From an uncultured Akkermansia sp. (GTDB lineage: Bacteria; Verrucomicrobiota; Verrucomicrobiia; Verrucomicrobiales; Akkermansiaceae), in NCBI GenBank assembly GCA_947588735.1, contig CANQAD010000014.1, forward strand, positions 1-37,479: a stretch of DNA of 37,479 nt, in the 5' to 3' direction. The notes beneath the pieces were generated by a model, which was not told where the DNA came from, made no database searches, and saw nothing but the letters and a program-made list of their open reading frames with translations. The stretch's first letter is position 1, and the number at the start of each line of letters is the position of its first letter. Both the position numbers and the translations under genes were made by a program. This document shows, one piece after another, positions 1 through 37,479 of the stretch.

Positions 1-130
1 CCCCCCTTCCGCAACTGCGTCTATTCTACCGCAGTCCCCCTCATTTTAGCGAATCAAATTAACCGTTTACGATTTGGGAAGATAGCGCGCTGGCGCGCGG
101 GGAGGCGAAGCTGGAGCGACGAGGGAGAAC

Positions 131-311
131 GGAACCGCGCGCAAGACTAATGAGAAAGCTGAGTGGGGGAGCGAAGCTGAAACACAAGGGGATTTTCGAG
201 TTACGATTTTTGATTTTCGATTTGGGAAATTTGCGCGCCGCCATTTTCGTCCGAAGAAAACGCATGGGAAATGGGTTCAATGAGCCCGGAGAATATTTTT
301 GGGACACGTGT
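131..311. repeat. Dispersed composite repeat, copy 1
   Basis: This stretch is nearly the same as 26153-26360, from GGAACCGCGCGCAAG to GGGACACGTGT. It contains a run of 7-bp units of ACGATTT type at about 198-225, followed by a GC-rich palindromic stub. Copy 2 has about 28 extra bases (a GCGCGC-TG-GCGCGC palindrome plus flank) where this copy has only GCGCGCC; a similar palindrome lies upstream here at about 84-98. ORFs through it on either strand are repeat sequence, not genes. I see no gene in 1-530. Confidence 0.8.
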
Positions 312-530
312 ACTCCAGGCGCTATTCAATTCAGTCTCTCATGCATTCGTTCAAATCGCAAGTCGCAATTCATAGATCATATATTATCAAATGGTTATCA
401 TTATTTAGACGCCATTTTCACCGCCTGCAGAGTCGCGTTTTTCATGGGACGAATGTGCGTTTACTGTGAGATGGCATAATGGGGGCTTGACTTTTCGCAT
501 GCAGGCGCGTATGTTGGGTGCGAGCGCGTT

Positions 531-998
531 ATGGCAGAAGACACATCAGATAAAACGAGGCAACCGAATTTGCTGGCGCAGGTGCGTCGGTATCTTATCA
601 ATCGCGGCGAGGAGTACCAGTGGGTTACCATGGGGCCGGAGAAAATCGGGCTGGCCTATTTGCCGTTGGATGTAACGGGATTGCCCTGCACTTTTATGTT
701 CACCGAGCTGCATGAGCCGTGCAGTCTGGTGTTCGATGCGCATTTTGCCTCGCGTATTGCGCCGGAAGACATTCAGGAGCTCTCGGAACTGTTGCTCACC
801 ATCAACGCTAATCTGCCGGAAGGGCAATTGCTGCTGGATCGCGATGGAGGCTACGTGTATTACCGCCTCAAGTTTGTGGTAGATGATCTGAATATAACCG
901 ATGCTGAAATTCTCAACAAGATTCGCCGCATGGAGGAAACAGGAGTGAGGATGAGTCTCACCTACTCTGAAATCATCACCCAAGAGTTCTCCAACTGA
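531..998 (+). CDS. YbjN-like domain protein (hypothetical)
   Basis: A 155-residue soluble protein with no signal peptide or membrane segment. Its pattern resembles YbjN/type III secretion chaperone-like folds: an amphipathic N-terminal helix, a beta-rich middle (YQWVTMGPEKIGLAYLPL; FTELHEPCSLVFDAHF), a central helix EDIQELSELLLTINANLP, a strand pair including GYVYYRLKFVVDD, and a C-terminal helix. Such domains are thought to act in protein-protein contacts, but no substrate or catalytic residue can be named. It lies 28 bp upstream of fabI on the same strand and may be co-transcribed. The ATG at 531 has no clear Shine-Dalgarno sequence, as is common here. The family call is by pattern only. 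Confidence 0.6.
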   Translation: MAEDTSDKTRQPNLLAQVRRYLINRGEEYQWVTMGPEKIGLAYLPLDVTGLPCTFMFTELHEPCSLVFDAHFASRIAPEDIQELSELLLTINANLPEGQLLLDRDGGYVYYRLKFVVDDLNITDAEILNKIRRMEETGVRMSLTYSEIITQEFSN

Positions 999-1026
999 TT
1001 TTCCCCTCTTCAACCAACTCACAATC

Positions 1027-1821
1027 ATGTCACTTGAAAAACCATTGGAAGGCAAGGTAGGCGTGGTCACCGGCGTGGCCAACAAACGCAGCATCGCATT
1101 CGGTATCGCCAAAGCCTGGCACGAGGCTGGCGCAAAACTCATCTTCAACTATCAGGGCGAGCGCCTCAAGGACGGGGTTATCAAGCTTGTGCACGAAACC
1201 TTCGGTGAAGACACCCCTGTCTGCGATTTGGATGTGACCAGCGACGATTCTATCGCCCACTTCTTCGACTTTGTGAAGCAGCACACTGACCACGTGGACA
1301 TGATGTTGCACGCCATCGCTTTTGCCCCTAAGGCATCCGGCTGCCTGGAAGGGCATTTCTCTGACATCCCGCGCGATGCTTTCAACCTGTCGCTTCAAGT
1401 ATCGGCATACTCGCTCATCGCACTTTCGCGCGCTGTTGCTCCTCTCATGGTCAATGGCGGCTCTATCCTGGCCATGACTTATTACGCCAGCCAGAAAGTG
1501 GTGCCCAACTACAACCTGATGGCTGTCTCCAAGTCCGCTCTGGAAACGTGCAGCAAGTACCTGGCATTCGACCTCGGGCGGCGTGAGCAACCCATCCGCG
1601 TGAACTGCATCTCAGCCGGGCCGGTGCAGACGTTGGCCGCACGCGGGGTTTCAGGCTTCACCGGCATGTTCAAGGTGTACGAAGAGAAGAGCCCGTTGCA
1701 GCGATCCTGCACACTGGAAGAACTCGGAGCAACGGCCACTTTCCTGGCGAGCGACGGTGCGGCAAGCATTACCGGTCAAGTCATCTACGTGGACGGCGGC
1801 TACGAGATTGTGGGCATGTAA
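1027..1821 (+). CDS. fabI: Enoyl-[acyl-carrier-protein] reductase, NADH-type
   Basis: 264 residues, the normal FabI length. FabI reduces trans-2-enoyl-ACP to acyl-ACP, the last step of each type II fatty acid elongation cycle, in the cytoplasm. The N-terminus has the divergent SDR nucleotide-binding pattern GVVTGVANKRSIAFGIAKA (residues 12-30), typical of FabI rather than FabG. The catalytic Tyr-x6-Lys is Y162 and K169 in NYNLMAVSKSALE, preceded by the FabI-type tyrosine pair Y152/Y153. The C-terminal DVT and VDGGY motifs are present. It follows the YbjN-like gene by 28 bp and precedes the esterase by 39 bp, but a shared transcript is not proven. Confidence 0.95.
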   Translation: MSLEKPLEGKVGVVTGVANKRSIAFGIAKAWHEAGAKLIFNYQGERLKDGVIKLVHETFGEDTPVCDLDVTSDDSIAHFFDFVKQHTDHVDMMLHAIAFAPKASGCLEGHFSDIPRDAFNLSLQVSAYSLIALSRAVAPLMVNGGSILAMTYYASQKVVPNYNLMAVSKSALETCSKYLAFDLGRREQPIRVNCISAGPVQTLAARGVSGFTGMFKVYEEKSPLQRSCTLEELGATATFLASDGAASITGQVIYVDGGYEIVGM

Positions 1822-1860
1822 CCCCTCCGTGGCATCTCATCCCGACCTCCGCTTTCTCTT

Positions 1861-3369
1861 ATGAAACGTCTTTTTTTGCTCGTGGCAACGTGTGTACTCG
1901 GCGCAGCACATGCCGAGCTCACCGTGGACCCCATCTTTCAATCGCACATGGTGCTCCAACAGGGCAAACCGGTGCCTGTGCACGGCTCTTGCACCAGCTC
2001 AGCGCCCATTGTGGTGAAGTTCGGTGATACCGAGGTGAAGGCCTCTGTGAAGGGGAAGAAATGGGAGGCGGTTCTTCCTCCCATGAATGTTGATGCAGAG
2101 GGAAAAACACTCACTATTACACAAGGGGACGACGAGGTGCAGTTGGACGATGTGCTGGTGGGCGAGGTGTGGATCGCCTCCGGTCAAAGCAATATGCTCT
2201 TTCGACTCGACAAAACCGACGACAACAGCGTACTCCAACAACCTGCCATTCCCGGCTTTCGGTTTTACCACGCTGCCCCCCAATTGCATACTGAAGGAGG
2301 TGCCTACAATGATGAGTTGCTAGCGCGCGCCAGAGAGAACCGCATATACGAGGGAGCCTGGCACACAGGCGGCGAAGGAGACTGCCCGAGTATGAGCGCC
2401 GTAGGCTGGTATTTTGGTCGCAAGCTCCACGAGCTGCTCGGTGTGCCCGTTGGTGTAGTGCACGTGAGTCTGGGCGGATCCGGAATGATAGCGTGGATGC
2501 CCACAGCGGTCGTCAAAAGGAAGTACAGGGAAAGCCTCGGTTCGCGTTGGTTGAATTGCAAATACATGACTGCGTGGGTGCGCGAACGCGCCAAGGAAAA
2601 TCTCGCGCATGATCTCACGGCCCCGCATCCCTACAAACCCACATGTCTCTTTGAAAACGGCATCCGCCCATGGACTCATTTTCCCGTTGCAGGAGTCATC
2701 TGGTACCAAGGAGAATCAGATGCAGAGCTTCAGGATCAGAAACAAAATGAGGGATTGCTGAAGGACCTCATCACCGGATGGCGCACTGAATTCAAGCAGC
2801 CTGACATGCCTTTCGTCATGGTACAGCTGCCACGCATCAAAGATGACAAGAACGGCCTGCGCGCTTACTGGCCCGAGTTCCGCGAGGTGCAAGACCGCGT
2901 CTGCAAGCTCCTCCCGCGCGTGTACGAGATCATTACTGTCGATCTCGGCTCCACCAGTATCGATGTTCACCCACGGCGCAAGCTGGAGGTGGGGGAACGT
3001 CTGGCAGCCACTGCAGCGGCCTGTGTGTACGACAAAAAAGATGTGCCCTACTCGGGGCCGGTGGCAAAACAGGCCTCGCTGCTGAGCGAGGGGAGTGTAG
3101 TCGTGGAGTTTGATCATGCAAAAGGGCTCAAGAGCGCAGATGGCAAACCTGTCGCACACTTTGAGCTTTCGTCGGACGGTAAAAAGTTTTACCCGGCCAA
3201 CGCCGAAATACGGGATGAAAAACTGGTTCTCACGGCAGACGGGCTGCGGCAGACTCCCAAAGTGGTGCGCTACGCGTGGAGCACCTTCCTCACCCCGAAT
3301 CTGGTCAATGAGGACGGGCTGCCCACAGCGCCGTTCACTATGCAGCTGGAGGACAAAAAAACCAAATAG
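1861..3369 (+). CDS. Secreted sialate O-acetylesterase (SGNH/SASA family)
   Basis: 502 residues with a signal peptide (KRLFLLVATCVLGAAHA), so exported. Members remove O-acetyl groups from sialic acids on host glycans, which lets sialidases act on them. The nucleophile motif is GQSNM, with Ser110 in VWIASGQSNMLF. A glycine-containing block follows at VHVSLGGSGMIAWMP (200-214), then WYQGESD at 281-287, and D368/H370 in DVHP form the rest of the triad. The C-terminal ~110 residues look like a beta domain. Its length and motif order match sialate O-acetylesterases of Bacteroidota and Verrucomicrobiota. It ends 3 bp before the stop of the convergent gene. The substrate could instead be another acetylated sugar. 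Confidence 0.88.
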   Translation: MKRLFLLVATCVLGAAHAELTVDPIFQSHMVLQQGKPVPVHGSCTSSAPIVVKFGDTEVKASVKGKKWEAVLPPMNVDAEGKTLTITQGDDEVQLDDVLVGEVWIASGQSNMLFRLDKTDDNSVLQQPAIPGFRFYHAAPQLHTEGGAYNDELLARARENRIYEGAWHTGGEGDCPSMSAVGWYFGRKLHELLGVPVGVVHVSLGGSGMIAWMPTAVVKRKYRESLGSRWLNCKYMTAWVRERAKENLAHDLTAPHPYKPTCLFENGIRPWTHFPVAGVIWYQGESDAELQDQKQNEGLLKDLITGWRTEFKQPDMPFVMVQLPRIKDDKNGLRAYWPEFREVQDRVCKLLPRVYEIITVDLGSTSIDVHPRRKLEVGERLAATAAACVYDKKDVPYSGPVAKQASLLSEGSVVVEFDHAKGLKSADGKPVAHFELSSDGKKFYPANAEIRDEKLVLTADGLRQTPKVVRYAWSTFLTPNLVNEDGLPTAPFTMQLEDKKTK

Positions 3370-3372
3370 GCT

Positions 3373-3966
3373 TCACGCTTGGAGCTGAGCGGGCACCCAA
3401 TCCCACGGCCGGTGAAAATCCGGTTTTTCCCCCGGGCGCATGCTTGTGGACGTGTAGCGATATGAGCCATCCGCCTGGCGCAGCACTGCACACGCACAGG
3501 CATGCAATTCCGGTAGTTTCCAACCCAACGTCTCAAGTACGGCGAGCGGCAGACGCAACTCCGCCGCCCATTGCGAACTTTCACTTCGTCCGAAACTGCG
3601 CACAGGCATGGACGCAGCGTCAACCCCGGGATGGTCCACCCGCGGGTCATCAAACACCGCAGCCCACCACGCCCCGTTCGGCGCCAAATTAATCTCCATG
3701 TATGGTTTCACACCTTCGCCTCGCAAAAACAGCTCAGTCACATCATATTTCCACAGCAACGGGGTAAATTCCCCGCTACGGCTCCCCGGCTTCACATGCG
3801 CCACCGCCGCTCTCTGCATGCGGAACACCAACTCGTTCCCCTCCATCTGGATGCTGAACCCTATCGGCGGCTGCACAACTACACCCTCCCAATCGCGCGA
3901 CAGCCACTGCATACTGCATGCAGCTGCGCTTCGCCATATTTTACAAACTTGCTGTTCTACTGGCAT
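3373..3966 (-). CDS. DOMON-like / CBM9-like domain protein
   Basis: About 197 residues from the ATG at 3966; an in-frame ATG at 3975 would add three. The core TELFLRGEGVKPYMEINLAP followed by GAWWAAVFDDPR is characteristic of the DOMON-like or carbohydrate family 9-like beta-sandwich, and a second strand set (AAELRLPLAVL) follows. Members bind sugars or haem, but no ligand can be assigned. There is no obvious signal peptide. Before the element at 4024-13296 inserted, this gene would have lain just downstream of tRNA-Tyr/tRNA-Val on the same strand. Confidence 0.65.
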   Translation of the reverse strand: MPVEQQVCKIWRSAAACSMQWLSRDWEGVVVQPPIGFSIQMEGNELVFRMQRAAVAHVKPGSRSGEFTPLLWKYDVTELFLRGEGVKPYMEINLAPNGAWWAAVFDDPRVDHPGVDAASMPVRSFGRSESSQWAAELRLPLAVLETLGWKLPELHACACAVLRQADGSYRYTSTSMRPGEKPDFHRPWDWVPAQLQA

Positions 3967-4023
3967 GTGACGCACATCAAGCGCAATGCTGCCGCTTCGT
4001 GAAAGACCAGTCTGCCGCGCATT

Positions 4024-4037
4024 CTACGGGGGATAGG
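4024..4037. other. Left attachment site (attL core) of the integrated element
   Basis: CTACGGGGGATAGG here is repeated exactly at 13283-13296, where it forms the 3' end of tRNA-Val. This copy is an isolated tRNA 3' fragment with no tRNA body beside it, which is what integration into a tRNA 3' end leaves at the distal end. 4038-4361, between it and the first gene, has no gene; it holds two CACCCC motifs (4076-4083, 4089-4096) and a hairpin (4322-4350). Confidence 0.8.
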
Positions 4038-4321
4038 TGTCATTTGCATTCATTTTCAACGCGTTTCCGAAGTGACGCACCCCTTTTTGTCACCCCTTCG
4101 GGCGTATTGTGAGAAATTGTGTCATACCGTATCAAACGGCAGGGAAATGATAGACGGAAGTTTTCCATGTGCGAGCACCATTTTATGATCAGATTGGAGA
4201 AAATTCAAGTGATTTTTTGGCGTCCTTCTTTGCTCGTTATTTCTCACCCGTTTTTGCGTGTGTTTTTCTTTGGATCAGGATAATTTCTTTCTTGCGTTCT
4301 ATTTTTCAGCGGTTTGCGTGG

Positions 4322-4350
4322 TATCCTGCGGCTTGGAATACCGCAAGATA
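4322..4350 (-). terminator. Hairpin downstream of the primase-ATPase operon
   Basis: A 10-bp stem, TATCTTGCGG / CCGCAGGATA, with a 9-nt loop lies 11 bases after the ATPase stop. Read on the minus strand every position pairs (one U-G). Read on the plus strand one pair becomes C-A, so the structure fits a minus-strand transcript. No U run follows, so it is not a textbook intrinsic terminator. Confidence 0.45.
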
Positions 4351-4361
4351 CTTTTCCCCTC

Positions 4362-6170
4362 TCATTCTTCATCATCTGCTTCCTCACCCGGGAACACGAG
4401 TGCAGCGGGGATGAAAATTGCCTTGTCTCGTTTCTTGCCGTTAGCGGCGGATGAGATATGGACGCCCCGGCTGTTCGGCTTGCTTCCCTTGCAGCCCGCT
4501 GTCAGAACAGGCTTGATTTTACCCATCCAACGTGTCCCGGAGTACACTTTCTTGAGTTGAGCATTGTAGGGTCGCACTTCCAACTCATCTTTTTTATTCC
4601 TCCACCGCATTCCATTCGCTTCGAGAGCCTGAACCGCCTCCGATACGTTTCCGGAATCGTTCTCATCTCTCACCATTCGGCAGAGTTGCCTCACGTTCCT
4701 GTCTCCGCCCATGAAGTGAACCGTCCAATCCAGCAAGTGATTTAAGCATTCGTCAAACTCGCTTGTTTGCTCCTCGGTTTCCGCATAAGCCCGTGCCACC
4801 TCTGCCGCCTGCGCCATGTCAGCCGCGCGCATCTTGCCACCGTGCGTCAACGCGTAGCTCCCCGCCAGTAAGTGCGCCATCAGTTCCGCCCGCCGCGCGT
4901 CTTTGAGATCCTGATTCAGGTACGCCGTGAGATTCTCCACGTTCTCTTCTATCGCCGCCGCCTGCTGCATGAGGCGGCAAAGCAATCGCCCGGCAAATCC
5001 TTCGCGTTTCACCATCTCGCGCCCTTTCTTCTGTCGCTCCCACAGCTCCTCCTTCTCAGCATCCGGGAGAGGCTGCATCCGCAACTCCAAGCATCGTGTC
5101 CTGTCGGTGTCCTGTTCAAGTTGCGAGTGGACGGAGAAATTGAGGAACCCGCAACGCACCATGTAATCCTTCGCCGTGCCATCCTCCCCGCCCTTGGTGA
5201 AAATACCCGTTTGGCTCGAATACGCCGTGCGCATCAGCGCGAGTACATCCGCGATATTCTTCCGCGCCGTCTGGTCTCCGTTCCCCTCCAGCTCATCAAA
5301 CACCACCGGGCGCGCACAGCTCGCTATTTTTTGCCGCGCGCCTGCGGCTGATGTTGCGGCTCCTTCCATGGCCAAACACAGCCCCTCCGTCCTGTCCTTC
5401 TCGAAACCGAAAACGCTCATCACGTCATCATGCAAATAGCTCTTGCCTGTCGCCGCGGGAGCTGTAATCCACAAGTGCGGACGCCGCTTCATCACCCCGG
5501 CCAATGTGCTGTTGACAATCCACCCCACCAGCAACACACCCGCCCCCGCCTTCATCTCCCATGGTCGCTCTGCAAAGAATGCCACTAGCTCGCGCCCCTC
5601 TTGGTCTGTGAGAGGCGCATCGGCGGGCGCGGGCATCGGTGTTTCCGAGCTGTAGATATGACGCTCCTGCATATTGTCCACCTTCTGCGGCCTTTCGCCT
5701 CCTTCAGCTACGAAAAAGCAAGCATTCCCCGCGTTGTACAAAATACCGCGAACACCATCCACTTCCTCCTCCCACATCCCGATCTTGCGCAGTCGTTCCG
5801 GGTCTTCTCTCCCTACCTTCCGAGCTTCCTCAAACAGTCGAGCTTTCGCCGCCTTCCATATCTTCGCCTCGTGCTCCTCCGCCCATTTCTCATTTTCATC
5901 GGGGAAGAGCCATGCCGCCCAGTCCATCAAATTCGCCTGCTGCAAGAAGTAATCCGCGCGGTGCTCATTCGGCTTGAGATCAATCGAGCAGTGCCGGACA
6001 GGCACGTAGTACCGCACGGTCTTCCCGTCTTTCAGATACCCGAGAGGAATCATCGGCGGCAGTTTCTTCGTCGCCTCCTCGCGCGCCCTCTGCTCATTGA
6101 TTGCAACGCGCTCAGCCGCTCCCTCCTTCAATTTCATACGGGCTTTTCGCCCTCTGTCGATCTTGTTCAT
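4362..6170 (-). CDS. P-loop ATPase / replicative helicase-like protein
   Basis: 602 residues from the ATG at 6170, which overlaps the primase stop in ATGA; this coupling is why I chose it over the longer open frame reaching 6284. Walker A is APAATGKS (237-244), Walker B VVFDELEG (289-296), and a possible arginine finger sits in DRTRCLELRM. The N-terminal third is charged and not recognised. Placement after a Toprim primase suggests it is the element's replicative helicase, as in P4-type and PICI primase-helicase modules, but helicase activity is inferred from the P-loop and context. It is the last gene of the reverse operon. Confidence 0.72.
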   Translation of the reverse strand: MNKIDRGRKARMKLKEGAAERVAINEQRAREEATKKLPPMIPLGYLKDGKTVRYYVPVRHCSIDLKPNEHRADYFLQQANLMDWAAWLFPDENEKWAEEHEAKIWKAAKARLFEEARKVGREDPERLRKIGMWEEEVDGVRGILYNAGNACFFVAEGGERPQKVDNMQERHIYSSETPMPAPADAPLTDQEGRELVAFFAERPWEMKAGAGVLLVGWIVNSTLAGVMKRRPHLWITAPAATGKSYLHDDVMSVFGFEKDRTEGLCLAMEGAATSAAGARQKIASCARPVVFDELEGNGDQTARKNIADVLALMRTAYSSQTGIFTKGGEDGTAKDYMVRCGFLNFSVHSQLEQDTDRTRCLELRMQPLPDAEKEELWERQKKGREMVKREGFAGRLLCRLMQQAAAIEENVENLTAYLNQDLKDARRAELMAHLLAGSYALTHGGKMRAADMAQAAEVARAYAETEEQTSEFDECLNHLLDWTVHFMGGDRNVRQLCRMVRDENDSGNVSEAVQALEANGMRWRNKKDELEVRPYNAQLKKVYSGTRWMGKIKPVLTAGCKGSKPNSRGVHISSAANGKKRDKAIFIPAALVFPGEEADDEE

Positions 6171-7300
6171 ATTTCGTATTTGTTCAAAATCATATCGTCC
6201 ATCAGCTCCACCGGATTGCTCATCGTGTACACCGTGCGTACGTCCTTCGCCGCTCCCTCCGGACTCCATGCAAACACCCGGCACACCCCCGCGCCCTTCA
6301 AAATCTTCGCCGTCGCCACAGCCCCCTTGCGTCCCGCTTCATCGTTATCCACGCACAGCATCACATCCTTCCCCTTCAGCACCGCCGCCCATGCCTCCCG
6401 AAACGTCCCCGCATCCGGCTTGGCCACCACCACAGGCGTTTCCCGCTCCTCCGGATAGCTATCCGGCTCATTGTGGCTCCACCATTCCAGCCACGCCCAC
6501 AACGCCGCCCGCGCCGCAAGCGCATCACTCTCCCCTTCCGTGATGATCACCAGCTCACTTTCTCCTATCGCATCCGCGCCGAATAAAACCTGCTTATGCG
6601 AACCCTTCCCGCACAGAAAACGCGGCTCGCCCTTCCATCCCCTCCGCTTCGTCATCACCGCGCGCACCGCCCCGGTTTCATCCCGGCAAGTGTAAACATA
6701 CAGCAAATGCCCATCAGCCTCCAGCCCCAGCATCCCCGCTTCCGCAAGCTCCCTGTCTGTATGCGCCATCAGCAAATCCAGCGGAAGCCCCAGCTCATCC
6801 GCGTACCTCTGCATTCCCTGCGCACTCGCCGCCGCCCGTCGCACTGCCGCCCATGCTGCCGCCTCCGCTTCGGCGGGCAAATAATACCGCGCGTTTCCCT
6901 CATCATCGGCGCGCTCCACCGCCGCCTGCCTCTTCGGCAGTGCTACCTGCCGCCGCCCCCTGTTTCGCTCGCTTCGCGGCGCGTCCGCATCCGGCAAAGC
7001 ACACCCCGTCACCTGCGCCACGTGCTCCACCACGGCGCGAAAATCTCGCCGCGCATCCATCCCCAGAACACCAGCCGCCACATCAATCACCGAGCCGCCT
7101 TTACAGCACGCCCGGCACATTGCCACGCCCACGCCGTCCTTCTCCGTCACTTCCAGCTTCAACCGCTCATGCGAACCCCAAGGGCAGGGGTAAAACACCA
7201 GCCTGCCCCGCCGTCGCCCGTTGCCAAGCTCTTTCGCGCAATACGCGTGCAACACGTCCGGACTCTTCAGCGCGCCTAACTCGTTAGCACCCCAACTCAC
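6167..7300 (-). CDS. DnaG-type primase with CHC2 zinc finger and Toprim domain
   Basis: 377 residues starting at GTG 7300, 5 nt after GGAGGT. A CHC2-like zinc finger is seen at C39, H44, C62 and C65 (YPCPWGSHE; MCRACC). The Toprim domain has its glutamate in VIITEGESDALAA (E256, D260) and the DND metal motif at 319-321 in MLCVDNDEAGRKGA. It would make RNA primers for element replication. It is shorter than cellular DnaG (~600 residues) and lacks the C-terminal helicase-interaction domain; the separate ATPase whose start overlaps its stop by ATGA may serve that role. The central region is alanine/arginine-rich. Confidence 0.85.
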   Translation of the reverse strand: MSWGANELGALKSPDVLHAYCAKELGNGRRRGRLVFYPCPWGSHERLKLEVTEKDGVGVAMCRACCKGGSVIDVAAGVLGMDARRDFRAVVEHVAQVTGCALPDADAPRSERNRGRRQVALPKRQAAVERADDEGNARYYLPAEAEAAAWAAVRRAAASAQGMQRYADELGLPLDLLMAHTDRELAEAGMLGLEADGHLLYVYTCRDETGAVRAVMTKRRGWKGEPRFLCGKGSHKQVLFGADAIGESELVIITEGESDALAARAALWAWLEWWSHNEPDSYPEERETPVVVAKPDAGTFREAWAAVLKGKDVMLCVDNDEAGRKGAVATAKILKGAGVCRVFAWSPEGAAKDVRTVYTMSNPVELMDDMILNKYEI

Positions 7301-7388
7301 GGCTCACCTCCTCGATCACCGTTGGCAGAAGTTCCCGTATCAATACCGGCTGACCAATCCGCATCGTTTCATTTTTTCCCTCTTCCAT
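7284..7388 (-). CDS. Small ORF of 34 residues with strong ribosome site
   Basis: ATG at 7388 to TAA at 7286-7284, predicted MEEGKNETMRIGQPVLIREL and on to ...EEVSRELGC. It begins inside the last codons of the upstream HTH gene in another frame and ends inside the primase start region. Its start is preceded by GGAGGT at 5-nt spacing, in the same 13-bp context (GAGGAGGTGAGCC) that precedes the primase GTG 88 bp downstream. It could be a real small protein, or a leader that couples translation from the HTH gene to the primase. No homology is claimed. Confidence 0.45.
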   Translation of the reverse strand: MEEGKNETMRIGQPVLIRELLPTVIEEVSRELGC

Positions 7389-7752
7389 GGCTCACCTCCT
7401 CCACTTTCCACGCCGCCTCCAAATCCGCCACGTTATACCGCGTATGCCCCTTTTCACCGGCGGCACCCGTGGGGCGTATCATTCGCACCTTCCCCTCAGC
7501 CTTCAACCTCCGAAGATATGAAAACACACGTTCCCGACTTATTCCGAAATGTTCAATGATCTCCTTCGGAGCCATCCATTGCTGTACATCTGCCGCCGGG
7601 TGCTTCTCCAGCTCGTGCTTCACCATGGCTAGCAACCATTGCAACCCGATAGACAACATCTCCGGTGTTGCCACAGGTGACCCCCCGCCGATACCTAGCA
7701 ACCGTGCCAACACCTGCTTTTCATCTTGCCCTGTACCCTCTTCCACATTCAT
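7369..7752 (-). CDS. Winged-helix/MerR-like DNA-binding protein
   Basis: 127 residues from the ATG at 7752, which overlaps the upstream stop in ATGA and has GGAGGT 6 nt before it; an upstream ATG at 7797 would overlap more. The C-terminal half has a helix-turn-helix WMAPKEIIEHFGISRERVFS followed by a basic wing and TRYNVADLEAAW. That last motif parallels RYNLAEVETWL in the preceding 75-residue protein, so the two are likely related. Probably a regulator or replication accessory of the element. The N-terminal half is not recognised. Confidence 0.6.
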   Translation of the reverse strand: MNVEEGTGQDEKQVLARLLGIGGGSPVATPEMLSIGLQWLLAMVKHELEKHPAADVQQWMAPKEIIEHFGISRERVFSYLRRLKAEGKVRMIRPTGAAGEKGHTRYNVADLEAAWKVEEVSHGRGKK

Positions 7753-7976
7753 GCTACCACCTCCCCTCTCTTCCCCGCTGCGCGCGTTTTGAGCCATGTT
7801 TCCACCTCAGCTAAATTGTACCGCGGGCGTGATCCCCTCCGCGGTTCCATCACCCTGCCTATGTAAACACACGGGCATCCTTCTTTAGTCCATCTTGAAA
7901 CCAACGCACGACTGACACCTAATTTTTCAGCCAATCCACACGCGTCAAACATCGTTGTTTTAGGTATAGCGTCCAT
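7749..7976 (-). CDS. AlpA/excisionase-like HTH protein
   Basis: 75 residues: a helix-turn-helix GLAEKLGVSRALVSRWTKEG (15-34), a basic stretch MEPRRGSRPRYN and the closing strand-helix AEVETWL, the layout of MerR-type excisionases and AlpA regulators. It is the first gene of the reverse operon. In P4-like and PICI elements such proteins control excision or activate the replication module. Its promoter -10 hexamer (7983-7988) lies only 6 bp before the ATG, so the transcript is predicted to be leaderless. A downstream ATG at codon 9 is a possible alternative start but has no ribosome site. Confidence 0.7.
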   Translation of the reverse strand: MDAIPKTTMFDACGLAEKLGVSRALVSRWTKEGCPCVYIGRVMEPRRGSRPRYNLAEVETWLKTRAAGKRGEVVA

Positions 7977-7982
7977 GTGAGT

Positions 7983-8011
7983 AATATAGTATAATATGAT
8001 CTACATGTCAA
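7983..8011 (-). promoter_or_regulatory. Promoter of the AlpA-like/primase operon
   Basis: TTGACA (8011-8006), a 17-bp spacer, then TATATT (7988-7983) on the minus strand: a near-consensus sigma-70 promoter. Initiation about 7 bp downstream would fall at or next to the ATG at 7976. Confidence 0.65.
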
Positions 8012-8041
8012 CAAAAAATTCATTATTTCACAAAACCCATA

Positions 8042-8069
8042 TTGACTTACTAAAATAATATGCTACAAT
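8042..8069 (+). promoter_or_regulatory. Promoter of the divergent HTH gene
   Basis: TTGACT (8042-8047), 16-bp spacer, TACAAT (8064-8069), pointing toward the gene at 8094. The control region 7977-8093 holds two copies of ATAATATG followed by CTACA, at 7991 (2-bp gap before CTACA) and 8055 (no gap), each overlapping one of the two promoters. These are candidate operator half-sites. Confidence 0.55.
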
Positions 8070-8093
8070 ATATACATTCACAGAGACAAAACT

Positions 8094-9014
8094 ATGGACA
8101 ACACAACTGAAAAATCGAACAGAGAAGAATCTCTCAAACATTTCAAAACTCGCGTTCGCCAGTGGATGCGGGAGCATAAAAAATCCGCAAAATGGCTTGC
8201 CGACAAAATTAACAAGGCGGAAGGTAGTGTGAAGAATTGGCTCTATAGCTCTCTAAACATCACGGATGAGAATCAACGAGCTATCGAAAATGTCATGCTG
8301 AGATATGAGCAAGGTGGCTATGTGTGTCCCGATTCACCAAAGAAATTCACTCCCCTTTTCATAGCGATAAATCTTTTTTCAAGTACCCAGCCCAATAGTG
8401 ATATCCTCCTTCCTGAGTACCCCTTCTGGTGTAATGCCGCTGGAGTATCACCGAGCATTTTCACCTGTCGAATGGAAGAAGATATATCGCCTGATTTTCC
8501 CGAAAAAGGATACGCAAACAGAACAGAAATTCTCAAGCTTGCAAACTGGGCAACGTCCGCTATAATGCGCCATGCCGCTGCTATTTTGCAAAAAGAATAT
8601 GATTCCGCCAAGACGGATGAAGAAAAACAAGAAAAAATAAAAAAACGATTCTCTGAGTTCTCTTCGGATGGGGGAAGCCGAACGGAAGAAATCCTTCCAG
8701 GCAATACAATAAGAGGGACCTATGACTTGATTATAAGGTACTATGAAAAAGAAGATGAGGAGCCGAGGATGACGTTATACCTACCAGTCATTGAGGAGCG
8801 ATGGAAGGGTATATATGCGGAACTAGCTGCGAATATATCGAGAAAGTCAACTCATGCTTGGATTGTAGAAACACTCAATAGGGAGGCTCGCAAAGACAGC
8901 ATAATCAATCTTGGTGATTTCCTAGCCCAAATGGGCAATACTCCGGAAGAAGATACGGTTGAAGACGAAATACCGGAAATTCAGGAGGAACGCAACGACG
9001 ATATCCCCTTCTGA
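8094..9014 (+). CDS. HTH-containing protein of unknown family; candidate element repressor
   Basis: 306 residues, the only rightward gene of the element, and visibly more A+T-rich than its neighbours. Residues ~16-60 resemble a helix-turn-helix (FKTRVRQWMREHKKSAKWLA then INKAEGSVKNWLYSS). The remaining ~240 residues match no family I know: a middle region with aromatic and cysteine residues, a lysine/glutamate-rich helix around 165-190, and an acidic C-terminal tail. Its position, back to back with the AlpA-like operon across a shared promoter region, is that of a master repressor such as PICI Stl or a phage CI. That role is inference from context. Confidence 0.6.
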   Translation: MDNTTEKSNREESLKHFKTRVRQWMREHKKSAKWLADKINKAEGSVKNWLYSSLNITDENQRAIENVMLRYEQGGYVCPDSPKKFTPLFIAINLFSSTQPNSDILLPEYPFWCNAAGVSPSIFTCRMEEDISPDFPEKGYANRTEILKLANWATSAIMRHAAAILQKEYDSAKTDEEKQEKIKKRFSEFSSDGGSRTEEILPGNTIRGTYDLIIRYYEKEDEEPRMTLYLPVIEERWKGIYAELAANISRKSTHAWIVETLNREARKDSIINLGDFLAQMGNTPEEDTVEDEIPEIQEERNDDIPF

Positions 9015-9194
9015 CATCCTCGCTCCCCGTTTTGCTCATGCGCGGCTCGAGTCCCGTGGGCATTCCCTCATGAGGTTGCACGAAGTTATCATTTGTTGCA
9101 AAACCACCCCAGCAATCCCTAGCGACAAAGCCTTTTCCTTTGTTGCCGGTTTCCGTCTCGTTTCCCGTTCTGCATGGGTTCATCATAGGGAGCG

Positions 9195-9249
9195 ACATCG
9201 TACCAACCACCGGCGGAGCCTCAGGGCAGGTCAACACCACGTACGATGT
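9195..9249. repeat. 9-bp inverted repeat after the nuclease gene
   Basis: ACATCGTAC (9195-9203) and GTACGATGT (9241-9249) are perfect complements around a 37-nt loop, ending 4 bp before the stop codon of the DUF262-HNH gene on the minus strand. It lies between two converging genes and could be a transcript-end structure; there is no U run. The rest of 9015-9252 shows nothing recognisable. Confidence 0.4.
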
Positions 9250-9252
9250 GCA

Positions 9253-10362
9253 TTATGCCTGCGCGCCCTTCCTCAGGTTGCAATCCCGGCAGAGCATCTG
9301 ACAATTTTCCGGCGTTGTTCTGCCCCCTTTGCTCCACGGCGTGATGTGATCGGCGTGCATCTCACCAAATGGAAATTCCTTGTTGCATATCGTGCAGCGG
9401 TGTTTTTGCCGCTCGTAAGCTGCCAAGGCGTCGCGCCTGTCAAAAGTGCGGATGGATAGCTTCCTCTCATCCCCGGTAAGCAGGTACTCATAAATCCCGC
9501 TCTTACGCGTTACATCTTCATCCCCCATCAGTCGTCCCACCTGCTCTTCGAGTTTTTGCGGATCAAGATCCGTGCGCGTGCCGTGCTCATTATACATCAG
9601 CCCCCACGGCAAGCCCTTCATTTCCTTGCGCTTCTTCGGGAATATGGCCTGCACCCAATCAATCACCGAGCGAAAATAAGTCCACAGAGCAACCGCACTC
9701 GGATCATTCTGATGCTCTGCCATGTACTCTTCAATACTCTTTCCTTGCGCACTTGCCGCCCAAAGTATAGCCGTTTCCAGATAATGCTGACGAATACTCT
9801 CTCCCTTCAGGTAATCCCCCGCCATTCGAGCCGCCGGGCACCCCGTCCTAGAAAAGTAGCGTTTCGCGTCAGCCGTCCAGCTTCCGGCATACACTGCATT
9901 GCGCAGTTCCTGATCGCTTAGCTCTTCCCCGGCTATATTGATGATGCGGAACCACTCCAACTTCTCGCTCTCTGTTCCGTCACAAGTGTACACGAAAAGC
10001 TTGTAGCCCAAAATCTCCCTCTGCTTATCCCTCGGCAAGTTGTGGAAAAACAGCCCATCCACTGCAAAGCTTCCCCTCACGTACTCGCATAGTGAGAGTG
10101 TACGCTGCTGCCCATCCATCACCTCATACCCCGCCGAACCGTCCTCCTTCTTTACCCGGCACCAATAGATCACATTGAGCGGCAGTCCCTTTTTTACAGT
10201 TCGTATCACCTCATCTCTCTGCGCATCCTTGTACACAAACTCCCGCTGATAAGGCGGGCGTATGTCCAATGCTCCTCCATAGCCGCTCACTCCCTCTTCT
10301 GCATCGTTTGCGTACCCTTCGCAGACTTCCCCCACAGTGACTTTTAACTCTTCTATCTTCAT
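9253..10362 (-). CDS. DUF262 plus HNH endonuclease protein
   Basis: 369 residues from the ATG at 10362, chosen because it lies 7 nt after the methyltransferase stop; the longer frame would run into that gene. The N-terminal DUF262 (ParB/GmrS-like) domain shows RPPYQREFVY (35-44) and the signature DGQQRTLSL (83-91). The C-terminus is a zinc-bound HNH nuclease: C323/C326 and C358/C361 as zinc ligands, HADHITPWSKGG with H339, and N353. DUF262 is the N-terminal domain of GmrSD-type restriction enzymes that use nucleotides and cut modified DNA. The adjacent methyltransferase suggests restriction or defence. Whether it cuts methylated or unmethylated DNA cannot be read from the sequence. Confidence 0.82.
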   Translation of the reverse strand: MKIEELKVTVGEVCEGYANDAEEGVSGYGGALDIRPPYQREFVYKDAQRDEVIRTVKKGLPLNVIYWCRVKKEDGSAGYEVMDGQQRTLSLCEYVRGSFAVDGLFFHNLPRDKQREILGYKLFVYTCDGTESEKLEWFRIINIAGEELSDQELRNAVYAGSWTADAKRYFSRTGCPAARMAGDYLKGESIRQHYLETAILWAASAQGKSIEEYMAEHQNDPSAVALWTYFRSVIDWVQAIFPKKRKEMKGLPWGLMYNEHGTRTDLDPQKLEEQVGRLMGDEDVTRKSGIYEYLLTGDERKLSIRTFDRRDALAAYERQKHRCTICNKEFPFGEMHADHITPWSKGGRTTPENCQMLCRDCNLRKGAQA

Positions 10363-10369
10363 GGTATCG

Positions 10370-11465
10370 TTATTTTGTTCGCGTTTCAGGTTGCTTATTA
10401 CGGATGAGTATGCGGGCATAACGGGGTTTGCCCATAATCGCCACTCGCCCGCCGACAAGAAACTCCTTAGGAACAGTGTATCGATCGAGTCCGATAATTT
10501 CAAATTGCTCTGGATTGTACTTATTCATAAAAGAAATCGGCACACCCATCACCCCATCATAATCACAGGGGATATCCACCGTTTTACTGACCTCAATCGC
10601 ATCGTAATTATCGTAGTGCGGGTATTCCTCCGGAGTGTAATGGCGGAAAAGAATCATCCGCTCATGACGCTTCTTGTAATCTAGATTAGTAAACCATGTC
10701 ACATTCCTGAAATGGACCAACCCTGTGCTAGGGTCATACACACCGGGTGCAAACTCACGAGCATTTTCTTTAGGAATTAAAAAATGAGAATCTCCCCCTT
10801 TGAAACCATATCCCAGCCACATCTTGTTCTCTTTGATAAGTGGGAAAATCTCCTTGTATGTAATCGCGTTCTGGTTGCCAATGATAAGGAACTTCTTGCC
10901 GTACTCCACCAACTGCGCCACGTACTCACGAAAAAGTGAGAATGGCGGGTTGGTCACTACAATATCGGCCTCCTTGAGAAGCTCGATGCACTCCGCACTG
11001 CGGAAATCGCCATTCCCTTGCAGCCGCTCAATGGGAATCTCTCCGGACTCGATGAGAGCCCTCACATCCCGCATATCTACAGCATTATCCCCCGTCTTGT
11101 CATAAACCTTCGTGACCACAGCCTTGTACGGTGTGCGCTCAGTCTCCGGCTCCTCAAAAAGCATGAGTTGCTGCCCGGCAATCGGCGAGCCTGCATAGCA
11201 CGTGGCAATCAGTTTTTTGAGCTTCAAGCGTCCAAAATTGAGCACAAAATACTGAAAAAAATTGCTCTCGTACGGATCATCACAGTTACAGAACACCGTC
11301 TTCCCGGCAAAGTGCCCCGCGTAATGTTGCAACTCGTTGCTGATATCATTGAGCTGCGTGTAGAATTCATCTTTCTTCCCCTTCTTTGCTAAATGCAGAG
11401 TTATGTTATCAGAACTCTTGCGGGGGGGGGGTAGTAACTAGTTCATTATCAATACTTTGCGACAT
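10370..11465 (-). CDS. EcoRI-family adenine-specific DNA methyltransferase, phase-variable, OFF here
   Basis: EcoRI-type adenine N6 methyltransferase. The conserved N-terminus KKGKKDEFYTQLNDI, CNCDDPYESNFFQYF, and the catalytic NPPF in DIVVTNPPFSLF are all present. The conserved frame is open from 11437 to 10370 but contains no ATG, GTG or TTG before KKDEFYTQ. The only ATG reading toward it (11465) is separated by ten C at 11431-11422 and is one base out of frame, ending in TGA at 11411-11409 after 18 codons. Nine or twelve C would give ~364 residues starting MSQSIDNELVTTPPPRKSS. A truncated start at TTG 11332 would lack conserved residues. A good promoter precedes ATG 11465. The DUF262-HNH gene follows by 7 nt. 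Confidence 0.85.
11422..11431. repeat. Mononucleotide tract (G10 on plus, C10 in the gene)
   Basis: Ten identical bases in the first codons of the methyltransferase gene, long enough for slipped-strand mispairing. It sits between the start ATG (11465) and the conserved N-terminus. Only lengths of 9 or 12 (3n) join the two frames; 10 and 11 both give early stops. Confidence 0.9.
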
Positions 11466-11489
11466 ATTTCAAGGTAGCATCCTAAAGAC

Positions 11490-11518
11490 ATTCTACCCTA
11501 AAAAAGCTACTGAGTCAA
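11490..11518 (-). promoter_or_regulatory. Promoter of the methyltransferase-nuclease module
   Basis: TTGACT (11518-11513), 17-bp spacer, TAGAAT (11495-11490) on the minus strand. Start of transcription near 11483 leaves a leader of about 18 nt before ATG 11465. The ATG at 11491 overlaps the -10 and cannot be used. Confidence 0.65.
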
Positions 11519-11688
11519 GTTCTTTTCACCTTAGCATTTCTTGGCAAACAGCTTACCGGCGTAATTGTGTGTGGAGGGGGGGTGAAACAAAAATCATTTT
11601 TTCGGAAAAGAAATAGCCGTATTTCGGGGTGTATCCAGCCGCGTGGGAACGTCTCTCCGCACAGTACCTTCACCCGAATTCATCCGCC

Positions 11689-11772
11689 GGAATACTTCTT
11701 GCACATATCTGGATACTTATACGACAATTTAGAATACTTTTTCAATAAAATAGAATACTCCTTTTATTGTAT
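11689..11772 (+). repeat. Four direct repeats at exact 21-bp spacing (iteron-like)
   Basis: Cores AATACTT, GATACTT, AATACTT and AATACTC begin at 11691, 11712, 11733 and 11754, exactly 21 bp apart (two helical turns), in an A+T-rich stretch. Two inverted copies (GATACTT and GATACTA on the minus strand) lie at 11811-11817 and 11803-11809. Spacing on one DNA face suggests cooperative protein binding: a replication origin for the primase/ATPase, or regulatory sites for the integrase or methyltransferase. 11519-11688 and 11820-11925 hold no gene I can support. Confidence 0.7.
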
Positions 11773-11925
11773 TTCCCTTAATAATAAACAAATAATACAG
11801 CATAGTATCCAAGTATCCCGCCATGCGGTGATCTTTTTCGCGCGCGCATCCGCGCGATTCTGCCGCCTCCGGCAGGCTCAAGCACCTCACCGCCATCATC
11901 CGCCGCGGTTCGCCGCGGACCGCCG

Positions 11926-13104
11926 TCACACCTTCCTCAGTGCTTCCTCAAGCACCTCACCCACCTTTGCCCTCTGTTCCGCCGTAGCACTGAAATACCC
12001 CCGCTCCACCTCTTCAGAGCTATGCCCCACAGCCTCCCGCACCACATCCGCCGTCAGCCGCGAATCTGACCGCGCAACGGACACCACCGTATGGCGAATG
12101 CTGTGAAACGACTTGCGACTCACCCTGTGGCGGTTCCCCGTCAGCGGCTTCCCATCATCATCCGGCAAAATCCCGAACGCCCTCAGCAAAGCCGTGAACT
12201 GCGTGGACACATAGCTGGGGCTATGATTATACCTCTCAGCCATCGATGGGAACACATATTCATCCCCCGGCAGAGCCGCCTTCAGCCGCCGCTCCAGCAA
12301 AGAGCGCAGATCATCCCTCAGCAGAATCTCGCGCTCCTTCCCCGTCTTCTTTTCCCTCAGAAAAATCACCCCTTTTTCAAAATCCACCCCGCTCCACCTC
12401 ATCAGACACACATCCGAAATACGCAACCCATTGCAAAAATACGCCACCGCCACCATATCATTCCAAGGATCAGGAAAATCCGTAATCATCTGTTTAATCT
12501 CCTCCGCCGTAAACGCCTCCCGCCTCTGCGAAACTATTGAAACACCCGCCCCCTTTGCCAACTTCGCCACACTCACCCCGTCCCACGGATTCCCATAAAT
12601 CACCCTATCGCGCACCCCCTTATCAAAAGCCATCTTCAAATACACCCGGAAAATCTCCACTGTCCGCGGCGAAGCCTGCCGAAACTGCGCTAACACAAAC
12701 GCCCGGCAATCCTCCCCCGTCACCGCATCCACCCGTTCCTCCGCCCTCGCCCCCAAAAACCTGATAAAAAGCACATGCGCCCGCCTCCGGTTACTCTCCG
12801 AACTCGCCGCCGAAGTCGCAGGCACACTATCCAGCAACTCCCGCACCGACGGCACAGCTCGCCCCAACCCGCAAGCCTCACCAGCCGCCCTCACGGCATC
12901 CATAATCTTATCCAAAGGACACTCCCCCTTCGCCGCCAGCTCCATATTGTCCGCCGCCAACTGCGCCGCCCTTTCCGCCGCCCGCGCATTCATCCCAACC
13001 TCCCCCTTAATCCGAATCCCCGTTGACTTCATCACCTTCTTCCCGTCCTGCTTCCAACACGCATAAAAACAGGAACGCCCGCTTAACTTCTGCAACCATG
13101 CCAT
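11926..13104 (-). CDS. Tyrosine recombinase / integrase
   Basis: 392 residues. Catalytic residues: R228 in NGLRISDV, a lysine in the beta-hairpin REKKTGKE (K253/K255), H334 and R337 in HSIRHT, H361 in GHSS and the nucleophile Y370 in RGYF. The N-terminal region (~90-175) is a SAM-like core-binding domain. It integrates and excises the element by recombination between attP and the 3' end of tRNA-Val; its gene lies 179 bp from the right attachment core, the usual arrangement. No ribosome site is evident before ATG 13104. The distal gene order suggests it is transcribed separately from the methyltransferase. Confidence 0.92.
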   Translation of the reverse strand: MAWLQKLSGRSCFYACWKQDGKKVMKSTGIRIKGEVGMNARAAERAAQLAADNMELAAKGECPLDKIMDAVRAAGEACGLGRAVPSVRELLDSVPATSAASSESNRRRAHVLFIRFLGARAEERVDAVTGEDCRAFVLAQFRQASPRTVEIFRVYLKMAFDKGVRDRVIYGNPWDGVSVAKLAKGAGVSIVSQRREAFTAEEIKQMITDFPDPWNDMVAVAYFCNGLRISDVCLMRWSGVDFEKGVIFLREKKTGKEREILLRDDLRSLLERRLKAALPGDEYVFPSMAERYNHSPSYVSTQFTALLRAFGILPDDDGKPLTGNRHRVSRKSFHSIRHTVVSVARSDSRLTADVVREAVGHSSEEVERGYFSATAEQRAKVGEVLEEALRKV

Positions 13105-13156
13105 AATCGTAATATCTATCTATTCTTCTTTCAACTTCCGGGGCGGAGGTACACCG

Positions 13157-13189
13157 CGTACCCCCATCGTACCCCTGAAGCGTACCCCC
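13157..13189 (+). repeat. Three CGTACCCC direct repeats upstream of the integrase
   Basis: CGTACCCC occurs at 13157, 13168 and 13181 between the integrase start and attR. Similar octamers, CGCACCCC (4076) and GTCACCCC (4089), lie just inside attL. They are candidate arm-type integrase or excisionase sites. The match on the left side is imperfect. Confidence 0.5.
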
Positions 13190-13221
13190 TCTCTATCATA
13201 CCCCACCAAACCAAGACAAGC

Positions 13222-13253
13222 AAAAAGCCCGCCGTCTCTAGGACTCGCGGGCT
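13222..13253 (-). terminator. Intrinsic terminator after the tRNA operon
   Basis: On the minus strand AGCCCGC (13253-13247) pairs with GCGGGCT (13232-13226), followed by TTTT. It lies 31 bp past the 3' end of tRNA-Val. Because it is inside the element, the element has supplied the terminator now used by the tRNA transcript. Confidence 0.75.
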
Positions 13254-13282
13254 AATCAAACTCAATCAAACTATCAAATTCG

Positions 13283-13296
13283 CTACGGGGGATAGG
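13283..13296. other. Right attachment site (attR core)
   Basis: Exact copy of the 14-bp core at 4024-4037. It covers the 3' T-stem strand, 3' acceptor strand and discriminator of tRNA-Val, so insertion leaves the tRNA complete. Confidence 0.82.
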
Positions 13297-13356
13297 ACTC
13301 GAACCTACGACCTCCACCATGTCAAGGTGTTGCTCTACCAACTGAGCTACCTCCGC
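13284..13356 (-). tRNA. tRNA-Val (anticodon GAC)
   Basis: 73 nt without encoded CCA. Anticodon loop TTGACAT on an ACACC/GGTGG-type stem gives GAC, valine. T arm GTAGG-TTCGAGT-CCTAT. The acceptor strands GCGGAGG and CCCCCGT pair imperfectly: G1-U72 and an A5-C68 mismatch. It is the insertion site of the element. It lies 9 bp downstream of tRNA-Tyr on the same transcript. Confidence 0.88.
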
Positions 13357-13365
13357 TTGGAAGAA

Positions 13366-13448
13366 TGGGCAGGGATGGATTCGAACCATCGAAAGCAAAC
13401 GCTAGCAGATTTACAGTCTGCCCCCTTTGACCGCTCGGGAACCTACCC
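13366..13448 (-). tRNA. tRNA-Tyr (anticodon GTA)
   Basis: 83-nt class II tRNA with a long variable arm. Acceptor GGGTAGG/CCTGCCC, anticodon stem CAGAC-TGTAAAT-CTG giving GTA, T arm ATGG-TTCGAAT-CCAT, discriminator A. CCA is not encoded. First gene of the Tyr-Val tRNA unit. Confidence 0.93.
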
Positions 13449-13481
13449 ATGAATGGAGCCTCTGAGGGAAGAGGCGGGCAC

Positions 13482-13510
13482 ACTCTACACGAAAATGGGC
13501 TCATTAGCAA
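13482..13510 (-). promoter_or_regulatory. Candidate promoter of the tRNA-Tyr/tRNA-Val unit
   Basis: TTGCTA (13510-13505), 17-bp spacer, TAGAGT (13487-13482), about 34 bp before tRNA-Tyr on the minus strand. Confidence 0.5.
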
Positions 13511-13582
13511 GCTTTTTTTCCTTTTTTTATTTACGGGCAGGAATCGGCTTGCAAAATGAGGAAGCGGATGGTACACTTCGCC

Positions 13583-15037
13583 ATGGCAGAAATTCAATTA
13601 GGACTTACGTTTGATGACGTGCTGCTCCTCCCTTGTCTGAGCAGCATCCTGCCGGGGCAGGCGGATCCTTCCTCCCAACTTTGCAAAGCTTTTCCATTGC
13701 GCATGCCGGTGCTGTCTGCGCCCATGGATACCGTAACAGAGGTGGATATGGCAATTGCCATGGCGCGTGAAGGCGGATTGGGTGTCATTCACCGCAATAA
13801 TCGCGTTGAAGACCAGGCAGCCATGGTTGCACGCGTCAAACGCTTCGAAAACGCCGTCATCACCAAACCCATTACCGTAACCCGCCACATGAAGCTCAGC
13901 GAGGTGAAGAGCATCATGAATGAGCACGGGTTCTCCGGTTTTCCGGTGGTGGATGAGCATAACGTGCTGGAAGGCATCATCACCGGGCGCGATATGCGCG
14001 TGCACGACGGGCGCCACATGGATACCATGAGTGTGCAGGATGTGATGACCCCCTTGGAGCGACTTGTTACCGGAGCCCCTAATACGACCCCCGAGGAAGC
14101 GCGCAAGATTCTCTACCGTAATCGTATTGAAAAGCTGCCGCTTGTCGATGACAAGGGCTATCTGGTCGGTCTGATTACCGAAACCGACATTCGGAAGCGC
14201 GAGGCTTTTCAGGAGTCCACCAAAGATGAATTCGGGCGTCTGCGTTGCGGCGCAGCCGTGGGTCCGGGACCGGAGTTTTGGGACCGCGCGCAGGCTGTGC
14301 TGGAGGCGGGTGCAGATGCTCTCTTCATTGACGCTGCCACGGGGCACACATCGCGCGTGCTTCACGTGGTGGAAAAGCTGCGCGAGTTGGGCAAACCGGT
14401 GGTCGCAGGCAATGTCGTCACTCAAGATGGCGCGCGAGACCTCATCGCTGCCGGAGCTCATGCGGTAAAGGTTGGTGTGGGGCCGGGTTCCATCTGCACC
14501 ACACGCATCATCTCCGGCGTCGGCATGCCGCAGTTTACCGCGATTCAGGAGGTCGCCAAAGTGGCACGTCCGGCGGGTGTCACAGTGATTGCCGATGGCG
14601 GCATTCGTTACTCCGGGGACGCCGTAAAGGCGTTGGCCGCGGGGGCGGATTTGGTGATGTTGGGCGGCATGCTGGCCGGGTGCGAGGAAAGTCCCGGCGC
14701 CGTGGTGCATTACCAGGGACGCAATTTCAAGACCTACCGAGGTATGGGCTCCCTGGGGGCCATGCGTGCCGGATCCGGGGATCGTTATGGGCAGAATTCC
14801 AGCGGCAAGCTGGTGGCCGAGGGTGTTGAGGCTCGGGTGCCCTACAAAGGGATGCTGGCGGATGTCATTTTCCAGCTCGTGGGCGGCTTGCGCTCCGGCA
14901 TGGGGTATTTGGGAGCCAGGGACCTGCAGGAACTGCGCGACCACGCGCGTTTTGTGCAAATCACCGCCGGCGGGCTTCAGGAAAGCCACCCGCACGACGT
15001 GACCATCACTCAGGATCCCGGCAACTATACCCGGTGA
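13583..15037 (+). CDS. guaB: Inosine-5'-monophosphate dehydrogenase
   Basis: 484 residues from ATG 13583 (MAEIQLGLTFDDVLLLP), which fits the usual N-terminus; an in-frame ATG at 13556 would add nine residues. IMPDH oxidises IMP to XMP with NAD+, the committed step of GTP synthesis. A (beta/alpha)8 barrel is interrupted by two CBS domains at about residues 93-145 and 153-208. Catalytic Cys305 lies in GPGSICTTR, and the flap and phosphate motifs (VIADGGIRYSGD, GGMLAG, YRGMGS) are intact. It is divergent from the tRNA unit. The stop codon overlaps a possible GTG of the next frame, but the next gene more likely starts at 15067. Confidence 0.96.
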   Translation: MAEIQLGLTFDDVLLLPCLSSILPGQADPSSQLCKAFPLRMPVLSAPMDTVTEVDMAIAMAREGGLGVIHRNNRVEDQAAMVARVKRFENAVITKPITVTRHMKLSEVKSIMNEHGFSGFPVVDEHNVLEGIITGRDMRVHDGRHMDTMSVQDVMTPLERLVTGAPNTTPEEARKILYRNRIEKLPLVDDKGYLVGLITETDIRKREAFQESTKDEFGRLRCGAAVGPGPEFWDRAQAVLEAGADALFIDAATGHTSRVLHVVEKLRELGKPVVAGNVVTQDGARDLIAAGAHAVKVGVGPGSICTTRIISGVGMPQFTAIQEVAKVARPAGVTVIADGGIRYSGDAVKALAAGADLVMLGGMLAGCEESPGAVVHYQGRNFKTYRGMGSLGAMRAGSGDRYGQNSSGKLVAEGVEARVPYKGMLADVIFQLVGGLRSGMGYLGARDLQELRDHARFVQITAGGLQESHPHDVTITQDPGNYTR

Positions 15038-15066
15038 TCTTCTTCTCCCGCGAGCAGCAAATTCCT

Positions 15067-15957
15067 ATGCAGGCATGGTGCTCAGGTTGCTCGGTTTTGC
15101 TGGCAATGGCTTTGCTTTTGTCCTCACCGCTGACGGCTGCCGAAACTGCCAGTAGCGCCCCCGATCGGATGCTCGCCGTCACCAGCGAAATGTGGCGCCT
15201 GCTCTGCGGTGTGGTCAATAAGGAGACGGCTGATCAATCCGCCGACAGGTTCGGCCAGCTGGTCCAAATGTCATGGAAATTAAGCGAGGCTATGTTCGAA
15301 GGCGAAGCTCAAGACGTGGAGAGCTTGGACGCTCAGACCTATCGCATTGCGGAGGTGTACGAGGAGGCCAGTTACGAATTTGACAGCCTCTGCAAGACCC
15401 AATGCTACGGCTCTTCTGCTCTCGTCAACGAGTTTCTCAAGGCGATGGAACTCGGTGTTTTCGGTGATGAGGAGCGAGAAAAGCTGCAACTTACGAGGGT
15501 GCTCCTCTCCCCGTCTGATGCGCAGCGGGAAATTGCACGTTTGCGTCGCATGGAGACAGTGGACAGCGAACTGCTCGAGCAGTTGGGACACGTGCAGGAC
15601 CCCGAATCGGCTGCCTCTGCGGCAGGGCCCATTGTCGCACTGGCCGGGCGGATGAACGAGAGCCGCCCCGCGCACCGTTTCGGACGTTCTAACATACCGG
15701 AAACTTTCCGCCCGGAATTTCTGCGCGTCTGTAAGGAGATTGAGCCGATTCTTTGGAAAATCCGCAATGAAATCGTGCGCATTGTTGCTCTGGATGGTTA
15801 CGATCGCGAGCCTTTTGATTCCTTTTCGGACGCACTGGACAGGATGTACGAAAGTTTAAGCCTCACACACGGCGAATGCTTCGACGATGTATTTGATGCC
15901 AGCTTTCGCATGGATCTGGACGATGCCCTGCACGGTAATATCATCACTAAACCATAG
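15067..15957 (+). CDS. Secreted or periplasmic protein of unknown function
   Basis: About 296 residues from ATG 15067; a GTG at 15034 overlapping the guaB stop is the alternative start. The N-terminus WCSGCSVLLAMALLLSSPLTA is a signal peptide. The mature part is acidic and largely helical, without recognisable catalytic motifs; its cysteines are few and not paired in an obvious pattern. It lies between guaB (29 bp) and gatB (6 bp), suggesting co-transcription. No family is recognised. Confidence 0.7.
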   Translation: MQAWCSGCSVLLAMALLLSSPLTAAETASSAPDRMLAVTSEMWRLLCGVVNKETADQSADRFGQLVQMSWKLSEAMFEGEAQDVESLDAQTYRIAEVYEEASYEFDSLCKTQCYGSSALVNEFLKAMELGVFGDEEREKLQLTRVLLSPSDAQREIARLRRMETVDSELLEQLGHVQDPESAASAAGPIVALAGRMNESRPAHRFGRSNIPETFRPEFLRVCKEIEPILWKIRNEIVRIVALDGYDREPFDSFSDALDRMYESLSLTHGECFDDVFDASFRMDLDDALHGNIITKP

Positions 15958-15963
15958 AAAAAA

Positions 15964-17433
15964 ATGCCAGCAAGCGACTACGAGGTAACGATTGGCTTGG
16001 AGGTGCACTGTCAGATACGCACGCAGACAAAAATGTTCTGTGCCTGTCGAGCCGGCTTTGGCTACGCACCCAACACGAATGTATGCCCGACCTGCCTGGG
16101 TATGCCCGGCGCCCTGTCTACGCTCAATGTACGAGCCATCGAGCGCACTATCCTGGCCGGAAGGCTGCTCGGCTGCTCGATTCCGCCGATCAGCAAATGG
16201 GATCGTAAAAATTACTTTTACCCCGACATGCCGAAAAATTACCAGACCAGCCAGCTGGATCTTCCCCTGTGCATCGGCGGTTCCGTGCCTCTCTACGAGT
16301 GGACATTTCCGGCCAACACAGAAGTCCCCGCGAGTGAGGACGGCATTGTGCGCCACGTCAAGCTCGACCACATTCATTTGGAGGAAGACGCCGCCAAGCT
16401 CACGCATTTTGCAGGTTTCTCTCTTGTGGACTACAACCGGGGCGGGACTCCACTTATGGAAATTGTCTCCGCCCCCGACTTGCACACGCCGGACGAGGCG
16501 TACGCCTACCTCAAGAGCCTGCAACAAATCATGGTGTACGCCGACATCTCCAACGCCGACATGGAAAAGGGAGAAATGCGCTGCGATGTCAACGTATCCC
16601 TGCGCCCGCGCGGCCAGAAAGAGCTCGGCGAAAAAATCGAGATGAAGAATATCAACTCCATGTCAGCTGCTCGCCGCGCGCTCATTTACGAAATTCGCCG
16701 CCAGACTGAGGAGCTGGATGCGGGCATTGCTCAAGTGCAATCTACCCGCAGATGGGATGATACGCTGGGCGAGAGCATCATCATGCGCACCAAGGAAAAC
16801 GCTCATGATTACCGTTACCATACCTGCCCGGATCTCATCCCTGTGCGCACAGCACCTCTTGTGGAGCGCGTGCAGGAATGCATCCCCGAAATGCCGGACG
16901 CACGCCGCCAACGACTGATACGAGATTACATGCTGCCTGCAGCGGATGCCACCACCCTCGTGAGCGATGCCTCTCTGTGCTCCTTCTTTGAGCGAACAGT
17001 ACAGGCTGGCGCTCCGGCACGCAAAGCCGCCAACTGGGTGATCAACACCCTGACCGCTGTGCTCACAGAGAGAGAGACCTCTCTGGCGGACTGCCCGATT
17101 TCCCCCGCCGCGCTTGCCGACATCATCGGCATTGTGGAAGATGGCACCGTATCCACTAACCAGGCGCGAGAGGTGCTGGATGTCATTTGGCGCACCCCCG
17201 ACAAAGACGCCTCCTCTGCGGCTGCTGAACTTGGCTATAAAAAGGCCGATTCCGGCGCACTGGAGGAACTCGTGCGTTCCGTGCTGGAGGAAAACCAGGA
17301 CATGGTGGAGCTGGTACGCGCCGGAAATGCCAAACTGGTGAATGCGCTCACCGGCAAGGTCATGAAGACTGCCAACCCCAAGCCGAATCCCAAGCTGGTC
17401 ACACAGCTCATCCTTTCCTGCATCAAATCCTGA
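15964..17433 (+). CDS. gatB: Aspartyl/glutamyl-tRNA(Asn/Gln) amidotransferase subunit B
   Basis: 489 residues, normal length. GatB, with GatA and GatC, converts mischarged Glu-tRNA(Gln) and/or Asp-tRNA(Asn) to the amide form. Seen: YEVTIGLEVHCQIRTQTKMF, a four-cysteine knuckle (C26, C28, C41, C44, the last two in CPTCLG), KNYFYPDMPKNYQTSQ, HLEEDAAKL, and a C-terminal YqeY-like helical domain ending in the lineage-typical GKVMKTANPKPNP. gatA and gatC are not in this window. The start has only A-rich sequence before it. Confidence 0.96.
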   Translation: MPASDYEVTIGLEVHCQIRTQTKMFCACRAGFGYAPNTNVCPTCLGMPGALSTLNVRAIERTILAGRLLGCSIPPISKWDRKNYFYPDMPKNYQTSQLDLPLCIGGSVPLYEWTFPANTEVPASEDGIVRHVKLDHIHLEEDAAKLTHFAGFSLVDYNRGGTPLMEIVSAPDLHTPDEAYAYLKSLQQIMVYADISNADMEKGEMRCDVNVSLRPRGQKELGEKIEMKNINSMSAARRALIYEIRRQTEELDAGIAQVQSTRRWDDTLGESIIMRTKENAHDYRYHTCPDLIPVRTAPLVERVQECIPEMPDARRQRLIRDYMLPAADATTLVSDASLCSFFERTVQAGAPARKAANWVINTLTAVLTERETSLADCPISPAALADIIGIVEDGTVSTNQAREVLDVIWRTPDKDASSAAAELGYKKADSGALEELVRSVLEENQDMVELVRAGNAKLVNALTGKVMKTANPKPNPKLVTQLILSCIKS

Positions 17434-17445
17434 CCTGCCAGCGTC

Positions 17446-18213
17446 ATGCCGCACCCACAAAAGAAATATCTGGAAGCTTTTCAAATTTGCGGCAAGCAGT
17501 TGCAGGAGTGCATGGATGAACTTGGCGATCGCCCGTACGCGTGGCTGAAAGCGGAGCCGCGGAATCCCGCCTTTGCCGACCTGATCTTCAGGGTGGGCAA
17601 CCGTGTCTATGCGGTGCTCCTGGTTCGCGTGGAGCATGCGCATGGCCAACGCGGCAAGCCCACCCATCTGCAAATATCCCTTCCCACAACCGAGCGCAAT
17701 CTTTTCCTGACCGAGTGCGAGCGCTACAACATGACGCCACTTTTCTTCCCCATGTGGATGGATAGTATGGCGCCTCTTTCCATGGGCTGGAACCTCCTCA
17801 TCCCGGAATCCGGCGCTTTCCTTGACCCAGCTACCGAAGAAGACACTTCCCAGCCCGTCCCGATGAGCGATTGGGAGCTGTGCAATTTCAGGGGCAGCGT
17901 TGTGCTCCGACATCTGCGCGAGCAGCACCTCCAAATCCTCTCCTGGCAGGATATTCCCGGCATCTGTCCTCACATCTTTTTCCGTGCCTCAGACAATGCC
18001 CTCTGTTGGGTCATCGTTACAGCTGAGGATCCATCTGAGAAGCTCCCGGACGCAGCAGAAATCAACAGTAAGCTCCCCGATTCTCCGGACGATGTCCGCG
18101 GCTACGTCGCCCGAGTCGGTTTCCGAAGCACCCGGGATCCAGCTTCTCCACCTGTCCGCGGTGATTCCTTCTTCATTAACTTCAGCGGGCTCGAAGCGAT
18201 GCAACCGTATTAG
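17446..18213 (+). CDS. Hypothetical protein downstream of gatB
   Basis: 255 residues, soluble, 12 bp after gatB and probably co-transcribed. It appears to contain two similar alpha/beta halves: strand-rich FADLIFRVGNRVYAVLLVRV near the N-terminus and HIFFRASDNALCWVIVTAED near residue 190. I recognise no family. It carries no signal peptide. Confidence 0.65.
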   Translation: MPHPQKKYLEAFQICGKQLQECMDELGDRPYAWLKAEPRNPAFADLIFRVGNRVYAVLLVRVEHAHGQRGKPTHLQISLPTTERNLFLTECERYNMTPLFFPMWMDSMAPLSMGWNLLIPESGAFLDPATEEDTSQPVPMSDWELCNFRGSVVLRHLREQHLQILSWQDIPGICPHIFFRASDNALCWVIVTAEDPSEKLPDAAEINSKLPDSPDDVRGYVARVGFRSTRDPASPPVRGDSFFINFSGLEAMQPY

Positions 18214-18306
18214 AAAACGCAGTCGCCCTGAGGCTTGATGTGCCTTGGTCTTTTCTCCTTCGGTGCGCTCTTTTCGATCCTCTGATGATTTTTTTTGAAA
18301 AAAGTC

Positions 18307-18335
18307 TTGATTGGTCGCTATAAGGCACGTATAAT
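18307..18335 (+). promoter_or_regulatory. Promoter of tRNA-Gly
   Basis: TTGATT (18307-18312), 17-bp spacer, perfect TATAAT (18330-18335), then a G/C-rich stretch suited to stringent control, 45 bp before the tRNA. Confidence 0.75.
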
Positions 18336-18380
18336 GCCCCCGCCTTCCGCTCGGCGCTTGTCGTCGAGAGTGACAGGTAT

Positions 18381-18452
18381 GCGGATGTAGCTCAGTGGTA
18401 GAGCGCAACCTTGCCAAGGTTGATGTCGTGGGTTCGAGTCCCATCATCCGCT
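18381..18452 (+). tRNA. tRNA-Gly (anticodon GCC)
   Basis: 72 nt. Acceptor GCGGATG/CATCCGC, anticodon stem-loop CAACC-TTGCCAA-GGTTG, T arm GTGGG-TTCGAGT-CCCAT, discriminator T as usual for glycine tRNA. CCA is not encoded. A short T run follows. Confidence 0.95.
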
Positions 18453-18785
18453 TTTTGTTGAGGGTGTTTAGAGAATGTAAATGGCTTGTTTTGCTTGATT
18501 TTTGAGGGGCGGGTTATTTACTGAACGTTGTGCGAGGCACAAATGAGTCGCATAAGAAACGTTTAGTGAATGTGAATAAGGGTAGCGAAGTCAAGAATGT
18601 GATTATTTGTCGGGAGAGGTTGACGCGGGGCAGGCGGAGAGGCGGGCGTTGCTGGTGACGTGGATATGGCGCGTGAGGTGCGCAGCAAAAGCAAAGCGGA
18701 ATTTTCGAAGACGAGATGCGATGATCAAGGGAAAGCATCCGGAGTAATGCCATGCCGGGTTGACTCAGCGCCGCCCCATCGGAGC

Positions 18786-18915
18786 TTGCTTCGGAGTCGT
18801 CTCACGACTCTTGCCTCAAACTCGCCCCACGAGTTTTGCTTCGGAGTCGTCTCACGACTCCTCACCCCTGCGGGCTGGCTCATCGGTCTTACAGCCCGCT
18901 TCGCGAGCGCCCTAC
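18786..18915. repeat. Cluster of five palindromes with a 25-bp direct repeat
   Basis: A 25-bp segment is exactly repeated at 18786-18810 and 18836-18860 (50-bp period), each containing the hairpin GAGTCGT-CTC-ACGACTC. Between them lies AAACTCG-CCCCA-CGAGTTT (18818-18836). Downstream are GCGGGCTG/CAGCCCGC with a 14-nt loop (from 18870) and CGCT-TCGCG-AGCG. The gene-free stretch 18453-19196 otherwise holds only 19037-19119 and a promoter; 18453-18785 shows nothing I recognise. Confidence 0.7.
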
Positions 18916-19036
18916 CGGGGCCGTCGACCGCTTTGCTGAATCGTCCATGGCATGCTGTCTTGTCGGCTTCTTTCTTTCGTCCCTAGAAAAAGCGATCCTA
19001 ACAGGCGGTTATTGCAGCCGCTCACACTTCGCTCCC

Positions 19037-19119
19037 CGCGCGCCAGCGCGCAAGCTTCCCAAATCGTCAATCGAAAATCGTAACTCGTCAATAGCAACCG
19101 CATTTCCTAATGCGGTTGC
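19037..19119. repeat. Dispersed heptamer-hairpin repeat
   Basis: GCGCGCCAGCGCGC palindrome (from 19038), then units of ACGATTT/ACGAGTT type (read on the minus strand), then a perfect 11-bp hairpin GCAACCGCATT-TCCT-AATGCGGTTGC at 19094-19119. The same parts recur at 26374-26430 and 37405-37468. Confidence 0.75.
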
Positions 19120-19141
19120 CTGGTGTATGCCCGTTTTTGCC

Positions 19142-19170
19142 TTGCTTTGCGCATTGTAAACTGGTATCAT
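19142..19170 (+). promoter_or_regulatory. Candidate promoter of the secreted-protein gene
   Basis: TTGCTT (19142-19147), 17-bp spacer, TATCAT (19165-19170), about 26 bp before ATG 19197. Confidence 0.5.
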
Positions 19171-19196
19171 GCACCCATCTGCATTCCGGTGCCTTT

Positions 19197-20066
19197 ATGA
19201 AAAAAATACTTCTCCTTGCTTGTTTGAGTTTTTTGCCGCTATGCGGCATGGCGTGGGCTCAGGCCGATTCCTCGCAACCACCTGCACAGAATCGGGACAC
19301 TGATACGCCCGTGTACCCCACCACAGGTGTCCGTTTTGTGGTGTGCAGTCCTTCCGATAAAAGCCTTCCCTCACCCCTCTTTGCCCTCTACAAGGACAAG
19401 TACCTGCCTATCTACATCTCCTCGCGTGGGCCAAGTGAACGAGTGTTGCCAAGCTCTGACGGGCATGTGCGTCTCTATGAGCATGAACCCGAGGATACAA
19501 AACAGCCAGGGGATCCCTCCATTGATATCGCCCTTCCGCCGGAAATGAGCAAGGGACGTGTAATCTGCATTGCCCTGCTCGCCGGGGAAAAGATACCCCC
19601 TCAATATTTTTTCATGCGGGAGGCTGATTTTCCCGTAGGCGGTTTTTATGTCCTCAACTTCTCGCCTGTGCCTATTGAGATGGTCGCCATCACGACTCCC
19701 GGGCAAATCCCCGAAAAGGGAGCCATGATTTTCCCTTTCAAGAGAACCGGAGGCAACTGTATCTCTCCATCTGATAAAAATGTGTGGTCGATTCTAAGCA
19801 AAGACCACCCCGGTCTGAGAACTTTTGATTACATGCTGCGCGTCCCTCCTGCCACGGAAGGCGAGACACCCATGCCTCTTCGCGGTTCCAGGTATGCCAT
19901 GAGCAAGGCTCTTTCTCATGTCACCATCATTGTCAAGCATCCGACTCAAACCAGGGCATTCCGTCTTATCTCTTTTAGTTACAACAGCGAATATGATAAG
20001 AAGAATGCGGCAGCAAATGCCCCACGCGGGAGAAGACAAGGAACCAAGACCACAACCCCACGTTAA
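19197..20066 (+). CDS. Secreted protein of unknown function
   Basis: 289 residues from ATG 19197, where MKKILLLACLSFLPLCGMAW begins a typical signal peptide (cleavage after AWA). The earlier in-frame ATG at 19110 lies inside a repeat and is rejected. The mature protein is beta-rich with many prolines and a basic C-terminal tail (RGRRQGTKTTTPR). No domain is recognised. Twelve bp separate it from the sugar kinase gene. Confidence 0.7.
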   Translation: MKKILLLACLSFLPLCGMAWAQADSSQPPAQNRDTDTPVYPTTGVRFVVCSPSDKSLPSPLFALYKDKYLPIYISSRGPSERVLPSSDGHVRLYEHEPEDTKQPGDPSIDIALPPEMSKGRVICIALLAGEKIPPQYFFMREADFPVGGFYVLNFSPVPIEMVAITTPGQIPEKGAMIFPFKRTGGNCISPSDKNVWSILSKDHPGLRTFDYMLRVPPATEGETPMPLRGSRYAMSKALSHVTIIVKHPTQTRAFRLISFSYNSEYDKKNAAANAPRGRRQGTKTTTPR

Positions 20067-20078
20067 TCCCGCACAACT

Positions 20079-21221
20079 ATGAGTAAACTTCAGGAGGGCG
20101 CTATCGCGGAACGCATCGCCCACATAGGCGATCAATTTGCCATTAGTGGCGATTTTCTCTATGGGGAAGAGTTGAGGAACGGCCACATCAACACCACCTA
20201 CCGGGCGTGTTACCGCACCGAAGACGGGCATGTGGACCGCTACATTCTGCAACGCATCAACGATTACGTTTTCAAAGATCCGGCCCTGGTCATGAAAAAC
20301 GTGGAAAAGGTGACACGTCATATATCATGGAAGGTGCTGCGGCGACGGAAAAATGCGGCGGGACAAACGCTTACGCTCTACCCGGCGCGCGGTGGCCGCA
20401 ATTACATCTACCTGCCGGAGGAGGGAGGAATGTGGCGCTGTTACAACAATATTGAAGGCACTCACACGTACGATGTAGTTGAAAATACGCGCCAGGCTTA
20501 CCAAGCGGGGTATGCTTTCGGCTCCTTCCAGGAACTTGTCTCGGATATGAATCCGGAGGATATCCGTGAATCCATCCCGGATTTCCACAACACTCCCAAG
20601 CGTTTCGCGGCTTTGCAAATGAGCGCTGCTCAAGATATCATGCACCGCGCTGATTCCTGCGCGGAAGAGCTCGCACTCATCGGCACATGGTCGCCCCAAT
20701 TCAGCAAATTGGTGGACATGCAGAAATCTGGCGAACTCCCTACCCGCATCACCCACAATGATACGAAAATCAACAATGTAATGCTGGATGAGGAGACTGA
20801 CGGCGCCGTTTGCGTCATTGACTTGGATACAGTCATGCCGGGACTGTCGCTCTACGACTTCGGAGATATGGTGCGCACGGCCACCTGCATGGCAAGCGAA
20901 GATGAGCCTGATCTCTCCAAAGTACACATGGAAATGCCTTTTTTTGAATCTCTGGCCGAAGGTTACTTGGATGCAACGCACGATTTTCTTACCCAGAAAG
21001 AGGTGGACATGCTCGCCTTTTCCGGTTGGCTTATCACTGTAGAAATCGGTATGCGCTTTCTTACGGATTATTTGGACGGCGACAAGTATTTCCGCTGCGA
21101 TTATCCGGAGCACAATCTTGTGCGTACACGCAACCAACTTGCACTGGCCAAGAGTATCCACGCGCACCTGCCTCGCATGCAAAAACATATCCGCAAGCTG
21201 GTCAAATCCTACTCCAACTAA
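20079..21221 (+). CDS. NahK-like N-acetylhexosamine kinase / APH-fold phosphotransferase
   Basis: 380 residues with the aminoglycoside-phosphotransferase kinase fold. The catalytic loop is THNDTKINNVML (H226, D228, N233) and the metal motif CVIDLDTVMPG (D248/D250). These features together with NGHINTTY (34-41) are those of N-acetylhexosamine 1-kinases, which phosphorylate GlcNAc or GalNAc at C1 in mucin and milk-glycan breakdown. It is cytoplasmic. Substrate assignment is inference; other small-molecule kinases share the fold. It is followed 9 bp later by a secreted-protein gene, with no sugar-nucleotide genes beside it. Confidence 0.75.
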   Translation: MSKLQEGAIAERIAHIGDQFAISGDFLYGEELRNGHINTTYRACYRTEDGHVDRYILQRINDYVFKDPALVMKNVEKVTRHISWKVLRRRKNAAGQTLTLYPARGGRNYIYLPEEGGMWRCYNNIEGTHTYDVVENTRQAYQAGYAFGSFQELVSDMNPEDIRESIPDFHNTPKRFAALQMSAAQDIMHRADSCAEELALIGTWSPQFSKLVDMQKSGELPTRITHNDTKINNVMLDEETDGAVCVIDLDTVMPGLSLYDFGDMVRTATCMASEDEPDLSKVHMEMPFFESLAEGYLDATHDFLTQKEVDMLAFSGWLITVEIGMRFLTDYLDGDKYFRCDYPEHNLVRTRNQLALAKSIHAHLPRMQKHIRKLVKSYSN

Positions 21222-21230
21222 CGAGGTTCC

Positions 21231-22361
21231 ATGGTGGAGCGCATTTTCACTTTTTTCGCGCTGACGTTCCTGCTCGCAGTGAGTGCACCGGGCGTTCCTG
21301 CTCGCAGTGAGGTTGATCGTGGCTTTTCAGTAGCAAACTTTAAAGAAATGTTTCCGGAGGCTGTACAGGATGGATTCTGCTACCTCTTGCGGCTGGATAG
21401 AAGTAAGATTGTGGCGGTTGGCACCCCTTCCTCATCCGGGCATATAGAACTCATTTTTGTAAACGCACATAAGAAATCTGCCGCGATCGAAATTGCGAAA
21501 CGCCTGACGGAGGAGATACCCCTACCAAGCGTGATACGCCCCTTTGAAGGGAATGAAGCATCGGTAGCAATCATCTTCTCTTCACCTGCCCAAAACCACC
21601 CTGACCTGTCCTCCATACTCCGTTCCTCCAGCCAGGTGCAAAACGTGCGCTTTATCGGCTGGCGAGGCAATCGGTTGCGCGCCCAAATGGAATACGCCCC
21701 CTCTTTTGACCGACGTAAAAGGCATCGGACTCTTATTGAGGTGTTACTGGATTTGAGGTCATCCACGTATGAACACGTTGAATTTCATGTTGTAAAAGGG
21801 CGGCTTGATCCAGAGGATGCAGCAGACTTCATTAATGACCGTACGAAAAACAGAATTTCTTTCCCAACCGAGCTCACTCCGCGAGAAAGGTATGAGTTGA
21901 TATCTCAATTCCCTTCCCATGAATTAGTCCTCTACAGCAAGCACGCCAACTTCTGCATGGTAAACAGACGTAAAGTATATCACGCCGGCACGATTGACGG
22001 TGTCTCATCGTTTCTCCGCTCAAAACAATCTGTTGCAAAATTTGATTTTCCGAGAAAGGACATGCGCTGGCCAAGTCAACTCACGACGCAGCAAAACCCA
22101 GCAACGGAGGATAACCTTCCTCCTCAAAAAGGCGCCACAGGTGGCAGTTCACCAGCCATCGCTTCTGCTCGTCCCGATGCAGCAGATCAGCCAGATCAAG
22201 ATACCTCTTCTTCATTAAACAATAGTACGAACACTGACGATAAAAATCGCATCGCCGCGGTCGTTGGCGACCCATTTGATCAGGGCGAGACTCCTGAGCC
22301 GGCTCCTCCAAATGTACAAAATGAAATCTCAAGGTACGTGCAAACACTTCAAGCTCTCTGA
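21231..22361 (+). CDS. Secreted protein of unknown function
   Basis: 376 residues. Signal peptide VERIFTFFALTFLLAVSAPG, then a mixed alpha/beta region and a low-complexity hydrophilic C-terminal third (about residues 275-376, rich in S, D, P, Q). A 19-bp direct repeat (21265-21283 and 21293-21311) spans the signal peptide region; its 28-bp period means the copies are read in different frames. No family is recognised. Confidence 0.65.
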   Translation: MVERIFTFFALTFLLAVSAPGVPARSEVDRGFSVANFKEMFPEAVQDGFCYLLRLDRSKIVAVGTPSSSGHIELIFVNAHKKSAAIEIAKRLTEEIPLPSVIRPFEGNEASVAIIFSSPAQNHPDLSSILRSSSQVQNVRFIGWRGNRLRAQMEYAPSFDRRKRHRTLIEVLLDLRSSTYEHVEFHVVKGRLDPEDAADFINDRTKNRISFPTELTPRERYELISQFPSHELVLYSKHANFCMVNRRKVYHAGTIDGVSSFLRSKQSVAKFDFPRKDMRWPSQLTTQQNPATEDNLPPQKGATGGSSPAIASARPDAADQPDQDTSSSLNNSTNTDDKNRIAAVVGDPFDQGETPEPAPPNVQNEISRYVQTLQAL

Positions 22362-22379
22362 TTTCCCCCCTACTTTTAT

Positions 22380-22988
22380 ATGGAGCGTCGAAAACAGCAC
22401 CTTCTCTTCGAGCCGCAATTCCTGACGCCCGGCGAACGGGCTCGGGCACTCCAGAACCTCTTCTGCCGCGTGGCTTCTCAGCCTCAGCCCCAGCATTCCC
22501 CTCAATACGTGCCACAGGACGTGCTTGCTGCGTATGGAGAGCTTGAAAGCCGCCTCCACCACCTCATCAACGCAGCGACGCTTGCTCATCCTGACCGCAC
22601 CAGGCAGGCTCTGCTGCGCAAAATTGATAAAAGAATTACTGCAATGCCGGAGCACATTATGCGCGCGCTGTCTGCTCCCACGGAAGGGGATTGGATGGTC
22701 TGCTACCGCCGTATGATCGAGCTGCACGAATTGCTGGAAGACGCCCATTTGGTGGACGATTCTCAGGAATATGCGACCCTGGTGGAAATCATGACGCGCC
22801 TGGCTCTCGCGCTTTCGCAATCTGCTGCAGTGCGAGTCGATGCCGCCTCCATGTTTGTGCTTTGGCTCATGCAGGTACACCTGCAGCGCTACGCCCCTCG
22901 CAGAAAACGCCGTTCCCTGCGCAAATCAACCCGAAATCCTTCCCCAACTGCCGATGCCCGCCATGCCAATATCACCTCAAAAAGTTGA
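22380..22988 (+). CDS. Hypothetical helical protein
   Basis: 202 residues, predicted mostly helical, no signal peptide. The C-terminus is strongly basic (YAPRRKRRSLRKSTRN). Its end overlaps the start of the DUF1232 gene by 35 bp in another frame, suggesting translational coupling. It follows the secreted-protein gene by 18 bp. No family is recognised. Confidence 0.6.
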   Translation: MERRKQHLLFEPQFLTPGERARALQNLFCRVASQPQPQHSPQYVPQDVLAAYGELESRLHHLINAATLAHPDRTRQALLRKIDKRITAMPEHIMRALSAPTEGDWMVCYRRMIELHELLEDAHLVDDSQEYATLVEIMTRLALALSQSAAVRVDAASMFVLWLMQVHLQRYAPRRKRRSLRKSTRNPSPTADARHANITSKS

Positions 22989-23220
22989 CAAAGCCAAGCA
23001 AATGTTTGAAAAGACGCGCAAGGGCACTATTTGGACCCCACGCAACAAACTGCTCGCCACGCTGGCGCTGGTTTATCTCGTTTTACCCTTTGACTTGCTG
23101 CCAGAATGGCTTTTCCCCCTCGTTGGTTTGCTGGATGATATGGGGGTACTCAGCCTTGCGGCTCTTTGGATTTTTTCTCACCGCGGCTCTCCTCCTTCAT
23201 CGGAGCAGAATAAGGAGTAG
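22954..23220 (+). CDS. DUF1232 (YkvA-like) small membrane protein
   Basis: 88 residues from ATG 22954 (MPAMPISPQ). The DUF1232 signature is clear in YLVLPFDLLPEWLFPLVGLL followed by DDMG, with a hydrophobic stretch continuing to residue ~75. Members are small, probably membrane-associated proteins of unknown role. Its last 71 bp overlap the end of the convergent DnaJ-domain gene. Confidence 0.85.
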   Translation: MPAMPISPQKVDKAKQMFEKTRKGTIWTPRNKLLATLALVYLVLPFDLLPEWLFPLVGLLDDMGVLSLAALWIFSHRGSPPSSEQNKE

Positions 23221-23956
23221 AGTCCAATGCCTGCTGAGCCGGGCGGTATCCCTGCTCCGCAGCCTTACGCCACCACTCATGCGCAGCTCTCGGATCGGAA
23301 GGCATCCCCAGTCCGGCTACTCCGTTGTAAAGCAAATTACCATAGGCGAACTGCGCGGCCGGGGAACCTTTTTCCGCCGCACTGGCAATACGCTCCATAT
23401 ACTGCTTCAAATTTTTTTTCTGCTCATCCGGCGGCAAGGGAGAGTCTCCCGGTTTTCCGTGCTGCTCCGCACCTGCCTGCATCGCAGGAGCTCCCGTCAT
23501 TCCCCGCACGGCTCGCGCAATACCCGGCACAATGCAACACAGGCACATCGCACACATGAGCACGTACTGCCAAGCCGGTACTCGCATGCTGTGCCGCAGC
23601 AAAAACGGTCTCACACGCCCTCCCCTGCCCGTTGCATGTCGGGTGGTTCTGCGCTCACTGCGTCTTTCCGCATTGCGAGATGACATGCGAGCGTGGTGGC
23701 GCGGCATCTGCGCTAATTCGGGCATACGGCCATACTTCCTGTGTCGCTCCAGCCAGTTATCGTAATCCGCACGACGAGACTCATCGCTCAGCACATGCCA
23801 GGCCTCGGCCAGCAATTTGAATTTTTCAGCTGAGGAGGCATCGTTCTCATTGTGATCCGGGTGCAGCTGCATGGCAAGCCGTCGATATGCGGTCTTGATG
23901 CCTCTCCTGTCGGTCTCCGGTTTCACCCCGAGTATCTCGTAGTAGTCATCACGCAT
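23150..23956 (-). CDS. DnaJ-domain, transmembrane, Sel1-repeat protein
   Basis: 268 residues from ATG 23956, with GAGGAG 7 nt upstream; ATG 23962 is the alternative. Residues 1-65 form a J domain (DDYYEILGV, AYRRLAMQLHPDH with HPD at 32-34). A basic linker follows, then a single membrane segment (WQYVLMCAMCLCCIVPGIA), a hydrophilic linker and a C-terminal Sel1/TPR-like repeat (AAQFAYGNLLYNG, AAHEWWRKAAEQGYRPAQQA). It may recruit Hsp70 (DnaK) at the membrane. It overlaps the epimerase gene by 8 bp and is the last gene of a four-gene reverse operon. Confidence 0.82.
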   Translation of the reverse strand: MRDDYYEILGVKPETDRRGIKTAYRRLAMQLHPDHNENDASSAEKFKLLAEAWHVLSDESRRADYDNWLERHRKYGRMPELAQMPRHHARMSSRNAERRSERRTTRHATGRGGRVRPFLLRHSMRVPAWQYVLMCAMCLCCIVPGIARAVRGMTGAPAMQAGAEQHGKPGDSPLPPDEQKKNLKQYMERIASAAEKGSPAAQFAYGNLLYNGVAGLGMPSDPRAAHEWWRKAAEQGYRPAQQALDSTPYSAPMKEESRGEKKSKEPQG

Positions 23957-24800
23957 CACCATGCTCCTCCTCGTTTCGTTCATCAATGATCTGCCGCGCA
24001 AAGCTCAACAGATCTTCCTGCGCTTCCCACCCGAGCAAACGAATTTTATCTGACCTCACGCGCATGTTCGCACGTCCTCGTTTCTCCGGCAACACCGGAA
24101 TTCCCCGTTCCTCCTCATGCTCCCTGCGCAGGGCATCCAGGCGTCCGTATAGATCTCCAAGTTGTCGAGTTTCCCCACACACATTATACACCTGTCCGGC
24201 CTCACCGCGCGTCGCCAACAACATAAGCGCGCGCGCCGCGTCCGCCACATGCACGTAATTCACCCATCGTTCCCGTCCGCCGGGTAATTCCCTGCCAAAC
24301 TGCAACACATAACGGCGTACAATCTCACACCGACCGGGGCCATACAAAGCCGCTAACCGAGCCACCACCCCCCCGGCACGCAACACTGCCTGCTCTGCGC
24401 GCAATACCAAGCGCATTTTCTCTTCTGTTCCCGGGCAAATACTCGTTTCCGTTACCTCTCCTCCGCCCTGTTCCTCATACACCGAGCAAGTGGAGCAGAA
24501 GACCACCCGCGCTCTCGGTACCGACCGCACTAATTGCTCCGCCACCTCTGCATAGCAACTGCGATATGCCTTCGCACCGCCGCCCTGTGTCGAGGTGCAG
24601 CTGTATATCACCTGCGGAGAACATTTCTGCAGGGCTCGCCGTAATGTGTCGGCCTGTTGCGCCTCTCCACACACATCAGCTGCTACCCGGCTATCAATAC
24701 TAAGCGTTTTAACCCCGGCCGAGAGGCAAAGGCGCACCAACTCGCCACCCAGGAAGCCGGCACCCACTACCCACACACGCTGTGCAGGCCAGTTCATCAT
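23949..24800 (-). CDS. NAD-dependent epimerase/dehydratase family protein (extended SDR)
   Basis: 283 residues from ATG 24800, which overlaps the ispD stop in ATGA. The Rossmann motif is WVVGAGFLGGELV near the N-terminus; CSTCSVY resembles the SDR catalytic serine/tyrosine region, though the usual YxxxK is altered (no clear lysine four residues after a tyrosine, and EEKMRLVLRAEQAVL occupies that place). Substrate is unknown. Co-transcribed with ispD and yqeY. Confidence 0.72.
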   Translation of the reverse strand: MMNWPAQRVWVVGAGFLGGELVRLCLSAGVKTLSIDSRVAADVCGEAQQADTLRRALQKCSPQVIYSCTSTQGGGAKAYRSCYAEVAEQLVRSVPRARVVFCSTCSVYEEQGGGEVTETSICPGTEEKMRLVLRAEQAVLRAGGVVARLAALYGPGRCEIVRRYVLQFGRELPGGRERWVNYVHVADAARALMLLATRGEAGQVYNVCGETRQLGDLYGRLDALRREHEEERGIPVLPEKRGRANMRVRSDKIRLLGWEAQEDLLSFARQIIDERNEEEHGDA

Positions 24801-25465
24801 TGCTGTCCCCGCCTCACGCACCATGCTTGCGCCAGCTCCAGATCATGCGGCAAGGTAATTTTGAGGTTCATTCCAACTTGCACCAACTTGGGGCGGAGTC
24901 CCAACCGCTGCAACGCCGTCACCTCATCCGTACATTCGTTTCCGTATGCTGCTTGCAAGGCTTGACGCAGTATCCCGGCGCGACAAATCTGAGGAGTTTC
25001 CATTCCCCACATACCCGCACGCTCCACCAGCTCGGGCAAGCAGCAACTTTCGACATCCGCCCGCTTCAGAGTATCTACGACAGGATGTGCGCAAGCTGCC
25101 GCTCCATATTGCTGCGCAGCGGACAGACATGTGCGTATGCCTTCCGCTGTCACGAGTGGTCGTGCACCGTCGTGCACCGCCACCCAAGTTTCATCCTCGG
25201 CTACCTCGCGCAGACCGGACATCACTGAGTCCTGCCGTCTCTCCCCGGCATCTGCACGCTGCACGGGCACGGATCCGGCACTTTCCCACGGCCGTAGCTT
25301 GTCCCAGCGTGCCTGCTGGCACACAATGATGATGCGCTCCGCCCCGGCTTGAGCAAAAGCCCGCACGCTATGACAGAGCACGGGCAGCCCCGCCAAAGGC
25401 GCGGCCAGTTTGTCGAAGCCCGCACGACGAGACTGTCCGGCGGCTACAATGACGGCACAAAACAT
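24797..25465 (-). CDS. ispD: 2-C-methyl-D-erythritol 4-phosphate cytidylyltransferase
   Basis: 222 residues. IspD couples MEP with CTP to form CDP-ME in the non-mevalonate isoprenoid pathway. The nucleotide-binding loop is VAAGQSRRAGFDK (7-19); VHDGARPLV, METPQ, DEVTALQ and NLKITLP are the other conserved blocks. Size is normal. It starts 6 bp after the yqeY stop and its stop overlaps the epimerase start. Confidence 0.93.
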   Translation of the reverse strand: MFCAVIVAAGQSRRAGFDKLAAPLAGLPVLCHSVRAFAQAGAERIIIVCQQARWDKLRPWESAGSVPVQRADAGERRQDSVMSGLREVAEDETWVAVHDGARPLVTAEGIRTCLSAAQQYGAAACAHPVVDTLKRADVESCCLPELVERAGMWGMETPQICRAGILRQALQAAYGNECTDEVTALQRLGLRPKLVQVGMNLKITLPHDLELAQAWCVRRGQQ

Positions 25466-25471
25466 TGCGTT

Positions 25472-25927
25472 TTAACTTAATCTTTGCCCTACCATGGCAG
25501 AAAGAAGCTTGCCAGGAGCACGCCCCTCCGTACGGGTTTGCATCTCCTTCATCACACGGCCCATGTCTTTCTTGCTCGTTGCTCCAAGCTCACTGATCAC
25601 GGCTTCCAATATCGGCAATATTTGCTCTTCGGTCATCTCCGCAGGCAAAAAGGCAGAAAGCACCGCCACCTCCGCTTTTTCTTTTTCGGCAAGCTCGCAA
25701 CGTCCGGCCTGCTCATACACACGTATAGAATCCTCCCGCTGTTTCAACTGCTTGCGTACCACATTGAGCGCTTCATTGTCCGGCAATTCCACATGCACAT
25801 TCCCTTTTGCCACCTGCGCATTCTGTAACGCGGTCTTGAGCCCGCGCAGCGCTCCTAATGCCACCGTGTCTTTCCCAAGCATTGCTGCCTTCATCTTTTC
25901 CGTAATTTGCGTATATATCGTACTCAT
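25472..25927 (-). CDS. yqeY: YqeY/GatB-tail domain protein
   Basis: 151 residues from ATG 25927 (MSTIYTQITEKMKAAMLGKD). Pattern of the YqeY family: LGALRGLKTALQNAQV, KQLKQREDSIRVYEQAGR, EVAVLSAFLPAEMTEEQI and MGRVMKEMQTRTEGRAPGKL. The domain resembles the GatB C-terminus and is presumed to bind tRNA; its cellular role is not settled. A longer open frame reaching 26008 has no support. First gene of the yqeY-ispD-epimerase-dnaJ operon. Confidence 0.92.
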   Translation of the reverse strand: MSTIYTQITEKMKAAMLGKDTVALGALRGLKTALQNAQVAKGNVHVELPDNEALNVVRKQLKQREDSIRVYEQAGRCELAEKEKAEVAVLSAFLPAEMTEEQILPILEAVISELGATSKKDMGRVMKEMQTRTEGRAPGKLLSAMVGQRLS

Positions 25928-26052
25928 AACTCGGCTATTTAAGCAGCTTTTACCTCTCCTGTCAACTCCGTGACTACGGCAGCCCACACGTGTCCCAAGA
26001 AAAAGCACCCCAGACAGGTCGTTTACGGCAAATCATGCAGCATAAGCTGTTG

Positions 26053-26430
26053 GTTATTTACGAATTACGATTGACGATTGACGATTTACAATTTGAAAAA
26101 GCTAGCGAGCCGGAGGCTCGGGAAATGCGGAGCAGTAGCGACGGGGGAGGGCGGAACCGCGCGCAAGACTAATGAGAAAGCTGAGTGGAGGAGCGAGGTT
26201 GAAACACAAGGGGATTTTCGAGTTACGATTTTTGATTTTCGATTTGGGAAATTTGCGCGCTGGCGCGCGGGAAGGCGAAGCGCTCTGCCATTTTCGTCCG
26301 AACAAAACGCATGGGAAATGGGTTGAATGAGCCCGGAGAATATTTTATTGGGACACGTGTGACGGCAGCCAAGGCAAACGCGTGGAAAATGCGTTTGCTC
26401 ATTTACGATTGACGACTTTCGATTTACGAT
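26053..26430. repeat. Dispersed composite repeat, copy 2, with heptamer arrays
   Basis: Tandem 7-bp units ACGAATT, ACGATTG, ACGATTG, ACGATTT, ACAATTT at about 26058-26093. The block 26153-26360 matches 131-311. A hairpin GCAAACGCGT/ATGCGTTTGC (26374-26398) is followed by more heptamers to about 26430. The gene-free stretch 26009-26497 is mostly this repeat. Confidence 0.8.
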
Positions 26431-26497
26431 ATTGATAACGTGCGCATTGTGCATGTTTATTCTAAATGACGGCCGTGCTCTGACTCGGGAACACGAC

Positions 26498-28747
26498 TCA
26501 GTTCTTGAAAGCACTCGCTGGAACCAGTTCTCGCTTGCCGCCGTTTCCAGGCTGCCGTTCAAAGCGGACCTTGCCCGGGCCATCCTTCCCCTGCACAACA
26601 GTGATATTGATGGCATGCAGACCAGCCTTCAGCGGAATTCCGGCTTTGCCGGTCTTTTCCTCCACACTCTCTACCGCATTGGCAGCGGCGCTTTCCGTGG
26701 CTGTGCTCCCGGGTTTGTAGTTTGCATCGGCATCTATCAACTGAAAATTGTGTAACTTGATATAAGCCTTGGTTCCAGGCACATTGCTCAGAGTCAGATA
26801 AAAATGCCATTGTCGTTCATCGTGTGGCACGAGCATGTACCCCGTGTATTGCGTTACACTGCCGGCCGGCAACTCTTCTTCTGTCAGATCCATCGCCTCC
26901 CCCTTTTCCGCCTCCTCAGCTTGTGGAAGTGTGTCAAATACGGGTACCCACGGAACTTCCGCCATCACGCGTCGCATCTTCAGTCCGGGTTTCAGCGCTG
27001 CGCTCTCTATGTCATCCGGTGGTACCAATACATTGTCATACGGACGTTTGCCGCCGCATGGATTTTTACGTTTGCCCGCAGAAGGGTCACGTACGTAGTC
27101 GTAGGCTCTGCGGTTCCAAAGCACACTTTTCTTAAGCTGATCCTGGTACTCGGCGTATTTGTCTGCCAGATTTTCGGATTCGTGCGTATCTGCATCTACA
27201 TCATAAATATCGAAATCCTCCTCGCCGGTGTTAACGCCCGTGCGAATTGCTTTGAGCCATCGGGGAGCCTCCCCGCTCTTGCCAGCAGGCACGGGGAAGA
27301 GTATTGCCTGTTGCTCCCCACGCACGCGCCCGATCTTGTTGGATGCGAAGTCATCGTAATATGGGATCCCCCCGCCGTAAGCATACTCGGAATATACCAC
27401 ACCATGCTGCTGATTTGCCGTCTCTTCCCCGCGCAGCATCGGCAGCAGCGACACCCCATCACTCCGCATCGGCACAGGTACACCAGCCAAATCCGCAAAG
27501 GTCGCCATCCAATCCTGAAATTGCGCGGGTTGCGCATTCTTCACTCCTCCGGCTATAATCCCCGGGGCCCATACCACGCACGGCACCCGTAGTCCTCCTT
27601 CCCACGCATCACGCTTGATGCCATCCAACGGCCCATAGCTACGGAAAAACGATGGGTCCTGCGCCGGAGCCGGATGACCCTTCTCACCCCTTACGGAACC
27701 GGGCTCATTGTGCGGCCCGTTATCACTGGTGAACACCAAAAATGTGTTGCGGTCAATTTTCAAATCTTTACAGAGGCGTACAATATCTCCCACGGCGTCA
27801 TCCACGCGCGTGATCATGGTTGCGTGGCGGCGTGCGCCATCCAGCTTGGAAGCAGCCTTTTCGCCATACCTTTGCTTTGCGTACTTCTCCCAGGCAGCAC
27901 GATACTGAGGGTATATAAAACTGTCCCACTTGCCGCCTGCCGTGTTAATCATCATACCCGGCTTCCCCAACCATTGCATCCCGCCACGCACGCCACCGCT
28001 TTTCGGATAAGCCATGGCCGGTACAGCCAGGCGAGCATGCGGCGCTATTAATGTGAGCGCCAGAAAAAACGGTTTCTTCGGGTTGGCCTTGTATGTATCT
28101 TCTATCCACTTCTTCGCTCTTGCGGTGAAGAGATCCGTGCTGTACGCTCCGTCTAAATCATCCGTCACGATCTTATCCCCATCCCATATCGCATTTTTTT
28201 GAGTCTCAGGGTCGGCTACACTCTCTTCCTTGGGGTAGTGCCTGTGTCCGGCAATGTGATTATTGTACCCGAAGAAATAATCAAACCCACGCTGCGTGGG
28301 CCATGCCCCGGTGGTAGTCGGGGTGCCGCCGCCTTCACTTCCACCTCCTATTCCCCATTTGCCTATCAGAGCCGTTGCGTATCCTGCCTGTTTGAGCACA
28401 CTCGCCAGCGTGTGACTGTTTTCCAGCGCAGCATCAAAACTATTGTTACGCACCACCTCTGCATGTCCTTGGTGCACACCCGAAAAAAGGGAGGCGCGAG
28501 CTGGCGCGCAAACGGGGGCGCACGTGTAATGGCGGGTAAGCAGCACTCCCTGCTGCGCCAGTTTGGCTAAGTGCGGCGTACTGATCTGAGGCGTACGCTT
28601 CTCCACTAAACCTTGGCTGTTCAAGCTCAAATCACCCCAACCCATGTCATCCACAAGCACCAGTATGATGTTTGGTTGCTGATTCGCAGCCCACGCCATC
28701 ATGCCCATCATCAATGCTCCCGTCACTAGTATAATTTTGCGCAACAT
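26498..28747 (-). CDS. Secreted arylsulfatase-type sulfatase
   Basis: 749 residues with a signal peptide (LRKIILVTGALMMGMMAWAA). The formylglycine signature C-x-P-x-R is C80-A-P-A-R84 in CAPVCAPARASLFSG; D33/D34 (LVDDMGWGD) and TSDNGPHNE supply metal ligands, and GKWGIGGG fits the active-site lysine block. The C-terminal ~130 residues, after the sulfatase core, resemble a beta-sandwich binding module (YTGYMLVPHDERQWHFYLTL). It removes sulfate from glycans, plausibly mucin. An anaerobic maturase would be needed and is not in the window. It precedes the ribosomal operon divergently. Confidence 0.9.
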   Translation of the reverse strand: MLRKIILVTGALMMGMMAWAANQQPNIILVLVDDMGWGDLSLNSQGLVEKRTPQISTPHLAKLAQQGVLLTRHYTCAPVCAPARASLFSGVHQGHAEVVRNNSFDAALENSHTLASVLKQAGYATALIGKWGIGGGSEGGGTPTTTGAWPTQRGFDYFFGYNNHIAGHRHYPKEESVADPETQKNAIWDGDKIVTDDLDGAYSTDLFTARAKKWIEDTYKANPKKPFFLALTLIAPHARLAVPAMAYPKSGGVRGGMQWLGKPGMMINTAGGKWDSFIYPQYRAAWEKYAKQRYGEKAASKLDGARRHATMITRVDDAVGDIVRLCKDLKIDRNTFLVFTSDNGPHNEPGSVRGEKGHPAPAQDPSFFRSYGPLDGIKRDAWEGGLRVPCVVWAPGIIAGGVKNAQPAQFQDWMATFADLAGVPVPMRSDGVSLLPMLRGEETANQQHGVVYSEYAYGGGIPYYDDFASNKIGRVRGEQQAILFPVPAGKSGEAPRWLKAIRTGVNTGEEDFDIYDVDADTHESENLADKYAEYQDQLKKSVLWNRRAYDYVRDPSAGKRKNPCGGKRPYDNVLVPPDDIESAALKPGLKMRRVMAEVPWVPVFDTLPQAEEAEKGEAMDLTEEELPAGSVTQYTGYMLVPHDERQWHFYLTLSNVPGTKAYIKLHNFQLIDADANYKPGSTATESAAANAVESVEEKTGKAGIPLKAGLHAINITVVQGKDGPGKVRFERQPGNGGKRELVPASAFKN

Positions 28748-28847
28748 GTCTTCTTCATTCTACCGGAAAAAACGATTGTCAAAAAGGATATTTACTGTCT
28801 TGCTCCATCTTTTTTTGCAAAAAATGAGAATGACAGCGAGATTATGC

Positions 28848-28876
28848 TTGACGTTCGGTTGAGAAAAGTGTAAATT
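28848..28876 (+). promoter_or_regulatory. Promoter of the rplX-secY operon
   Basis: TTGACG (28848-28853), 17-bp spacer, TAAATT (28871-28876), leaving a leader of about 45 nt before rplX. Confidence 0.65.
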
Positions 28877-28928
28877 GTGCGCCCCGTCTTGCAGGTGCAT
28901 CTCGGGATAATCATTAGAACCACACACG

Positions 28929-29153
28929 ATGAAGACCCACGTTAAGAAAGGCGATGAAGTTATAGTCATTGCCGGCAAGAACAAGGGCAAGCGTGGCGTT
29001 GTCTCCTCCGTGAATGCTGCCAAGCAAACGGTTATCGTTGAAGGGGTGAGGAAGCTTAAGAAAGCGACCAAACCCTCCGAATCAGATCCGGAAGGCGGTA
29101 TCAAGGAGATTGAAGGCGCCATCCACATCTCGAATGTGAAGAAAGTGAGTTGA
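28929..29153 (+). CDS. rplX: 50S ribosomal protein L24
   Basis: 74 residues, short for L24 (usually ~100). The KOW motif [19 protein letters not shown] is near the N-terminus, and the [11 protein letters not shown] strand ends the protein, so it is the core without the usual C-terminal extension. L24 starts assembly of the 50S subunit on 23S rRNA. First gene of the cluster with its own promoter; rplN, rpsQ, rpmC and rplP, usually upstream, are absent here. Confidence 0.92.
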
Positions 29154-29213
29154 CACCCGGGAGGGCAGACACTCCGCGCTTAAGCCAAAACAACCTAGCT
29201 GACCCGCTGATCT

Positions 29214-29786
29214 ATGAATACACCAACACTACTGAAATACTACAAGGAGAAGGTCATTCCGGCCCTCCGAGCCAAGCATCAGTATCCCAATGTGCATCAA
29301 ATTCCACGCTTGGAGAAAATCGTGGTAACCACGTGCATGGGCAAGCAATCGGACCGCAAGCAGGCCGTGGAAGATGCTGTTGCTGAGATTGCTAAAATAA
29401 CCGGCCAAAAACCCGCCGTTACCTATGCCCGCAAGAGTGTGGCTAATTTCAAGCTGCGCGAGGGGGAAGTACTTGGAGCCCGCGTTACCCTGCGTTCTAC
29501 CCGTATGTGGGAGTTCCTGGACCGCTTTATCAACGTAACTGCGCCCAATATCCGCGACTTCCGCGGTCTGCCCACCAAGTCTTTCGACGGTCGCGGCAAC
29601 TACGCCATCGGTATTCCGGATCAATCCATCTTCCCGGAAATTGAGCTTGACCAAATCAAACGCACGATCGGGTTTGACATCATCTTTGTGACTACAGCCC
29701 GAACAGATGCAGAGGGACGAGACCTGCTCACCGAGCTGGGCATCCCATTCCGCAGGCCCAACAAGAAGACAGAAGAAACCGCCTAA
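29214..29786 (+). CDS. rplE: 50S ribosomal protein L5
   Basis: 190 residues. Binds 5S rRNA in the central protuberance. Typical L5 blocks: LEKIVVTTCMG, GQKPAVTYARKSVANFKLRE, GARVTLRSTRMWEFLDRFIN and GRGNYAIGIPDQSIFPEI. It starts 60 bp after rplX. rpsN does not follow it. Confidence 0.96.
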   Translation: MNTPTLLKYYKEKVIPALRAKHQYPNVHQIPRLEKIVVTTCMGKQSDRKQAVEDAVAEIAKITGQKPAVTYARKSVANFKLREGEVLGARVTLRSTRMWEFLDRFINVTAPNIRDFRGLPTKSFDGRGNYAIGIPDQSIFPEIELDQIKRTIGFDIIFVTTARTDAEGRDLLTELGIPFRRPNKKTEETA

Positions 29787-29801
29787 CCTCATTTGACTAC
29801 C

Positions 29802-30203
29802 ATGGCAGTACTAACTGATCCCATCGCAGATTTCCTGACCCGCGTGAAAAACGCAGGTCGCGCGCACAATGAGTCCTTCACGGCTCCTCATTCCAAAATC
29901 AAGGCAGAAATTGCCCGCATCCTCCAGGAGGAGGGCTACATCTGGTCCTACGATGTCTCTGGTGAGGGTAAAAACAAGATCATCACCGTGAAGAGCAAGT
30001 TCGCCCAGAATGGGAAACCTCTTGTCACCGAAGTGAAACGCTGCTCCCGCCCGGGTCGCCGCCATTACGTCACTTCTGATCAGATTCCCACGGTCATGAA
30101 CGGCCTGGGTATCTCCATCGTCTCTACGTCTCAAGGTCTCATGACCGGCGCCAAAGCCCGCAAGCTTAGCATCGGTGGTGAGCTTATCGCCCTCGTCTGG
30201 TAA
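29802..30203 (+). CDS. rpsH: 30S ribosomal protein S8
   Basis: 133 residues from ATG 29802 (MAVLTDPIADFLTRVKNAGR), which is the standard S8 start; the earlier in-frame ATG at 29793 is less likely. C-terminal STSQGLMTGAKARKLSIGGE is diagnostic. Binds the 16S central domain; in E. coli it also represses its operon. It comes 15 bp after rplE. Confidence 0.96.
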   Translation: MAVLTDPIADFLTRVKNAGRAHNESFTAPHSKIKAEIARILQEEGYIWSYDVSGEGKNKIITVKSKFAQNGKPLVTEVKRCSRPGRRHYVTSDQIPTVMNGLGISIVSTSQGLMTGAKARKLSIGGELIALVW

Positions 30204-30224
30204 CCTTTAACCCGCATTATTATT

Positions 30225-30764
30225 ATGTCTCGAGTCGGTAAGAAAGTTATCACGATTCCCTCGGGTGTCACTATCTCCCAGAAAGACGGGAAAGTTATCG
30301 TCAAAGGAGCCAAAGGCGAGCTCTCGTGGGCGCTGCCGGAAGGCATCTCCGTTTCTGTGGAAGGGGCAACTCTGAGCGTTAAGCGAGCGGATGATTCTCG
30401 CCGCATGCGCGCTCTCCATGGCACCAACCGTTCCCTGCTCTCTAACATGGTGGAAGGTGTTTCCAAGGGCTTTACCAAAGAACTTGAAATCGTAGGCGTG
30501 GGCTTTAAGGCGGCGGTCAAGGGCAAACAGCTTGACCTCGCGCTCGGCAAGTCTCACCCCATCCTGCACCCCATCCCTGCCGGTATTTCGGTGACTGTCA
30601 CGGAGAACACCAAGATTAAGGTGGAGGGTATCGACAAGCAGGTTGTTGGTCAATTCGCTGCCGAAGTACGCGGGTACTACCCGCCCGAGCCGTACAAAGG
30701 CAAGGGTGTGCACTATGTTGGCGAACACATCCGACGCAAGGAAGGCAAGAGCGTTGGCAAGTAA
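30225..30764 (+). CDS. rplF: 50S ribosomal protein L6
   Basis: 179 residues. SRVGKKVITIPSGVTI, GTNRSLLSNMVEGVSKGFTK and RGYYPPEPYKGKGVHYVGEH (C-terminal KH-like rRNA-binding part) are characteristic. Located near the GTPase centre of the 50S subunit. Confidence 0.96.
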   Translation: MSRVGKKVITIPSGVTISQKDGKVIVKGAKGELSWALPEGISVSVEGATLSVKRADDSRRMRALHGTNRSLLSNMVEGVSKGFTKELEIVGVGFKAAVKGKQLDLALGKSHPILHPIPAGISVTVTENTKIKVEGIDKQVVGQFAAEVRGYYPPEPYKGKGVHYVGEHIRRKEGKSVGK

Positions 30765-30787
30765 TCATCATTTAACCTTTAGAAGAT

Positions 30788-31138
30788 ATGAGTACGATCA
30801 ATCGTAAAGCCGTTCGCAGCCGTGTTCGCACGCGCATCCGCAAGAAGATTTCCGGCACCTCCGACCGTCCGCGTCTGGCTGTCTTTTTCTCTAACCAGCA
30901 TGTGTATGCCCAAGTGATAGACGACACGAAGGGGAACACTCTCGCTGCAGCATGCAGCAAGAAGCTCGGGCTCTCACGAGCTAATGTGGAAACCGCTGCC
31001 AAGGTGGGCGAAGATATCGCAAAGAAGGCGTTGGCAGCCGGTATCTCTGAAGTAGTTTTTGACCGCGGCGGTTTTCTCTACCACGGCAAGGTCAAATCCC
31101 TGGCAGATGCCGCCCGCGAGGCTGGTCTGAAATTCTAA
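30788..31138 (+). CDS. rplR: 50S ribosomal protein L18
   Basis: 116 residues. Basic N-terminus [20 protein letters not shown], then the alpha/beta 5S rRNA-binding domain ([29 protein letters not shown]). Partner of L5 and 5S rRNA. Normal length. Confidence 0.95.
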
Positions 31139-31150
31139 CCGCTTAGAACA

Positions 31151-31843
31151 ATGAGTACAGAAGAAATAAAGGACAACGCAGCCGCTCCCGCTGAGGCATC
31201 TGCTGTGGAAACATCTGCCAGCGAGATGGCTCCGGCTTCTCCGCATCCCGCATCCCGCGCTCCGCGCAAGGATGGCGCTACCGGTCCCCGCAATGCTCAA
31301 CGTCCCGGGCGTCGTGATGCCGCTTCCTCTCGTCGCACTGCTGAGGGCTCTGCTGAGGATGGCCCCCAGCTTGTCGAAAAAGTTGTTTACGTCAATCGAT
31401 GTGCGAAAGTTGTGAAAGGCGGGCGCCGCTTTTCCTTCTCCGCTCTCGTGGTTGTGGGCGACCGCAACGGGAAGGTCGGCCAGGGCTTCGGCAAAGCCAA
31501 TGAGGTTTCAGACGCCATTCGCAAAGGCACCGATGCAGCCAAACGAGCCATGAAGAAGGTAGTGGTGGTCAACGAAACCCTGCCACACGAGGTGTACAGC
31601 GAGTTCGGCGGGGCCAAGATTGTGCTGAAGCCCGCGGCGCCTGGTACTGGTCTTGTAGCTGGTGAAAAGGTGCGTGCCGTGCTGGAAGCAGCCGGCGTGA
31701 GCAACGTTGTCGCCAAATCTCTCGGCTCCTCGAATGCTGCTAATGTAGTGAAAGCTACCATGCAAGCCATGCTCACCATGCGCACAGCTGACCAGGTGCT
31801 TTCCGCTCGCGGCAAGAAGAAGAAAGAAAAGGAATCCGTGTAA
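31151..31843 (+). CDS. rpsE: 30S ribosomal protein S5 with N-terminal extension
   Basis: 230 residues, against about 165 normally. The S5 core begins at about residue 75 (LVEKVVYVNRCAKVVKGGRR), with VVGDRNGKVGQGFGKANEV and SNVVAKSLGSSNAANVVKAT as expected. The first ~74 residues are low-complexity and rich in A, S, P, R and E. S5 helps decoding accuracy. It starts 12 bp after rplR. rpmD (L30) is not between it and rplO. Confidence 0.95.
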   Translation: MSTEEIKDNAAAPAEASAVETSASEMAPASPHPASRAPRKDGATGPRNAQRPGRRDAASSRRTAEGSAEDGPQLVEKVVYVNRCAKVVKGGRRFSFSALVVVGDRNGKVGQGFGKANEVSDAIRKGTDAAKRAMKKVVVVNETLPHEVYSEFGGAKIVLKPAAPGTGLVAGEKVRAVLEAAGVSNVVAKSLGSSNAANVVKATMQAMLTMRTADQVLSARGKKKKEKESV

Positions 31844-31864
31844 ACTATCCGACCCTTTACGACT

Positions 31865-32335
31865 ATGTTGACACTTCATTCACTTAAAACGACTCCAGGT
31901 TCCAGGCACCGCAAGAAGCGCGTCGGCAACGGCGAGAGTTCCGGTCTCGGCAAAACCTGCGGCAAAGGCAATAAAGGCCAGAAGGCTCGCTCCGGCGGTT
32001 CCATCCGTCCGGGCTTTGAAGGCGGTCAAATGCCTTTGCATCGGCGTCTCCCCAAGAAAGGATTCAGCAATGCCCGCTTTCGTGACCACATCGCCATCAT
32101 CAACATCTCCCAGCTTGAGGCTTTCTTCAACGCCGGGGATACGGTAACAGAGGTGGAGCTGCGTGCAATTGGCCTGGTGAAAGGGTCATGCGACGCCGTG
32201 AAACTCCTGGGTCAGGGCGAGCTGAGCAAGGCTCTGAATGTGTCGGTGGATTTTGCCAGTGCCTCTGTTGAGCAGAAAATCACCTCAGCCGGGGGTACTC
32301 TTACGGTTCTGAGCCGCAAGAGCGCTGAAAGCTGA
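31865..32335 (+). CDS. rplO: 50S ribosomal protein L15
   Basis: 156 residues. Typical glycine/lysine-rich N-terminus (RHRKKRVGNGESSGLGKTCG then KGNKGQKARSGG), GFEGGQMPLHRRLPKKGF, and the C-terminal globular part. Late 50S assembly protein. 143 bp separate it from secY, containing a strong hairpin. Confidence 0.95.
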   Translation: MLTLHSLKTTPGSRHRKKRVGNGESSGLGKTCGKGNKGQKARSGGSIRPGFEGGQMPLHRRLPKKGFSNARFRDHIAIINISQLEAFFNAGDTVTEVELRAIGLVKGSCDAVKLLGQGELSKALNVSVDFASASVEQKITSAGGTLTVLSRKSAES

Positions 32336-32355
32336 TCTTCCACCTCACCCCGCAA

Positions 32356-32387
32356 GTCCGGCGTGCTGATACAGCAGACCGCCGGAC
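32356..32387 (+). promoter_or_regulatory. Strong hairpin between rplO and secY
   Basis: GTCCGGCG (32356-32363) pairs with CGCCGGAC (32380-32387); inside it TGCTG pairs with CAGCA around a 3-nt loop, leaving a 3-nt bulge. That is 13 base pairs in total. No T run follows, so read-through to secY is likely; it may mark RNA processing, pausing or protein binding. Confidence 0.6.
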
Positions 32388-32478
32388 CGTGCGGATTCCA
32401 GTGGGGCCGCATGAACTTGTCCCGCAGCGGAACAGCCGAGGTATCCTCCATCAAAACAGTCTTTACAATCACCAGAAT

Positions 32479-33954
32479 ATGATCGCCGCCTTTGCCAACA
32501 CCATGAGAGTTCCGGAGCTTCGGAGCCGTATTCTTTTCACCTTGGCACTCATTGTTGTTGTGCGTCTCGGAGTGCATCTTCCCCTCCCCGGCGTGGATGT
32601 GCATGCTCTCACCACTTTCCTGCAGCAGCAGGCTGCAGAAGAGGGTGGTCCCCTGGCGGCTCTCGGCGCTATCCTTACCATCTTCTCCGGTGGCGGTCTG
32701 CAGCAATGCGGTATTTTTGCCCTGGGGATCATGCCCTACATTTCCGCCTCCATCATGACCCAACTGATGGGAGCAGTTCTCCCCTCGTGGAAAAAGATGC
32801 TGGAGGAGGAGGGAGGACGTCAAAAGATGACGCGCTACACGCGTGTCCTTGCCATCATCATTGCCATTGTGCAGGGATTTCTGCTCACGCGGACTTTGGA
32901 GAACCCGTCCACCATAGGCCTGGATGTCGGCAATCTTGTCATGCACCCGGGCTGGGTCTTCACTCTCTCCACCATTTTCATCATCGTTACCGGCACCATG
33001 TTCCTCATGTGGATTGGTGACCAAATCACCGAGCGTGGCATCGGCAACGGCATCTCCCTGATTATCTCCGTCAACATCATCTCCGCTCTGCCCGGCGCCT
33101 TCTCGATGGCATGGAAAACCTGCGTCATGAGAGGCGGTGAAATTAACCCTCTCGGTTCGCTCACCCTCGTAGCGCTCATCCTTTTCATGGTGGTTGTGGT
33201 GGCTCTCGTGGTCACAGTGAGTCAGGCGCAGCGCCGCATCCCCGTGCAGCAAGCCAAGCGCGTGGTTGGCCACGGTAAGATGACCCAGGGCGGCACAACT
33301 TACCTGCCCCTCAAGCTCAACTACTCTGGCGTGATGCCCGTCATCTTCGCCACCGCTATCCTTGCCCTGCCCGGCATGCTGGTGCAGCAGCTCTTCACCG
33401 GCGATTCACCTTGGGTATCCTTTGTGAATACGATCCTTTCCCCGAGCGACATCTGGTACTACCTGATTTCCTCCGCCATGATCTTCTTCTTCTCCTACTT
33501 CTGGGTGGCCACCATGTTCCAACCTCAGCAGATTTCCGAGAATCTGAAACGCTCTGGCAGCTATATCCCCGGCATCCGCCCCGGCCCCGCAACGGCCACT
33601 TTCCTGGATCAGACAATGACCCGCCTGACCTTTGCGGGTTCTCTTTTCCTCACACTCATCTACTTCCTGCCCAGCCTGCTTTCCGTGTTTGGAACCCTGC
33701 CGCACGTGGTTACTCAGTTCTTTGGCGGCACCTCTCTGCTCATTTTGGTGGGTGTGCTGCTGGATATGATGCGCCAGGTCGAAGCTACCCTGTTGCAGAA
33801 AAATTATGACGGCTTTATGCGCAAGGGGCGTCTGCGTGGTCGCTACTCCCATATTCAAGGCACCGGCGCTCCCGCAGAGGGCAAGGGTCTTGTCATTCTC
33901 TGGGTGCTTATTGCCATTTCTGTCCTTGCGTGCATGATCATCATCATGCCATGA
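32479..33954 (+). CDS. secY: Protein translocase subunit SecY
   Basis: 491 residues from ATG 32479 (MIAAFANTMRVPELRSRILF), the usual SecY beginning; the frame extends back to 32389 without support. About ten membrane segments form the channel through which proteins cross or enter the inner membrane. Conserved pieces: LRSRILFTLALIVVVRLG, the plug region GGLQQCGIFALGIMPYISAS, ITERGIGNGISLII, and the C-terminal cytoplasmic MRKGRLRGRYS. adk, map, infA and rpsM do not follow; a gap and an unrelated gene do. Confidence 0.96.
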   Translation: MIAAFANTMRVPELRSRILFTLALIVVVRLGVHLPLPGVDVHALTTFLQQQAAEEGGPLAALGAILTIFSGGGLQQCGIFALGIMPYISASIMTQLMGAVLPSWKKMLEEEGGRQKMTRYTRVLAIIIAIVQGFLLTRTLENPSTIGLDVGNLVMHPGWVFTLSTIFIIVTGTMFLMWIGDQITERGIGNGISLIISVNIISALPGAFSMAWKTCVMRGGEINPLGSLTLVALILFMVVVVALVVTVSQAQRRIPVQQAKRVVGHGKMTQGGTTYLPLKLNYSGVMPVIFATAILALPGMLVQQLFTGDSPWVSFVNTILSPSDIWYYLISSAMIFFFSYFWVATMFQPQQISENLKRSGSYIPGIRPGPATATFLDQTMTRLTFAGSLFLTLIYFLPSLLSVFGTLPHVVTQFFGGTSLLILVGVLLDMMRQVEATLLQKNYDGFMRKGRLRGRYSHIQGTGAPAEGKGLVILWVLIAISVLACMIIIMP

Positions 33955-34121
33955 TTTGCTTTGACCATCCGGGGCCTTTGCTGTCTTCCCGCAAGGAAAA
34001 AATCGTTACCGATTCTGCGCCGTGATGCGAATTGCCCTGTCCTTGTGCATGTCGATGCGTTCAGGCATTCCAAATCACTCCGTCTTTGTGTTGGGAACAG
34101 CCTTAAAAAAGTGATTTCCGC

Positions 34122-34150
34122 TTGCCTTTTCTTTGCATAACATATAACAT
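34122..34150 (+). promoter_or_regulatory. Candidate promoter of the ankyrin/L,D-transpeptidase gene
   Basis: TTGCCT (34122-34127), 17-bp spacer, TAACAT (34145-34150), about 75 bp before ATG 34225. Confidence 0.4.
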
Positions 34151-34224
34151 CGGCATGTCCGATCATTAATTGGGCGCAGTCGGTTCTTCTCACGGTAGGT
34201 TAACGATGCTTTCGGCATTGTTAT

Positions 34225-35664
34225 ATGCATGCGGTAATACAAAATAGATGCGTAAACATATGTGGCAAAGGCGCCATCATATTAGTTGCTCTCCTTCACT
34301 CCCTGGGCGCGGTCTCATCCCCGGCAGTAACGCCCACCAATGATTCCGGGAACGCCCTGCAAGGCGTTCGTTTGCTTTCAATCGAACCGGCGGGACGGTC
34401 CACTCAGTCTCGACCCGATCCTCTTCTTGCAAAAAGGCTCTGTGAGATTGAGAAGGGTGCCGACATCAATTTTGCAAACTGTCGCGGGCAGACCGCGCTT
34501 ATGTGCGCTGCCGCTTCCAACGACTTCCTTGCCACCTGTTGGCTGGTAGCAAAGGGAGCGGATGTCGCTCTCATCAATGAACATCGCCAGCAGGCACGCG
34601 ATTACGCCACGGACGTGCGAATCCGTAAGCTGTTGCGCTTCGCGGCAGAAGCTACATCAGCTCCAGGAAACCTGGCTGACATACCTTTCCCTGTTAGAAG
34701 CGCAGAGTATTTGGCGCTTCGCGTTCGCCGCACTGTCCCGGCATCCGGGGAAGCACTCCCCGTTCAAATGACCGCCGACATGGCAGGAGAGGAACTCATA
34801 CTTGCACTCGCGTTGCGTTTGCCTCCCGGAGTTTTTCCTCCTGCGCAGCAACTCGCCTGCGCCCTGTTGCAGGAGGATATGCCTGCCATCTCCTCCTTGC
34901 TGCGTGACCACCCGCAATTGCTGCATGATCACGATTTGATTCGCTATGCCCGGTCAGCTGATGCCGTGCGAACACTAATGAACGTCGGCATGAATCCTGG
35001 CGTTACATGGTGTATTTCAGGCCGAACCGGTCAAGACACCCTCAGTCTTCTCGTCCCGGCGCTGCACAGTAATGTGCATGTCGTACATGCTTTGCTGCAG
35101 GCAGGGTGCCCCCTGCCAGTGTATGCCGATGGCCGTAATATCCTGCATACCCTCGCCTCGCTACCGCACTCTGCCGCTTTGGCAGATGAGCTTGTATCTG
35201 CGGGAGCGGATCCCAACCAGGTCACCCATACGACCAACGAGACACCCCTTTCCACTGCCCTGCGCCATCGCAACCTTGGCATGGCCGCCGCTTTACTCCG
35301 TCTTGGGGCTCGCGTTGACGATACCTGCGCCGCCGCTCTTTTCGAATCTTCCGAGCAATCCCCTGCGAATCCGCAGTACATTCCGGCTCTCATTGCTCTT
35401 CTACACGCCAACGGCTGGACAGCAGATGATCACATTTGGCGTCTCTTCCTCTCCGAATACCTGGCGGCTCCTCGAATCTCCCCGGACTTACCACAATCCA
35501 TGGAGCCGCGATGCTCAAGGCCGCACTGCTCTCATGCTTTTGGTCATGGACAGCCGACCTCACACCCCCGCCATTCAAAAGCTCCTTGCCGACGGCGCCG
35601 ACGTCAACGCACAGGATCGCCAGGGTTACTCCGCTATCATGCACCTGATGACCTCTTGCGATAA
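34225..35664 (+). pseudogene. 5' part of a frameshifted ankyrin-repeat L,D-transpeptidase gene
   Basis: Open frame of 479 residues. A hydrophobic export segment lies near residues 13-30 (CGKGAIILVALLHSLGAV). Ankyrin-type repeats follow, e.g. GADINFANCRGQTALMCAAA, HLVRALLQAG-like VVHALLQAGCPLPV and LVSAGADPNQVTH. From about residue 415 onward the translation turns into a basic, nonsensical tail, while sensible ankyrin sequence continues in the +1 frame from about 35480. Together the two frames would encode a ~684-residue protein. It could be decayed, a sequencing error, or recoded. Confidence 0.7.
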
Positions 35665-36277
35665 CCCGGAACTCCTCTCTCTGTTCCTTGATGCCGGCGC
35701 CAGAATTGACATTTGGAGCCGCGACAGAAAAACTCCACTCTCTCTCGCCCACGAGTTCCGCCGCGAGGCTTCCGCCAAACTCCTCACCGAATACAGCACC
35801 TCCAAGTTCAACCACATTATTGGTACCGTCCTGCCCAAAGTCCAATTTCCGGAAGCCTACCAATCTTTTCGTAGCCGCAGCGACTACCCCCGCACCTACG
35901 ACACGTGGCGCGATCCGGATGCTTTGAGCTCCGTCGGCAAATTTCTCGTTGTCATCAGTCTCTCCTCCCAGCGAGGCCTCCTTATCGTAGGCGACCGTCC
36001 CGCCATGGACTTCCCCGTTTGCACGGGCCGAGGCTCCAGACACGCCACGCCGACCGGATTTTTCCGCATCAGTCAAAAGGATCGCTACCACCGTTCCAAT
36101 CTCTACCACGCTTCCATGCCCTTCTTCATGCGCCTCACGAATGATGGCGTCGGTCTCCACGTCGGCAATGTCTTGCGCATCCCGGCCTCTCACGGCTGCA
36201 TCCGCATGCAACGCGACGCCTGTCAAACGCTCTTCACCATCCTCCCAATCGGTACGGAGGTCGTTATCCGCGAGTAA
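35072..36277 (+). pseudogene. 3' part: ankyrin repeats plus YkuD L,D-transpeptidase domain
   Basis: The frame is open from 35072, but only from about 35480 does it read as protein: NPWSRDAQGRTALMLLVMDS, then KLLADGADVNAQDRQGYSAI and LFLDAGARIDIWSRDRKTPL are ankyrin repeats. The C-terminal ~130 residues are a YkuD L,D-transpeptidase domain (VVISLSSQRGLLIV, TPTGFFRIS, HVGNVLRIPASHGCIRM) with the catalytic cysteine in HGCIRM. Such enzymes form 3-3 peptidoglycan cross-links or link proteins to the wall. No export signal exists in this frame alone, so it depends on the 5' part. Confidence 0.72.
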
Positions 36278-36366
36278 TTCTCTACCTTTTTTTCAAGGAC
36301 GCGCTGATCACGCCTCACTTTGTTCATCTCCACATGTTTTGCCTGAAACAAACCCAAAAAGGCAAA

Positions 36367-37347
36367 TCAGCCTTTGGGCAAGAAATACCCGCGCTGTCTG
36401 GCAGAGATGGGGAGGTGAGCAAGCTCCATAACGCGCAACATTTCCTTCCAGAGTTTGCGACGCTCGGCAAGAATTGACGTGCGCAGCAAATAACTGGGAT
36501 GATGTGTGACGATGACGGGCGCACCGCAATAGGAAAGGTCTTTCATTTGCTGGTAGGCGGAGAGGGGTAGCTCCCCCTGTCCGATGATGCCACGAGCCGC
36601 CACTACGCCGAGAGCCACAATCACCTTAGGACGTACGTAGCGGACCTCGAATTCCAGTACCGGCAGGGAAAGGCGAACTTCCTCCGCATCCGGTGCACGG
36701 TTATTGGTGGTTTGGCGCGGCATTTTGGGTCGGTATTTCACCAAATGGGTAATGTAAACATCCTTGCGGGTAAGCCCCATGGCGCGCAGCATTTCATCCA
36801 GTTTCGCGCCGGCTTCCCCACAAAACGGGCGACCTTCCTGCTCATCGTAATAGTTGGGCGCATCACCCACAAAAAAGATATCCCCATCCGGCGCGCCCTC
36901 ACCCCACACCATCTTATCACGCAGCGTGCTCAGTTCGCGCAGAGGTTCCCATCGGGTCAACAATTTCTGCGCCTGATCCCATATTTCTTCTCGTGTTCTG
37001 CCAGCGGGACGGAAAAAAACGGGCTCCTTCTCTGCGGATTCCGAGGGCACAGCTTCCGGCTCTTCAGCAGCCAGCGCGCTCAGGAAGGACTTTACCTCAT
37101 TCGTCTCCCTCGGAACAACCTCTGCAGCATCCGTGACCTGAGCAACTGGTCGGAGTTCAGGATTTCCCGCACGCTTGCTCGCAATATCACCGCGACGAGC
37201 TGCCCGCATCCACTCGCGCAAAATCGGTCGCACATCTTCCTGCAACGCCAGCCGTTCTGTACCACGCGCCAACCTGCCCGTAAGATACGACTTCACGAGG
37301 CTGCGCAAGCCCATCCGTCCTGCGTTGTTGACCACGGACTGTTCCAC
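36367..37347 (-). CDS. UDG family 4-like uracil-DNA glycosylase without Fe-S cysteines
   Basis: 326 residues from GTG 37347; ATG 37314 is an alternative. The first ~120 residues are a variable extension. The UDG domain shows motif A FFVGDAPNYYDEQEGRPFCG (158-177), VYITHLVKYRP (197-207), VIVALGVVAARGI and motif B THHPSYLLR (281-289). Family 4 enzymes hold a 4Fe-4S cluster with four cysteines; here CxxC is replaced by EPLREL, KCRPP by KYRPK, and the fourth position has no cysteine. It probably removes uracil from DNA, but the missing cluster makes this less certain. Confidence 0.8.
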   Translation of the reverse strand: MEQSVVNNAGRMGLRSLVKSYLTGRLARGTERLALQEDVRPILREWMRAARRGDIASKRAGNPELRPVAQVTDAAEVVPRETNEVKSFLSALAAEEPEAVPSESAEKEPVFFRPAGRTREEIWDQAQKLLTRWEPLRELSTLRDKMVWGEGAPDGDIFFVGDAPNYYDEQEGRPFCGEAGAKLDEMLRAMGLTRKDVYITHLVKYRPKMPRQTTNNRAPDAEEVRLSLPVLEFEVRYVRPKVIVALGVVAARGIIGQGELPLSAYQQMKDLSYCGAPVIVTHHPSYLLRTSILAERRKLWKEMLRVMELAHLPISARQRGYFLPKG

Positions 37348-37404
37348 GCGGCTATCCTAGCCGTCGCCGCATAATTTGTCAAGCAGCTTCGCAGACCGAA
37401 CAGG

Positions 37405-37468
37405 GCAAACGCATTAGGAAATGCGGTTGCTATTGACGATTGACGAGTTACGAATTACGATTTATTGA
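37405..37468. repeat. Dispersed heptamer-hairpin repeat
   Basis: Hairpin GCAAACGCATT-AGGA-AATGCGGTTGC (37405-37430, one mismatch) followed by 7-bp units ACGATTG, ACGAGTT, ACGAATT, ACGATTT. Same parts, reversed in order and strand, as at 19037-19119. It continues toward the window end. Confidence 0.75.
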
Positions 37469-37479
37469 TCATGTGCGCG

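Follow-up and report, generated by a model that had tools for sequence, protein, structure and literature searches.

The origins of PICIs comprise two sets of iterons around an A+T-rich region and lie directly 3' of rep (PMC6092414). SaPI Rep recognizes its iterons through the C-terminal domain, the SCCmec helicase Cch is related to SaPIbov1 Rep, and the C-terminal domain of Cch2 binds AAGTG direct repeats (PMC7581432). A two-site layout is annotated in the record of P4, where type 1 repeats (GGTGAACA) occur both at ori and at crr, the latter lying directly 3' of alpha. The order in that record is int, att, crr, alpha, ORF88 (AlpA-like), ori. Here, we describe an iteron array in a 37,479-bp stretch of Akkermansia DNA (the window) that, judging from sequence, is very probably the main replication origin of a PICI/P4-like satellite integrated at tRNA-Val. 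We read it this way because the repeats have a periodicity far beyond chance, their geometry recurs in sister elements, they enclose an A+T peak, and they lie in a precise mobile unit that encodes its own primase and an initiator-type AAA+ helicase.

The direct iterons (minus strand, where the word reads AAGTATYC) are four copies of GRATACT at positions 11690 to 11760, starting at 11690 (GAATACTT), 11711 (GGATACTT), 11732 (GAATACTT), and 11753 (GAATACTC). The start-to-start steps are 21, 21, and 21 bp, as an earlier note on this DNA had claimed from the letters alone. The AATACTT-type core proposed there fits the copies at 11690 and 11732 but, taken strictly, fails at the second and fourth. 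Its two inverted copies are AGTATCC on the plus strand (11804 to 11818), starting at 11804 and 11812 (8 bp apart), with the second reaching one base further than the note had it. The spacer between the two sets (11761 to 11803) is 79% A+T, compared with 47% in the element, and is a candidate melting region; it forms part of the highest A+T peak in the element, which the divergent promoter region near 7984 equals. Both the copies and the sets are separated by roughly whole helical turns. The array lies about 107 bp past the integrase stop codon and about 225 bp upstream of a methyltransferase reading frame.

Using dinucleotide-preserving shuffles, we looked for four copies at a fixed period with 6 of 8 columns invariant. 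This pattern appeared in none of 2000 shuffles of the 593-bp gap holding the array and in none of 200 shuffles of the element, whether the period was set to 21 or allowed to take any value from 10 to 40. GRATACT is found 10 times in the 37,479 bp, with 6 of the 10 inside the 129 bp of the array (local shuffles: mean, 0.06; maximum, 2). When we instead counted the best 7-mer with one transition-degenerate position within 201 bp, a statistic free of any given word, the count of 6 was reached in 1 of 1000 shuffles. The window also contains a GATTTTC heptamer array at 191 to 233 and again at 26213 to 26255, both outside the element, which is apparently a dispersed chromosomal repeat.

The element spans positions 4038 to 13296 (9,259 bp) and is inserted in the 3' end of tRNA-Val. 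Its 14-bp att core, CTACGGGGGATAGG, is present on the plus strand at 4024 to 4037 (left copy) and at 13283 to 13296 (right copy), the latter being the 3' end of the tRNA-Val gene (13284 to 13356, minus strand). We place the bounds here because a related genome (G065, locus L183) carries the empty site, in which the left and right window flanks adjoin, with an overlap of exactly the 14-bp core. Like PICIs and SaPIs, the element combines this site-specific integration by its own integrase with an AlpA-type regulator.

The minus strand encodes a tyrosine integrase (11926 to 13104; Pfam Phage_integrase, 5.6e-17), an EcoRI-type adenine methyltransferase (10370 to 11465; Pfam EcoRI_methylase, 1.7e-128, and reading frames), a GmrSD_N (DUF262)-HNH endonuclease (9253 to 10503; Pfam), an AlpA/excisionase-like HTH protein (7749 to 7976; phrog_66, 2e-7, and relatives), a small winged-helix/HTH protein (7369 to 7797; Pfam FaeA, 4e-4, with relatives in sister loci L015, L016, L019, and L023), a TOPRIM primase (6167 to 7300; Pfam Toprim_2, 6e-7; phrog_239 DNA primase/helicase, 1e-15), and an AAA+ helicase. 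One HTH protein, a possible repressor (8094 to 9014, plus strand), is divergent from the remaining genes; it has a relative in L015 (32% identity) and no family match in Pfam or PHROGs. The methyltransferase and the adjoining nuclease are cargo and form an unusual restriction-modification-like pair (9253 to 11332). The N terminus of the methyltransferase is split by a C10 tract (11423 to 11432) and has no in-frame start: the ATG at 11465 opens MSQSIDNELVTTPPP and then enters the tract (11423 to 11465, minus strand). A change in tract length would join the ATG frame to the M.EcoRI-like N terminus (...LHLAKKGKKDEFYTQ), and the tract is possibly a phase-variable switch or else an assembly error.

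Among the main reading frames of 4038 to 13296, Pfam and PHROGs gave no phage structural or lysis gene and no terminase or other packaging gene. The sole terminase-type signal was a phrog_57 match on the AlpA-like protein, which probably reflects the shared HTH fold. The gap sequence had no blastn match in plasmids, and the relatives identified in named records come from Akkermansia and Akkermansiaceae.

The array adjoins the integrase gene, and similar words form a weak set about 300 bp away from the att core at the other end, as might be expected if the repeats served the integrase as arm-type or excisionase sites. The array, however, lies past the 3' end of the integrase gene, at about 1.5 kb from the att core, and the att-integrase gap is filled by a set with a different word, GTACCCC, at 13158, 13169, and 13182 (13158 to 13188, plus strand). 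These are probable integrase arm sites; CACCCC at 4078 and 4091 (4078 to 4096, plus strand) may be arm sites at the other element end. Two sister elements likewise carry att-proximal words (GGTGTACA in L016 and GGGTATACA in L019) separate from their origin words, and the annotated arm repeats of P4 are a separate set from its type 1 ori repeats. As the att-proximal position is taken by this other repeat set, we rejected the arm-site reading of the array and consider a role as recombination sites extremely unlikely.

The gene that would act at the proposed origin is the helicase (4362 to 6170, minus strand), which probably starts at the ATG at 6168 to 6170, overlapping the primase stop. Searches against PDB sequences (phmmer and profile search) returned nothing meaningful, and fold comparison alone worked. 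The best fold match of its AlphaFold model (pLDDT, 82) was SCCmec Cch (5dgk; Z, 18.2; 345 residues), with SaPIbov1 Rep (8tch) among the next families. A predicted winged-helix-like domain at the C terminus (4365 to 4799, minus strand) is the presumed iteron reader. Folded alone (pLDDT, 86), this domain matched residues 452 to 556 of SaPIbov1 Rep at a modest Z of 5.6, tied for first place with a relaxosome accessory protein solved on oriT DNA and followed by the DNA-binding domains of HSF and ETS; Foldseek gave no significant match for the isolated domain. The model therefore has the MCM-like AAA+ fold with a predicted DNA-binding C-terminal domain seen in Cch/SaPI-Rep initiator helicases. Homology to P4 alpha was rejected, as hhalign aligned 34 Walker A columns only. 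No element protein matched a Rep_3/RepA-type initiator (the WH1-WH2 Rep of iteron plasmids, RepE/pPS10 type) in Pfam. Relatives of the helicase occur in 10 other genomes of the genus and in 1 of another genus in the family; IMG/VR holds 395 confirmed relatives, which, among the matches listed, are distant (best, 28% identical).

Sister elements share the integrase, AlpA, primase, and helicase in varying completeness and often adjoin a tRNA gene. The earlier note had proposed searching for the array in related elements, and what is conserved there is the architecture and not the word. GRATACT at 21-bp spacing was present in only 1 of 254 family genomes, that is, in none besides the source, so the conservation is one of geometry only. 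The exact word at this spacing was also found on 37 IMG/VR contigs, which we set aside as unrelated repeats since the stretches examined held no relatives of the element proteins. In de novo repeat searches, most relatives clustered a different word in a comparable gap and had a further cluster of it immediately 3' of the helicase: GGTAGACA (also given as AGGTAGACA) in L015, GGTAGTCA (also given as AGGTAGTCA) in L016, GGTTGCAC in L019, and GTTTACA in L021 and L022. In L020, TTGTAGTA occupies the gap on the primase side and recurs 3' of the helicase, and L017 carries TTTGTAGTA past the integrase. In L018, whose other element end is off the contig, GTGGTCA/GGTAGTCA lies 3' of the helicase. The longest array (L026:13683-13788) has six copies of GGTATGTC at exactly 21 bp, and three inverted copies, 21 bp apart, lie upstream of it; both clusters are 3' of the helicase. 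L023, L024, and L159 to L161 had no such array despite related primases or helicases.

We then described the geometry without reference to any word, as two copies 8 bp apart, 38 to 58 bp, and at least three opposite-strand copies in steps of 9 to 12 or 20 to 22 bp, with one mismatch allowed. A scan of 302 kb gave four matches, each in an Akkermansia element past the 3' end of the integrase gene: the window array, L015:1443-1558, L016:6355-6448, and L019:11455-11543, the last three with the words GTAGACA, GTAGTCA, and GTTRCAC. Block shuffles gave no match in 1.17 Mb. As the limits were chosen after the spacings were known, the scan is not an independent discovery of the sites; its information lies in the absence of any other fit in the 302 kb and of any fit in the shuffles. 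The spacings (inverted pair / distance to the direct set / direct steps) are 8 / 51 / 21,21,21 in the window, 8 / 52 / 11,21,21 in L015, and 8 / 42 / 12,9,21 in L016, and looser forms of the geometry are found in L017, L019, and L021.

This recurrence bears on whether the array could be an operator through which a transcription factor of the element (the HTH protein at 8094 to 9014, the AlpA-like protein, or the helicase) controls the methyltransferase-nuclease operon that starts near 11465. The short distance to the methyltransferase frame would suit such a role, and helical spacing suits regulators too. The sisters, however, keep the same geometry with other cargo: in L015, the closest relative, two adjacent terminase-small-subunit-like genes (L015:1675-2765) come directly after the array. 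Moreover, the AlpA/HTH divergent promoter region (7977 to 8093), where a regulator would be expected to bind, contains no GRATACT, and an operator has no need of two opposed sets around an A+T peak. Operator function is thus quite improbable. The terminase small subunits themselves support a satellite lifestyle and point to phage-satellite packaging in L015.

The suggestion in the earlier note that the repeats could be either the origin of the element or a control region is therefore supported, and the comparison favors the origin. The same geometry stands beyond the integrase 3' end in sisters with quite different cargo, most sisters repeat their own word 3' of the initiator helicase gene in the manner of P4 ori1 and crr, and the predicted fold of the helicase is that of Cch/SaPI Rep.

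In the window, the second cluster just 3' of the helicase (about 4320 to 4352) has imperfect copies, GGTATCC on the plus strand and GGTATTCC and AAGTATCT on the minus strand. It was nonsignificant over whole gaps and stood out only when the gaps were narrowed after the fact. It is also weak on its own because it is one of about six such clusters that passed the loose threshold of a PWM scan of the window, which placed it at 4318 to 4350. We next compared the integrase-side gap (in L020, the primase-side gap) with the helicase-3' gap for shared words. The test was positive in L015, L016, L019, L020, L021, and the P4 control, none of the 60 shuffles for each reaching the observed count. By count, L017 and L158 passed as well, the winner in L017 being an A+T-rich word and not an iteron. 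The P4-type feature of one iteron word at both sites is thus strong in L015, L016, L019, L020, L021, and P4 and weak in the window, where the second cluster is probably a real but weak counterpart of the strong second cluster of the relatives and of P4 crr.

Iterons of iteron plasmids often also serve copy control. The array could accordingly be a set of partition or copy-control (incompatibility) iterons, with the true origin in the cluster 3' of the helicase, the position described for PICI origins (PMC6092414). Yet the 3' cluster of the window is the weak one and has no A+T peak, no element protein searched matched ParA or ParB (Pfam and PHROGs), and in P4 it is the far site, corresponding to the array, that is annotated as ori, the site 3' of alpha being the accessory crr. 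We regard this alternative as very unlikely and the integrase-side array as very probably the origin.

The word seems to go with the helicase and not with the primase. L158 appears as a natural module swap (L158:10029-11531), with an L021-like primase, a replaced initiator, and a replaced iteron word. The L158 and L021 primases are 75% identical, the next gene in L158 encodes an unrelated 500-amino-acid P-loop protein (weak DUF5906), and the L158 word is ACAGGGTA, compared with GGTTTACA in L021, and is again found in both gaps. Since L158 keeps the primase and changes both partner and word, the sequences suggest a pairing of word and helicase. The two do not track simply, as L017 and L020 have a common word and helicases only 32% identical. 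Tentatively, and with more doubt than confidence, we suggest that the Akkermansia satellite family combines one rigid origin geometry (an inverted pair at 8 bp, four or five helical turns of A+T-rich DNA, and direct copies at helical spacing) with element-specific words. The words might act as origin identities that exclude one another and are read by a C-terminal winged-helix domain that changes fast; coresident satellites would then not fire each other's origins.

Set against the known systems, the window element resembles PICIs and SaPIs (EcCI PICIs; SaPIbov1 Rep) in its two iteron sets flanking an A+T-rich region, in a pri-rep module with separate primase and initiator helicase genes, and in a predicted initiator fold that includes a similar C-terminal domain; its sister L015 also carries a terminase small subunit. 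It differs in that the strong array is on the integrase side and not directly 3' of rep, where only the weak cluster lies, in having no terminase small subunit among its main frames, and in its host, Akkermansia (Verrucomicrobiota). With P4 ori1/crr it shares the two-site arrangement (the second site being weak in the window), words of similar GTnnnC build in both orientations at about 10- or 21-bp spacing, and, once circularized, the gene order int, att, crr, initiator, AlpA-like, ori. In contrast to P4, alpha homology of the Akkermansia helicase is limited to the Walker A region, primase and helicase are separate genes, and no P4 packaging genes were seen in the window element. Among the SCCmec Cch/Cch2 initiator helicases, Cch is the best structural match of the modeled helicase. 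Pattern 2 SCC elements prime with CCPol-MP, and SCC elements use serine recombinases, whereas the window element has a tyrosine integrase and a TOPRIM primase. The element thus appears to work in the manner of PICI/P4 satellite replicons, its initiator being of the Cch/SaPI-Rep type and its layout of two sites P4-like. We do not class it as a member of P4, the alpha homology being absent beyond the Walker A region, and it departs from PICIs in one feature, the origin 3' of rep.

After excision, the helicase would bind the word through its C-terminal winged-helix domain, presumably as one oligomer per set, melt the spacer, and load two opposed helicase rings. The TOPRIM primase would then prime, and the host polymerase would copy the circle. 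Word copies 3' of the helicase may form an accessory binding region like P4 crr, which in the window is weak and may be decaying.

The layout is known from phage satellites elsewhere; in the Akkermansia elements, the geometry is kept and the word changed. In the literature searched, we found no description in these terms of PICI/P4-like satellites with a recognizable origin in Akkermansia. The geometry can be searched for without knowing the word, which may help to find satellite origins elsewhere, and a vector that replicates in Akkermansia could be built on the origin. The several naturally diverged word-initiator pairs are a ready set for studying how a Cch/SaPI-Rep-type helicase reads iterons. 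For the host, the finding places PICI/P4-like satellites with a recognizable origin in Akkermansia, a prominent gut genus.

Follow-up and report, generated by a model that had tools for sequence, protein, structure and literature searches.

Insertion sequences of the ISAs1 family have CAGGG ends and generate target duplications of 8-10 bp, and tandem heptamer arrays occur in cyanobacteria. PMC4133298 defines a MITE as a short element that lacks a transposase gene and whose inverted ends resemble the ends of an autonomous one; PMC11578231 describes a comparable intergenic case. MITEs derived from insertion sequences or transposons, such as the Tn3-derived TIMEs and MITEPye1 of the IS1182 family, are short and present in many copies, with inverted ends, a target duplication and no transposase gene, and the family A that we describe resembles them in all of these respects. 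It differs from them in its likely ISAs1 partner, its 10-bp duplication, a one-sided hairpin that stems from an extra inverted copy of the end, its heptamer arrays and its differing bodies. In the accessible text of the open-licence literature, including PMC3733652, PMC3281130, PMC4133298, PMC7371123 and PMC11578231, we found neither an ISAs1 MITE nor an Akkermansia MITE.

The repeats considered here constitute an ISAs1-type MITE family (A) beside a second, IS4-type one (B), a kind of system that is already known. From the sequence evidence we consider it very probable that family A is a non-autonomous transposon with the hairpin as its left end, that it would be moved in trans by an ISAs1-family DDE transposase and that the heptamers and a GCGCGC module are also present in the IS4-type MITE B. 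This assignment accounts for the repeat pieces listed below and names a likely transposase family. Family A provides a well bounded case, with ends, duplications, an empty site and a partner, for studying the origin of bacterial MITEs from ISAs1. The hairpin end and the heptamers common to two unrelated MITE families are unusual features and offer testable points.

The window, by which we mean the whole stretch of DNA that was analysed (37,479 nucleotides), is the complete contig C14 of the genome G000, an assembly of 2.2 Mb in 110 contigs that is 89% complete. An earlier note on this DNA had read its intergenic repeats as a single family; they are instead assigned to an ISAs1-type MITE family, A, and an IS4-type one, B, and the heptamer arrays are common to both. 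The pieces are as follows.

1..311, plus strand: composite of family B type, truncated at the contig start, with the GCGCGC module and heptamers followed by a B right end (TTGGGACACGTGT)
18669..19060, no strand assigned: remainder of the mosaic block joined to the A end at 19061..19122 (blastn against loci of the same genome, for example L280, L281, L282, L198 and L226)
19061..19122, minus strand: family A left end, terminus CAGG-CAACCGCATT with one G missing, hairpin 19094-19119, heptamers 19061-19093
25976..25984, plus strand: left copy of the 9-bp target-site duplication ACGGCAGCC of family B
25985..26361, plus strand: complete family B MITE of 377 bp, ends CACACGTGTCCCAA, containing two heptamer arrays and the GCGCGC palindrome
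26362..26370, plus strand: right copy of the 9-bp target-site duplication ACGGCAGCC, its last base being the first base of the adjoining A end
26370..26450, plus strand: truncated family A left end with hairpin 26374-26398, heptamers 26401-26430 and the start of the A body; the limit at 26450 is approximate, from comparison by eye with the A consensus
37401..37479, plus strand: family A element that runs off the contig, with left terminus CAGGGCAAACGCATT, a hairpin at 37405-37430 and heptamers at 37432-37462, the remainder lying past the contig end

The window therefore holds one complete copy of B (25985-26361), and its A copies are only partial or mosaic. The 7-bp tandem units reported previously were located as heptamer arrays at six positions (191-223, 19061-19093, 26056-26094, 26213-26245, 26401-26430 and 37432-37462), and the GCGCGC palindrome in the three places claimed for it (85-98, 19038-19051 and 26255-26268). 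Three hairpins had been described as sharing a sequence, at 19094-19119 (minus strand), 26374-26398 and 37405-37430. All are present and the sequence is indeed shared, but they are not equivalent: the hairpin at 37405 belongs to an element cut by the contig end, that at 26374 to a truncated left end and that at 19094 to the A-type end of a mosaic spanning about 18669-19122. The supposed degraded hairpin near 260-285 (AAAACGCATGGGAAATGGG) is no decayed hairpin; it is the inner right end of family B, and it recurs at the equal position in the four other B copies compared and in the complete copy of the window. The copies had been placed between genes, and those of the window do lie outside the open reading frames with Pfam matches among the part of the window's frames that was scanned.

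The locus at 19037-19119 is a mosaic of an A-type end, heptamers, a partial GCGCGC module and a module D, with relatives of each elsewhere in the genome. Positions 19061-19120 align by blastn to the left ends of many family A copies among the loci of the same genome, and within 18669..19060 module D, which is itself repeated, occupies about 18669-18994 and a partial GCGCGC module C about 19017-19060. Searches at this locus for an end pair bounded by a duplication found none. Module D also contains a perfect 25-bp repeat, TTGCTTCGGAGTCGTCTCACGACTC, in two copies at 18786-18860. An Rfam search of the window at the gathering threshold returned three tRNA matches only, with no structured-RNA family match for the repeats, and on this ground a known structured RNA was rejected as a reading of them.

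Reading stretches of the genome to which the window belongs shows family A to be an element of about 240 bp that has the hairpin on one side. Read inwards, each end is CAGGGCAAMCGCATT, and the far end consists of one inverted copy of the hairpin's outer arm. The order is an inverted end CAGGGCAAMCGCATT, a loop of 4 bases and a partial copy of the end in inverted orientation (these together form the hairpin), often four heptamers, a body of about 165 bp and the inverted end AATGCGKTTGCCCTG. The body has no open reading frame of transposase length. In 16 complete copies of our own choosing (13 from this genome and three from other Akkermansia records), which align at a mean column identity of 92%, the longest closed frame is 28-55 amino acids.

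The earlier suggestion of a genome-wide intergenic repeat, perhaps mobilised, is borne out by many more copies, by exact target-site duplications and by an empty orthologous site. In the 2.2-Mb genome the motif GCAAMCGCATT gave 110+105 matches against 2+2 for a reversed control, and the heptamer pair ACGANTKACGANTK gave 216+214 against 0+0, overlapping matches within one array being counted apart. The duplications at family A ends are exact and 10 bp long. Among 80 loci of this genome together with the window, 146 end pairs lie 30-700 bp apart, and the 10-bp flanks are identical in 23 of these and differ by one mismatch in six, although the pairs have ends in common and L020 is counted three times among the 29. 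Shuffled pairing of the ends yielded 0.39 perfect and 0.14 one-mismatch 10-bp duplications per shuffle, and at lengths of 4-8 and 11-14 bp the 146 pairs showed no perfect duplication. All but three of the 29 duplication-bounded pairs (26/29) are 239-243 bp long. The other 117 pairs are without a clean duplication, and many of them presumably combine ends that belong to different or decayed copies. When 97 loci, a set that overlaps this one, were taken together with the window, a flanking repeat of 8-11 bp was found at 34 end pairs and was 10 bp long at 31. No strong target preference was seen by eye in 33 duplications.

The empty site concerns the insertion at C7:45468-45709 (L019), which is absent from genome G084. 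A single copy of the 10-bp target is present there, and 126 of 128 bases are identical over the joined flanks. Genomes G197 and G200 likewise lack the element at that site, but they differ over the target itself.

Hairpin-only elements were also sought. None of 18 candidates has a clean duplication, and at least 13 are normal left ends that a permissive pattern picked up; with a different script a single case was obtained, 34 bp long and with a one-mismatch duplication (L033). These results do not establish a minimal mobile hairpin. Six junctions between A units pass through a single arm and lack the outer CCTG (L009, L024, L029, L035, L039 and L048); they arose perhaps by recombination between two direct copies of AATGCGKTTGC. 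Other members of the genus have elements of 276-295 bp with family A ends (L131-L134 and L143). The 10-bp duplication is perfect in L131, L133 and L134, has one mismatch in L143 and is not clean in L132, and in L131 heptamer-like units face one another near both ends.

When the insertion sites were restored, a frame open over both flanks was found in 2/25 with flanks of 300 bp, 3/29 with 250 bp, 6/33 with 200 bp and 12/33 with 150 bp. The corresponding values for random positions of the window, a background of one contig, are 1332/3000, 1595/3000, 1932/3000 and 2335/3000. The low share of open frames agrees with the removal of insertions in genes, and copies inside genes may have been lost by selection. 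The exact hairpin end was found in 75 stretches of named genomes, all of them uncultured Akkermansia sp. (isolates 'Lapin-...'). Among 76 genomes of the genus, 41 have the family A end (the reversed control gave zero throughout) and the number of exact end matches per genome ranges from 0 to 123, from which it follows that copy number changes fast at the genus scale.

Full-size elements with family A ends are present in the genus. L128, of ISAs1 type, is 1312 bp long with a 10-bp target-site duplication GTGACTGTAT, and L256 is 1315 bp long with the 10-bp duplication AACCAAGGGG. These are the two with a duplication among five full-size elements for which both flanks are available; L257, L258 and L260 have both ends and no duplication, and L129 was left out of this comparison since it begins at a contig start. 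The NCBIfam ISAs1 equivalog NF033564 matches the L128 protein with 322 bits and that of L099 with 385 bits (cut-off 70), and both proteins also match PF13808 and PF01609. The L256 protein is 49% identical to that of L128, and this identity is the one basis for assigning L256 to ISAs1. L099, which comes from another genus, has the end CAGGGCAAACGCAT and no duplication. The outer 22 bp of the MITE and the left end of L256 are 95% identical, as are the outer 20 bp and its right end; the remaining matches are weak, and no convincing similarity between the bodies of the MITE and the insertion sequence was found beyond the ends. Family A thus has in common with the ISAs1 family the CAGGG... ends, the 10-bp duplication (L100, L112, L116, L128 and L256) and the outer 20-22 bp of L256, whereas it has no transposase gene, is about 240 rather than about 1300 bp long and carries a hairpin that is absent from L256, L128, L099 and L284.

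The distribution of the transposase was followed in two ways. Of 145 genomes of the Akkermansiaceae family, 34 contain a match to the ISAs1-associated domain PF13808, which was found in none of the 20 members of the genus listed, the genome of the window included. With the script used, 30 PF13808 loci from the wider family showed CAGGG-type ends with a 9-10-bp duplication in three cases, all from other genera (L100, L112 and L116), and not in the other 27. The absence of PF13808 from the genome of the window was at first an argument against ISAs1; a protein search later revealed fragments at contig edges. That search, with the L128 protein, matched 27 of 73 genomes of the genus, some only by short fragments, and gave no transposase match in end-rich relatives such as G193, G002 and G192. 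In the genome of the window an ISAs1 coding fragment and an end stand at the start of C50 and the other end type at the start of C10. The assembly of this genome (89% complete) contains no full ISAs1 copy, the protein search having found just a contig-start fragment. The route through PF01609 to a partner for family A led to an IS4-type element instead.

We infer that family A would be moved in trans by the DDE transposase of ISAs1-family insertion sequences that have the same ends, each insertion producing a 10-bp target duplication. The inference is drawn from the common ends, the duplications, the exact empty site, the insertion sequences of the genus and the end fragments in the window's own genome. 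Family A has the features of an ISAs1-derived MITE: it is small and multicopy without a transposase gene, it has the ends of an autonomous relative and a duplication of equal length, and its likely partner encodes an ISAs1-family transposase.

Family B is a second MITE, which bears the GCGCGC palindrome and has the ends CACACGTGTCCCAA with a 9-bp duplication. In a count made without a shuffled control, the 9-bp repeat lies at the same offset in eight of 23 B end pairs (six from this genome, the window included, and two from elsewhere); an 11- or 13-bp repeat was found in three, a 5-bp repeat in one and none in 11. Contig edges of the same genome bear an insertion sequence with ends CACACCCGTCCCAAG, a complete 1462-bp relative of which (L248, in G197) has a 9-bp duplication and encodes an IS4-family transposase (NF033592, 252 bits). 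The IS4-family element, with ends CACAyCCGTCCCAAGAAAAT, and family B have in common the 9-bp duplication and ends that are similar, not identical, differing by a few bases; in contrast to the insertion sequence, family B bears heptamers and the GCGCGC module. These are the properties of an IS4-derived MITE.

The two families are found in close contact. The B element of the window abuts an A end at 26370, and the B duplications at L232 and L176 contain A-end sequence. Mosaics would probably form by recombination in the stretches common to A and B, namely the heptamers and the GCGCGC module. This module also occurs in tandem, with a period of about 145 bp and heptamers between the units, at C17:31700-33100 (L198), C42:17300-18170 (L279) and C1:1-900 (L280), two of these arrays being at a contig end.

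The left ends vary in what adjoins the hairpin. The number of heptamers ranges from 1 to 14 and is four in 85 of 187 left ends, after which body 1 follows in 78, a C-like module in 20 and two other modules in 18, leaving 71 unclassified. The notion of exchangeable bodies rests on this partial classification, in which 71 of 187 ends are 'other'. A tentative and rather unlikely extension of our assignment is that the one-sided hairpin and the adjoining heptamers form a conserved functional module, such that the MITE end would work differently from the insertion-sequence end and the heptamers would act as joints at which ISAs1- and IS4-type bodies are swapped to give mobile mosaics.

The hairpin arms bear on the question of whether the host makes use of the element. 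The variable stem pair is C-G in 58, A-T in 23, T-A in one and T-G in three of 97 hairpins, a set that excludes 71 matching the collection (anchor) pattern and loci L144-L173; thus 85 pair and 12 do not. Among 29 complete copies, 18 have the C form at the left end and the A form at the far right end, in a count that includes the pattern matches and is biased to C-G. Set beside the 85 of 97 paired arms, this indicates a closer match between the two arms of a hairpin than between the arms and the far end, as would be expected equally from selection acting on the hairpin, from gene conversion or from descent within subfamilies. A host function of the hairpin end or the heptamers, for example in transcription termination, mRNA stability or protein binding, could explain their retention and would relegate the mobile origin to history. 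We regard this as unlikely. The mostly complementary arms of the non-anchor hairpins favour it, and the whole element is predicted to fold as RNA better than shuffled sequences (z -3.1, with one of 200 shuffles as good) and to contain one terminator-like site. However, the inverted ends would by themselves lead to strong folding, and the agreement between arms could be due to subfamily inheritance or gene conversion, 30 of the 97 hairpins being identical. The three terminator-like sites predicted in a stretch of 801 bp are no clear excess over shuffles (mean 1.3, s.d. 1.1), and the T run is broken in three related copies.

It is very doubtful that it is primarily the heptamer arrays that move or expand, as a tandem heptamer repeat like those of cyanobacteria, with the A and B ends as passengers. 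The arrays are plentiful: the heptamer pair has 430 matches in the genome of the window (overlaps counted apart), and contig C1 opens with an array of about 12 units. Their unit number varies, 14 bp of L077 for instance being missing from L066. Nevertheless, the duplications stand exactly at the A and B ends and not at the heptamers, and the two arrays examined away from A ends (L281 and L282), a small share of the total, were assigned by eye to copies of B type or to decayed ones.

That the repeat is a palindrome of the REP/BIME type, whether mobilised by a RAYT (Y1 tyrosine transposase) or retained for a function in the nucleoid or in mRNA, is scarcely credible. The palindrome is short, intergenic and of high copy number as in those systems, and PMC3733652 reports GTAG-type REPs in this phylum (O. 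terrae). Against this reading, the hairpin terminates a well-defined element of 240 bp that has inverted ends and 10-bp duplications, the ten tetranucleotides listed on its outer side, which cover 137 of 143 hairpins and are mostly CAGG (110/143), include neither a GTAG nor a CGTC tag, and the REP-associated transposase proposed earlier gave no Y1_Tnp (PF01797) match in the incomplete assembly of the window's genome, whereas six of 14 control genomes matched, five of them over the cut-off.

Two further observations accompany the assignment of the repeats to ISAs1- and IS4-type MITEs. Firstly, repeats of the family A and B kind stand at several contig ends, those of the window included, and they probably help to break these assemblies. 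Secondly, at 9253-13448 the window carries a tyrosine integrase frame (PF00589) beside two tRNA genes and near an EcoRI-type adenine methylase (PF13651) and a GmrSD_N/HNH frame, in what looks like a restriction-modification island at a tRNA.
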